From Ceratorhiza oryzae-sativae (Eukaryota > Basidiomycota > Agaricomycetes > Cantharellales > Ceratobasidiaceae): DNA of 64,000 nt. Made by a program: the position numbers and the translations under genes. The DNA lies in assembly GCA_030998015.1 (NCBI GenBank), contig JARWMV010000246.1, positions 744,001 through 808,000 of the forward strand. The letters run 5' to 3'. Each line of letters opens with the position of its first letter. Position 1 is the first letter of the stretch. Below the pieces are notes generated by a model, which had not been told where the DNA came from, ran no database searches, and was given only the letters and a program-made list of their open reading frames with translations. This document shows positions 1-64,000 of the stretch, in pieces.

Positions 1-645
1 GGAGGCAGGGGATGAGCAAGGAGTGGGGTGCCCGAGGAGCTTGGGTCCGAGTGTTGGAGCCTAAAAGTGTCTGGACAATTCTATTCGCGCACCGCCAAGT
101 CTGGTTCGCCAAAATAGAAGCGAGACTTATCGCTGATAAGACATGGATCTTCCGCGGTTCAGCATTTGGGGAACATGTCGATGAAATAAGAATGAGTTGT
201 GTTCGGACATTGGACATCTAAGCGGTGGAAGGACTATCTGCCTGCTTATCATATCGGATTTTCGGTGGCCATGTATACTCGGTGGTTTGGTTGCAAACTT
301 GACGTTACCGGCATTGCACGTAGCTTGAATTCCGGTCTGCTATTGCCAAGATCAACTTGTAAGTCGATGCGCACCGAGCGGATGATGTCGTAGGGTCGTC
401 TCGAGCTGATTGGGGATCAAAGGCAGCACGGCGAGCGCAACGAAGCCAGGCCGAGGCTCGTCAAAGCTCGCTTGCAGCAGGTGCCGGCGCCTAGGCGATC
501 TGGAATGACACGTCTCGAAAAGGGGATATTATATCAATTGAATGAGGCGCCGCCGATCAAACGTGTTGAACACGCTCGCCCTAGCGGTTTGGGGTAAGCA
601 AGCTCCTATTGTTCGCTTGTGCTCGACCACAACCTTGAATTCCCC
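1..645. other. Region upstream of the paladin-like gene, no supported gene
   Basis: The stretch contains only short open frames (for example 12-221 and 199-393, plus strand) with no recognisable motif and no credible splice chain into the next gene. It presumably holds the promoter and 5' UTR of the gene starting at 646. A part of a gene lying mostly outside the window cannot be excluded. Confidence 0.4.
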
Positions 646-3600
646 ATGTCTACGCCCCCAGGCCTGCGCCGGCCCTATCTCGGACACAGTCCGCTGCATC
701 ATCTTGCTTCAAACCCAGCATTCGCGGCTGGTAGAAACGCGAGTCCTCCGGCGCGTTCCGCCTCTGCGAGTTTCAAGCCGCATCATGGCAGGGCGTCTTC
801 CAGTACTGGGTCGATGTTGCTCGGCTCGGCTCAGCTCACGCCCACTGGCCACAACCTGAGGCTCCTGGATAACTCGCCAGAGCTGATTCGCGCGACAGCG
901 TCTGTAGTCAAGACGAGGGTAGGAACAGTACTCAGCAGAGGGTGCATCTTGAAGACCGATCACTATCCCACAGGTATGTTTCTCGAGCTACCCTACCCCG
1001 TTTCCACCCTAAACCTCCATCTAGGGCGTGCGCTAGATTTGGATATCAATCTCCAAGGTAAGGCAATTGATTGTAGTCTCAATATACGTGTGTCATCTGC
1101 TCTCTAGGTGCACCAAACTTTAGAGCTCCCCGAGGAGCCGCTGCTGCCGTCAATGTCTATGGCGCTGCTCAGCCTCGTGTTGGCGGACTGCGCGCGATAC
1201 TCGCAATTCTAAACTGCAGCCCACCAAAGACATTCACCGGATCATCTCCAATCGCTTCTCCGCTCTCCCGCGATGCAAAGCTCCAGTCCCAGGCAGGGTG
1301 TGTCTGGTTCTCAACCCGTGAAGGTGTGCTCCGGTCAACTGATCCATTTGTGCAGCACTGAAACCCGCTTGTGATTAGAACCGGTTATCTATATCGCTGG
1401 AAGGCCTTATGTTTTACGCGAGGCCTCGGCTCCTAAAACGGCACTTCAATTATCAGATAGAGCCTCCAATATTGAGGCAATCGAGGATCGTCTAAAGGCT
1501 GATATCTTGACTGAATCACAGCGGTGTGTTTGCCCAGAATTTACTCAGAGAGTTGCCTAAGACATTGTCTAGCTTTGGAGGTCTTCTACTCACACATGTC
1601 GAAGATGGTAAGCCCATCATTAGACAATTTCTTTGTATCATCTGATCGTTGGTGTTTCTAGCCGATGGCGAGTCGCTTATCCCAACGTGGACGTCCGTCG
1701 ACGCCGCTAGTGTTAAGACTTCAAAGGAAGTGTGGTTTGAAGCTCGAGCCGAGGGATGGAACGTCGAGTATCACCGGTGAGTTTATGGCTGAGTCCGGCT
1801 CAAGAATTGTACTCATAACCTCCTGAAGTATACCAATTACCCCAGACAGGCCAATTGAGGTTATTGAGTCTTGGCATTGACCGTTCCCGACGTCGGAAGC
1901 TAACTTGAAACCTACAGGATAACTATCTTGACGCGTATCTCAATGTCATCAAGTCCGTCGATCCTTTGGAAACCGCGCTGGTGTTTAGTTGTGGAATGGG
2001 CGCGGTACGAAGTGCGTTGTTATCCGGATGCGACTTTCGTTCTTCTTATTACATCGATCCCTCCCTCCATCCATGTATTGCAAACCACTAACTCACGTTC
2101 GTGTTAGCCACCTTTGCCATGGTTTCCGCCTGCCTCATCCGCCGCAAGCAGCTGATGGCACGGGGTCACCCAGATCCGTTCGCCAAAACAGGAGCCCCAA
2201 CAGCGGACTTGGAGATTGCCACGGTACGAGCACTGATTTGAACCTACCCCATCGCCTAGCTGATCAAAATATTTGGTAGCCTGCGGAGATCCAGGCCGCC
2301 GTGGCCCTTGAGCAAGTCGAGACTCAGCAAGAACTTAGCAAATCTCTTCTCCGGCTCACATATTTGCTGCAACAGAGTACGTCCCTGGCGATTTGTCTTG
2401 GCCTTGGACCCGGACAGCTAACCTTGGGTTACCTGTGCTGTTAGGTTTGCCCAGTACCAATTCACAGTCTGCGATTGAGCTTCTCCTGGCCCAGCCATCA
2501 TTGATGGACAATCTGCGCAAGGCCCACATGGGGAACTACGGGCTAATACTATCCCTGCTCGGCTGCCTGGAGGATGGGTTGCATGTGAAGAAGCTGGCGG
2601 ACCGAGTCATCGATAGCTGTGCGTCTTTCGTGCAGATCCTCGCTCTAAAAGTTTCAGCTGATTACGGCCTTGTGGACGTTTAGGTGACCACGTTGCGAAT
2701 CTGCGAGAAGAAATTCTAGCGCATCGTGTAGATTACTCGGTGACTAGCATGGACGACAAAGGGCGAAGCGTCCATATCCAGAAGGCTAAGCGTGCAATGG
2801 AGAAATAGTGCGAACCCCTTCAAAGTTTAAGTTTTGTCGAGAGTCTAATTTTGACTCGTGGGGTTTGGCTAGCTATTTCACCGTCGCTTTTGCCGGTTAC
2901 GTCGAAGAAAGCCTCGAATTTGGCGAGTCGTTCTCAGAATGGATGAAGGTCTGTTTCTATTTGTGGTCGTGTGACCGCCAACTGAATGATAGTTGTAGGC
3001 AAGAACCGAGATTTGGAAGTAGGCTTAATTGAGTTGAACTCAATAATCGCTTATTAATTGAATGTCCTGGGTTTAGCCAGGTCAACTTTATGCGCAAGTC
3101 TGGCCTTCGCCTCAATGTGTTTGCACCTGTGGCAGACCTTTCTGCCATTTCCAAGAGCGAAAGCGGGCAAGCCCCCAACGCCGCAGGCGGCCGGGTACTT
3201 GGCGACGAGTGGACAGAGCATGTCGTCAAGGTGTGTGCTCTCATAGTGTAGCTGTGGTTTTTATCTTACAAATTGCAATACATCTTCTAGAACCGAAGTG
3301 GTATCATTTTGCGTGAAGGGTATGTGTCCATCCTACGTACAAAACTTTCAGCTGAATGTGCCCTGCTTTGTGCATTCAGGATGCTCCTCAAATCGGATCA
3401 ATGGAGGTCTGAGTCCCACGACGTGGGTGCTGGCCAAGTACGCGGCGCGATCAACTTCCGTAATATCCCCGGAACAAATATCTTTGCGCTTGGTCAACCC
3501 AACGAAGAGGCCATTGAGGCCGTGGTGTACAGGGTAAAGGAAGATTTCCCCCACATCGACAAGATAGCGTGGATAAATCTTCGGTATGTGATTAAACATG

Positions 3601-6600
3601 ATGATATGTTGGGGCATATTTGAGCGACCAAATTTCCAGTGAGGAACCTATCATTTATGTGAATGGTGCTGCCCACTGCCTCAGACGAGAGAATTATTCT
3701 TTGCGGAATATGAAGGCGAGTTCTTGATTAGATGTCGCCTGGATACACCCGGGGCTAACTTCGTCGAATTAGGATTATGGCGGAATATCTGCTAGCCGGT
3801 AGGGTCCGTCAAATTGTGGCTTTTGAGACTGTCTAATGGTTTTCAGCCTGGAGATCCTTGAGGATCGTCTCAAGAATGATGTTATAGCTGAAGTCAACGC
3901 ATTCCAAGGGCGGTGAGCAATTTGAGTTTGTGTTTGAGACCCCGGCTGAAATGCCTTGTCCATAGTATTTTGCTTCATATGGAGACGTCTGATGGCGAGG
4001 TTGTACCGATTTGGGACGAAGCTGACCCGAAGGATGTCGTTGTACCCAAGGACATAATGTCTGCACAGGTTGGGGACGTTGAGATCGCATACACCCGTAT
4101 TCCAATTACTTCAGAACGTCCACCCGATTTCAGCGACATCGAATCTCTTGTAGATGTCGTTATCCGTACCGACTCTGAGCGAACTCCAATCGTGTTGAAC
4201 TGTCAACTGGGCAGAGGTCGCAGCACTATTGCTTCAATTGTTGTGCTGCTGCTTCAAGAATGGCTGCGGAGCAGCAGGGGTCGAGCGCCTTCGCGGACAC
4301 CAAGGCGTGGTATGAGTATGTTGTCAATGAGTATGGAACGCGATCGGGATTCTGGCAAAAAGCCTGCACCCCGCCATTCGTACCAAATAATTAACAGTAG
4401 GTTTTTGGTGACCCCTCTGTTTATCCACTGTTTCTCATCCGGGGTGTAGATTTGCTCAGAGTGATAAAGCGTGGGCCCGACGTAAAGCGCATAGTTGATG
4501 ATGCCATCGACCAGTGTGACCAATATCTCAACGTGCGTTTTGCTCTATCTAGTCTACTACAGTCTCTCACACTTCGTTTCAGCTCCGCGAATCAATTGAA
4601 GAGGCTCGACTCCAAGCGGAAGATGCCACCGACGAGAGACAAAAGAAACGGTTCATCCAAATAGGTAAGTTGAATTCTACAAGTAGTCTGAAACGCAATT
4701 AATTGATCATGTAGGCCTTCACAACCTTCGTAAATACTTCGAGCTGATTGTCTTTCAGCAGTATCTTATGGAGTCCGATCCTGATACAATCCGCTCATTG
4801 AAGTCTTTCGAGCACTTTGTTCGCTCGCGCCCTGTCATTGCGACCTTTGAGAACGAGTTGAAGGTGGAGGGTGCTAATGCACTCAAACCACTTGAGCGTC
4901 CAGAACGCCGAGATGGTGTCGCTTTCCCCGATGACATTCAACATGTTGTGGCGAATCGCTCCGGCAGCGTCTTGTCGGCTTCGACTATTCTAAAGAGCGA
5001 CTTCTTCTCAAACCTCCAGAAAATGTCATTACCTGAACGCATCGATGGAGCTGCGAATTTCCGTCGCATCCCATTGAATCTCGGGCTAAGCGACGATTCG
5101 CCGAGTGGCAAGTGGGTCTGTGGAAGTGGAATGCCCACGATCGACGGGTGGGTCATCCAACGGTAGTTTTTGCGGACCCAGTTGACATGTGTACCTCATA
5201 GACTTCGCCGAGCGCTCGCCCGAGTGGATGCTGCGCCGGGTGGTAAGAATATGGTGTTTTGGACATCGTTGCGAGAGGCGAGTGGATTAAATTTGAACTG
5301 AAATAAGACAATGACCAGTGTATAGGAACCCGTGTTGTATGTGGCGGGTGGGCGTCCTCACGTCCTACGCCTCGTTGACAGGCCGCTCACCAACGTCGAG
5401 GCTACTGGAATCACTACGGATGTTGTTGAAGCGATGGAGGTGAACCTCAAGAAGGACGTTGAACGCGAAGCCATTGAATTTGAAGGCCAAGTTTTGCTCC
5501 ACGACGAAGTTGAAACCGAGCCCGGTTCGTTCGACATCACTGCCCAGTAAGCCACTAGCTGCCCACCAGTCATGCATTTCTGACGGGGCGCAGATGGGAG
5601 CCGCTCAGCATTGAGGACATACGGACCCCGAAAGATGTTTTCCAGCTTATGATTCAAGAAGGCTATCGGGTGAGCCTGCTTCACCTTTCTGTTGAACGAT
5701 TATCATCTCAAACAGGATCCAGGTTGACTACGCCCGGCTTGCGATTGTACGCATCCACGGTTCAACCCCGCTCCGAATTTGGCACCTAATTTGTTTGATT
5801 TAGACAGACGAACAAGCCCCGCTCCCTGACGCTCTTGACCAACTAGTCCATCGCGTAGAAGCCGGCTTGAAGGTTGCTGGTGACCTTATATTTAATTGCC
5901 AGATGGTGAGCGTCAACTCTTCTTATTGATTCAAACTTGGCTAAATATCGAACGGCAGGGGTATGCTAAAAACAGTGACCTATGCTGAGTCTGACTAACT
6001 ATTTCTCGCAGGCGGGGCCGCACGACCACTGGCATGATAGCCGCTTGCTTAATATCCACGATTGCCAGCTGCGATGTCACGGTCGCCTTGCGGGACGAAG
6101 ATGAACCATTTGCAGTGCACTCACATTACGACACCGTAGACGGCAGTTATGAGGAGGAGGCTTATTTGCGAGGCGAATATAAGATTATTCTTCAGCTAGT
6201 TGGTGTCCTGTCCAACGGAAAGGTCGCCAAACGGGTTACCGACAAAGCGATTGACGCCATGGCCGATGTACAGAACCTTCGGAAGGCCATCTTCGAGTTT
6301 GTCAAAGTCCTATCGTCTGTCATGTTTAACGCTAACGCTTTGCATAGCTACAAACTCAAGGTCGACGCAAGTGAAGCTGGATCTCATAAGCAAAAGAAAC
6401 TTATGGATCTTGGCGTGAACTACTTGTAAGCTATCTCAAACGAAGAAGAGAACGCTTCTGATATACCCCCTTCCCTGTGATTAGGTACCGATATGGAACA
6501 TTAATTGTGTTAGCCAACTACCTGATCGAACGAAGAGGAAATCATGCCCTGCCATCCTTCCCGACATGGCTGAAGGAGCACAGGGAGATCAAGGCATTGC

Positions 6601-6623
6601 TTGGGCGAAGAAGTCTTGAATAG
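646..6623 (+). CDS. Paladin-like protein with three PTP-like phytase (inositol hexakisphosphate) domains
   Basis: The spliced protein is roughly 1,400-1,500 residues and carries three cysteine-phosphatase loops of form CX5R: CGMGAVR near 1993-2013, CQLGRGR near 4200, and CQMGRGR split by introns near 5900-6020. Each lies in a repeat that starts with a segment like VIYIAGRPYVLR or LYVAGGRPHVLRL, as in the vertebrate PALD1 family. Paladins are phosphoinositide-related phosphatases of the PTP-like phytase fold; the fungal function is little known. The start at 646 (MSTPPGLRRP) gives an N-terminal leader before ASVVKTRVGTVLSRGC. Intron examples are 974 to about 1022, then a GT intron closing before GAPNFRAP. 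The third loop is in frame only if a 2-nt exon (5959-5960) is used. The stop TAG is at 6621-6623, and the gene converges on KAP95. Family identification is firm; the exact exon set is by eye. Confidence 0.88.
5959..5960 (+). other. Predicted 2-nt microexon (GG) in the paladin-like gene
   Basis: The upstream exon ends at 5905 with codon ATG of ...NCQM. Intron 5906-5958 (GTGAGC...CGGCAG, 53 nt) and intron 5961-6011 (GTATGC...CTCGCAG, 51 nt, with a CTGAC/CTAAC branch-like motif) flank the two bases GG. Joining ATG + GG + G6012 restores the loop CQMGRGRTTTGM. One intron 5906-6011 would instead shift the frame, and reading on through the first intron meets a stop. Both introns are of normal length for this genome. 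Confidence 0.75.
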
Positions 6624-6942
6624 AGGCTATGTATGCGTCGTATAATCTGTACCAATCTTCAAGTTCATCTGCAATCCTACGGTCTCAATACTGCTATGGG
6701 TTTCGTGCTTCAAAAACGCTTGTCACACGCACGTAGCAAAACAGACTTTTGAGGATTTATAACAATATATTTAGGAACATGACAATTTGGGGGGGGGGGG
6801 GCGCAAAGGCCAAGACTAATCGATGGGTAACCTACCAAGGGAAAGATACGAGACACGGTTGAATTTTGAGGCAAAAATCCCAAGAAATTAGGCGATTGCC
6901 CGTCGGACACTCTGCCAACGTAGAGTAAGCAAACGCATATGT
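6624..6942. other. Convergent 3' region between paladin-like gene and KAP95
   Basis: This 319-bp intergenic stretch must hold both 3' UTRs. The only notable feature is a run of 13 G at 6789-6801 on the plus strand. No coding frame of note is present. Confidence 0.5.
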
Positions 6943-9900
6943 TTAAGTAGCATCCTTAATTACCTCGCGCGCGTACTTGAGAACCCGTTTGGTCTCAGGG
7001 GGAGCCCCCTTCGGCCTTTGCGCCAAAGCGGTAGTGATCCAGCCCTCTTGAAGAAGCGATTTGATCTGCCCCTTCGGGAACAAATCCGCTAGGTCACCAA
7101 TAAGCCCAAATGCAGCCCGAACAACAGCATCAGATCGTTCCTCGTCATTTAGTGCACGAGCGCAAAGACTGAGCATGGTCGGCACATAGGGAAGCAAAAC
7201 ATCGGCTACACAAAAGCAGACATTGGCTAAATGAACCTAAATAAGGCTAGATGGCTCACGTTTGTCTGCGGCCTTGAAGCCCGCGACGATTCCGACGTAT
7301 GCATCTAGGATACCTTCTCGGAGTTGCGCGACATAATCCACCATTTCGTAGTCGAGCTAATGAGTTGTCGTATATTAGAGCAGCGACTAGAGGACCAAGA
7401 TCGGATGTACGTACTGGATTGGGCTGGACTTCACCAGCCTGCTTCAAAACTGACATGGCAGTGTCCAAGTATGGCGCAAACTCAGACCCAATAGATAGCG
7501 CAACATCTCCGAAGCAAGCGAGAACCTGGATCTTGACAGTGCGACTCATAACCTGGCTCTGTAGACTCTCAAGAAGCAGCGTCACGAACGCAGCAGCGTA
7601 TTGAACGGTTCGCTCTTGCAATGCGCGCGCAATATCGCCGATAGTTCCAATAGAAACGGTACAAAGCGCTGCATCTTCATGGTTTTTGAGAGCAGCGACA
7701 ATGATGGGAAGGAATGCATCCAGATATGGCTGGATATCGGGACCCAGTGCTGGCGGTCGAGCAGCGTCAGGGGAGTTGTCAATCGAACATCGAAGACCTA
7801 CCAGAAGACATGGTTCCTACAACCAAGAAACCATCCTCGAGGATTGTGGATTGTTTGCCAGCGGCCTGGACTAGGCGAAGAGTCAAGGTCATGATCCTAT
7901 CTGCCAAGGGCTTAACCTGGCCGCCCATTTTTCGAATGACGCTCTGGAATTACGAGGCTCAGCGGTTTCAAACCTTGAAAGGCATAAGCCTCTTACGATG
8001 ATAACGCTGCAGAAGTTGCTCTGGAGTTCAGCCCAATTCGATCGGTCATCGATATTCAGGAGTTCGTTCTAAGCCAGCGTCAGTGGTAAACATAATAGTA
8101 ACTATGCAAGTGAATGTACCTGGATATTCAAGAGGGTCTCCATCCGCTGCAGCACAGTGAGCGTGATATGTGAGACCGCCCCAAACGTGTCAGCTGCCGA
8201 ATGAGAGATATATGCGTTGAGGGCTTCGTAGGCAGCAGTTCGGAAATTGGATTCATTAGTAGGTCTAAGAAAATATCAGTGAAACTTCTACTATATATGA
8301 TATACAACCTACCGTTCAGTAACCTGCAAAAGTTTGTCTACAATTCCCTGGAAGTACGGCGATAGGGTCGCGGTTGCGGCTGGCTGCTGATCCGGACTAG
8401 GTTCGGGGGCCAGTTGCTCGGCGAGGCTCATGAGGCCCCAGCAAGAGTTTGCAATAATACGGGGTCGTTCCTCCAGCCCAGCAACAAGAGCGACGATCAG
8501 TGGCTGAAGCTGGCTTTCGATGTTGACGGATCCGACAAGAAGCTCGCATATCCTTCCGAGAGTCCAAGCAGTGGTGTCTTTCACTGCAGGGTTGGGGTCC
8601 GCCATCATGCCAATCAAGATGGGTAGAGCCTGACCAACAAGTCCGGCCAGCACGTTTGGATCAGGTCCTTCAAGGATGGAACCAAACGCCATCACAGCCG
8701 CTTCGCGCAAATGCCAATCTTCATTCTTGATGTTGGTTTCGATGAAGGGCAATACCACGGGGACAATCGCATCATCCACAGCTTGAGCAAGCAATGCGAG
8801 ACAAGTTCCAGCTGCCATGGAGATATTCCACTCGTCCTCATCGGCATCTTCCTCTTGTTGAGTAAGGAGTTGAAGAAGAACGGGAACAATATCCCCGAGG
8901 GCCGTTGTGGCGAACTTTTTGTTTTCACGCTCTGGAAGGTCGCCATACTCAATCGCCTAGCGTTCGCGAATATGAGCATGAGAGTACCATAATTGCCAAA
9001 TCTATATATACCTCCGCCTCCTCAATTTTCAAATCGATTTCCTCCTCGGCTACAGTCGACCAAAACTCAACGGCTTGCAATGCAACCTTTTCATCCGCAT
9101 TCCTCATTCCAACTACAGTGAGCTACAGGTCTATTAGCGTTTTGATCAATGTTATGTGATGGAACACCTACGCCAAACAGCGCTCGTTCCATGTAAAATC
9201 CCATCTTGTCGTAATATAAACTCATGATTTTCACGAGGCACTCAAAGGCCCCAACTTGCACCGGAGGATGGGTGCTTTGTGTGGCCTCGCACACAACTTG
9301 CATGAGGTAGTTGCGTTCTCCCTGTACGAGAATCAGATCGAAGTCACAATACCATGGCACATTCACGTACCTCTCGCTCAAAGTTGTCCCGGATGAACTC
9401 CAAAGAGTTGAGCAACGCAGCAATAGCGGCAGTTTGAACCTCATTACTTGGTTCTTCTCGACGGGCCCCTTGGACAACTGCAGTGAGAATTTCGTTGGAG
9501 CGACTGCTGAGTGCGTTCGGCGCCTGTTAAATCACTGGAAATTAGGTAACAACTAATATCACCCCAAAGGGTAACACGTACAACGACTTCACAAATTTGT
9601 CCAATGGTAGTCAGAGCGTTCATTCTCAGCCCGACATTGGTCTGGTCTGAGGCAAAACCAAGCAACTGAGTGATAAGTTCGGGCCACATTTCGGCGGGGA
9701 TTTCGATAGCAGCAATGGATGATATCACTTGGGCCGCATATGTGCCGGCCTTTGGCTGTGGCGAGGCAAGGGTCGACAATGAGTCGTGTTTGACGCGTGC
9801 ACGAGTTTCGTTAGGCAGAGCAAGCCACTTCTCGTTGAGTTCTTGTTGACGGTTTGCATCCTGCCGCACATGAATTTAGCGAACTTAAAATTTGAGGGCC

Positions 9901-10235
9901 GATAAGGTGAAATACTCACCCGAGCAACTAGCGCGTTCTTTATGCTGATAGCGGCCGCATTACGGACAGGCAAGGCATTGTTCTCGTTTAAGAGTTCGCT
10001 TGTCAGAGTCATCATAAATGTGGACTGCAGATGGATTGTTAGCGGTCCAATCATGCGCCGAAGTACTGAAACATACCAGATCATCGCGCGCGAGGGCTTC
10101 GAGCCTGCTTGTAGCATCCAACCGAAGGGTGGCATCTGTATTGAGTATATAGGATATTTACTGGCTTTTTATACGTTAAAGACGCGTAAACGTACCAGGA
10201 GAGAAGGAATTGGCAAGGATTTCGCTTGCACTCAT
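6943..10235 (-). CDS. KAP95: Importin subunit beta-1 (karyopherin beta, Kap95)
   Basis: This is the nuclear import receptor that binds importin alpha or cargo NLS, nucleoporins and Ran-GTP. The spliced protein is about 860 residues, the usual family length. It begins [15 protein letters not shown] and is made of HEAT repeats; strongly typical stretches are [36 protein letters not shown] and [17 protein letters not shown], and the end is [10 protein letters not shown]. An N-terminal importin-beta segment ([12 protein letters not shown]...) and [19 protein letters not shown] are also clear. About a dozen short introns interrupt it; for example GTMSS joins to [13 protein letters not shown] across an intron near 7750-7800. 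The ATG at 10233-10235 is the first in frame. It diverges from the gene at 10487 across a 251-bp shared promoter region and converges on the paladin-like gene. Confidence 0.95.
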
Positions 10236-10486
10236 GGTTTAACAACTCGAAGAGCAAAGTATCTAACTCAAAATTCAGCTTAACAAGTGGCTTGGATGCA
10301 CGAAAAAGGTCTCTTACCTATATATATTATTATGAACAACGACTCTACACGAGTTGGAGGCGCCGTATGCCGTAGGTTGGTGGCAAGATCGAGAACAAGG
10401 TAGCAGGTCAAGGGCAAGCACACATAAGTATTATGTAACGGGCGCGCTTCCCATCTGACGCGCTGAGCCACAAACCCAACCACATT

Positions 10487-12222
10487 ATGTCCGCAGGCGT
10501 CAATTATGTCGGTGGAAGAGGGTAATTATAGCCTATCTTGTATCCGATCCCTCGTTTCATAATGTAAACGTTGGAATAGTCGAATCGCCCCTCGCCGGGC
10601 CAAAAACACCGAGCGTCTGCCTAAAGCCCATTTCGCAAAACAACGATTCATCGACTACACTCAAACAGCACAAGGAGACGGGGATACAACAGATCCCAAG
10701 GCTACCCCTATAATATCCTTTAGGCACGCTCTTTTAGGCAATAAAACGCAGACCGGGGCCACCTTGAAGAGTGCAGACAGCCAGTTACGCAATACCTTGA
10801 AACCCAGCGTAATCGACAAACCTTGGAAGCCAACCAAGCCGTCCAAGCTCCTAGATATGATGGATAGTAGTATCAGACAGAGTGGGTTATTCTCCATTCA
10901 TAGGTACAGAATACACTACGACACCAGGCCAGACGAATCATTTGATACTAGCCGCTCCCGAATTAGTACAATGGATCTCAGCCGCTATCTTGGGCTAGAT
11001 ACTTCGTCCAGAAAACGAAAGTTTGAACAGGAAATGAAGGATGCGTCTCGAAAACGTCCGTTTAGCCACTCTAGCCAAGCATTCAGCTATCCCAAAGATG
11101 CAGTGAGTGAACGATGGCATAGACTAGGATAACAATATACCCACAGGTCGCACAGGGGCCTCGTGGATTCGTTTTTTCTCCAGTCAAAAAGCCCACAAGC
11201 TTGGAGGCCTCCGGGTATAGTGACACTCTAGAAATACTTTCATTTAGCACATCAAGCATTGACAACAGAGACCCTATATCACCTCGCTCATCAAGCCCAA
11301 TCGTTTCGCCACATGAAACTCATTCGACGGAAACCCCGAAGGAAGCTAACCCAAAACTCGTGATTCTGGAGCCAAAGCCACTCAAGCGACTGTGTAAGAA
11401 TATCAAACAGTCTCGAGCCCTGTCCTGACTGTGCTTTCTGAAGTGTCACCGAGTATTTCACCGAGCCTAGGGGATAAAGCATACCTTCAGGCCGCACGTA
11501 CCATGGGGTTAGACGTAGCACTACCACTGACCGGTCCACCCACCCCGAAAGGAATGAGTCCCGGCACGAGCCTCGATACTTGGATCACTTCAAATGGATA
11601 CTCTACCATCACCTCGGATCCCCATGATGAGACGGTCTACGCATTCAATCTCCTCGCTCCAGGCGCCCCAGATTCTCTAGCCAAAACAGCCAACACAGCA
11701 AACGAACCCAGCTTTTCCAACGTACCGGAGAGCAGCGAGCAATTTGAATGCAACTCACCTGTGATTATGCCCATCCCTAACCAGGGCGCTGGAGCCACGA
11801 CAGAGACAGAGACAGAGCCATACATCTCCCAAGTTGAGCAACCAAGCAAGTTTGCCGACACGGTTCAGCCCGGCGTCGGTGGCTTCCCTTTTCTCCCGCA
11901 TCCGATTTGGGGGCCGCCCGAAACTCCTGCTGCGACCATGCACTCTCCGAGCTCATGGTTGGAAGGGTCGAGCACAAACATCGTAGTTGTTAATACCCTG
12001 CCTCGAGAACCTGTGCCGCGGAACAAATCCGATACGAAGCCACAAACCCAAGATCAACCTAACACAATAGCTCGCCACTTGGGGTTGAACAGTTGGAATG
12101 GCGAAAAACCGGAAATGAATACTTCTTTCTCTCAAAGCTCCGTGGACTCCACGCAGTCAAGCCAAATAATACCCAACTCCCTTACTTTGTTTGACGATGT
12201 CGACACAGGATCAGATTATTAG
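10487..12222 (+). CDS. Hypothetical protein, low complexity, probably nuclear
   Basis: I do not recognise this protein. The start I favour is ATG 10487: a 35-nt first exon (MSAGVNYVGGRG) joins across intron 10522-10579 to RIAPRRAKNTERLPKAHFAK, which is in frame with the long downstream exon. A second intron begins near 11103 after FSYPKDA, and a third near 11393 joins KPLKRL to LSPSISPSLGDK. The protein is Ser/Thr/Pro-rich (about 500 residues) with a bipartite-like basic patch RKRKFEQEMKDASRKRP that could be a nuclear localisation signal. The C-terminal part is disordered in style and has phospho-site-like SP/TP pairs such as GPPTPKGMSP. The coding call rests on consistent frames and splice sites, not on homology. 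Confidence 0.7.
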
Positions 12223-12338
12223 GCGAGAAGATGCTGGAGGCGACAACATGAAGAAAGGGGGCGCAGCCTTGCCAGTGTACGTTTGTGAAAGAACCTTGAA
12301 TTCGTATTAAGTTCGAAAGTGTACAAATAAGTTCATAA

Positions 12339-13329
12339 TCAATGCCTGTTTGTACACAAAACTAAGTAATTGGCCACGTTCGGACAACAGATCAACTCAC
12401 CATTCCCGAACTGATCGCAGATATAAGAAACAAACTCGTTAGTGAAGTTGAGTCCGTTAGTACCAAAAATGCTCAACGCACTTCGAATCACAAAATTCGC
12501 AAGAACCGCAATAAACAGCGCTCCACATATCAAGCAAGGTCCTACGATTTCGTCTATAGTGGCAATAGCGTCGGCGGTTATTTAGTTGGACAGTTATCGG
12601 TAATTGTGAAACATACCAAAGTGGCCGGGATCTCGTTTCCGAATGCGTGTAATACGTCTCTGATAAACCACATATCCATAAACCAACACGGCAAGACTGA
12701 TTGCAGCGTATATATAAGCGAATATGAGCGAAATGGCATCGTTGGAGGCGTTGAACAACGCTAGCGAAAGCGTCGACAATAACACCCCCATATTTAAATA
12801 CGATATCCAAGCTACACATACCGTATCAATGGCGGACACCAAGCCAATAATCGGGTATAAACACTCACTGCGCTCATTGGCCAACCAAACTTTGGTCTCG
12901 ACTTTGATGGGAGTAGCAATCTTTTTGGGAACTCGCACGCGAATGCGGCTCTGGGAAGGATCTTGTGTCGAGACAGACTGATAATTCGGCACACCATCCG
13001 GTGCGTCTGAATCTGGAATACGGTCAATGCGAGTCGATCGTGCACGGAATCCAACAGGATTGCGAGGGAGTGAGGCGAGTGCAGTCGAAGAGAATGGCGA
13101 GAACAGGTCAGACTGTGACAAGTTAGCACAGCTCATGTTGCAATGGCCAAATGGGCCAGACTTTACTTACCACGGCGTGGACAGATCTTTTGAACAACGA
13201 ATCGTCTTCCTCATGGTGAGGCCCAGCCCCTGATGATTGACCTTGGGAGGGGGACATGTTGAGATTAGCAACCTCGGTCCGAGGCGTAGGCTCCGTCACA
13301 GTGACCTGAGGGGGTTGCGAGTTCGACAT
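12339..13329 (-). CDS. VTC1: VTC1-like vacuolar transporter chaperone (DUF202 membrane domain)
   Basis: VTC proteins form the membrane complex that makes polyphosphate and delivers it into the vacuole; Vtc1 supplies the three-helix domain. Here about 110 N-terminal residues are hydrophilic (MSNSQPPQVTVTEPTPR...), followed by VPKKIATPIKVETKVWLANE, the diagnostic Vtc1/Vtc4 C-terminal entry motif, then RTWISYLN across an intron. Three hydrophobic helices follow (VLLSTLSLALF, AISLAVLVYGYVVY, LICGALFIAVLANFVI) with RRITRIRKRDPGHFDEIVGP between the second and third. The predicted length of about 270 is roughly twice yeast Vtc1, due to the leader and a C-terminal tail of about 40 residues; the tail would shorten if a further intron begins at GTGAGT after FGN. 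It converges on the previous gene with a gap of only 116 bp. A CACGTG box lies 64 bp upstream of the ATG. Confidence 0.85.
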
Positions 13330-13652
13330 TCCGAGACCCCAACCTCAAAACAGAAAAATATCGTGGTGGTTGGGAGGAAATCGAAACGCTCGCACGTGCG
13401 TTGTGACATGACGACAGACCCAACATCTTATCTTATCAATTCAGGTTTCGGGTTTAAGCTTTCAATCGAAAATTATTCGTCTGGATGTAAACGACCGCTC
13501 GCAAATTTTTGTTTAATACGAAGTAGAGTACAGTCAAGAATTGGAGTCCTATCAAGTCCAAGTGAAACAAGCTCAACAGCTATAGCATAGTCCGACTGAA
13601 GAAACGACGAGAAACAACACGGCATAGATAACTACAGGTTGGATTTGAACCT
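13330..13652. other. VTC1 promoter and GH17 3' region
   Basis: This 323-bp stretch separates the VTC1 start from the GH17 stop; both genes are on the minus strand. It holds a GCACGTGC palindrome at 13392-13399. Nothing else stands out. Confidence 0.5.
13392..13399. promoter_or_regulatory. CACGTG E-box upstream of VTC1
   Basis: A perfect GCACGTGC palindrome lies 64-69 bp upstream of the VTC1 ATG. In yeasts VTC genes belong to the phosphate regulon controlled by the bHLH factor Pho4, whose core site is CACGTG. That this box works the same way here is inference, and it could lie within the 5' UTR. Confidence 0.4.
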
Positions 13653-15738
13653 TTAGCTATGCGAGCATTGAGGAATAGTCACATCCTTGAGTTTTTTGCT
13701 GTTCAAGTGTAAGTTGAATAACATTCAGACAGCTGAATATATAGTTACTTACTCGGAATCGAAAAGGCCCCACCAACCCTCAACACCTCCATACATGACG
13801 TCCTTCCATGGTTCGTCCTTGAACTCAAAGAAAAAGTACTGAGTCTGGTTGGTGTTTGAGGCGCACACAAAGGTGTCAAGGAAGATCTATCCAACAGGAT
13901 TAGATGCTACTCATTGCACGGAGGCTGAGAGTTCCACGCACCTGGAGGTTAGGAACTGATGCATCCGAAGCACCATTCGATTGAGTGCTCGCATTGGATG
14001 ATTTCTAACGTGAATAAGCATGACTTAATCAAATCATGAAAGAATGCTTCCGCTTACGGTTGGCCAGCCGGTCTCGGCGATGTACATCGAAGGCTTATTG
14101 GAGACCGCTGCAGCTTGCGCAATATTGGTCTGCTGGAAAAAGTCATATGTCCAACCAGCTGCATTCTGGATGGTTTGGTCGGCGAACCACGGATGCACAT
14201 TGGCAAGACTGTGAAGAGTGTCAGGCTATGACCCAGGGTGCAGAGAACTACGCTCACCCATAATCTATAGCCTGCAGCAGAGGAGTGTTGAAGAAGCTAC
14301 CTGCATCACTCGATCCAACCGGGATAGTCTTGCTAAGACTCATGCCAGACAACATGGAGCGAGTGTCCTGGATCATCTGTACGAGTTTGGCAGCCGCTGC
14401 CAATCCAGCAGGGCTAGATGCATCGTTCGTTCCCGCAGCGGTTACGCTGTTGAGAATATACTCGTTGCCGACGGTAATGCCAGCAATATGATCAACACCG
14501 TAAGTTGTAATGGCATCCTTGATCAAATCACGTTGCCGAGTGTATACGGCATCGTCGTCTGTCACATCTACAAACGAGGCTGTGAGAAAAAGCGTTGTCA
14601 GACTGTCAAATTCCCGACTCACAGATGCCTACAAACACATCCAACTTCACTTTGGTATCCTTGATAGCTTGAAGAACAAGAGCAGTCTGGTTGCAGTCGG
14701 CCCCGTAGAGGCGAATGCGAGTGGTGATCTGAGACAATAGCTGGATATCTTCCGTCACGTTGGCTTGCGTCGCACCACAATTGGGCATTAATGCTCCCAG
14801 CGGCGTATAAGCAAATCCATAGAATGAGTTCTTTAGGCGAGGGTCGGTCTCGAACTTTGACGGGTCCTTGGGGTCAGCCTTGACAACCCCAGCGGTTCCA
14901 GGAATAGCAACCATGGTTCCGTCGTTTGAGCTAGACCCGCCCGAACTAGAAGGAGAGGGAGAGCCCCCAGACTTCTTAGAGTTGGAAACTGCAACGCCTA
15001 CGCCAACAGCGATGCCGATTAGGACCAACAGGCCGACAATGCTTCCAATCATTATCACCCTATACGCCAGTTAGACAGCGTCTGCCTATCTACAATTTAC
15101 TTACTTGGAGCGCTTCTTGCCTTGGTTCTGTTTCTCGAGCCACGGACTGCTATAGGCTTGGCCCGAGCCATCAAGGTTGGCATAACGGTCCTGCTGCATA
15201 TCCTGTACGGTATTGATCGCTGCGGCCGGGGGTAGATATGAGCCTCTTGTAGCAGTGTTGGTCGGCCCAGACACAGGTGTGAGGAATGGATTCGCAGGCG
15301 GTGTGTATGTGTTCGGCTGTTCGTCGGACGAGCGTCCAGTGGGGTATGCGCCTGTGCCAGACAAACGGTGAGGCTATTCAACGGTCAATGAGCGTCGAGG
15401 CCTCAAAGCTGGAGGGCACACTCACTGGAGGGATGGCTGACCTGTCCCAGTGGTTATCGAGATCTAAAGCAAAAGAGCGACGAATGCGAGAGGAAATCAG
15501 TAATCAGTTGAGAGGTGAAAAGAAGGGTGTTGTCAAGAGGCGAAAGCACGTCGCAATGGCTAAATAGGCCTGCAAAGTAGACCCCTAAAAGGAACTGCCG
15601 AGCTGGATTCCATGGTACGCCGCCAACCGCCGAGCCCGCCCGGCTTGACACCCGCTGCCAACAATGCGTGCGTCCGCATAGTAGAGACTCACCAGGGCTG
15701 CCTGAACGCGCGTCGTCGTTGTATCTGGGGTAAGACAT
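13653..15738 (-). CDS. Membrane-anchored GH17 glucan endo-1,3-beta-glucosidase
   Basis: GH17 enzymes cleave or remodel beta-1,3-glucan of the cell wall. The protein (about 530 residues) starts MSYPRYNDDARSGSP and has a cytosolic N-terminal region rich in Pro/Ser. A single membrane segment follows (IMIGSIVGLLVLIGIAVGVG), then a Ser/Gly linker and the catalytic barrel: FYGFAYTPLGALMPNCGATQ, TTRIRLYGADCNQ, GITVGNEYIL (the acid/base Glu of the GNE motif) and YIAETGWPT (the nucleophile Glu of ETGWP). This gives a type II plasma-membrane topology with the enzyme outside. The first intron is about 200 nt; a 38-nt second exon (DLDNHWDRSAIPP) joins to PHRLSGTGAYPT. The last exon gives DSDKKLKDVTIPQCSHS, a typical GH17 ending. 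Stop codon at 13653-13655. Confidence 0.92.
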
Positions 15739-15987
15739 GGCGTCTGTGGTCGTCAAATGTGGTTTTCGTGGGCTATGCGTGTCGATGTTCAGTGTTTAAG
15801 AGTCGTGGACTGCGGACAAGTGCTGTGCACTGCCGAGCGCCTCGTCCACCGCGCCCAGAAATGGAACAGGGTGTTGATGACTAATCAGCGTGATTCACGA
15901 ATCCACGAAAACGCAAGCTAAATTTACACCCAAGTCCAATAGAACCGTAAAGTATATGCTACATAATTACGAAAACGTCTATGTCGC

Positions 15988-17419
15988 TCAACCCAAAACC
16001 TTGCGCAAACCAATCTTTTGCGACTCTGTAAGGCGATCCGGGAATACCACCTCCCATTCGACAACCAAGTCTCCTTTGCGTATGACCTTGCCATCCTTCC
16101 TCACAGGCATACCCAACCCAGGTATCCGTGATTTTTGTCCTGGTTTGACTATGGATGCTGGTGTGCGGATTTGCCGTGAACTGCCGTCCAGTAGTTCGAT
16201 GGTTTGCATTGTCCCTCCGTCACCGGTCAGGGCCTCTAGGAGCGGTACCTTGCATGTCATGATCAGGTCCTCTCCGTCTCGCTTGAATCGTGGGTGCTCC
16301 TTTTCTTCGACGACAAACACCACGTCGGCAGAGTCGCCATCGGGTCGCTCGTTTCCCATACGAGCATATCGAACTTTGGTCCCCGCCTTCCAGCCCTAAA
16401 TCACGTCTATGAGTATTTCGAACTCACACTCTGAGCGGCACTTACCGGCAAGGCCTCAATCTCAATCTCTTTGGCTTCCATTGTCCCGTCCAACAGCTTT
16501 CGCCGAAGCTTCAAGTGCTTCTTGGTTCCGTTATAGATTTCTTCGAGGGAGAGCTTGAGGGGATGAATGATATCCGGCAGCGGCTCTGCGCGTCGTCCGT
16601 TCATGCTGCTTGCTCTCCTACCGGAGCTGCGAGGAGATTCTTGAGAGAAGCCACCTGGGATTCCACCACCGAAGGAGCCAAAGGGAGAGCCACCTCCGCC
16701 GAAATCGTCCTCGTCCATTCCGCCGAAACCGCCCCTCATACCGCCGCCCATACCGCCCATACCTCCCATGCCACCCATGCCACCGAACTGTTTGAAGAAC
16801 GTTCTGCGAAGCGTGTAAGTATAACAACGGTAAAATTATCGTATAAAACTTACTCGAATATAGAATTTGGATCACTGGGTCTGAAGCCACCACCACCGCC
16901 CATCCCTGGCCCACCGCTAGCGAATGTAAAGGTAGTGCCACCAGGGAACCTAAATGTACAATCTGTGTGAACACAAATACGATGCGCCGATCCAATTCTT
17001 GTGCTTACCCTCCTGAACTGAATCCACCTCCAGGGAAGCCACCGCCGAAGCCACCGCCTTCGCCTCCAGCTCCAGGGGGCACGCCTTTCAAACCTTCTTC
17101 ACCAAATTGATCGTAGACCGCTCGCTTGTTCTTGTCAGATAACACTTCAAAGGCTTCACTGATCTAAGGTAGACATGAGCAACTCCAAGTAAGATATGAT
17201 CATGATCTGACCCGCCTCTTTGAACTTTTTTGATGCTGCCTCTGTGTTATCCTTGTTACGGTCGGGATGCCATTTCAAGGCCTGCAATTGTCGTGGATCA
17301 ATCATGTTGCCGCAGGACGCCAAGCAAACCATACATACCATCTTCTTGTAGGCCTTTTTGATCTCATCATCGTTTGCGGATTTATCAACCCCAAGGAGTT
17401 TGTAGTAGTCTTTGCCCAT
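15988..17419 (-). CDS. SIS1: Type II Hsp40/DnaJ co-chaperone (Sis1/DNAJB type)
   Basis: This Hsp40 stimulates Hsp70 ATPase and delivers substrates. It begins [19 protein letters not shown], a J domain whose second exon carries ALKWHPDRN, so the HPD tripeptide is intact. A Gly/Phe- and Gly/Met-rich linker follows, with MGGMGG repeats encoded at about 16740-16785. The two beta-sandwich C-terminal domains are clear: [16 protein letters not shown], then [20 protein letters not shown], and the end is [18 protein letters not shown]. There is no CxxCxGxG zinc-finger region, which separates it from Ydj1/type I. Length is about 375 residues. The stop TGA is at 15988-15990 and the ATG at 17417-17419. 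A heat-shock-element-like sequence lies about 170 bp upstream. Confidence 0.94.
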
Positions 17420-17587
17420 GGTGTATAGAAGTCGCGATGGGTGAGAAGAGTCGTGGGGAGTTTGGCGTAAGAAGTGCCGCCAAGGGTGCGTTGGGGGAAA
17501 GAGTTAAAGTACGACTCGACTGATGCACTGGGGGTGTTATATACACTGGTGGAGTAACCGTGGTAAATTCAGGTTACGCCTAGACCT

Positions 17588-17605
17588 TTCGGGAACAGGA
17601 TAGAA
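17588..17605. promoter_or_regulatory. Candidate heat-shock element upstream of SIS1
   Basis: The sequence has TTC at 17588-17590, GAA at 17593-17595 and another GAA at 17603-17605: an inverted TTCnnGAA pair plus a third unit at 10-bp phase, the layout of a gapped Hsf1 site. It is 169 bp upstream of the ATG of the Hsp40 gene. Function is inferred from position and from Hsf1 control of Sis1-type genes in other fungi. Confidence 0.45.
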
Positions 17606-20600
17606 CCTACTAGGTCGATTACCTAATGTGAGATGAGACTGTACAGTACTCACATCATCAAGTCCGGTGGATCGCGGGGCACGTGGCAATCATGGGATGT
17701 CGATGACATCATCCGATGAAGACAACCATCATCTGTGAGCTGGTATCACTCATATGTCGACACTGATGCTAAAGAATCCAATGACTGTGCTTACCAACTT
17801 GCGTCGAGCGTCGTATAGCATCTTTCCCATCAGATAGATCCGGTTTGTGAAGAGTTCGGCCATGCATCTACATCAATTCAAGATGTTTCAGAAAGCCATG
17901 GACCTATCAATGGTAAGATGGGTAAACCTGTTGTTGTCTCAGGTCTTGATGAACCCCACTAGTCCTAGGGCAGCCCCTCCAGAAATGCTCGACGAATCTG
18001 GTCACGGTGAGTGGCGGTTCCTCACACCACTTGCTGTCGAGCACTAAGGGCCTGATAGGGGTATTTCCGGTAAGCCCACGTCATGGCCCAGTAAGCTCTT
18101 CCCTAGTGATATGCGTTTAGTGATGGATACTGCCGCGCGGGTGAGTAGAATCAGTACCCGCCGTCCAATCGAATTCTTACTCTTGCCTTTTTAGACGCGT
18201 CCGACCGCGGCCAGCATACCCTCGCTGGAGTTGTTTCAGAGTGAGGCTTTATGCCCTGCTTATGCAGCATTGTCTCAAGTGAACGCCCTTGTCGCAGTTC
18301 GTTTTTGGACTATTCAGCCTCGCGTGGTAATGATCTTTCGGCGCCTCGTCCGCCATTCTTCCCTGGATTGACCGAGGGATGTCGTTGGTGCCTGTGTGTC
18401 TCTCGTTGGAAGGAGGCATTACTGGCCTATCGGGCGGGTGATATTCGCCGGGACGCCGTCCCAAGGTATGAGTGGCCATTCTCCTGTTCAAGCCAAGCTC
18501 TCTGACCCTAGCGCCCCGTTCCCCCAGGGTCATCTTGAACGCGACAGACTCGTCCGCCCTGCTTACTGTGTCTCTAAGTGATCTTCGTGAATTCGAATTT
18601 GTCAACTCGAGAGGCGAACGTTAACTTGTACATGTGAATGCATATGAAGGTACAACATTTCTATTGAAGAGTGACCCACCAAGTTTCAACCGAGCCAAAA
18701 TGCAAATGACTGGACCAATCGGGCATCCGGTAAGAAGCGACACTTTAGTGGAGGCTTACCAGACGGTCTCGCCAGCCGTTAGGGCACGGTTTCTCTCCGA
18801 CGCTGTGCGGTGTGGGTGTTACGGTACCCCCATCGTTGATGTTCGGGCGCACCAATCTCAAACACTGAACCTCGCCGATGTCGCCGGACCAATCACGGCG
18901 GCAATAGGAGCCCTTAGATGCGTTCGCAGACTGAAGTTTACATCAGAATATTCGAGTCGAAATTTTGGGCTCGGATATCCACGGTGGCAGTGCAGAGTTG
19001 AGGGAGTTGCCATAACTGACCCCGTTTCGATCCAATCGCCAAACACGTTGTTGCCGTCGGCGTTTCAAGGCAGGTTTCGACAAAGGAGGTATATTGTGCT
19101 TAGCTCTCTGATGGGCTGGTTGACAAGACAAGCATAGGCAGATTGTGAGCATTAATGACTCTTCGCAACATTGCCTATTTGGTCATTTCAGCATGGATCG
19201 ACGTAATAAAATGTCTCGATCACTAGGGCGACTCCTGGCATCAAACGGCACTTTATCGCCGATGATATGTCATCCAGAATCAAGTTATCTCTCAAGACTG
19301 AATAGTGTAGATCCCCAAGTGCTTCGTTCGCATAGAGAGGTAGTCTGACAGATGTCCAGGTGGCACCTGGGCGTCCCGGCTCAAGGGGCTCAGGCCCCGA
19401 CTCTCGCGCACGCAGATCCATCATCGCCCATCGGCCCAGCAATAGGCTATTTTGGTATTTTCAATGATCACAATGCTCCCGCATACCCATACCTCGTTTC
19501 CCGCATGGAATTCGGTCCGAGAATTCTAACGATTTCGGGTTTTGTTTACGTTGATCCCCGGATTTTGGGGCGCGAAGCGTTGTAGGCCGAAGGTACCGAG
19601 CCCCAGGCAGCCGCGGCAAGTAGCCTCAATCGCGCGTCGTTAGTTGCAATGCACTCAGATCTTGGTCGCCAATGCGATTAGAATCCTGTCATATTGTCTC
19701 GAGCGCCTCTAGCCAAGCAGCTCTAGTACAAACCGGGCTCTCTCCTGGGCTAGTCTCCTCTCGAGGATGGTTTGGCTGACCCTTTGGGAGCAGGTGGGCT
19801 CCACCCACGTGGGGGTGTATGCCTAGACGCACCAATCGCAGCTCGAACTTGCATGACGGCACTCTTCAAACGCTGGGCTGAAACCTGTATGCGATCGCTC
19901 CCTGCAAGAACATAGTCGGTTTGCGGAGCTCGATTGGCCAAGACACCATATGAGCGCCAATTATACAAGGAGCCTTCCGGGTTTTAGGCAAGACCAATAG
20001 TTTCTAAAGATACAATGCGACCCGATGCGTCTCATGCTGCGGACACTCAAACGCTGTCGCGACGTGCAGCATGTGGACGTTATTGATCAATCAAATGGAA
20101 ACTTGACGTTCTATCACTGCGAGTGATCTAGCTACGATGAGATTGTTCCTGGCTGGATGCTACAACGCGGCACGAGAATCTAATCTTATGAATAGTTTTT
20201 TTTATAGAGGGACTATGTATGCAGTGGCGAGTCCCGGGGTCTCAGCGCCGGTTACCGGAGTCTAGATATTCGAGTGGAACCGAGGGGCAGTGCATGGATC
20301 AGAAAAGCCGACTCGAAATGAATTGGTTCAATTAACACAAACCTGGGCGACTCGCGCGTAGAAAATTATCTGATAACACACGCCACGTTTCTGATAGTCG
20401 AATTTCTATTGTGGAGTAAATTCTGACAGGAGCGAGAAACGTTGTGGCGCTGACACGTGAGCGTCGGATCGGCGGGCTTTGTGAAGGGATCCAGTTAAAC
20501 GAGTCTTGCGAATTCACTAATTGAATTGGGGGCCACATGGCCGCGAAGCCACCCTGTTGATCGTGAGTAGCATATCACAATCTCAGGCCGCATACAATGG

Positions 20601-21310
20601 GGGTGGTGAGAGCAAGCATTCGCGGTGATCCTGCCGTGGTGGCTCAGTCAATGTTGGCGATCACGCCAGAACCTTCGTCTGACGGCGTCATGTGTTGTAA
20701 ACAGATCCAAAATCACGGACTGGTTGTGGGCGATTTGCGTGGCGATGGCTGTCGGCTCGTATGTGACGTTTGGGCGACGTTGGGACGCACGAGCCAAAGA
20801 AAGGATTGCTTCGCAAAGCATTGTCTCGCCAGATTCTCGAGTGCCTCAGCCCTGAGGTGGCTGGTCTGGGAACGGTCGGACGGGAAATGAAGAGATCACA
20901 GAGACATCCAGTACCGAGATGAAAACGATGGAAAACGTCGAAATATATCGGTGTATCTGGGTTCGATATTATATCCATGGGTCTGATGTCGGAACGGACC
21001 CAGAATGCAAGGGTGTGTTTGATACCGACGATTTGCAACCGAGCGCGGTCGGATGGATGGCACTGTGCGCCAAGCGACCCAGCAGCGTGGTGGTCGCGTA
21101 GCCGCCTGTGTACGGAGACTGAGCGCAGAGCCCGACGGGGGCCATGTCGAGTGGGTGAGTGTGATGGGGGATGAGAATGGGTAGCTACGTCAATTAGCTG
21201 CGTTCGTGGGCGGTAGACACCCGGCGCGGGGAATGTGCATAACCGGGACACAGGAGATTGCGGATCACCGCACGTACGGGCGCGACCGAGCAGGGCGGGC
21301 CTTGAGCGCG

Positions 21311-21343
21311 CGGTGGCCAGTTGCGGTGGCCAGTTGCGGTGGC
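21311..21343. repeat. Short tandem repeat, 13-bp unit
   Basis: The unit CGGTGGCCAGTTG occurs twice in full (21311-21323, 21324-21336) and then partially. It lies in non-coding DNA about 230 bp upstream of the bHLH start. Confidence 0.7.
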
Positions 21344-21569
21344 GATGGTGGGCCCGATGCGACACATTGCGTGGGGAGACTGCCCGGGGTGTCGCAGGCA
21401 CTTGGCTTTGGCAGCAACGACCGCTGGATTGATCTCATCAGCGCCAGGGTCTGGCCCGGAAATCACCTGCCTGCGACTGACTCTCGAGAATTTCTGCAAT
21501 TGGCACGGCAATATTTAGGCCTCACCGCGCCATCGAGCGACGACGACGAGCAGCACCCGCCCCGCCTCC

Positions 21570-23086
21570 ATGACTCTCCTTGGCCAGCACGAGTACGTCG
21601 CGTATTCCTCCCCCTTCATCAGCATGGATCCCCGCGTCAACCCCTACGTCGCCGGTGGCTACGTTTACCAAACCAGTGATCCCAGAGCCCCAGACGCCTC
21701 GCCCGCCTGGGGCATGTACTCGCCCGCCTACGCCCACTCGGCCATCCAGGTCGCCCATGGCAAGGAGCACCTCCGCTCTGCAACCTCCGCGCTCATGTCG
21801 CTCGAGTCCGAGCCCACCCACACGCCCGACCACTACGCGCCGCCCGCCGCCGAGCGCGTCCTGCCCGCCCGCGCGCCCAGCACCAGCCGCGACCACGACG
21901 ACTGGGCCCGCACCCAGGCCGCCCGGGCCACCCAGGCCACCCAGTCGCTGCTCCGCCTCGAGCCGCCGTCCCAGTCGGGCATGCCCTTCAGCAACTCGGG
22001 CTCCTACCTGCAGGGCGCCCACCGCTGGGCAGCGACCGCGTCGCCCCCGTCGACCCCCAGCTCTGGCCCAGCGGCCGACACCCCCCAGTCGTACCTCTCC
22101 GCGCCCTCGGCCTCCCAGCGCCCCACCCAGTACGCTGGCCTGGTCACGCATGCCCCCCAGCCCATCCATGCCCAGTCTGCTGCTCCCAGCTCTCAGTTTC
22201 TGGCCATGCATTCGACTCCGTTTCCATCTTCGCTCTCACCTCCTCACATCTCTCGGCAATCGGATTCGGTTGCCTCGACTTCTTCGTTGCAAAATCTTCG
22301 TCGGCGATCTTCGCCTTCTACATCTGGCTCCCCATCGAGCTCTAATACTGTAACAGCCTCCGGTCTCGGCCTCAGCTTGGGCTCACGACATCCCGAAGCG
22401 TCCTTGTCCAAGCTCGCCCGCAGCAGGAACACATTTAATTTGACCAGCCAAGCGGCCCAAGCTTCAACACCCCGGGAAAAGCCCAAGCTGCTGTCCAAGG
22501 ACCAAAAAAAGAGAAACCACATTCACTCGGAACAGAAGGTGCGTATCTCAAATCCGGCTCCCCCCGCCCTGTGCTCGTGCTAATCAACATGCGTCCACAG
22601 CGCCGGGCGACCATTCGCAAAGGCTACGCCTTGCTGTGTGACGAGGTCCCTAGCCTACGCATGGCCATCGCTGCAGCCGAAGCCGATGAAGCCGAACAGG
22701 CCACGGACGGTGACACTCGGAGACGCAGACGGTCACGCGGTCGGGCCTCTACCGCCGATGGTGAGCGCATAGATGGCCGTGCAGGTCCCCGCAGCGAAAG
22801 CGTGGTTCTCGTTAAAAGTAGGTGTTCTCGTCCCTGTCCGATTCCATGGCAGACTGACGGACCTCTGTTTTTTTTTTAAGCTATTGATCACCTGAAGGAT
22901 CTGTTGGCTGCCCGGCAGGATCTGTTGGCGCGTGTGCAGGAACTTCGTGCTGGAGGCCTAGGCGGTGATTCACCTTGGGAGCGCACCTGGGATGGCGGAA
23001 CAGGGCTGGCCCCGGAAGAAGACGGAGATGAGGAAGATGATGGTGAAGATGGCGAGGGCGAGAGCGATGAGGCCGAGGACCGATAG
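21570..23086 (+). CDS. bHLH transcription factor
   Basis: The first exon encodes about 320 residues of Ser/Pro/Ala-rich sequence starting MTLLGQHEYVAYSSPF, and ends in the basic region KKRNHIHSEQK. After an intron near 22540-22601 the chain continues RRATIRKGYALLCDEVPSLR (basic part and helix 1), a Glu/Arg-rich loop, then SIDHLKDLLAARQDLLARVQ (helix 2 with leucine-zipper-like spacing) and an acidic tail. The basic region carries H, E and R in the H-x3-E-x3-R pattern of factors that bind CANNTG/CACGTG E-boxes. The sequence EQKRRxxIRKGYxxLCxxVP resembles the Mlx/Ino4 group, but the loop is unusually long. The start ATG at 21570 is the first in frame; 21618 (MDP) is an alternative. Confidence 0.85.
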
Positions 23087-23231
23087 CTCCATCGGACTGA
23101 ATAGGCACCAGCGTTCTACATATTATTGCATGCCCTTGGCGGGCACATTCTCCCAATCGAGGCGTCTAGGCCACACTGTGTTTGTAGGGGACTGAACCAT
23201 CGGGACAGCAAAGGAAATGTATCAATTATAA

Positions 23232-23777
23232 TTATTTCTCTTTAATCGTAATGCTACCTATAATAGCCACCAGTACAAAACCGAGAGCGACAGCAGAGGC
23301 CAAAGCAGTTAAAATCTTGACACGATGCCGATTCCAGAAGGGCCATGATGAGTTCGGGCGGATACGAGGGAACACAAGGGTGCTATCACGAAAGCGCGGG
23401 TCCGACGCAACGTATTGATTGATGGGGTCGCTCTCGTGGTAGAGGTCGAGCGACTGAACCGGGACTATGGCACGGGGTGGATACGGAAGAAGAGCGCCAT
23501 GTGTCTCGACTGCATTGAGCACCTCGTTCGAAATTGGGGGATGCTGGCCATCGGTTGCTTTTACGCGCGGCACGCAAGAGACCTGGGGTATTTGCGCAGC
23601 CTGGGAAGCGGGAAACGAATAGCTGTCGACCGGCGACGCACGATCGCTGCCGGCCACGGCGAGGTATGGGGTCGCGGCGACATGGCTCGGGCGCTCTCCC
23701 ATGTGCGGCCGCCGCTGGCTCGAGGGTGGATGGGACGGGCCCGCGGACTTGGGTGTACGCATCAAACGTTGAGTCAT
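23232..23777 (-). CDS. Small hypothetical protein with C-terminal membrane anchor
   Basis: I do not recognise this protein. From ATG 23775-23777 (MTQRLMRTPKSAGPSHPP) it is about 180 residues: a Pro/Ser-rich N-terminal part, a middle region VQSLDLYHESDPINQYVASD, a basic stop-transfer WNRHRVK, and one hydrophobic helix ILTALASAVALGFVLVAIIG close to the C-terminus (then SITIKEK). This suggests a tail-anchored or single-pass protein. An upstream in-frame exon is possible; an overlapping frame starting near 23838 (MDKIERDRFQ) is also open, so the N-terminus is uncertain. Its 3' end converges on the bHLH gene (145-bp gap). Confidence 0.6.
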   Translation of the reverse strand: MTQRLMRTPKSAGPSHPPSSQRRPHMGERPSHVAATPYLAVAGSDRASPVDSYSFPASQAAQIPQVSCVPRVKATDGQHPPISNEVLNAVETHGALLPYPPRAIVPVQSLDLYHESDPINQYVASDPRFRDSTLVFPRIRPNSSWPFWNRHRVKILTALASAVALGFVLVAIIGSITIKEK

Positions 23778-24266
23778 CGTATGACGCCGGTGTTTGCCCA
23801 CTCACTATCTGAAACCTATCTCTCTCGATCTTGTCCACAGGGCCGACGGATGGGCTGAGCTGGACATGCTCGACGGCGGCGTGGTCGGGTGCGACGGCGT
23901 AGGCCTAGCGACGGCCAGCTGGGGGCGACAGATTGGCAGGTGCGGTGGTGGTGGTGGTCAGAAGATCCCCTTCCCCGGCGACATGAGAACGCACGCGACA
24001 CCCACACCTCGCTTTGGGCAACAACAGGTTCGTATATAGTCAGATTAATAAACGAGCCGTGGCAAAGTGATCGCCGGCCAGGGTCCCCTCCCTCCCTATA
24101 GCCACGTGACCGGACACAAGCGCCCGACCTGCCCCTCCCCCCTCTGCTCCTGTCCGCCACCGTCTGCAAACCCAGGGGCTGCGGCGTGTCCTGTCGCGCG
24201 CGTGTGTGTTTGTGCGCATATTGATCGCTTGGAGACTGACGCTCTGGGAAAACCTCGTGTCTGCCG
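23778..24266. other. Divergent promoter region before TFG2
   Basis: This 489-bp stretch separates the minus-strand membrane-anchor gene and the plus-strand TFG2 gene. It contains a CACGTG at 24103-24108 and pyrimidine-rich tracts. No gene was seen. Confidence 0.45.
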
Positions 24267-25447
24267 ATGGACTACGACGACCCACCCCGAGCGCGTGGCT
24301 CTGACCTCGACTCCAACTCGGATTCGGATGACGACGGCCCCAACGAGGATCTCGTCATGCGGGGGGCTGCGGGCACCGTATGGCTCGTCAAGGTCCCCAG
24401 GGCTGTGATGGAGGCATGGACAAGGATAGACGAGGAAGGCAAGCACCTAGCCACTTTACGTGTCTACGAAGAGTGAGTGGCCGTTCGCGTTTGCCGGGTC
24501 TCGAATAGACTCGAACAACTAAATCAAGCTCTTTTTGATGATAGCGCCAACCCACCCGTGATTCATTTGATAATCGCCGACGATCCTAGCCTCAAGGAGA
24601 ACATTCGGGGCGCGGTGTTTACGCTGACAGCGTCACCAGCACAGCCAAAGAATGTGTTGGTCGTAAGCGAGCCAACCGCTTCTCAGGCTGACATGCGTAA
24701 GGCACGATACTCTGCACATATCCACCTACTCACTCCATTTTACCGCAGAATATGAGGCGTCGGTCGGCCACCAATGGCAGGTTCAACCCACATTGACTCA
24801 AAAATGGGCTAGGAACATTGATGAAAGGAATCGCGAGGTGCGCTACGGTTCACCAGCCAACATTGACTCGACTGAGCCGGGAATCTCCTATAGGCCAATG
24901 CGCCTAAACGACAGCTTATTCAAATCGATGATGGCAGCTCTCAAATCAAGAAGATTGCCAGCGGGGCAGGCCATCTCGGAAACTTTTCCAACTTGGTCGT
25001 GAGTCTATTTGGCCCCGCTCAAGGGCAAGACTGATTTCGATTTCTAGAAACAAAAGCCCAAACCACCTCCCGGCCAATTCGAGCGCGCTGCACGTATTCC
25101 GAAGAACGAGCTCTTGGACATGCTGTTCAAGCTTTTCAAAACACAATCTCATTGGCCTATGAAAGTGTTGCGGGAACGTACAAAACAGCCGGTGGATTAC
25201 TTAAAAGAAACACTAGAAGAGATCGCTACTCTGCACAAAGTGAGCACAAACTATCCAACCTTGATGACTTTCTCATTGGCTATTACAGTCTGGCCCGCAT
25301 ACAAATAAATGGTCTTTGCAACCATCGTACGCTCAACAGTTTGGTGCACCAGAGGAAACGTCGACAGCCACGGCTGGACCTTCTGTCATCGACGCCGACT
25401 CTGACGAAGACGATGAAGACGACCTTGAGATGGAAGAAGTTGTCTAG
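24267..25447 (+). CDS. TFG2: TFIIF subunit beta (RAP30/Tfg2)
   Basis: TFIIF beta binds RNA polymerase II and the alpha subunit at the initiation complex. The protein (about 285 residues) starts with an acidic stretch (MDYDDPPRARGSDLDSNSD). The family signature VWLVKVPRAVMEAW follows, then a dimerisation barrel (NPPVIHLIIADD, AVFTLTASPAQPKNVLVVSE), a linker and the C-terminal winged helix: RIPKNELLDMLFKLFKTQSH, WPMKVLRERTKQPVDYLKET, LEEIATLHK. The end is acidic (DADSDEDDEDDLEMEEVV). At least five short introns are present, for example the one beginning at GTGAGTGG near 24473. Stop TAG 25445-25447. The identification is solid. Confidence 0.95.
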
Positions 25448-25754
25448 GCGCCTACTTGCTTTTGATTACTCGAAGCAAGTAACTTCTTTCGCATACTGGA
25501 CATTTGATTTTGGCTGGCTATTGGGAATTTCTCACGCTGTCTCGGTCTTCTTGTATATGCATCTACGCTCCGCAGAAATGCATGTAGCGTTCCACTATGA
25601 CAAGTGGGCTTCCAGGATTGCAAACTTAGTGAGAGGGGGAAATAACCTTCATAAAAAAAAAGTGCGATACAACTGGTGTTAAAATGAACGAGTGCCGTGA
25701 GCGTCTAAGGCATCTACTTGGTAACCTATAATTGAACTTGTTAGTACACATTTC

Positions 25755-26201
25755 TCAACAACAACCCGACTTGATACTAGCCTCTTTGAGATGCGTTATG
25801 AGGTCATTCCTCTCCTTGTCCTTCTTCAGACCAGCGAATGCCATTTTGGTGCCCGGAATGTATTTCTTGGGGTTCTCGAGGTAGTCAAAGAGCGTTTTTT
25901 CGTCCCATGTAATGCCCTTGCTGACGTTGGCCTCGGTGTAGCTGAAACCTGGAGCTTGACCAGTCTTGCGGCCAAAAAGCCCTATGACGACATTTCAGCC
26001 CCTGCGTTCCTATATGAATGCTCTGGCGACATACCATGCAAGTTGGGGCCAACTTTGTGAGCTCCGCCAGCCTCGACGGTATGGCAGCTCGCGCATCGAG
26101 TTTTGAAGAGGCTAGCCCCCTTCGCGGCGTCACCTAATATCGAGACTAAGCTCAACGTCCCGACAAGCCGAGGGGAATGGCTCACCAGGTGCGTAAGGCA
26201 T
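25755..26201 (-). CDS. CYC1: Cytochrome c
   Basis: This is the intermembrane-space electron carrier between complexes III and IV. The first exon is only 16 nt (MPYAP plus one base) and joins to [21 protein letters not shown], giving the CxxCH haem site; then HKVGPNLHG, an intron, [19 protein letters not shown] and [19 protein letters not shown] with the Met ligand. The length of about 108 residues is normal. The C-terminus is unusual: ...[15 protein letters not shown] before TGA at 25755-25757, with two terminal cysteines. The upstream region has a CCAAT box. Confidence 0.96.
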
Positions 26202-26330
26202 GTCTAATGGGAAATATTAAGGGAAGAAGAGGTCTAGCTTGTGGTGGTGGGAATTAGGCCGTACTGAGCGGTAAAAGTTAAGATCGAGCTGCACCCGGTC
26301 TCGGCGATCGACGGATGCAGTTCCATCCGA

Positions 26331-26335
26331 CCAAT
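26331..26335 (+). promoter_or_regulatory. CCAAT box upstream of cytochrome c
   Basis: CCAAT lies about 130 bp upstream of the cytochrome c ATG, on the opposite strand. HAP-complex control of cytochrome c through CCAAT (either orientation) is well known in fungi; use here is inferred. Confidence 0.35.
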
Positions 26336-26523
26336 GAGCGGGGCATACTATGTCACGGGGTTGGCGCTTACATTTTAACCCCCAAAAGATTTCGTGTGGT
26401 CAGTATGTGAAATTCGGTCATAAATAGCGGCGAATGCAGTGAAGAGGAATGTGGCCGAATAGGCCCTAATTCACGATATTAGTCGGTTGCATTGACAATT
26501 TCTCAATAATAGGTATACATGGA

Positions 26524-27358
26524 TCATGATTTGTTCAGCGTGTCATCGTGAGAAAGCACCGAATTTTGTGCATGAGTTCGGATCGCTGCAAATGGGTTGG
26601 TTTTAAACACGGGATTTTGCATGATGGAAGACTGGCGTAACCGCTCTAGCTCCCTATGACATAATGGCGATATGAGTGTATGCATGCCAAAGATGAAAGC
26701 AACCACCCACAGCGCTTTCTGCCGTTGCTTTTTCGAGAGCGTCGCACCCTTGCCTTCCCCCATCAGAGTAGTCGATCTGCCTGGTTTCGCACTAGCCTTA
26801 TCTTGGAGTTCCGGTTCTGATGCAGAAACTTCTGGAGCGAGTGTTTGCAGAGCCTTTTCGACTGACGCGAGGTCGGTCGACAAATTCGACTTAGCCTTTC
26901 GTTTTAATCTTCGATTGTGAGACTTCGAGTAGGGTGATGTTCCTGCTGTCAAGCCTGTAGAAGGTGTTAGTCTGAGCGAGGATGAGCGGAAATGAAAGGT
27001 CCCACGCTGGAGGAATAGCTCGTGTTTAAGTTGTTTCTTTTCCTTCTTTGTCTGTACCGCCGCGGGTACGTTCGCATCGACAATGGGTTTGGCTGGGGCT
27101 GTACGAAGTAGTTCGTTTGCCTGTGAGCACCGTTGTTGGGTAAGCTAGTACTCAATAGACATGCCCAGACACTCACCGAGGCTTCCTGGATGTCCACACT
27201 CTGAATTAACTTTTCCGTCTCCCCTTCGGGTACCGCAAATAACCGGGAGGCGGTCTTGGCCGAGGATTGGTGTGTTTGCGAGATCTTCCTCCTTCGATCT
27301 TTGGGCTGTGGAATTCAGGTTAAAAATATACAGGGCTGTAGGAAACTTGACTTGCCAT
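26524..27358 (-). CDS. SLX9: Ribosome biogenesis protein Slx9
   Basis: Slx9 acts in 40S pre-ribosome maturation and export. Recognisable segments are PKDRRRKISQTHQSSAKTAS, QTKKEKKQLKHELFLQRL, the core SPYSKSHNRRLKRKAKSNL, and after an intron ERLRQSSIMQNPVFKTNPFA followed by AIRTHAQNSV, matching the C-terminal Slx9 box. The last intron (about 26644-26699) joins KKQRQKAL to ELERLRQ. The N-terminus is the least sure part: the first exon may be ATG 27356-27358 (MASQ) with a weak GTTTCC donor. The length is about 210 residues. It shares a 198-bp divergent promoter with the LYR protein gene. Confidence 0.85.
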
Positions 27359-27556
27359 GATGGTGGTGCGAATAAGGTATGTCCCACGCGCAAGGTCAAT
27401 GATCGACAATTCGATTTGTCCGGCACTTCGCCACAAGCGCCAGGCCTTTGGCATCAGTCTGACCATCATCTCTCTCGTCGAGGAAATCCAATTTACTGAG
27501 CTCGGTAGGCCAAAGTCTTTGTCCCTCAGCCTGGGGCCCCGTAGAATTGTAATATC

Positions 27557-28041
27557 ATGGCAACCCAAGCGCAACGACTTCGTGCAATTCGCCTCTACAA
27601 GGAAGTGCGTATGCTATTCAGGAAGGTTCCAGACATCGACTGAATTGCCGCGCAGCTTCATCGTCTGGGGAGAGATTACCCAGTACCATCGTATGTATTT
27701 GAAACCTTCTTCCCGTACAACTTGAGTTCCTCTATTGTTCAACTCAAGCATCTTATCGCAGCTATGACTTTAACGGAAAGCTGCGCAGAGCCTACGAAAG
27801 TGAACCCCTGTTTTTGACCGGGATTGAGTCACTGTTGACTTGGGATTAGGGAACAGGAACCTTACAGATCCCGTCAAATCGATAGTATGCTTGACCTTGC
27901 GGAGCACGTCAAGAACGGTGTGTTGGAGGTGATCGACAATATGAGGATGAACGATTCATTAACCAAAATTGTTTAGAAACGTTAGCTCTCTATTCACTTA
28001 GCAAATACCGGCACCTCAAGCGATCGTACTCTGGTTCATAA
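27557..28041 (+). CDS. LYR-motif mitochondrial protein (LYRM5/ETFRF1-like)
   Basis: LYR proteins are small mitochondrial factors that bind acyl-carrier protein and assist Fe-S or flavoprotein assembly. Exon 1 gives MATQAQRLRAIRLYKE, then a 51-nt intron, LHRLGRDYPVPS, then YDFNGKLRRAYE, then an exon reading SRQIDSMLDLAEHVKN, and finally ETLALYSLSKYRHLKRSYSG before TAA at 28039-28041. The ALYSLxKYRxxKxxY ending and LGRDYP resemble LYRM5/ETFRF1, a regulator of the electron-transfer flavoprotein. The total is about 90-95 residues. The family call is good; the subfamily is probable. Confidence 0.82.
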
Positions 28042-28744
28042 TCTCATCTCGATTGTAGATCTGCTCTGTCGCTTCGCTCTGATTATGCCTGTGTGGTTAT
28101 GCGGGATTGCCTGCCCCTGTGTCAACCATCGATCCCCAATTGATTCTCCAGTAAACCTCTCCCTGGACCATCCGATTGTTCTCGTAGCGACTGGTTCTGA
28201 TACTACTCCACTGGGCCCGCGCTCAGCCTTATTCTTGGTTTTCTCGGTTCGGTCTGAGGTTTGCCACATCCCTTGGTGCCTGCGACCGTGATACAGAACC
28301 CGGAGCCGCTCCAAGCTAGCCCCAGGCACAGCTCCAAGTTGAGACATATTACAGTGGTCGTATCTCGTTGGTATATGTGGACTTCTATTGTCCATGGCTG
28401 GCGCTTGGACCTTTGGACGCATCCCGCCGTTAATTTTGAAATCGATAGCGCAGCCTCTGTATCACACTAATAATCAGAGCCCCCTGCGGACAATAGGGTC
28501 GGGCTGGCAGTCCGGAACGATCATGGTATTTAACGTTAGTGTCCCAAGTCCACAATAGCTTTGTCTCATTGTCTGGAGTACCGATGAGGCGCATTCACCC
28601 GACCGCCACAGCTCGTCATGCGGTATTCCAACACTTTTAAGTTCGATGAGCTCCCCAAAGGTGAATTATAGGTCGGCATCCCGGTGTTGTTGCATCTAGT
28701 GCGATTCACTTATTTGACTATTTGGCTTGAGCGAATTTCTTGCA
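28042..28744. other. Intergenic region before the IDO gene
   Basis: This 703-bp stretch has overlapping short frames on both strands without ATG-led continuity or motifs. It is taken as the 3' UTR of the LYR gene and the promoter of the IDO gene. Confidence 0.45.
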
Positions 28745-30740
28745 ATGGCAATGGCTTGCTTGGCTCAGCTCCTGGCTAAGATGTGCCTGGGATCCAAGGC
28801 TACGCCCACTTCCCCCAACGACGACGAGCCGCTTCGTGTCCCAGACTCATCGCCCGACATGTCCGCTCTGGCTTGTTCAGAGTTCGGGCTTGACTCGGTC
28901 ACTGGGTTTCTTCCTGCTAGGGCACCACTCGGTCGACTTCCCCTTTTCTTCAGCCCTTGGGAGGACGCTCTCCAACATGCGATGGCTGTTTTGAAACGCC
29001 CAGGTGATTGCGAAGACCCACCAGCGACCACGGAGGAAAAGGCCCAGAGTCAGGGGTGGCGAAATCATATTGAGCAGGTGTATACGTTTCTGTTCCCATG
29101 CTTCGGTCAATTTGCTAACTATTCCCGCTCAGATGCAGGTTATTTCAGTGGACAGTATTAAACACGACTTGAGGGCTGCGCAGCGGGCCCATCATGTGCT
29201 AGCCTTCCTAGTTCAGTTCTACGTTCAGTCGTTGCCGCCCCGTGACAAGGACAACTCAACTCCCGTCCGAATTCCACGCAGTCTTGCGATTCCCTTCGTT
29301 GATATTTCAAGACATCTCGATATTGCACCTATCGTAAGATACTTTACATAACCTCACATAAAATTAGTCTAATTCAGCCGCATGTTTCAGCTCACTTACG
29401 CCGACTGCGTGCTCTGGAACTTTTACTTGGACGACCCCGAAGGACCACTTTCAGTCGACAACATCCGCATTCGCGACCTTTTTACGAAAGACCCCCAAGA
29501 AGAGCACTTTTTCTTGACTTCAGCTCGTATTGAAGTTCGTGGCTTTGAGGCAATCCAGTTTATGGGAGACTCGATTGCGATGGTTCGCGAGGCTGCTCAG
29601 AACGGCACCCCTGTTGACGAAGGTCGCTTAGCGGACTTACTCTTTCGCCTATCTAGCGTGATCGATGACATAAACAAGATCTTGTGGGCGGTGCGCGATG
29701 GGTGCGGTTACCAATTTTTTTATTGGGTATTTCGGCCAGTAAGTGCCTCTAATTGACACTTATCTGACACAGAGGCTGATCGCGCATATAGTGGATCCGT
29801 GGAACTGATCAGGGATGTGGATCGCCCAAGTGGTTTTATGAGGGCGTCGATGGCGAAGGTATCGAGTTTCAGTGCTCTGGGCCCTCAGCTGGCCAGGCCG
29901 CCCTAATGCATGCGTTTGATGGTTTGTCCACCTATAGTTCATTATGACGATGCCTCTAACGCGATACCCTCAGTCTTTCTTGGGATAGGCCATCCTCAAA
30001 AGGACGATCGGTACTCTCCCGTGTGCACTGGCATGCGTGTCCACCCATCATACGATCCCCACGCTCCAATTGCTCCAAGGTCGTGCCCTGCTTCTTTCGA
30101 CGGCGGAAAGACTGCCTCTGCAACTGCCTGCCCCATTTCTGGTCACTTGGGCGCACTCCCTTCACCAGCCTCATCCTCAACAGAGATGTCGGAAGAGCTC
30201 CAGGGTTTCCTACTCGACGAACTGGCTTCTCAAAATCCGCCGGCTGAGGCGGCCGGCAAAGCCACATTGCTCACGCAACGAAAGCTCACTACTTCAGCCC
30301 TTGTTAGCACGGATCTTCTAACTCCTCCTCGATCTCCAATCGCTTCACCTGTGTTGCTGCCTACTATTAGTCCGGGTACTGCACCCAAGCCGGAGCTCGA
30401 TACGTCCTTTCTCGTGAGAATGAGAAAGTATATTCCTGGAAACCATCAACAATTCCTATTGCACCTCGCTCAGTCTACGATCCGCCCACATGTCGCCGCC
30501 TGCCGTTCTACTTTTGTTCGTCGCGCATACAACAACTGCGTTTGGGCAATCAAGCGCTTTCGAGATACCCATATCAAAATTGTCACGTTGTACGTGATTC
30601 ATCCAGCGCGGAGCAAGGTACTCGTTAAGGATGCTGATGTGGAGAGCGCACCTGTTCGAGGCACCGGGGGTACAAGCCTTGTGCCGCTTCTCAAGGCCTA
30701 TCGGAACAATACTTTAGACACATTGCTCCACCTGGGTTAG
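28745..30740 (+). CDS. Indoleamine 2,3-dioxygenase
   Basis: IDO opens the tryptophan indole ring to N-formylkynurenine, the entry to kynurenine/NAD synthesis, using haem. N-terminal hallmarks are EFGLDSVTGFLPARAPLGRL and LRAAQRAHHVLAFLVQFYVQ. These are followed by LTYADCVLWNFYLDD, EEHFFLTSARIEVRGFEA, the loop CSGPSAGQAALMHAFDVFLG, MRKYIPGNHQQFLLHLA and VRRAYNNCVWAIKRFRDTHI, in which the His of DTHIKIVT matches the proximal haem ligand. The GTGGTS...LLKAYR end is also typical. A Ser/Pro-rich insert of roughly 100 residues (encoded about 30110-30400) precedes the MRKYIPG segment. The start at ATG 28745 is the first in-frame ATG; 28751 is possible. Length is about 545 residues. Stop TAG 30738-30740. 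Confidence 0.93.
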
Positions 30741-32190
30741 TTGACCCCAATCTCATACCGAATTATTTATACAGCAACACCCACACTTCGTTCATATCAC
30801 TTTATGTTTTTGGTATCTTTATCCTGTGTTTGTCTCACAGCCTTGTCGAGTAGCAGTTATTATTCATATAGAAGCTTAGCAGCGAGTCCTAAGTCATGCA
30901 TAGTTGATATTTAAACGAATTTTATCTGATTCAGTTCCACCAGAGTGCCTCCGAGCGAGACCAACGCCTCCAGACTCGGGGCAAAGCCCAATACTGTGAG
31001 GAGTTGGAGCCCTACCCCTGATTTTTGCCAGTCGCACGGACATTGCTCGTCACCGGTTTCCAATCAGGGCTGCTCGAGCTGTTTGTGTAAGGTGGTGCGT
31101 CTTAAACAGGAGTCGCCCGTAATTGCAGCTCCGGCACGTTCCTTACATTCGCACTAGATATTTCAGCAGCTTTTGCAGCCCAAGTTCTGGCCAATCCGGC
31201 ATCATGATCTGTCTGATCAAAGTCACGCGATCTATCAATCTGTTGTTTCAGGCCACCAAATTTCAAACCTCCCAGATTATTCTCGTCGACGATGCCTCGA
31301 GGTCCTCATGTGACAGATCCAGGCGCGATGCCGAATATGTTCAACCAAACGCCAGCTGGCAATAATAGCTCAACCAAGAGCGATCTAACCATGAGCCAGG
31401 CACACTGCCTGTTACTCGGAATGCGTGGCTGCGTCATGGTACATAGTCAACGCTAGATTTTTTGTGTCTCTGGTGCCTGTTACATTTATTTTTCATGCTG
31501 CAGAACTTTCGTTGAGCGACGGTACGTCCGGTATACGCAAACAGCCGACGTCCTATCACTCGTTTTCTTTTCAAGATAAAGCTGCACCCCCCTATGGCAA
31601 TTTCCGGAATATGCCACAATTATCTTCAGCCAGGCGACCAACGCTCTTATCGGATTGAATGCTCACTTTGGCGCCATATTCTGCGCAGGAGCCAAGACAA
31701 CACCCTAAACTTCGCGGTCTTCCGACCGGTGTAATTTGGTGTCTCGGGAATACCAACCTCTGACCTTCGTGGGGCTACCCGGGGAGGGCTGGTTGCCTCC
31801 TCTTCCACAGGTTGATCGACATTGCTCAAGGGGCCATGACCGATATGGGACTTATCAATGTGTGCCCACTGACGCAAGTTTCCAAACCCATCAAGGCACC
31901 ATCTTCCATGGCTCCAAAATGTCACGCGCTGCTGCTGTCCGCTTGCTCCCCCTCTGGTTCCTTCGAACAATTTAGTGCGATAAGCCTTGGCTTGAACAGG
32001 AAACTCGGCAAGTGTGGATACTCAGCTAGGCAACAGCTAAGGATCACGCAAGAATTTTCACCTGCATCGCCCAGAAGTACATCTACACCTGCAGAATTTA
32101 CTCAGCCTGCGTAACTCTAATCGACAGCCCCCCCATCTCTCATAGTCCTGGCCCCCTTGTCACAAGTTCCCTTCTGCTCTCGGCCCCATC
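30741..32190. other. 1.4-kb region without a supported gene
   Basis: Short frames occur on both strands (for example 30945-31157, 31425-31658, 31647-31970) but none shows a motif or a consistent splice chain. The end near 32110-32190 is pyrimidine-rich, as expected for the promoter of the GPCR gene. Confidence 0.45.
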
Positions 32191-34086
32191 ATGGCGGCAC
32201 TTATTACTGACGAACAGGCAAATGCCTTGAGGGAAGCCATCTGCCATAGTAATTTGCTACCGAAACATCGTATTGGCATGTCGGTGAGGATCGAAGCTCA
32301 AGCTATGTTTTGAGATTGCCTCATTCCCTGTTCCGATTTAGGCGATTGCTGCCACAGGTTTCCTTTCGTCCATAGCTGTCCTTGTTCTGATTGGCTACAC
32401 TATCCGGAATCATATCCAGCTGCGTCGGCTCGAACTGGCGGGGCCTACTCGACGATCAAGCACTTTCTTCCGTACGCATGTCGATTTTTACATGCTTAGC
32501 CTGTTGTTCGCAGACCTCCTTCAAGGTCAGCCACTACTTCCTCACCACGATTTGTATCTCACATTGCCTCTAGGTCTCGGGGCGATGGTAAACGTTGAAT
32601 GGATCCGGGGTTCCCAGTGTTACTGTGGTGCGCTCTGCCGTGCGCAAGGCATCATTCAAATTCTTGGCGAATCGGGTGTCGCGATGAGGTTCGTCCGATG
32701 TGTGTCTCATCTTTCCTAACTGATCCATATGCCACGTAGCACACTTGCTATATCTGTGCATACGTTTGTTGTCATCTTCTTCAGTTGGCATCCGCCTCGG
32801 GTGCAAAAGGCGCTCGTATCTGGGGCACCGTCATAGGCCTCATTTGGCTATACCTTGGGCTCTGCGTCTCTGTTGGTAAGCATTTGTATCTGCCGGTTTG
32901 TTCAGCATAGTCAAACCATGCTACCAGGTTTTGCTATCAACCAAGCCAAAGCTGATCGCAAACATGGAGCTGATATTGCTCTAGAGGATTTTTATGTGCC
33001 CACGCCGTATGCGTTATCTTTAACCGCCATTGCACATGGTCCTGACTGGATTCTCAGATTTTGGTGCTGGATTGGCCAAGGCTACATGATCGAACGGATC
33101 ATGTTCGAATACTTTTGGCTGTGGTAAGCACAGCCGGTGTTGACATTTGTTGAACAGCCTTGTGCTCACCCCTCGTTAGGTCTACAGCGTTTATCTCCAT
33201 CGTGCTATATGGGATTCTGTTTCTCCGTCTGCGCGGGTTCATTTCAGTCGACCCAAGGCGTTGGACTCGCATTCGATTCCACTTTAGGCGTGCCAAATCC
33301 CAGGACATGTCCTATGTGACTGGCCCGAACGGAGTACGGCTACAGGCGATGACGACTAGCAGCGGGCGGCTCCTCATCAAGCAAGAAGCGACTGATGCCC
33401 TCAAGCTCCTCTAGTAGGTTTCTGATGGCCGCCCATAACGAGAGCGCTCGCTTATCTCCTGTCTGAAAATAGCTATCCCGCCGCATACACAGCACTTGTC
33501 CTTCCTCTCTCTATCGCACGCTGGACGACCTTTGACCCATCCGCCCCTCCGGATCTCACCCGAACTGCGGCAGCACACCTTTTACGGCTACAGCCATCGT
33601 CCTATGCATCTTTGGTCTCTCTGGGCTCGTCAACGTGGTGATGTTCATCTCCACTCGCCCGAATGTGCTCGGGTTTGGCGCCCGCCGACAAGCGCGCGTG
33701 GAAAAGCTGCGTGAGAAGGGCGTCGGTGCGGTTAGCACTTTTGGGAGTATCGCACCCACCGGTCGTAACCGGGGTACCGGATCCAGTTCGGTGGGAGTGC
33801 GGGCGACGTGCGCAACGGCATTCTCGTCATGCAGGAAATCACTCGGTCGACAACTGGGATGCCGTCACCAGGTACGCCCGCGGGTCAGACCAAGTCAGGC
33901 CATACGCTTCGGTTTGAGGTGGCCGAAGATAGCGAGTGCGATCTCAGCGATATCGAGGAGGACGCGAAGAAACAACCGAGAGTTGTAGACGTGGAGCAGG
34001 CCGATGTTCTCCAGCCGCCGACGCCCTCGTTCCAGCCTACGCATACTCTTGATCCTCTGAGAACGCCGCCTGTCGATCGCAGTTAA
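32191..34086 (+). CDS. Seven-transmembrane GPCR (fungal cAMP-receptor-like/Git3-like)
   Basis: The predicted protein (about 480 residues) has seven hydrophobic segments in order: AIAATGFLSSIAVLVLIGYT; FYMLSLLFADLLQGLGAMVN (across an intron); GESGVAMSTLAISVHTFVVI; ARIWGTVIGLIWLYLGLCVS; STAFISIVLYGILFL preceded by CWIGQGYMIERIMFEY; YPAAYTALVLPLSIARW; and TATAIVLCIFGLSGLVNVVM. The C-tail is long and charged (FEVAEDSECDLSDIEED) and ends TPPVDRS. The YP-AYTALVLPLSIARW block and the FxSTRPNVL segment after the last helix are typical of basidiomycete cAR-like/Git3-like receptors, which sense nutrients or pheromone-independent cues through G-alpha/cAMP. About eight introns are present; the junction after REKG near 33720 is uncertain. 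The ligand is unknown. Confidence 0.82.
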
Positions 34087-34659
34087 GGACGGCACTTTTT
34101 TTTTTTATGCGCTTGAGTTTTATATGGACTCTTTGGGTATTTGGAATTCGCCATGTCAATCTAATTAGACTGTGTTTCTGGGAGTAACCCCCCTCCTTTT
34201 GCTTTTATATCCCTGCTGTAACAATCTGTCTTACATTGTACAATATAAGAGAGTGTGGAATCGGAACAAACGCACTGGGCTTCATTCAACACAAGAAATA
34301 CATACACATACTAAACAGAGCGAACAGACAAGAGCCGTAACATGAAACAAGAACATCCGAGAAAGGTTTAATCTTAGCACCCAAAATACACACAAACACC
34401 AAAAGACCCACGAGCCCAGATCCACTCTCAGATACCGTACGGCCCGACCCACTCCTCTTCCTCGACGTATCCCAACCCGGACCCGGACGCGACGTTGACT
34501 TTCTTTGCCCCTCGGTCGCCTACGTTTGCTTCATCGTGGGCACGTGGCCGTTTCGAGCTGGTCGGTGTTGGTGTCAACCTTGAGATAACACTCGGCAGGT
34601 GGAAGTATCGCTCGATCGGTGGTTTTGGTGTGGCGGTGGCCGGAATGTTGATAAGCTGG
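34087..34659. other. Convergent 3' region after GPCR
   Basis: This 573-bp region separates two convergent genes. It contains a T tract after the GPCR stop and A/C-rich DNA near 34310-34420. The frame at 34495-34719 (plus) has no ATG-led support and overlaps the end of the next gene. Confidence 0.4.
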
Positions 34660-37600
34660 TCAATCGGAATGGATGGCCCGGGCGAAGGGGTGGTCGTGGG
34701 TGGCGATTTCTTGTACTAGGTATGCAACGTTAGTTCTACTATCCAAGTACGACCCGAGAAATGCGCTCACAGTCTCAAGCTCAGGCTTCCCACGCCACCG
34801 TGCAACCGACTCACAGAATCGAAGAGCGGCGCGCTCGACGGGTTCTGCCGCGTAACGATCTGCAATCGCCTCGAGATGTGCACCGAGCCCTTGCACGTCG
34901 TGGGGTATACTCATGAACTGTTTCAGTAACACGTAGTGTCATGGAAGATTCGACGTCGGCAAGGCGTGCCAAGCGATCAGAATCGACCGTTATCGAGCCG
35001 CAACCGGACGTAACGGGTAACAGGCCGGTCGAGGGAGGCGCAAGGCCGTCCAATCACGGACAGGAGAAGGGTGATCATTCGTTGTCACCAGTTGTAAGTC
35101 CGCCAAACGCGAACACACGAGAAAAGGAAGCAAAGAGAGGGTTTGGTGAATATTATATATATCGTACTGCCGGTAGAATGGACCCACCTCGATGAGCCGG
35201 TCCCGAACCTCACGTTCCCACTCTTCTTCCTCTTCCCCACCCACGTCACGATTAAATAGGATTCTTCCAGCCTCGGATAGCGTGGGCATTTCGTCGGGAT
35301 CGTACATATCGGCCAGTGATTTTTCACGGGCCTCGTATGCTGCGACCTCTCGTTCTTCCGAGGTGCTCAGTGTTCGCCCGCCAAATCCCCCAGCAGGTCG
35401 AGCACCCCCACCAGCAGTGATGATGTCTAAGCCGCCAGAAGGAGCCGAGCCGTCCTCGGGCCGAACACCCAGTCTAAACAGTACCTCGATCCCCAGCGTC
35501 CCGCGCCACCCACGCATCAGGTATCCCTCGAGACATGCTCGGGTAGCAAGACCACACAAGAGCGCGTACCAAACACGTGTCGGACGCGCATGTAGCGACA
35601 AGTCCGATGACGACGAACGCGAATCAGCTGGCACCGGGGTCGGCGTCGTTCGGCCGTTTGACGGGACTGCCCGGAAGTTGGTCGAGGAAGCTCGAGGCTT
35701 AAGCATACCAGCACGCAACGAACCTGCGATCGGCCGTCCAGATGCAGTTGAGAACGATCCGACCTTGGTTCGTCGCTTGTCTGGGTTCTTGGGTGGTCCA
35801 GCCTCGTCGTCCGACCCATCGGTGCTCGACCCGCTCGAGGTAGTGGGCAGATAGGGATTTGTGTTGGGTATCCTCACGGGCGGAGGGCTCATCACTACCC
35901 TGTTGCTCTTGAAACCATCCTCTTCCCCTCGAGCCTCGCGCCCAAGTTCAATCGCGACCAGCGCCGAGAGACGCAAAAATCGGGAGAGGAGCGCAGTCAG
36001 ACGACCTCCAGCGACAGCGTCCATCCCTGATCCGATACCCGTGCCCGAAATCCCCAGGCCTCCACCAGGAGGGCTGATCCGCATCGTGCTCATGTTCATC
36101 ACGGAGTTTGCAGACCGAGGAAGCCGAAGGGGAGGTCCGCCCGACCGGCCGAGCCCTGCGCCGATCGTGCTTGTTCGGCCGGGCTGCACACCCAAGATCA
36201 TTGCCGGGCGGCTCGTGCTGCTCGTGCTCGTGCCCGGGACTGGGATATATGCGCATGCCGGAGTTTGACACGTACGCGAAAGGTGCCGAACACAGCGCCC
36301 GACCTGCTGACCATACGGATCTTCAACCAGCCCATCTCTAAATGCGTTCGGGAAAGGCGTCGAAGGTCCGGCTGTGCCAGAACGAGGGTATGTCCAGGGT
36401 CCTTCAAGGCCTTGACCACGGGGTATAGTCTGAAATATGCTTTGCGGATGCGGGGGCGGGCCCGAGGTAAGCTGATGGAATGAAGGAAGCGCGGTAACAG
36501 GCGGAGAAGGTGGGCAGAGCGACGGAGGGAGCGGAGAAGCAAGTTGAGAAAGTAAGAGAAGTGCGGGAGGGGTCGATGTGGACTGCGCGGGGGATGGCTC
36601 TGGCTCTGGCGAGAATAGCTCGTTCACGAGCAACGAGAGCGCGAGGCGAAGGCGGACAGAATTTGGCAGCTTTTGGGAAGCCGATGGAATCATGCCTGCG
36701 GACGAGTGAAGATGAGGTTCGGAGCAATTCGTAGGCCGGCTGGACTTACCTCGGGAGCTGCTGGGGCTGGTGCTCAGCCCGCTGTCGATGAGCATGTCAT
36801 CGTCGGCATCCGGGGTGTGGTCCGGGGCGGGTGTTTGGTCAAGCATAGCCGTCAAAACCTTTTCGAGACCGGTCGCCTTGGCTCGATATGCGGCTGCGAG
36901 CGCCAGGTCAGGCGGGCCAAGTGTAAGCGCATCCGGATCTGGATCGACGGGGGCTGGCTGGGCGCGGGAGGAATAGGAAAGCTTGTCGAGACCCTCTTCG
37001 AACAAGCCGAGCCCCATGACCCCATGATCCTCGAGTGTCTCGAGGCAGGCATCTTTGGCATCGAGCTGGGGGCGTGTGCCAACGCCGAGCTCGCCGCGGG
37101 CAGCGCCAAAGCGAGCGCGGGCGTGCATCCATAAGAGATGATCGAGAATGAGCGTGCGTGTTGATTTGTCGCGCGGGGGGATCGAGTGCAAGTGATGCGA
37201 GTGTGGATGTGCTGGTGGGACATAGGTCGCTGGTGGATGGACAAATTTGCGGCTCGGGGGCGGGTACGGTCGCGGCGGCGGGTGGTTTTGCGCCGGTGCA
37301 ATGGTGATCGGAAACGATGGACGCGGGCTGCGCAGAACGAGCGCACGATGAATGAGCAGTTGCAGAAATGAGTATCCAGAGCACACACCGAAACATCGGA
37401 TCACGCGGGGCGGGTGTCTGAGAGCTGGAATAGTAGCTGTATCCGCCGCCACTGGACGTCTCGTGGAGGTCGCCGTAGTCGTAGGCCTGGTGGCCGTCGT
37501 GGGTGCGGTGGGCGACAGCAAGGGCAGCTGGGCGTGCGACGGGGGCGGGGAGCGGGGCGAGTGTGTGGATCGAGGGGAGCGGCGGATGGAGCGGCGGATG

Positions 37601-37666
37601 GAGCGGCGGGAGCGGCGCACGCGGGTCGTGCTCGCGGCGATGGCGGCCCTGTTCTAGCAGCGACAT
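34660..37666 (-). CDS. Large hypothetical protein, Ser/Pro-rich with conserved-looking helical blocks
   Basis: I cannot assign a family. Exon 1 starts at ATG 37664-37666 (MSLLEQGRHRREHDPR) and ends DPMFR; a 60-nt intron joins to PRPSFPITIAPAQN in the frame of the very long second exon. An intron near 36690-36750 joins SPSSSR to GMIPSASQK. A last intron of about 270 nt joins VRDRLIE to FMSIPHDVQGLGAHLEAIAD. Ordered blocks are RTLILDHLLWMHARARFGAA, LTALLSRFLRLSALVAIELG, RVWYALLCGLATRACLEGYL, ADMYDPDEMPTLSEAGRILF and the C-terminal exon. The rest is low complexity. Length is about 850-900 residues. The frame is continuous and GC-rich; long open frames on the opposite strand are shadows. Confidence 0.72.
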
Positions 37667-38705
37667 GTTCTCACCCAATCGTCGTCTGCAGTCCGGAGAG
37701 CCGCTCGGGTGCGGCCGGCGTCGGTTCTGGCTATGAGAGTTGAAAGTAGACTCTTCCCCGGCCTTTTTCAACCAGCACACGTGCGCCTATTTACATCGCT
37801 CTTGGGTTTTCTCCACCGCGTAGCCGACGGATCCAGGCGCGCCTGGTGTGCGCCCCCCGACGTCGGCATCCATTTCTGGGGCCCCGCAACCGCCGCTGTC
37901 CATCCCGCGCCGCCCCGTGTCGACGAGCCGGGTCCCTCCGCCACCGGGTCCCGTCTCGTCCCGGCTATCTCTCATCGACTGACTAACGCTTGCTTCGTTT
38001 AGATTCTACCCCTCTGCGCGATGGTCAGCCCCCCACCAGCCACGTCCCCCCCGCGCTCGCTAACGTCGCTCTCCACTCCTCGCCCGCGATCGCCCGACGC
38101 ACATGACACCCGCCAAGCGCAGATACGCTTTTAGTCTCCGGCCCAGACATACTGTGAGATCCCAGCGTGGGCGTATCGTCACCGGCAACGACTCTCATTC
38201 GCAGCCGCATTGAGGGGTCAATTCGCCGTGCGGGGCTATCTCTAACACGGAACACTTCGGGTCTGAAATAATCATCATAATAAAATACATTTTTGCTCTA
38301 TCTTGAATCTAATGCGGGACTCTCCAGCCAGCTCTTGCGGCTGAAATGTCGAGCAAGGCTTGGTTCTCAGATGAGTTTGAACCCCAAGTTCTCATTTCAT
38401 GGTCGGTGTAATTGCCCCGGTTACTCTGAAAAAACTGAGCCGGCCGCCGCGAACAAGTTGGAATTCAGCTGCTGGCAGGTCGGATGATCCAGGTGAGAGA
38501 CCGCGTGATGCAGAGCGACCGAATTCGAGATCAAGCCGCTTCCGTCTGCCCATGTTGTACTCGAAGGAAATCTTTGAGTCAAAGTCCGAGGCGAAGTCGG
38601 TATTCAATAAGCGCCAAGCGCTTGCCACATCGAGCCACACCTTCCGTTGGTCGTAACAGTTCAAAGCCGTTTCTGCTAGCTCAAAACTCGCAAAATAATC
38701 ACGAT
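37667..38705. other. 1-kb intergenic region upstream of the large hypothetical gene
   Basis: No supported gene lies here. The first part is the promoter of the minus-strand gene; the rest has only short overlapping frames (such as 38392-38712 minus) without motifs. Confidence 0.4.
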
Positions 38706-38796
38706 TGGACAAGTCCGGATTTGAACCGGAGACCTCTCGCAGCTAAATACTGATATGTTTGCTAAGCGAGCGCGCTACCAACTGCGCTACATGCCC
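38706..38796 (-). tRNA. tRNA-Ala (anticodon AGC) with 18-nt intron
   Basis: On the minus strand the acceptor stem starts GGGCATG (38796-38790). The D arm GCGC-AGTTGGTA-GCGC, the anticodon stem CTCGC (38770-38766), loop TTAGCA with anticodon AGC at 38763-38761, stem GCGAG (38740-38736), the T arm TCCGG-TTCAAAT-CCGGA and the 3' stem CTTGTCC with discriminator A at 38706 follow. The bases at 38759-38742 form a canonical intron after position 37. The G3-T70 pair is the alanine identity element. A T6-T67 mismatch in the acceptor stem is the only irregularity. The A box (TAGCGCAGTTGG) and B box (GGTTCAAATCC) are intact. Confidence 0.9.
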
Positions 38797-39283
38797 TTAT
38801 TTGGTAATGCAGTTGTAACAATCCGCCCGCTGTACCAACCCCACTGGATTAACCTTACGCTCGAACTCGTTTGCGACCATCGCATTGGGTCATTTGTTCA
38901 CAAATATGGGTCATAATTTTCCAAGGCCATTCTGCACACTTGCACAAGTGGGCGAGTCATTCCAACGGGCCGTGCCTTGCTGTATGTGGGAGTAGGTGGT
39001 AGCTGGACAGTCCTGTCCAAAATGGGAACCAAGTTAGTTCGCATATTCTAAGTAACTTCTCCATCGAAGGGTCACAATATATAAGAGACTGTGCAGTACT
39101 CCAACAGCCATAATAAGCAAGCTGAAAGCATTCCATTCTATCAGATCCGTGCGAGTATTTAGACCTACTTACACGAGTGTCCGAGACGTAAAAAGAGAAA
39201 AGTATAAGCTCAATGTTCCTTTACATATAACGCTATTTTCGGGGCTTCCGTCGAATAGCTGATTTACCCAAGCCGGCTGATGC
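38797..39283. other. Intergenic region between tRNA-Ala and BTB gene
   Basis: This 487-bp stretch is AT-richer than the surroundings. No coding frame, repeat or RNA was recognised. Confidence 0.4.
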
Positions 39284-40018
39284 TTAGCCTGCGTAAGGGT
39301 CTAACGCTGCCTGGATTCTTTTTTCGCGTAATCGCGCAACCAATATCGTGCTCTCGATACCAATCCTATACCCCTCTTCTAGGTTAATCGGTTCCGATCG
39401 ATTACTCAATTCCAAGTGTAACGAATCAAAAAGGTTTCGACGGTCGTATTGTCTAGCAAGAGCAATCCGAGTAATGATGTCAAGTTCTTTGAAAGCCTCT
39501 TGAAGAATATGTTCGTGGTGGTGGGTAAAATCCCACATATCCGCAAGCCTCAATGCAGGCAATATGTGCGATGAATCAAAGATGGAAGATTTAACCATCT
39601 GAGATCTGTCAACGCATTCAAAACACCAACTAGACAAGGGCTTAGCTTGGTCATGGTCGAGTATGAGATGGAAGTTGCTCACGGTTCGTATAGTGCTGTC
39701 AAAAGGCTTCCAAATTCCGAAGCAGAAATCCCGGTTAGGTGGATGGGTTTGTCCGATGAGAACCCTTCGACGAGTAGCTCGCGGCTTTGCCCCGCGTCAA
39801 ACAGCTCCGCAAACGTCTCAGATTGGCGAAGCAAGATACGATGGACATCGAATAGAGTATTTTCAACCTAAAACATAGGAGGTATAAGGGAGGGCTGGCA
39901 CGGCTGGGCTCATCGTTACCCGAACGACTACGACATCTGTGTCGATATTGAATACCGAGTGTTTAATGAGCGCTGGAGAACAACGGTTGGCTCCGAGCCC
40001 TGATAAAGATCCACCCAT
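39284..40018 (-). CDS. BTB/POZ domain protein
   Basis: Exon 1 runs from ATG 40016-40018 (MGGSLSGLGANRCSPALIKH) to DTDVVVVR, then an intron, then VENTLFDVHRILLRQSETFA, ELFDAGQ and, after another intron, GISASEFGSLLTVLYE. This is the BTB pattern (V.NTLF.VHR.LL..S..F, then I..xxF..LL.xLY). The C-terminal exon begins near 39682 and carries ILPALRLADMWDFTHHHEHI and LARQYDRRNLFDSLHLELS. Such stand-alone BTB proteins of about 220-330 residues are expanded in Agaricomycetes and their partners are unknown. The stop is at 39284-39286. Confidence 0.75.
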
Positions 40019-40800
40019 GTCAGTTCGTCTCATGTAATGGGGATTTTCGGGTAATAAACCCGATTTTCAAGCCCAACTCACTTGTAGACATAGTAGCCAA
40101 GGGGGTGTAGTCGATAGTCGTCGCTTCACATCACAAGCGGCTAAATTTTACGAACAAGCGGCAGATCAGGTTCCCTTTTTGCTTGTATGATCGACAGTAT
40201 ATCAGGAATACTCAGAATTGGATCTTTATACTTTTTGTGTTGAGGTGAACAGAAGCTGTAAGTGGCGTGAAACTCACCCAAAGCTCGCCCGCATCCTGGA
40301 TAGCGCCATGATTGAATTATATGTGTTAGATGGGGGGGACTCGTTGAATACACGCACGGAGTCTGAAACTCAGAGAAGCACCTATTCGGGTTTCTTAAGC
40401 TTCGTCGTTAAAAATGTGAGATAATTCTAGTATACAGATCGGTTAGAGTACTCTAACGTATCACCGATTTCTCTAACCAAAAGAAACCAGCGCATATAAT
40501 CTATCCAACAAACTGAGGCCACATCTTAGACCGTCGTGGCTTTTAGATCAATGCTATAAAGTAAAATATCTTCGGTTTCGCCTTCTCTGGATTCCATTAA
40601 TTGACGCCATCTAAAATCAAGCTAGAGTTAGGGAGTTTGTTCCGCTGTGGTGGAGTACACTTGCGCGACTGATTGTTTAAACCCATGAGACAACAGGTCG
40701 TTTTGAGTGCGTAGATCGTACCCAGGGACAACTGCGTCAAGATAGGGGTTAGCGACTGCAAGATCAGAAACGGTAGTCAAAATTACCGGCCGAGATTATT
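40019..40800. other. Region upstream of BTB gene
   Basis: No supported gene lies here. A minus-strand frame at 40141-40353 (ends IPDILSIIQAKREPDLPLVR) is open but lacks an ATG and a partner exon; it might be a remnant. The rest is AT-rich with nothing recognised. Confidence 0.4.
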
Positions 40801-41260
40801 CTAAAATTTGTGCTCATAGGATGCGAAAGGATTGCATTGATTAGCTGATTGGCTACCCCTCGGTTGCTCGACGCCAAGTGAAGCCACACAGAGCTGGGAC
40901 CGACTGTGAACAAACAGCATATAAAGTGAGTGCTCGATTGTACACCTACAAGTCATAAGCGGGCTTGCGTTCCGCGGACATCGGTTCAAGGTACGCATAT
41001 CCCAATATTTCATTCGCTTTTTCAGCAAGAATCGATGGGCATGGCAAATGGGGGTTAGTCCCCAATTTTTTGTACCATTCTTGCCGTTCTTGAATACTAG
41101 TAACCGCAGTAAAAGAGTTCAAGGTGGTATAGGATTTTTGCTCATTGTGGACCTCATTTACTGTCAACAAATCAGAACTATGTGAGTAATCAAGCAGAGT
41201 CCGACCCTTACTATTTGACAGATCATTCATCGTGATATTTCTGCAGACAACATTTGTTGG
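40801..41260 (-). pseudogene. Decayed GNAT acetyltransferase copy
   Basis: This stretch repeats the plan of the intact GNAT gene next to it. It has NITMNDLSN joined by an intron to INEVHNEQKSYTTLNSFTAV, then TSIQERQEWYKKLGTNPHL, then ILGYAYLEPMSAERKPAYDL, which is followed at once by a stop where the intact gene continues QTVEVSLYV. A similar segment TIEHSLYM lies just beyond in a shifted frame, and the conserved acetyl-CoA loop and C-terminal half are not recognisable. I found no proper ATG in frame before NITMNDL. It is therefore best read as a broken tandem duplicate, though an unusual short functional protein cannot be excluded. Confidence 0.55.
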
Positions 41261-41302
41261 TTGGTCGCGGTGTGCAAGGAGTTCGATTGCGCTGGCAAAA
41301 TG

Positions 41303-42158
41303 TTAATAGGATCCAAGCTGATAATGTTGGTGGGGGTACCTATCCTCATGCTGGAGCTGAACATCTGTCCTACTTATTTCGGACAGGTATAAAGTATAGT
41401 ATGCGACATCCAGCCATCGCCCAAACTTGTACCCGACATTATTTATTCTATCGAAATATGAAATGAGTGTTATAAAACTGCATGCAGCTAGGACAGCACA
41501 CTTACTGCCCAGAGTAGGTAAACCCGTGCTTGGCGAAGAATTTGATAGAAGGCTGGTTTTCGGTTGAAATTTGAGCTGATTTTTGTGTCACTGATAATCC
41601 AAGCCTAAGGGAAATGGGTTGGTGGGGACTTGCCTACGATCCCTCGCAGTTGCCTTGTTGACGGGTGGGCTATAATAGCGGCCAGCAAGTTGGCACCTAG
41701 TGCGCGCCCGGTATACTCTTGAACAACATACAACGACACTTCAACAGTTCTGTAAATATAAGAAGGAGACCATTCAAGTTGGGGCATGTATGACGACCCG
41801 TTCAGCTTACTGCTTGAATCCATCGCTCGCCATCCACGGAAGATAACACACGTATCCGAACTTGACTTCCTGGCCGTCCGGCTCCTGGATCAGGCCAATC
41901 AAGCATGGATAGGGTTCACCTTTGAGCCTCCTGTCCCTTAAACTCCGAAACCACTTTAGTCTGTACTCATCGGTCACTGGAGACGTAAAGAACAGCCCGA
42001 CAGTGTTGATGATATTCCAGTTGTAAACTTCGTTCACTTTGCCAATGGCCAGGTTATTCGGTGTCTGGAACGATATCAGAAGATGGCTTACTGAACGGAA
42101 GATCGTCTTCATTGGCATCCCTAATGATGACTCTTTTCATAGCGGGATTCGTACTCAT
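41303..42158 (-). CDS. GNAT-family N-acetyltransferase
   Basis: The start ATG 42156-42158 gives MSTNPAMKRVIIRDANEDDL, the usual GNAT opening strand. An intron joins PF to MNEVYNWNIINTVGLFFTSP, then TDEYRLKWFRSLRDRRL, LIGLIQEPDGQEVKFGYVCY and, after an intron, TVEVSLYVVQEYTGRALGAN, the acetyl-CoA loop (here Q-E-Y-T-G-R-A-L-G-A). The next intron appears to be GC-AG type (donor GCAAGT near 41636) and leads to AQISTENQPSIKFFAKHGFT, then GQINNVGYKFGRWLDVAYY. The plan matches phosphinothricin-type/MnaT-like acetyltransferases; the substrate is not predictable. The stop TAA is at 41303-41305. Length is about 215 residues. Confidence 0.8.
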
Positions 42159-42473
42159 GGTAGTGGGAGTGGTAGGGCAAGCGATGTTTGGCTCAGCTTG
42201 CATACGCGCTCAACATCGCCGAGGCAGAAACGGGCAAGACAAAAACAGTATTCATAAGAATCAGTCCAATGCGAGCGAAGTACAGATACTCCATTGCTAG
42301 TATTGATCAATAAACAAACCAAATGCTATCGGAATTGACGCGGTCGTGCTTATGCGTTTGTAAAACTCGCGACGCGATGCAGGCGTGAATTGACCGTGTT
42401 GAGACGATACATGCTCATATATGGATACAATGTTGAAATATTTTCCTGATTTGATTGACCTAGCTTTGGTAGA
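42159..42473. other. Intergenic region between GNAT and GCV1
   Basis: This 315-bp stretch is the GNAT promoter plus the GCV1 3' end (both on the minus strand). Nothing else was recognised. Confidence 0.4.
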
Positions 42474-44104
42474 CTATGCTGGTGCCACTCCCTTCCAATA
42501 TTTTGTAGGAACGAACGGCATCGATTTTATCTCGGCTTCCCGTAACTTCTTCCTGACGTCGACTAAAACTTTCGTGCCTTTCTTGTGGTATCCATTCTTG
42601 ATATAACCCATGGCGATGTTAGTACCAAGAGTCGGAGAAGGTATCCCAGAAGTAATGACTCCAATTTGAGTTTCAGGAGAATCGGGCGCATACACCTTGG
42701 CACCCTCTGGCCAAACAAGACCATAGGTTAGCGCAATACCAATCATCAAATATATTGAACCCGTACCTCGTGCCGGGGCCTCCGGAATAACGAACCCAAC
42801 CCTTCGGCGAGGTGGGCCTTCTTTGAGCTGTTTCAAGACGGTGCTTGAGCCGATAAACCCGCCATGTTCCCGACGGGATTTACCTACACAATGAGTTAGC
42901 TTAGAGAAAGACCTATATAACACTATGCTTGCCAATGACCCAGCTCAGCCCTGCCTCAACGGGTGTGGTCGTTTCGTCTAGGTCGTGCCCATACAAGCAC
43001 ATGCCAGCTTCGAGTCGCAGACTATCACGAGCCCCAAGCCCGGTCAGCTGGACCGGAGACGTAGCAAACAATTTTGTTATGTTGGCTGTATGCTCAGGCG
43101 GAATCGATATCTATGCACAGTCAGACAAGGTTTGCAAGGACAGTTGGAAATAAAGAACCTCAAAGCCGTCTTCCCCCGTGTATCCACCGCGTGCTACATG
43201 GCATTGTATGCCGGTGATATCCATGTAGGCCGAACGACCGAAGGAAAGCGATGGAACATCGTATGAAGTCAGCGTTTGCAAGACCTCAGCTGACTTGGGT
43301 CCTTGATACAGTTCAGTCAGCCTAGAGCACATGTTTTGGTAGATCCGGCAAGCTCGCCTTGAAGAGCAATCAAGCCCCAGTCCTCCAGTACTTGGATATG
43401 AACCTCCCTTCCGCGGCCCTTTCCGTCTTCGTGGTTCCATTTCTCAATTTGTTCATTGAACCAAGCGAGATCGCGATCACGCCTTCCGGCATTAGTGACT
43501 ACGTAATACACGTCGTCGGCGTGTTTACAAATGACTGTGTCATCGATGATACCACCATCGTTGTTGAGCAATACCGACAAGGTAGAACCGAAGCTAGGAG
43601 GCGAAGACAGGGACGATGGTGTTAGGTACTCGAGGAAAGCTGTTGCTGACGGGCCAGAAATGCTAGATAACTCTGAATAAGGGCAAATCGGACACGGCGC
43701 TAGCTTGGCCTACAAGGATTGAACCATGTGCCCAACGTCAAAAAGACCGACGCTATTACGAACATGATTATGACTCGCGACTGGGGAACTAAGGTTAAAA
43801 TGAATCCGTCAAGCTTTAACTGCGCAGACCTTGGCCTACGCTTCCATACTGGAGCGGCATACTGTACCCCGCGAAGGGCACCATCTTTGCTTCGTTGGCA
43901 ATATGGAAATCATATAGAGTGGTTTTACGAAGCTAATAGCTACGATGAGATGTCAAATTTGTCAACGTATGGGGAGCGCACCGGTGCATCCGCTTTGCTT
44001 GCAAGGGACCGGACAAAAGGGTTAAAGGCCCGACGTTGAATCGGCCCAGCGAGCCTGGTCGACAGACGAGAACCGAGAGTGCGAGATATCTGCAAGGCGC
44101 ACAT
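42474..44104 (-). CDS. GCV1: Aminomethyltransferase, glycine cleavage T-protein (mitochondrial)
   Basis: The T-protein transfers the methylene group of glycine from the H-protein to tetrahydrofolate, releasing ammonia, in the mitochondrial matrix. The start [20 protein letters not shown] is an Arg/Ser-rich presequence. Next come [62 protein letters not shown], the ...GYTGEDGFE segment, and [20 protein letters not shown] followed by [14 protein letters not shown]. The C-terminal beta-barrel domain is [13 protein letters not shown]...[20 protein letters not shown]. Seven or so short introns interrupt it. The stop TAG is at 42474-42476 and the length about 415 residues, as expected. It diverges from the MFS gene across 275 bp that hold two TCACGTGATCTG boxes. 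Confidence 0.95.
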
Positions 44105-44131
44105 TGTGGTTGGCTCTTTGGGCTAATAATC

Positions 44132-44187
44132 TCACGTGATCTGCTGTTTTATTTTATTTATTCTCATTTTATGGTTCACGTGATCTG
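44132..44187. promoter_or_regulatory. Paired TCACGTGATCTG boxes between GCV1 and MFS gene
   Basis: The 12-mer TCACGTGATCTG occurs at 44132-44143 and again at 44176-44187 in direct orientation, 44 bp apart, inside a 275-bp divergent promoter. The core TCACGTGA is the classic Cbf1/USF-type bHLH palindrome. Identical flanks in both copies argue against chance. The binder and the gene it controls are inferred, not shown. Confidence 0.6.
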
Positions 44188-44379
44188 ATGTCGATGGCCC
44201 CTTGCAACAGCAGAAGGGTTCCTCGTGTGTGGCTATCTATTCTCGGGATATGTGCCTTCGAGCCACGCGGGCTTCTGCTGACTGATATTCTGGCGGTCTC
44301 GGCGAAACATCAGCCGGTCTGCACCTGAATCACATTTGGTCTGCCGGCTCCCACCGTCTTCCTCCCCCTCCCCTCCCGA

Positions 44380-46399
44380 ATGGAGCGCACAAAATCTTCA
44401 ACATCGGACACCCGCCATGACGGTCATATCACAGAGGACGTTCTACCAGAAGGCTCGGTTGATCCAGTATACCAGGCTAAGGCAGAATTGCTCAATGATG
44501 CTATTCAGAGGATCGGCATGGGTAAATACCAGGTCAGCACCAAGCGCCTATATCAACCGCGAGCCTTGTGATACTAAAATCCCATAGTGGCACCTGTTTG
44601 TAGTCACTGGGTTTGGATGGATGGCCGATATCATGTGGATTGTGATTGCTGGGATCATTCTCGAGCCAATTATTCAAGAGTTTCAGTTCCAAGGACCGTT
44701 CTTGACCTTGGCCACGAATATCGGCCTGCTAGTTGGAGCAATGGGATGGAGTATCGGGAGCGATATATGGGGCCGAAAGTGGGTTCTGCTAGCTTCCTTC
44801 ACTAGCCCTATTGTAACTCTCTGCTGCAGAGTCTCTTTTAACGTTACACTCGCTATCATTGGAATGTTTGCAATGGTTGCCGCTGCGTCTCCCAACTTTA
44901 CCGCGCTGGCGGTATTTGCTGCGTTGTGGAGCGTGGGGGTAAGTTGAACTCTCCTCTACTAAGAGTATGGCATCCTCAAAATCCCCTGCAGGTCGGCGGT
45001 AACTTTCCGGTCGATAGCGCTATCTTTCTCGAGTTCCTGCCAGCTAACCATCAGTTTCTACTCACGGTCTTGGCGATTTGGAGTGCATTTGTGTGTTTGG
45101 TTGCGAGCCTTGTAGCGTGGGCGATGCTTCCCAACCTGTCTTGTCCTACAGGAGCTCCAGTTTGCACCCGTTCAGAAAATATGGTAAGTACCCCACCCAT
45201 TCTGATACTTGGCTGGTTTGAATAACATCATTGTATCAGGGATGGCGATACTATCTGATCCTTATGGGTGGTCTTATGATTGTCCTATGGATTGTCCGTT
45301 TCTTCTTTTTCAAACTATACGAATCCCCCAAATATCTCATGGGGCGCGGGCGACTTCGAGAGGCGGTGGACGTGGTGCACTCCGTCGCCAAATACAACGG
45401 GCGCGATTCTGATCTGACCCTCGACCAGCTCGAGGACGCCGGTGTGCCTCGGGACGACTCGTATCGAGACAAACGAGACGATGATCGAGCCGAGTTACGT
45501 CCGCAAGACATGGATACTTCTGCACTAGGCGCGCTTCGTAGGAACCTGAAAACGTATGACAAAGGCTCTGTGCGTATGTTGTTCGCAACGCGCAAGTTGG
45601 CTATTTCTACTGGAATGATCATCTCGCTGTGGGGTACGTAGGATCGCAAATCGGATATGGCAAATACTAAACGCACCCTGTGCTCAGCTATCATTGGTCT
45701 AGCCGTACCACTCTACAACGCATTCATTCCGTATTATCTTGCCACACGAGGCCAGGCCTATGGTGATGGTTCCGTTTACATCACCTACCGGAATAATGTC
45801 ATTATGAGCGTTGTGGCAATGGCGGCGGCTCCATTTGGCGGTTGGGCAGTGGAGATTCCACATGTGGGGCGCAAAGGAACTCTCTCAGTTTTTACGAGTA
45901 AGCTTCCAATTTCCTTCCATTCACTCGTGCTACTGACAACGTGTTCACAATGCAGTACTCTCTGGGGTGTTCTTATTCGCAAGCACGACGGCGCGGACCT
46001 CAAACGCGCTTCTAGGGTGGAATTGCGGATACAGCTTTTCGAGTAACGTTTGTCCCACCGTTTCCTCCGCTCGTTGACACAACTGAAACATGCGTTCTTT
46101 GTAGGTAATGTGGGCAACCCTTTACACCGTTACCCCAGAATTGTTCCCGACCAAAGTTCGAGGAACCGGCAATGGTCTAGCCTCGTCTGCAAACCGGGTT
46201 TTTGGCGTAATGTCGCCAATCATCGCTTTGTACGCAGATCTTACGGCAAGTCTTTAACCCTCGAATTCGGCCAGCGCGCTAATCAACGTATGCGTAGTAG
46301 ACATCTGTACCCATCTTTGTAGCGGGGGCACTATTTTTATTTGCGGGTATATTGGCTCTGGCCTTACCTTTCGAGTCGAGAGGCAAAGCTAGTTTGTAA
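44380..46399 (+). CDS. MFS transporter (SV2/sugar-porter-like)
   Basis: The protein (about 520 residues) starts MERTKSSTSDTRHDGHITED and has about 12 membrane helices. Helix 1 region is WHLFVVTGFGWMADIMWIVI; GSDIWGRKWVLLAS is the conserved loop 2-3 G-x3-D-x-x-G-R-K/R motif. GVGGNFPVDSAIFLEFLP and ESPKYLMGRGR (the PESPRW-like end of helix 6) follow. A charged central loop (YRDKRDDDRAELRPQD) separates the halves, and GGWAVEIPHVGRKGTL is the second-half repeat of the loop motif. ELFPTKVRGTGNGLASSANR and FAGILALALPFESRGKASL close the protein. This matches fungal SV2-like general substrate transporters. The substrate is unknown. It is interrupted by about eight introns. It converges on ATM1 with a 117-bp gap. 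Confidence 0.92.
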
Positions 46400-46516
46400 A
46401 AGGGAAAACATTAGACATACAAAAACTCTATAGCCATTCGATACGAAGTTTGGCACAAGATCGTTGTACTAGATCACACAGAATCGAAAAGACACAACAC
46501 TTCTATATATGATGTA

Positions 46517-49265
46517 CTATTTTTGGGTAGGCATAATTGCTTGAGCACCTTCCTCTGCTTCTCTCTCGGCCTCCTTTGACAGGTTAGGAGTATGGGCTTG
46601 AGCAATCCACATGTCACGGTATAGCCCATTAAGGCGCATGAGCGACTCGTGTGTACCTTGTTCATGTACTCTGCCATCCTTGAGTACAATGATCAAATCT
46701 AGCATGGGTCGGTTAATATCTGACCGATTCACGGCTGAAATGTAGCCTTACCGGCTTCCACCACTGTCCGCAACCTATGGGCAATGAAGATGCTAGTGCG
46801 TTGCTTGTCCAATAGCGTCGAGTTGATGTTTCTCATCAAGTCCATTTCAGTTTGACTGTCCAATGCTGAAGTCTATGGCATCTCGTGTCAGAGGACCCTA
46901 CATCCCAGAGAGCTCACAGCCCTTCACTCACGGCTTCATCAAAGAACAAAATCGGAGGGTCCTTCAACATGACTCTCGCCACGGCCAACCTCTGCTTCTC
47001 TCCTCCAGAAACCATCAAGCCACGCTCGCCAACCTTGGTAGCATACTTGTGCGGTAAACGCATGATCGTGTCGTGTACATTTGCTTTGCGTGCAGCCTCC
47101 ATCACCTCTTCGTCTGTCGCATCCAAACGACCATATCGAATGTTATGCAAAATGTCCGCGTGGAACAAGGGAGTATCCTGAGGAACAACTCCAACCTTGG
47201 ATCGCAAGCTTTCGATCTGGACTTGGGTAATGTCTTGGTCGTCGATAAAGATTCGACCCGAGTCGGCGTCGTAGAACCGGTAGAGGAGCCTCAAAACCGT
47301 AGACTTTCCACACCCCGAGGGTCCAACGAATGCGACCTTTTTTCCAGCAGGAATGGTGAACGACAGGTCTCTGAAGATAGGACGTTCAGGGTGATAAGCA
47401 AAGTTGACGTTTTCAAAACGGATGGAGCCGCCTTTGAATTCTAGTGGTTTTGCTCCAGGTACGTCCTGGCAACTGTCAGACAAATAACGATGCATTCGGG
47501 CTGACGGGGCTCACCGAAACGCGCTTATTGTTCGTCAAATTAAACAATACCTCCATATCCAGGAGACTCTGCCTGAGTTCGCGGTAGACAGTGCCCAGGA
47601 AGTTCAACGGTAGAGACAGTTGGAACACTAGTTGATTGATCATGACGAGGTCTCCAACGGTCATTGTACCTGAATCCCAAGTTTGAGCCCAGGTCGATTG
47701 GCGTTATTGTTAGATGAGGCTAACCTTTGACGACTCCTTGCGCGGCGAGGAACATCATCACAGTCAAGGCGCTCGAGAAGATCACATTCTGGCCCGAATT
47801 GAGATAGGCCAACGAGGTGGCAATCTTTAGCGATGACGACTCGTAAGACGCAAGGTGTTTGTCATACTGGGTAATCTCGTGCTTTTCGTTGTTAAAGTGC
47901 TAAAGGCGAGCTTGGATTGGTATACAAGAAAAAACCTGGTACACTGCGACATACTTTGACGGCTTCATAGTTTATCAACGAGTCTACTGCGGTAGATGCA
48001 GCTCGATTATCGGCTTGGTTTGCTTCACGCCGGAACCGAGTCCTGTAGCCGCTGTGAGCGCAAGGACAAGAGGAGACTGGATGAAATGTACCTCCAAGCC
48101 GTAGTCCGGACAGTAAACCAGGTATATGCTGCCATCGTCATCAACGTCACGAGCGCAAAGTCCGAGCCAAATTTCCAAGTCTGCGTTTGATCTCTCAAAA
48201 AAATCATCTCCAAAGACTTCCGCAAGATCATCACTTACAAGAATACCGCACACCATGCTAATCTCCAGCGCAGTGGGCACAATATGAAAAATGATCGACG
48301 AAAGTAAGAATGTCACGCCTCTGGTAGTGCCTCGTTAGTAGAGCGATTGCATCTGCCAATAAAAACGCACTTGGTTCCTCGATCGATAGCTCTAGTCAAT
48401 CCGCCCGTCTGCCGAGTCAGATGAAACTTGAGGTCGAGATGCAACAGATGATCAAACGTCTCGCGCGCGACACGGCGAATGGCCCGTTGAGCGACATTGG
48501 CAAAGATGGCGTTGCGCAATTCCGAAAAGACGGTGGCGGATATTCTTGCCAACCCATCTAAACCAAAGTCGTTAAAACTAGGGATTCAAACGAACCGATT
48601 ACGATACTTACACCCAGCAATAACGGATCCTCCGACAACCCACACCGTCGAATCAGCCGTCATCTCAATATTAAATGAATCCACAATTTGCTTGAAAAAG
48701 TACGGAACTTGGACGTTGAGCACCTACATATGTCCGATCTCATCAGCACCGACTCGGCTCTCTCTCTCTGTGGTGACCCCAACGAACCTTTCCGGTCAGC
48801 AACAAAGACAACGCGAGCACGACGCGCGTCTTGATCCCAATCTCGCCCTTGGGCCATACGTTTACGACGAGCTTTTTGACAATTTGCCAATCGACGCGGC
48901 GTTGTTCGGCCTGGGAGATGTGGATGACTGTGTCGCCCGCACCTGGATTGTGCTGATGCGACGAAGGCGGGTGTTTGGAACTGGCTGGATGTGTCTTGGT
49001 TGCGGTGGTGGTAGTCGGTCGAGGTTCGTTCGAAGGCGCAAGGTGTTGGAATGATCTGCCCAACGGTTGATGAATCGAGGATCGGAGTCTGTTGTGTATT
49101 GTCAGGGACGTCCATCGGGGCGGTACGATTGGGCATGTCGTCTGAAATCGTTTTTGAGTAAATGTTTAGCCAGCGCATACGTTCTAGTGATGTACTTGCC
49201 CAATGCCGTGTGCCCTGTCTCCAGCCCGCTCTGACTCCCACAGCCAAATGCTGTGAGAGCGCCAT
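46517..49265 (-). CDS. ATM1: Mitochondrial ABC transporter Atm1
   Basis: Atm1 exports a glutathione-linked sulphur compound from the matrix that is needed for cytosolic and nuclear Fe-S proteins. The start [20 protein letters not shown] is a mitochondrial presequence; the join from it to the [12 protein letters not shown] region needs a long first intron and is the least certain point. The membrane domain is clear ([79 protein letters not shown]). The ATPase domain has Walker [10 protein letters not shown], a Q-loop VVPQDTPLF, signature VSGGEKQR, Walker B ILFFDEA, D-loop TSALD and the switch IAHRL. Length is about 690 residues, one half-transporter, as in yeast Atm1/ABCB7. Stop TAG 46517-46519. 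Confidence 0.95.
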
Positions 49266-49827
49266 AGTCTATTCCGTTCACCAAACAACCTCGGTCTAAA
49301 ATCTCATTTCCCCACGCCGTGGCTTGGTGGCAAGGCTGGCGAGTCGACGAGGGATGTCAAGGTGAGAACGAGACCGGGACTGGAAAGATAACGCGTCGAT
49401 CACGTCATTTCAACTCGATAAGATCCAATTCGCCCAATCAAGCAATATTACAAACGACGGGATTGTGGTACGATACACACGCTGGATGAATTCACACAAT
49501 AGTCAATTGACCAGCTACCCAACAATACATGAGGAGAACACCTAAAAGAACATGGATAGATAACAAGTGTGAGCGGCCGAGCCATGCTAATGGATAAAGT
49601 CAATCAATGTCCGGGCACCGACCGCAGCACAAGATGACAACAAAGCAAGAGGGGACAGGGAAAGGCATTCAATAGGTTCATACATAGAGTGGAGCAAGGC
49701 CAAAATTAGATGGGGTTGTGTGATACGACTGGAACAGGTATTCATATTTTGACATCATAAATTCAAAACTTGGGAAATGACGAAGGGTATCAAACCAGGC
49801 AAACCACGAGCACGAGAGGGCGATGGA
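49266..49827. other. ATM1 promoter and CRZ1 3' region
   Basis: This 562-bp stretch separates two minus-strand genes. No gene, repeat or RNA was recognised. Confidence 0.4.
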
Positions 49828-52345
49828 TCACAGCACAACGTTGCCGTCTTGGCCATTGCCTTCGGTCAACTCGCTCTGCACACGCTGGCACTCGGTTCCA
49901 CCCTCGGATCGCACTGCATTATCGGATAGGTTGTAAGCAAAATCGTCAACTTTAACCAGGATGCGCGACTCACAATGCCTGTTTAGGGCATCCATGCGCG
50001 CAAATGTTTTCTGGCACCCTTCACACGTGTACGGCCTGATGTTCAGATGGAGGGCCTCGTGGCGCTTGCAATCGTGCTGTCGTGCAAACCCCTTGTCGCA
50101 CCCAGGCCACTTGCATTTAAACGGACGCTCCTCGTTGTGGGATCGAATGTGCCCTGCGAGAACCTCGTTAGAATCGACTCTCTGCTCGACGACTAGGACT
50201 TACCTCGGAGGTTAAAGTGCCTGGTAAAGGTGCTGCCGCATCCCGGGACCGGACACTTGAAGTTGGCTTGAGCGGTGCGACGATTGGAGCTGGCCTCGCG
50301 GGTAGCAGGCGTTGTAACATGGACCCGCTCGACAGGCTTGGTCAAGGTAAAGCCGCCATAGTTGGCACCATCATCGCCCGGCAGCAGACGCGGGCTCGCG
50401 TGCGGGCTGTGATATGGGCTCGCACGGTGAGACCCGCTTCCGGTTCGTTCATGGCCTCGGCGCCTGGGTCCGACACCACCTTCGTCCATATCCGCCGGTG
50501 CGCTCGATGGGACAGACATGGAGGGCGGAGCGAGGGAGCCATCTGCCGCAGTGTACATTTGTCCGCCCTGAGTGTTCAGTTCAGGGACACGGAAGGCGGA
50601 GACGTCTTCGCTCCGAGCGTTTCGGATATGACCTCGGCGGCTGTTGCCATCACCGACGGAGCGCGCTCGCTGGCCGGCCGGAGGCCCCAGCCCGCCGAGC
50701 ATGGGATCGATCGCGCTGCTGTCCCAGAGGGAGCCGCCGATACCGAGCCCGACATCGGGGACACGACCGCCGGACAAAAAGTTTGGATTGACTGATGGCA
50801 GATTGATCGATGGCAGACCATTGTTGCCCTGGCCATGGGTCGGACTCGGACGAATCGCTGGGGGAAGGGCAGCGCCCCACTGGCTGGATGGAGGATCGCT
50901 GTGGCTGCGGGACCGGGTGGTGTACACGCCGAGATTGGACGCGCCCGAGGGGATAGCTCCAATGGCCGGACGGGCGCCACCCAGGTTCGGGAACAGGTTC
51001 GAGTCGGACATGGACGGAACAGGGGGCATCGGAGGGATCGGTGGCTGGGAGAGGTCTTGCTGTGGGAGGAAGGACCAAGGGGCCTGCTGGAGCGAGGTGT
51101 CGGGTGCGTTTGGAGGCGATTGGGCCTGTGAGCTGGTTTCGGATGGCTGGGATCCAGAAAGCAGGGGAGCTATTTAAAGGCATGTCAGCACAATTGACAG
51201 GTGGGCGGGTGGCGGAAATTGGGGGGGACCAGACGGGCGCTTAAGCGATAGATGGACGAGAAAGGAGGAAGGATATGCGCTTAGGACAACGGAAATGACT
51301 CACATGCCGCCCGCCGCTGCTCGACCTGCTGGCGGAAGAACTCCTGGAAGCTGAGCTTTGGCTGGTTGGTGGGGGGTGTGACTGGGGTGGCAGGGATGAG
51401 ACCAAGCGACGGTGGCTGGGGAGGGGCGAGACCAGGCTGACTGGCGTCAAAGAGGGATGTGCTGGTGCCAAAACCGACAGCTGGCTGATCGCTAGGGATA
51501 ACCAGGGCGGGCGGGCTCTGGGGTTTCGTGTGGGGCGAGGGCACGTTGGAGCCAGGCTCGGATCCGTTCGAGGTCGAGACTGCCGAGTTGGGCATGAAGC
51601 CGGCCCACGAGTTGTCTCCGAGCTGGAGATTGTTGAAGTCGTTGAGGTGGGGCGAGTGCTCGCTGGGGTCGCCGGGCGCGAGAGCGGGGGAGCCAGACGC
51701 GGCGGTGCCGTAGCGTGAGGCGGGGCGGCCTTGGGTGTGGGTCGAAGAGAAGGATGAGGCGCGCGAGTGGGTGAGCGAACGGAATCCGAGCAGGTCGTTG
51801 GGGTCGCTGGTCAGATGGTCGTCGCCGACAGAGGACTCGGGCGAGAAGCGCTTCTGGCTCTGGTACCCGTAGCGAAAGTCTTCGAGCGCGGCGAGCGGCG
51901 GGGAGAGGATGGTGTTGTTGCGCGTGGGTGGCTGGACGAAAAAGGCGGGGCTGGCGGTGCCAAAGAGGCCCGACGCAAGAAAGTCCTCTGCGTTGGGCAG
52001 GTAGGGTGAGGGCTGGCCGACAGACGAGGCGTGCGAGAGGGGCGAGCGGTCGTATTCGGGGTTGTACGAGCCGTCGAGAAAGTCGGATTCGTACATAGAG
52101 TCGAGCTGGGCCGACGGCTGCCACACACGGTCGTCGGGGGGAGAGTATGTGCGCGAGATCACGGTGGGGGGGCTCGTCGCTGGCGGGGACGGCGGCGGGT
52201 CGATGTCCTGGCAGGGGCTGGACGCGATCGCCGGGAGTGGGCTGGCGCGGACGTACGAGGACGAGCTGTTATACGCCGTCGCCTGCACAGCATACGCGGC
52301 CCGCTCCGTTGCATAAAGACCGGCGCCAAACTGGGGGACGCTCAT
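49828..52345 (-). CDS. CRZ1: Crz1-like calcineurin-responsive C2H2 zinc-finger factor
   Basis: The long N-terminal part (from ATG 52343-52345, MSVPQFGAGLYATERAAYAV) is Ser/Pro/Gln-rich and disordered, with SP sites that are likely kinase/phosphatase targets. The zinc fingers are at the C-terminal end: CPVPGCGSTFTRHFNLRGH (an intron splits it), CKWPGCDKGFARQHDCKRHE and CEGCQKTFARMDALNRH, the FxRxxNLR/FARQHDxKRH/FARxDALxRH series typical of Crz1. The last exon ends VQSELTEGNGQDGNVVL. In this family calcineurin dephosphorylates the factor on a calcium signal so that it enters the nucleus. A PALVIP segment (encoded near 51500) resembles the PxIxIT calcineurin-docking consensus. Three introns separate the parts; the length is about 750 residues. 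Crz1 assignment rests on the fingers; another C2H2 factor is less likely. Confidence 0.85.
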
Positions 52346-53747
52346 GCTGGTGGTCGAGAGCAGGATGGGGTGTGTTGTGCGCTGTTTGCTGCTGATCGGA
52401 TGCAGGCCAAATAGCGGCCCCCCGTCCTCGCCCGGCTGCTGCCCGCCGCTGGCTGTATGCGCTGCCCCGTGCCCTCGCCGCCGCCAGCACTCGCCGGCGC
52501 ACTGCCTCGCCCGACGAGCGCCCAGGACCCCAGCCAGGGCCTGTGCATCGCGAGCGACTATCAATGCAGTGAGGCCCCGCATCTCGATCTTCGCCCTGGC
52601 CAGATCTGGCCCACCGGCACCGTCCTCGTCGGCGCCTCGCGTGCCCTCTGCCCGTCCGACCGCTATCGACGCGGATCTCGGCCACGCATACACTCGCTTT
52701 GTCGCCCCAGCGACCCAAAAGCTCGCCCCTCTTGTCCCACGTTGCGGCCATCTCGATCCTTGGGGCAGCCGCTTCCCAATCCAGCACCATCCACGAAACA
52801 ACGGCCCGACACCATCGTGTCCCCCGACCATCTCGAGTGGAGCCCATTGTCCACTTTGAGCGCAAATATTCCTATTCCAAGGCCTTGACTCGTCTCAAAA
52901 CCCAGCGTCATTTGCCCACCACACGCGGCCCACTCGGCGAGCTTGGCCTATTGAATCCTCTCCGTGTGACCTCATCCCAAACGGCGGAACTGCCTTTTTT
53001 TCTGGTGAGAATGTGTAAAGCATCGGGGGCTTTTTTTTCGAAAATAAAAGTGAAATGAAAACAACTCGAATTATGTGCGAACCAATTAGACTGAAATGGG
53101 CTCGAGGCCGCTCTAAATACCCAACTGCTCGTCTCGCCGCCAATCATGGCTATCCCGAGCCTCGGGCATCCGAACAGAGACAGCCCCGAATCAGTATAAT
53201 GAACGTGTGCCTCCCATGCCGACGGTAGGCCACACACACACCCAGTCAATCAGTCCGGGCAGAAACAGCGAATGACATCAGACCCCAACTGGATCTTCTT
53301 GATGCCAGCTCGGCAGGCAAGACGGCCTTGCTAATTACGACGACCGTCTCGGAGCAGGGCATCCACGGCAGCTTCAGCCCGAGTCAGCCCAGAACCAATC
53401 TCCGTCGGTCGTGCCCCCCAAAAAACCCACAAGTGCAAGACGTAATACGGATTGGTGATGCACCCCATTCTCTGGCTGCGAGTCATCACATTTGGAGCTG
53501 AGAGTCTAAACTCAAAGGCGAACACAGCCCGAGGCAAACCGGCGCACACATTCGGCCGACGCCCGTACCAGCCAAATGACTCGAGCGTTCACGCGCAGCC
53601 TGTCGATCCGCCACCAGACGGTCCAGCCTCCATGGGATCCCATGGGAGGGCGATCGACGGGATGATTATGTCATACATTGGTTACCACACAACCAAACGC
53701 GGATCAGTCGACCGCCACCGGAGCGCGCCACCACATCTGTTTTCACG
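52346..53747. other. Divergent promoter region of CRZ1 and the FHA-kinase gene
   Basis: This 1.4-kb GC-rich region carries long open frames on both strands (for example 52344-52859 plus, and the upstream extension of the CRZ1 frame on minus). They lack motifs and read-through ATGs and mirror each other as expected of skewed base use. I take it as a long 5' UTR/promoter, consistent with regulated genes. No gene is supported. Confidence 0.45.
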
Positions 53748-55925
53748 ATGCCCGCGCCCACAGTCGCCAATGTCTCTGCCTTTTCGAGCGTGAGCATCGA
53801 TAAATCGTCTGCCTCGACATTCAAATCGCACAAGCGGATTCTGGACGATACCCGGATCATACCGACAAAACGAGCTAAAACCACGATTCCACACGCGCCT
53901 TGTTCGCTTTCGCCCACCCCAGCACACGATTTTTACCACGTGGCGGATGAGGTCGATATCGTGGCAAAGCTCATGGTTACAGATGAGGACGGCGTATCGC
54001 ACGGTATCCTTTTTTCTCGTCTGCTTGCTTTGTCGTAGTGCTCATGTCCAGCAGTAATCGACGTGACACATGGACATCCGACAACCGTTGGAAGGAGTAC
54101 TCAGTGGTGATTAGTTTTGGTACTTTTGCTCATGTTTAGACAAGGCTGACATCCCTTTTTTGGAGCGACTATATAATCAAGAACCCAATGGTCTCCAGCG
54201 TGCATTTTCGTCTCTATGCGTGAGTGAATGGATATGAAACATGGAGTAAACCTAAAAGAAGATCAAACAGTGTGAAATCAAGCGAGGGGGGTACCATTGT
54301 AAGCTGTGAGGTAGGTTTTCCAACGCATACATTCATCTCCGCCGGCATCATTCACGCCCCACAGGATCTCTCCTCCAACGGCCTAGTCTGGAACGACCAT
54401 AAAATTCGTCGAGCGGCCATAATCCTCAACCATGGAGATGTGGTTCAAATCCCGGGGTCCCAGGTGTTCCATGTCGAGATGGAGGGGAAACATTCAGTCG
54501 GCAAGGCTATGCCGTTCGATCCGACGCCTCCGCAGCGTCCACGCAAAAAGGCAGGTAGAATCTAGTACTGTGCTGCGCAAGATATCTCTGTGCCCCCCAC
54601 GGAAAACTAATACAGCCTTGAGAAGGTCGTCGGCGGCTACGTTATTACTTCGCACACTTTGGGCACTGGCCATTTCGCCAAGGTCCTGCTTGGGTTAGAC
54701 CCAAAGCAGCATCGCCAGGTTGCATGCAAGGCTATCAAGACCAGCAAATTGCCAGATATATTGAAGGAAGTAAACATTCTGAGCACATTGAATCACGTGT
54801 GTTTAGCCTCTCTTTGTTCTGCATGGGAGAGACTGACGCCAGGCGGTGCAATAGCCAAACATCAACCGTGTCTTTGGGTACGAAGATGCAAACCCTTGGA
54901 CCTACATTTTCCTCGAGCTTTCGACGGGGGGAGACCTTTTTACCTACATCACATCCCAAGGGATGCTGCAAGAAGGCGAAGCCAAGTTTCTGGGGTACCA
55001 ACTTATGCTGGGGCTCACCGTGAGTCTCGTCTTCTTGCTTCTATCCGTCTTTTTCAAAAATTAAACCCACTTAGTACATGCACGAGTTGAATGTTTCTCA
55101 CCGCGGTAAGCGACACTTGCTCGCCTGTGTTTAATTAATTGGCGTTGTCGCACTGCCCCGACGCTAGACCTGAAGCCCGAGAATATTTTGATCTACGCGC
55201 CTCGCGCATATCCCCGGGTGCAGATCGCTGACTTTGGACTCGCCCGAGATCGGTCTCACGAACCTGCGTTCAGTGCAGTGGGGACGATCGAGTATCTGCC
55301 ACCCGAGGCCGTCGTCGCATTGGTCGGCCGGTCCTACCAGAAGAGTAGAGGGTTTAGTGCCCCAAAAGTGAGTGCCGGTCTCGACACGGAATTGAATGGG
55401 AGTGCCAACTCAAACGAAAAAAAAAGCTTGGATACGACGGCAAGAAGGTGGACTGCTGGAGTCTGGGCGTAGTGCTCTATTCCATGTTAAGGTTTGTTTT
55501 TGGATTCACATGCCAGGCGCTTTTCTTGTGCTCACGGTGGATGTGTGGGAAAGCGGCACGCATCCATTTGATTATCCATCCGAGTCCCAGCACGTTGGCG
55601 AAGGGGCTTCCCAGCCCAGCCTCAGTCAAGGCAGCCTTAGCCAGCAGTCCGAGGCCGGGGCGGCTCTGGTATGCGACCGCATATTGGACGGGAGCATCAA
55701 CCTCAACTTTTCACCGTGGTTCACGATGAAGGATGGTGGGTTCTAGCGTATGTCATCTTTGTTTGTACTCGGTAGCTAATCGTATTTGTAGCCAAGAGTA
55801 TCGTTCGCAACTTGCTCATGTACGAGCCTGGAGATAGAATGAACGCGGCAGAGGCTTTGCAGCATCGTTGGATACAGAGTGATATAGGTCACCTTCGGGC
55901 TTTGTATGAAGAAGTTGCAAACTGA
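53748..55925 (+). CDS. FHA-domain serine/threonine kinase (Cds1/Rad53/Chk2 type)
   Basis: These kinases relay DNA-damage and replication-stress checkpoints. The start MPAPTVANVSAFSSVSIDKS is followed by an FHA domain: VIDVTHGHPTTVGR, then DYIIKNPMVSSVHFRLYA (S-S-x-H-F core), then DLSSNGLVWN (the SxNG turn) and NHGDVVQIPGSQVFHVE. The kinase domain has the Gly loop GTGHFAKVLLG, VACKAIK, LKEVNIL, IFLELSTGGDLFTYI, MHELNVSHRDLKPENILIY, IADFGLA and DCWSLGVVLYSML, and ends LLMYEPGDRMNAAEALQHRW. The activation-segment motif is GTIEYLPPEA, with Pro in place of the usual Ala of APE. About nine introns are present and the length is about 540 residues. It is divergent from CRZ1. Confidence 0.9.
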
Positions 55926-56690
55926 GTCGAGCTTTCTTTCGTTGTCGAGCGCTTACTGTATTTCTCAGTTATTGTAATTTATGTCCCTGCTGAGTGCACT
56001 CCAAGAAAGCTAACTGCCAGGGTCGGTTTGATGAGATGCATTTTGCACGGATGACGTTTACTGAAGCTACACGTTTGTCCTGGCAACTCGGGCATTGCAT
56101 AAACGCTTGCGATTTGTTAACTGATTTGGTAATGATAGAGCCCGATGTCTCCAGTCGCTACCAGTTGTCGAGAAGCGCGTGGGATCTATTCACGTTGTAG
56201 ACTTTTGTCTTGGAACTTTTGAACCTGGTGCTTGACCTTCGTCATTTATTGGTTGCAATGCTTGAGCTGGCGCTTGCATTGGCTGGATTTGTGAGCGATT
56301 TTGGATCTTGGATCAGGTGGTCTCGGCGCCTGTTGGGATTACCTCACTGGGCAGTCAATGCGCTCATTCACGTCATCGGGTCTCATCGACGTGATAACCG
56401 CCGGCGATGCCTAGTGATGCCCCGAGGATATTCCCAGCACCAAAAGCCCACTGTCCAGGCAAGCACGTTCCTCGTTCGAATTTCTTACAGTCTCTGGTCC
56501 GGTGCGATCCGTACCCCGACTTTTCTAGACTGTGAGTGATGTGCATCTGAGTGCAATCGTGAGCAATCAGTCCTGATTTGTACCTTTTGCATGGATTTTT
56601 GTGGCATGCATGCGCCTTTTAGTTCTTCATAAATACGTCAGGGACCCAACCGTTTAGCCCCAAATCCCCCCCCCTCTTTGCTCGTACACC
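55926..56690. other. Intergenic region between kinase and trehalose genes
   Basis: A frame at 56210-56539 (plus) is open with a hydrophobic start but has no proper ATG context or splice partner. A C tract just before 56691 lies in the promoter of the next gene. No gene is supported. Confidence 0.4.
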
Positions 56691-59600
56691 ATGTCGGCTG
56701 CGTCCCTGCAGAAGCATCGTGTGATCATCGCGTCGCTATATCTCCCAACTACAGTCAACTTTGACCCAGATGTCGCGCTGCGTGCCCCTCTCGTTCGCGG
56801 CAAAGATGCCATGTTGGCTGCTGCGCCTTCATCCGACGAAGATGTTCAGATGCCCAGCGCCATCGCGCTTTCGAGTCCGGCTTCGCCGACCCTACCCGTG
56901 CAGCCTGCCAAGCCTCCCGTGCGGCCCAAATTCGACATGAGGTTGAAGAGTATAGTCGACGATCTGACCGTACGTCGTGATTACCAGATTGCGGCGTAAC
57001 ATTTGACCAAATCTCCAACCGTGCATAGCTTCGAGTCGAGAGCGGGACTCCGGTACAAACCCCTTCAACCGAGGTCAAGCCCAATCCGTTTTCGTCCTTC
57101 TCGGCATTGGCTTCGGCGTTCCTCTCGAAAGAGGGATCGGCCACGCCAGGAGGCCCGCGACCCAGTGCCCGTGTCCCGGCAACGCCAGCTCGAACTCGGC
57201 GGCTCTCTCGCTCGTCGTCTCGCATTCGTTCGACATCGGGGGCTAAAGTAGCGACCGAGTCTTCGCTTGCCGACTTTACACTCGAGCTAAGTGCGCATGC
57301 CAATGGTGGATTGAACAATGCCATCAACGCATCAGAGCATTCGCTTGGAAAAAAGCTCTGGATTGGCGTATTGGATGTTCCTGCACAGAGTATCAAGGAG
57401 GCAGATCGACCTTGGATCGAGCAAAAGCTACGCACCGAAGCCGAGAGCGTCCCTGTCTGGGTGACAGATGAGGAGTTCCACAACCACTATGATATCTTTT
57501 GTCATCAGGTGCTGTGGCCGAGGTAGGTTTTATTTTGCGTGTCATTATTTTGTGTAGTAACATTGTTCCAGTTTGCACTATGCAATCCCAGACGCTCCAA
57601 AAACGAAAACATTTTATGAAAGCACTTCGTTCGACCAATACAAATTAGTGAATCAAAAGTTTGCGGATGCCATCGTTAAGGAATATCAAGAAGGCGACGT
57701 CGGTCAGTAGCTGATTAGCATTTTTAGGCGAATTTTTTGTAATTTTGAATTGTAGTTTGGATCAACGACTACCATTTGCTGCTTGTTCCGCAAATGGTTC
57801 GTGCCAAACTCCCTGACGGTAGGTATATGCGTTTATGCTCAGTAACGCCGGACTGAGATATTCCATTTGGTGTAGCCACGATCGGCTTTTTCTTGCATGT
57901 TGCTTTCCCTTCGTCTGAAATTTTCAGATGTCTTGCAGGTGAGTGCGTGGTTGGATATGAGGATCAAGCGCAGCTAATTCGTGCCACTGCTAGTTCGTGA
58001 GAGTTTGTTGCGTGGTATGCTTGGCGCGGATCTTGTTGGGTTCCAGACCCATAACTACGCGCGTCATTTCCGAGTAAGTCTTAGTTGACCTTTTTCAAAT
58101 CTGCTGTCGTGTCAACTCAAGCGTCTCATCATAACTTGCATTAGCAAACTGTTTCACGTATATTGTCGCTCGAAGCCCTCCCAGGAGAAATCAATCTCGG
58201 AGACACATCCTGTGAAGTAGCCATCTTCCCCATTGGTATTGATGTCATTAGCCTGGCAGACAAAAGGTATACACAAACAATCCAAGTTTATTGCCCTTCT
58301 GACTTGCTTCCAGACGGGACCCGAGCGTCAGCGAGTGGGTGGAGGTGCTCAAAGAGCGTTATTCTGGCATGAAGATGATCGTCGGACGAGATAAACTGGA
58401 CGAAGTCCAAGGCGTGCGGCAGAAATTACTGGCATTCGAAAGGTTTTTGGAAAAGTATCCAGAGTTCCAGGGTCGCGCCGTGCTGATCCAGGTAGCGCTA
58501 TCTACCTCTGAAGAGAACGAGAGTCAAGTTGCCGTCTTTGATGTGGTGTCCCGCATCAACTCCCGCTTCTCTACATTGACCTATCAGGTAAAATCAGGTT
58601 TAATTTTTTCACGTTATGGGTCACTCTGAACGGTTGATATTACTATAGCCCATTGTGTTCCTTCACACTCAAGATCTGACATTCTCTCAATACCTCGCCT
58701 TGCTCACCGCTGCCGATGCTTTCTTCGTCGCATCGTTGCGAGAGGGCATGGCCCTGCGTACCCACGAGTTTGTAGAGTGCCAAGAGGGAAAGAAGCACCC
58801 ATCTCCGCTCATACTGAGCGAGTTTACCGGGTCGTACTCTTATTCGGGATTCCGAAGCTGCGTTAGCGTGAACCCTTGGGATGCCCGTAGGACTGCTGAT
58901 GCACTGTACATGTCGCTCACGATGGCCGAGGACGAGGCTATGACACGGTGGAAGGTAAGTTGCATTCAATGCAGCTTTAAGATCGCGTTATTGAACCGAA
59001 ATGAATCGCAGGATTTGCACAAGCATGTTACAACGCAGACAGCGCAGGCGTTTGTGACTTCCTTCGTTTCGCGTTGTGTGCGCACACACATGGAGCATCA
59101 ACGCCGTGAAGTCGTATCAGTGCCTAGAATCGAGCCGGAGAAAGTTCTCGCTAAATCTGACGGTGCGACTCATTTGATCATGATAGATTGGGAAGGGACT
59201 TTATGGAGCGAAGATCCCCGGGTAAGTGATAATGTTTGGACGAAGCTTAGGTTTCTTCATGTTTTTCGCCCGATTAGATCACTTGGCACAGTGGATTCAC
59301 TCCACCACCAGCCAAGCTGGAAATCATCCGAAAACTATTGGCGAAAGAGCGTAATCAAGTCTGGCTGCTTAGCGGGATGGGAGTTGAGGGTGGCCTTGAG
59401 AAGATCGCCGCGGAGCTGCCAGGTGTTGGTCTAGTGTAGGCGTCATTGGTTCACTTCCGGAAGGAGTTATTCACAGTGATCATAGGGCCGAGAACGGATG
59501 CATGATCAAGCCTCCCGGGCAAAGTGAATGGGTGAATCTGATCCCGAACTTCAATCTGGACTGGAAAGCCCCCGCAATAGAGATTCTTCAATATGTGCGT

Positions 59601-60274
59601 GTTGGATCTCTCGATGAGATAGCATATTGCCGAGTTGAAACTATTCTAGTACACGGATCGTACACCTGGTACGTTTGTCGAAAATCGTGGTGCATCACTG
59701 TGCTGGCGGTTTGGCAACGAGAAGCGAGATGAAGGAGAACAGAAATGGGTGCGGCGAAGTGCAGCAGAAGCGCAAAACCATATCTGGGACAGGTAAGTAC
59801 ATTGTTTTCGTCTACAGTGACTGACTGACACGCTGACCGTGCTAAACAGCTTGGGCGAACAATACGGTAACTGTTTCTATCGTTCAGCTGAATGCTTCCT
59901 GACGATTTTATTCATGTTTTGCAGGCCTTCGTCTCATCCCAGGCCAATCCTCCTTCCTGATCTTGCCAAAGAATGTTTCTCGTAGCACAGCAGTAGGCAC
60001 CATCCTGTCCCCTGGTGGCCTCCCAGCTTCACAGCCGGGTGAAATATCCTCGTTACTTTCCCCTGTCAGCGCTCCTCTGTCGATCCCTTCGAGTCAAGCC
60101 AATCATGAAGCGTTTGGCGCCATTCTATACATTGGTGCTGATGAGCACCTCATTCGCCGGTTGAATGAACTACCAAATGCCCAGACATGTGCTGCGAGCG
60201 GAAGACCCACGTTTGCACGGTGGAGAAGCGACCCTGCCGAGCTTGGGGAGGTACTCAGCGCCTTTGGTGCATAG
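56691..60274 (+). CDS. Trehalose-6-phosphate synthase complex regulatory subunit (Tps3/Tsl1-like)
   Basis: The protein (about 880-900 residues) has a GT20 synthase half followed by a HAD phosphatase half. GT20 marks are KKLWIGVLDVPAQSI, HYDIFCHQVLWPSLHY, VVWINDYHLLLVPQM, GFFLHVAFPSSEIFRC, DLVGFQTHNYARHF, IVGRDKLDEVQGVRQKL and ASLREGMALRTHEFVE. The HAD half has MIDWEGTLW where active phosphatases have DYDGTL, VSRSTAVG where they have VSKGTAV, and YIGADEHLI in place of GDDxTDE. These losses point to a non-catalytic regulatory subunit rather than Tps2. The N-terminal extension is Ser/Pro-rich (SPASPTLPVQPAKPPVRPKF, TPARTRRLSRSSSR). Trehalose is a stress protectant in fungi. The ATG is 56691; the stop TAG is 60272-60274; about 17 introns interrupt the gene. 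Confidence 0.9.
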
Positions 60275-60720
60275 ATATATACGTATACATTCGGTTTAAA
60301 TTTCTTGGCCAGGCTTGGTTGAATAAAATGAAAAGTTGATGCTAGGACTACACTGTGCCCACATAACAGACATTTTATTATAATCTTCCAAGCCATTCAG
60401 TCCATCATTCAGAAAGAAGGATAAATATGTGCTACTGGATTATCAGTACATCTTGGCGGAGCCTGCATATAGCCTACGAGCCCGAATGACGTAATAAATA
60501 TCAAAGCATATTGTCAGGTTATCTGGGCATCGAGCCAACCCATGAAATCGCTGGAGGTATAAGAATGAACGATGTGATAATGGCGTGGAAATGGCTCGGC
60601 CACGTTTGGCTCGCCCATCTTGCATACTAGATCCCCAGTTTACATTATCCCGAAGACTAATTCCTCACATACATTTGATCAGGCAGTTACACCGTGGGGG
60701 TTGTTACTCGGGCAAATATG
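60275..60720. other. Convergent 3' region
   Basis: This 446-bp stretch separates the trehalose gene and the first DUF3445 gene, which converge. No gene was recognised. Confidence 0.4.
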
Positions 60721-62478
60721 CTAGAATGGATAATTGACATCCCTCTGATCTTCCCGCACGATCCCGCTTTCAACCTGGTACCGATGACGCTCATCTAAAT
60801 GTGCTAAAACTGCGTCAACGTATAGATGCTGTCCCTTATACTCTGCGACATCAGGTGGCCAGCTACGAATGGCGTCGGCGAGTCGCCCAGGCACGCCCGG
60901 TTCTTCTGCCAGCTTCACCACAGGCTCTAGGTAAGTCCGGATTGTGAACACAATCGCTCCAGAGCGAGGGAGCCTGCAGTCGTTATTTTAGGGGTTATGG
61001 GGCTCATTGAGAAAGGCGACTCACCGGCGAAGGCTCTGACGCTCAGTCCGGAAGCGCACCCGTCCAACCTCCTCAATTCCAATTGGCTGTGGAGCAACAA
61101 ATTCTCCAGTAGCCAGGAATTCCGGTTTGGGGGCATGGTTAGGTTCGTCAAAATGGTCTTCCTGACCGTTGGTACTGTCAGACCAGGCTTTTATACGTTG
61201 ATTAATTAAGGGAGTCTCGGTAGATGATATGAAAAACATACCCATTTCGTCTCCGTCGATCGAGTTTATACGTTCTGGATCGTCATCTTTTCGAACGATT
61301 TGCATAAAATAGTTGTTCCGCGTGACAGGTTTGTCGGTCCGGAGCTTGCAGAAGAACCTGTTCATGCTATCCCGTAGCTTTTCTCGGTCTGTGCCATCGA
61401 CCCAATCAGCATCACAGCAGATGGATCGCTAGAGTGCTTACATTGCGGCACGCGCCCGCCTTCATGAATGCGCTCAAGGGGATGTCCGATTTTATCCTTC
61501 ATTCGCCAGAATCCTGCAGTGCATATTGAACCGGCTTGGAAATAGTAGCGAGCGTCTTTGCCCTCTAGCATCAAAGCAAGATCGTCTTGCACACTGTACA
61601 AGTTCCGGTGTAGCCCAATTAAAATAGACGCTGGACTTACAGAAGTCCAGATATTTTCATAGGGTCTTCCGTCTGGAGGTTGTATAGAACCTTGAGCGGA
61701 ATAATCTCGATCACTTCGATCTCTCCCAAATTATCCCAGCTAAAGTCACCTGGAGTCGGTGGTATACGTGAGGTTGCTCGGAAGATGTGTGGATACCGCC
61801 GAATCAAGAATTCGCCGAGTTCGTTCACAAGCTCTCGTGCTACGGCGTTCTGAGTTAGTTAGAAGCCAAGCGATCAGCAGATTATAACCCCTGCCTGCCA
61901 AGGCTCCTCCAGGGACACCGAATTGGTCGTTTGCTGGCATGGTGTTTACCGTATCTGTACTTCCGGTATCAGTTCTATGTGTTCGGATGGCATGGTAGTG
62001 TGCATATCGATTGTCGATCTGCAGGGCTGGCTTTTAGCCTGTGCGAGATAACCCCGGTAGACAGTCCACCTACCTGTATCCAATCCGAAAAGTCCATACT
62101 CCGGATGCCCATCGTGATGTTATAAGTTGGCCCCCATCTAAAGGGTCGATAGGGCGGCGGAAGCGTTTTGTTGAAATCAAAATCGCTCCAGGGAGTGATA
62201 TGAGGATATTTGAATGGTTGGGGACGCCATTCTACCTTGAATTAATCTCTAGATGACAATGCGCAATGAACATGCCCACCTCCTGGGCTGCGGTCCATTT
62301 CATCCCGCTCTCCTTTCCCACTAGATATAGATGATTTTTCTAGTCTGCCTTCTTGTGCGACAAGATCACGTTGCTTTGCACGAATGAAGTGGACGTGTGC
62401 AGTATAGGCTATTGATCCTATCACACCCAGGCAAACCAAGACGTCTAGAGGGGTCGCAATATCAAAGAGTGACCGCAT
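60721..62478 (-). CDS. DUF3445 protein, haem-dependent oxidative N-demethylase-like, membrane-anchored
   Basis: The start ATG 62476-62478 gives MRSLFDIATPLDVLVCLGVI, a hydrophobic N-terminal anchor, then a charged linker (VAQEGRLEKSSISSGKGERD). Next are RWGPTYNITMGIRSMDFSDW, ARELVNELGEFLIRRYPHIF, VQDDLALMLEGKDARYYFQA, GSICTAGFWRMKDKIGHPLE and RIHEGGRVPQ. FFCKLRTDKPVTRNNYFMQI, VGRVRFRTERQSLRRLPRSG and AIVFTIRTYLEPVVKLAEEP follow. This order (YP, V.ED..LM, ..G..C...GW..K.G.PL..IH..VP, FF..L....PV.R.N, R.ERQ.L.RLP.SGA..F.IRTY..P) is that of the DUF3445/HDND family, where bacterial members demethylate amines with haem. The natural substrate here is unknown. Length is about 450 residues with about six introns. 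Confidence 0.85.
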
Positions 62479-63082
62479 GATGAAGTAGAGAAGCGAAAGT
62501 AAAGGGACGTTTAAGACTCAAAGAGTACCAAAATGAGCTCCGGGTTTAAGTTCCTTGGTCGAGCGCTCATGTGATACCCCAAATTTCGCAGGTCACCTGT
62601 GAGAGTTGGAAGAACGGAATGCCGATCAATACCGTCGGCTATATGCCTTGATTCCATGCCTCTCTTTACGTTTGGATAGGGGGAGTGGAGGCAGATGTTC
62701 ATGCAGGGAATTCTTATCGCAGAAGATAACATGAGAAAACATCTTGCGGTCTTGGGAATGGCGTTAGATAGGGCGCGCTATCAAGTCATTGGTGGTTGCG
62801 AGCCGACCTGAAAAGGGGGGTTTGACGTAAAACCGCCTCCACACTTGCCTAAACTGACCACCATGATGCGGCAAGTTTATTGCCTATCTCTCTTCGCTGC
62901 CCCACTCCTGCTTCCTAGTTCAAGTCTGGGAAATATAGATATATAGTTTGGGGTTCACACAAGATAGAGTATGGCCGGGCAGCCCGACTGGCTTCTAGCG
63001 AAAGCGCTTTTATTTAACTTGCTTGGATTCGACTGGGGGCCCCACTGAACCTGCTCTGAGATGCACTCACTATCGGACGCAG
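62479..63082. other. Shared divergent promoter of the two DUF3445 genes
   Basis: About 600 bp separate the two divergent paralogues. An ATG at 62971 (MAGQPDWLLAKALLFNLLGF) begins a short hydrophobic frame that could be part of the plus-strand gene, but no donor site connects it. Nothing else was recognised. Confidence 0.4.
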
Positions 63083-64000
63083 AATATCACTCTCTCATCT
63101 TGAAGCTGCCGCGGGGGTCGTTCTACTAGTTCTATTTTACTTTTGGAGGCATAGAGTATCTCTCCTAAGTATTCATGATAGCCATGCCACGTCTGGCACG
63201 CCAGAACTTGAGGAAAAGGGGATGGTGCGGGATACATCTATCGAAAGGAGTATTTACCACGCAAACAGAGCACAGTGTGAGTCGCACCAGGCCTCCTATC
63301 GTCGCTAATTCGCCTAATTCCAATATGTCACCCAGTGACCAGCGGTGCCTCGTTCCCTGCACCTGATCCACTACCCCACTTTTCGCTAGAGACTGCCCGA
63401 ACCCGTGACTATGTCTACGTCAACAAAACACTCCGGTATCCGTATTACCAGACAATGGCCCATCAGCCTCTTTCCCCCAACAATTGGATTGAGCTGTCGT
63501 CGTCCTATAGATGGTATCTGGCAGAAAAGAAGCGGGTTATCACCGAGCAGGGAAAGAAGGTTATTGATTCTTTGCCAGAGAATGACGCGGCTTGCGGGGA
63601 ATTATTGGAATGCGTAGTTGAATTCTTGACTGCTCGATACCCAACACTCTTTGATCGCCTCTTGCAAGAAAAAGACGGGAAGGTGCTGGATGGAATTTAT
63701 AGCCAGGTTACTGAGGAGCGGTATCAATGGGTCAAGGGATCTCCACCAGAGGGCGTTGAAGGGTTGACAATTATTAGTCGGTAAGCCTAGTCCCCTCCAG
63801 GTCCTAGTATCTGATTTCATTTCGTTCATCAGGCTAACAGAGAACGACTTTCTAATGGCTCGTGAAAGAGAAGATGGGCATATTTATTTTGTTGGAGGGC
63901 TAGTTGCGTTCCCTGGTAAGTCGAGCATATATGCGAATAATCTTAAACTCACAAACACCAGGATTCTATCTGTTGTCGCAAAAGATAGGAAAATCTATGT
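63083..64000 (+). CDS. Second DUF3445/HDND-like gene, 3' part beyond the window
   Basis: The frame from about 63083 gives RISLSHLEAAAGVVLLVLFY, an N-terminal hydrophobic anchor like that of its minus-strand neighbour, then HATSGTPELEEKGMVRDTSI. A 76-nt intron (donor GTGAGT at 63274) joins ANRAQ to LTSGASFPAPDPLPHFSLET. Then come RYPYYQTMAHQPLSPNNWIE, SSSYRWYLAEKKRVI, LLECVVEFLTARYPTLFDRL, and after an intron near 63783 LTENDFLMAREREDGHIYFV, GGLVAFPGFYLLSQKIGKS up to the edge. This matches the N-terminal half of DUF3445, including the V.ED.xLM..-G and FPG-x-K-xG-K steps. No initiating ATG could be placed; it may be in an upstream exon. The protein is cut by the window end. Confidence 0.75.

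Follow-up and report, generated by a model that had tools for sequence, protein, structure and literature searches.

The closest described counterparts of the exon analyzed here consist of a single nucleotide. In the fungal nuclear gene CYP621A of Fusarium, a candidate exon arranged as AG-G-GT completes a conserved Gly motif, and its authors describe it as the first 1-nt exon of a fungal gene (PMC12940212). All public transcripts but one are wrong at the motif, RNA reads back the exon, and its proposed origin is the loss of a base rescued by a cryptic exon (PMC12940212). The locus described below shares the fungal nuclear setting, the layout at a Gly motif and the predominance of faulty models, and differs in that the exon has 2 nt instead of 1 nt and that CYP621A is an ascomycete P450. 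In plants, the 1-nt exons of APC11 and VPS55 are similarly shorter than a codon, conserved within a clade and overlooked in annotation; apart from the host lineage, they differ from our case in that they were tested by constructs, RT-PCR and RNA-seq (PMC4674806, PMC8831610). For APC11, the authors favour intron definition together with stepwise removal of the introns, and the discussion of that paper cites a 9-nt exon of potato invertase, for which the second intron is out before the first (PMC4674806). Fungal stwintrons are comparable as examples of consecutive splicing of combined short introns, but there a splice element of one intron is disrupted by another intron and no bases in between are kept, whereas here GG stays in the mRNA (e.g., PMC9024468).

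The wording "2 nt exon" appears in print for primate HLA-F (PMC7725694), and one-base exons are reported for mitochondrial genes (PMC5436844, PMC12308204). A paper on R. solani AG8 names microexons once, as an aligner setting (PMC4014442). In the open-licence literature, covered by less than a full survey, we found no 2-nt exon in a fungus. Thus, the kind of exon is already known from the 1-nt cases in plants and Fusarium, and the unusual features of this one are its place in an active-site codon and its apparent presence throughout a family.

Gene Model and Domain Context

The exon belongs to a paladin-like gene on the plus strand of the window, that is, the whole analyzed stretch of 64,000 nucleotides. 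The hand-built model occupies positions 646..6623 (ATG at 646, stop codon at 6621-6623) and has 33 exons and 32 introns encoding 1396 aa; it was corrected from P0001, the best match in the protein search, and its exons before 1996 are based only on frame and on resemblance to relatives. Intron lengths range from 47 to 96 nt, with a median of 53.5 (n = 32). The Pfam scan and the first protein search were run with 17 extra residues after the third loop in the model; in this uncorrected model, three stretches match PF14566 (PTPlike_phytase) with E 6e-137 and 452.5 bits versus a cut-off of 27, which assigns the protein to the paladins. Across the whole genome (48.8 Mb, 253 contigs; best candidates scored), all four PF14566 matches fall inside this gene, and, again among the best candidates scored, no second haplotype or paralogue was found, the DNA at 5594-6425 matching itself alone in its own genome. 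The paladin gene is apparently intact and single-copy.

In the model, the first CX5R loop, CGMGAVR, lies at 1990..2010 on the plus strand, and the T codon immediately after it is split by the longest intron of the gene (2012-2107, 96 nt), an exon junction covered by P0001. The second loop, CQLGRGRST (4201..4227, plus strand), is encoded without an intron. Two introns, 3716-3772 and 5278-5325, have GC-AG ends and both begin with GCGAGT; they appear to be used, since they are located inside the region that P0001 matches exactly. Downstream of the third loop, a stop-free, in-frame 51-nt intron at 6297..6347 on the plus strand was identified from P0001; if retained, it would add 17 residues, and annotation can easily overlook it.

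A Probable Two-Nucleotide Exon in the Third Loop

At the third loop, the upstream exon (5804..5905, plus strand, as are all features of this site) ends with ..AAT TGC CAG ATG (NCQM) and is followed by intron 1 of the pair (5906..5958, 53 nt, GTGAGC..GGCAG), the bases GG (5959..5960), intron 2 (5961..6011, 51 nt, GTATGC..CGCAG), and the downstream exon (6012..6296), which begins with G-CGG-GGC-CGC. Hence, 106 bases separate the ATG ending at 5905 from GCGGGGCC. The bases GG provide positions 1-2 of the Gly codon in C-Q-M-G-R-G-R, and this Gly is found in P0001. When GG is included, the translation is LIFNCQMGRGRTTTGMIAAC, i.e., the loop C-Q-M-G-R-G-R-T-T-T-G-M; when it is skipped and all 106 nt are removed, the frame shifts to CQMAGPHDHWHD.. 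and a stop occurs 30 codons on. The expected mRNA junction with GG is ATGGGGCGGGG, and the skip junction is ATGGCGGGG, with ATG joined to GCGGGG. All four other splice outcomes (skipping, retention of intron 1, of intron 2, or of both) lead to a stop 7-30 codons after the ATG.

Enumeration of GT-AG, GC-AG, and AT-AC ends (length at least 35 nt, donors at about 5871-6000, acceptors to about 6079) yielded no single intron that rejoins the frame and gives the loop CQMGRGRTTTGM; frame and motif are restored only with GG, which is flanked by canonical AG and GT and by introns of normal length. The initial annotation had proposed that a 2-nt exon is needed to read this loop, and the enumeration, P0001, and the evidence from relatives described below all uphold this proposal. 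The boundaries and translation it gave for the two introns and GG are accurate, its description of the intron lengths as normal agrees with the range of the gene, and the alternative donor or acceptor that it named as a possible refutation was sought among the three classes of ends and not found. It also placed an exon of this size at the lower limit of known splicing; in the literature, the limit is 1 nt (PMC4674806, PMC8831610, PMC12940212).

When the 106 nt were shuffled 20,000 times with dinucleotides preserved and six bases fixed at both ends, AG-GG-GT flanked by 45 nt or more to either side arises in 0.21% of cases, AG-NN-GT in 1.9%, and AG-N(2,5,8,11 or 14)-GT in 5.5%. The length of 106 nt as the sole argument for two introns was dropped, the same gene having a 96-nt intron. 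Origin of the pair by intron duplication was considered as well and rejected, as the local alignment score of introns 1 and 2 is 7.0 versus a shuffle mean of 6.8 (P 0.53).

The Gly codon started by GG takes the third place after Cys in C-X5-R. Alignment of FNCQMGRGRTTT with FHCRAGKGRTTT of 4nx8_A, a solved protein-tyrosine phosphatase and the sole PDB match (E 6e-4), puts the CX5R loop at the predicted position of a phosphatase active site. Skipping GG loses the loop Arg and everything after it; judging by the alignment, GG completes the third putative active-site loop of paladin. Our preferred reading, to which we assign a probability of about 0.9, makes GG a 2-nt exon, presumably constitutive, that lies between two short introns of ordinary fungal type in a working paladin gene.

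Evidence From Spliced RNA

P0001 (source tag lgn) has 1069 residues and is encoded by a single contig of 3478 nt. It is identical to residues 328-1396 of the spliced model at 1069/1069 positions, the loop included. The matched region spans 4628 nt of the genome and contains 25 introns, and with a coding part of 3210 nt, at most 268 nt of the contig can be non-coding; the contig is too short for the genomic span with its introns and thus derives from spliced RNA. Since a contig of spliced-RNA size encodes P0001 with Gly, the Gly codon is present in the mRNA, as seen at the protein level and in one contig. P0001 and the relatives were compared as proteins, so that GG and its flanks are back-translated, and Gly and Tyr codons permit other bases.

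Another protein with the lgn tag, P0241, comes from an 11,280-nt contig of another species and reads ..FNCQM, 33 residues, RRGRTTTGM.., i.e., it runs unspliced through the GG site, which suggests that no in silico splicing was applied to lgn proteins, at any rate at this site. The tag, in our own reading, denotes assembled public sequencing runs.

The P0001 data also bear on the view of the site as a stwintron or a zero-nt recursive site, where one larger intron leaves stepwise and nothing is kept. The adjacent AG and GT and a total length of about twice the median would suit such an arrangement, but complete removal gives the frameshifted skip product, and P0001 keeps the Gly codon there, which needs two bases beyond that product; we give this view next to no likelihood.

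Relatives and Their Gene Models

Relatives were taken from three protein listings containing the best 120 of 958, of 142, and of 253 matches, respectively, all being representatives of 90% clusters; a search of viral and prokaryote collections for DNA of relatives yielded none. Among the named relatives listed, the closest ones (P0002-P0011) come from Ceratobasidium and Rhizoctonia solani and show 77-88% identity in the C-terminal region. Both genera belong to the Ceratobasidiaceae, order Cantharellales, according to the taxonomy look-up, so that the window most probably stems from this family. Among the best 120 of 958 matches, the loop is intact in 109 proteins (P0001, P0010, and 107 others, some unnamed) and not intact in 11, and all 11 are Rhizoctonia or Ceratobasidium models; none of the 107 others fails at the GG codon.

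Together with P0121 from the second listing and P0246 and P0250 from the third, the models of the first listing make up 15 named Ceratobasidiaceae models, and among the matches listed, 14 of these are broken, split, or altered at the GG codon, as had been anticipated for automatic models. The 14 do not count as independent cases: the altered piece is the same in P0003 and P0034, P0003 and P0087 show 92% identity, R. solani AG-1 IB is the source of P0121 as well as P0250, and identity among many of the R. solani models is about 90%. The sole loop-intact model of the 15 is P0010 from Ceratobasidium sp. 414, for which either the model builder coped or an intron has been lost; an intact protein model does not reveal the exon structure of its gene.

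The faults differ in form. Five models (P0002, P0005, P0006, P0009, P0087) continue with G-Y-V/A, which is compatible with GG|GTATGT or GG|GTATGC, and hence with the microexon read into intron 2. Retention of a 49-nt intron 1 (GTRAGY..AG), followed by GG and by the true next exon in a wrong frame, would fit two others (P0007, P0008). P0011 corresponds to simple skipping (ATG|ACGCGG..), P0004 retains 44 bases, by count, from the end of intron 2, in P0003 and P0034 the four residues ASSA replace Gly, and P0121 has lost the loop. The gene appears to be split in P0246 and P0250, whose first residue is apparently the Met of TTTGM; the unnamed P0252, P0255, and P0259 likewise start at this Met. In P0241, AGGGGT is possible at one place only within 34 residues, which would give introns of 52 and 47 nt; shuffles of its residues allow AGGGGT with both halves of at least 45 nt in 1.55% of cases. 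Back-translation is thus compatible with AG|GG|GT in the five named models, the two intron-retaining models, and P0241; the misread residues and the P0241 read-through fit this layout in relatives, and the microexon is presumably conserved there at the nucleotide level. Taking all this into account, it is very probably real and family-wide.

The same data weigh on two explanations involving a single intron. In one, an intron of about 108 nt is spliced out and the assembly is missing two bases; P0001 would look identical, and the 96-nt intron of the gene means that 106 nt is not impossible for one intron. Yet 14 of the 15 named relatives' models among the matches listed go wrong at this one codon (the assemblies are not assumed to be independent), several of these models are compatible with AG|GG GTATG, and the P0241 contig reads through the site in a manner compatible with AG|GG|GT, so missing bases are extremely unlikely. 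The other explanation is a non-canonical 104-nt intron at 5907-6010 (TG..CA), with the donor G and the acceptor G kept in the mRNA. The resulting mRNA, ATG-GG-GCGG, is the same, and cDNA or RNA-seq of mature mRNA, P0001 included, would look alike in both cases. We know of no spliceosomal class with TG-CA ends; such an intron would require each cut to fall one base away from an intact GT or AG, and AG|GG|GT in the middle of the stretch would stay unexplained both here, where it arises in so few shuffles, and, as back-translated, in relatives. Given the canonical ends and this layout, the TG-CA intron is very improbable, and we retain the reading of GG as an exon between two introns.

Outside the family, the picture differs. 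Of the 120 proteins in the second listing, 45 were aligned, P0121 among them. No loop is readable in seven that are distant or truncated (P0152, P0154, P0156, P0159, P0160, P0161, P0165), and the remaining ones besides P0121 carry it, including Tulasnella sp. 419 (P0123), with CQMGAGR in P0157. Paladin/PTPlike_phytase proteins of other Agaricomycetes among the matches listed are 60-65% identical C-terminally and have the same loop, CQMGRGRTT[TS]GM, but, unlike the Ceratobasidiaceae models, show no fault at the GG codon (107/107 among the best 120 of 958 matches). Judging by these proteins, the microexon is likely absent outside the Ceratobasidiaceae.

Splice Sites and a Proposed Order of Intron Removal

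Splice sites were scored with a leave-one-out matrix built on the other 30 introns of the gene. The donors score 8.1 bits (5906; 24/30 others lower) and 7.1 bits (5961; 20/30 others lower), and the acceptor of intron 2 scores 3.9 (6/30 others lower). With a score of -2.6, the weakest acceptor in the gene is that of intron 1 (AACGGCAG|G; 0/30 others lower); 86% of all AGs on the plus strand of the window score equal to or above it. Intron 2 contains two perfect branch candidates, CTGAC and CTAAC, 17 and 13 bases before its end, and in intron 1 only 4-of-5 matches are present (CTAAA at 14, others at 29 and 33 bases from the end). Thus, the good GT/AG ends attributed to both introns in the initial annotation hold for the donors but not for the acceptor of intron 1, and this weak acceptor, along with the imperfect branch candidates, argues against intron 1 being strong in its own right. 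Skipping should compete, because donor 5906 and acceptor 6011 are both usable. The three exon bases preceding donor 5961 are GGG whether intron 1 is still present or already removed, so that the context of this donor survives.

The weak acceptor, like the existence of public models that do not contain the loop, would fit a decaying or mostly mis-spliced gene, in which loop 3 is often skipped and dispensable. This is nevertheless highly unlikely: the frame is open across 33 exons, the loop is intact in P0001, P0010, and all 107 other proteins (best 120 of 958), and the skip product soon runs into its stop. A working gene with the 2-nt exon thus remains the preferred reading.

Recognition across the intron (intron definition) is the mode usually assumed for fungal introns of about 50 bases. 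Under this mode, the spliceosome would link every donor to a branch point and an acceptor some 50 nt further on, and the 106-nt stretch would leave as two introns, one after the other, since sites 5958 and 5961 are probably too close for simultaneous use and would exclude each other sterically. The 3' region of intron 2 is stronger than that of intron 1, which suggests that intron 2 goes out first and that the weak AG at 5958 would be used next. Only the two-intron path would encode the third active-site loop, skipping or any retention leading to an early stop. The resemblance of AG-GG-GT to a recursive splice site with stepwise removal of a larger intron, noted initially, therefore holds only loosely: stepwise removal is probable, but two bases stay in the mRNA, so the site is not a zero-length recursive one.

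A more far-reaching proposal is that the 2-nt exon is ancestral and Ceratobasidiaceae-wide, that its inclusion depends on a strict order of removal, with intron 2 leaving first since acceptor 1 by itself is too weak, and that, given that every splicing error ends in a stop, the site serves as a gate for splice fidelity or as a switch of paladin activity; taken as a whole, it is tentative and rather unlikely.

Implications for Annotation and Splicing

We found few sub-codon exons in print that are backed at the RNA level; the locus adds to them a well-supported 2-nt exon of a basidiomycete that sits in an active-site codon, and the Ceratobasidiaceae offer a natural series for studying how, and in what order, the spliceosome handles sites two bases apart. 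The relatives also illustrate a systematic failure of annotation, 14 of the 15 named models among those listed lacking, splitting, or altering the loop. As the genes with the 14 faulty models most likely encode it, inferring loss of the phosphatase loop in Rhizoctonia or Ceratobasidium from annotation would probably be wrong.

Sequence Downstream of the Gene

Downstream of the paladin gene, a run of 13 G is located at 6789-6801, where length errors are likely. Further on, minus-strand open reading frames at 7256-7816 and 8309-8956 match importin subunit beta-1-like TPR and HEAT repeats, and represent two frames of an intron-rich gene convergent with the paladin gene.
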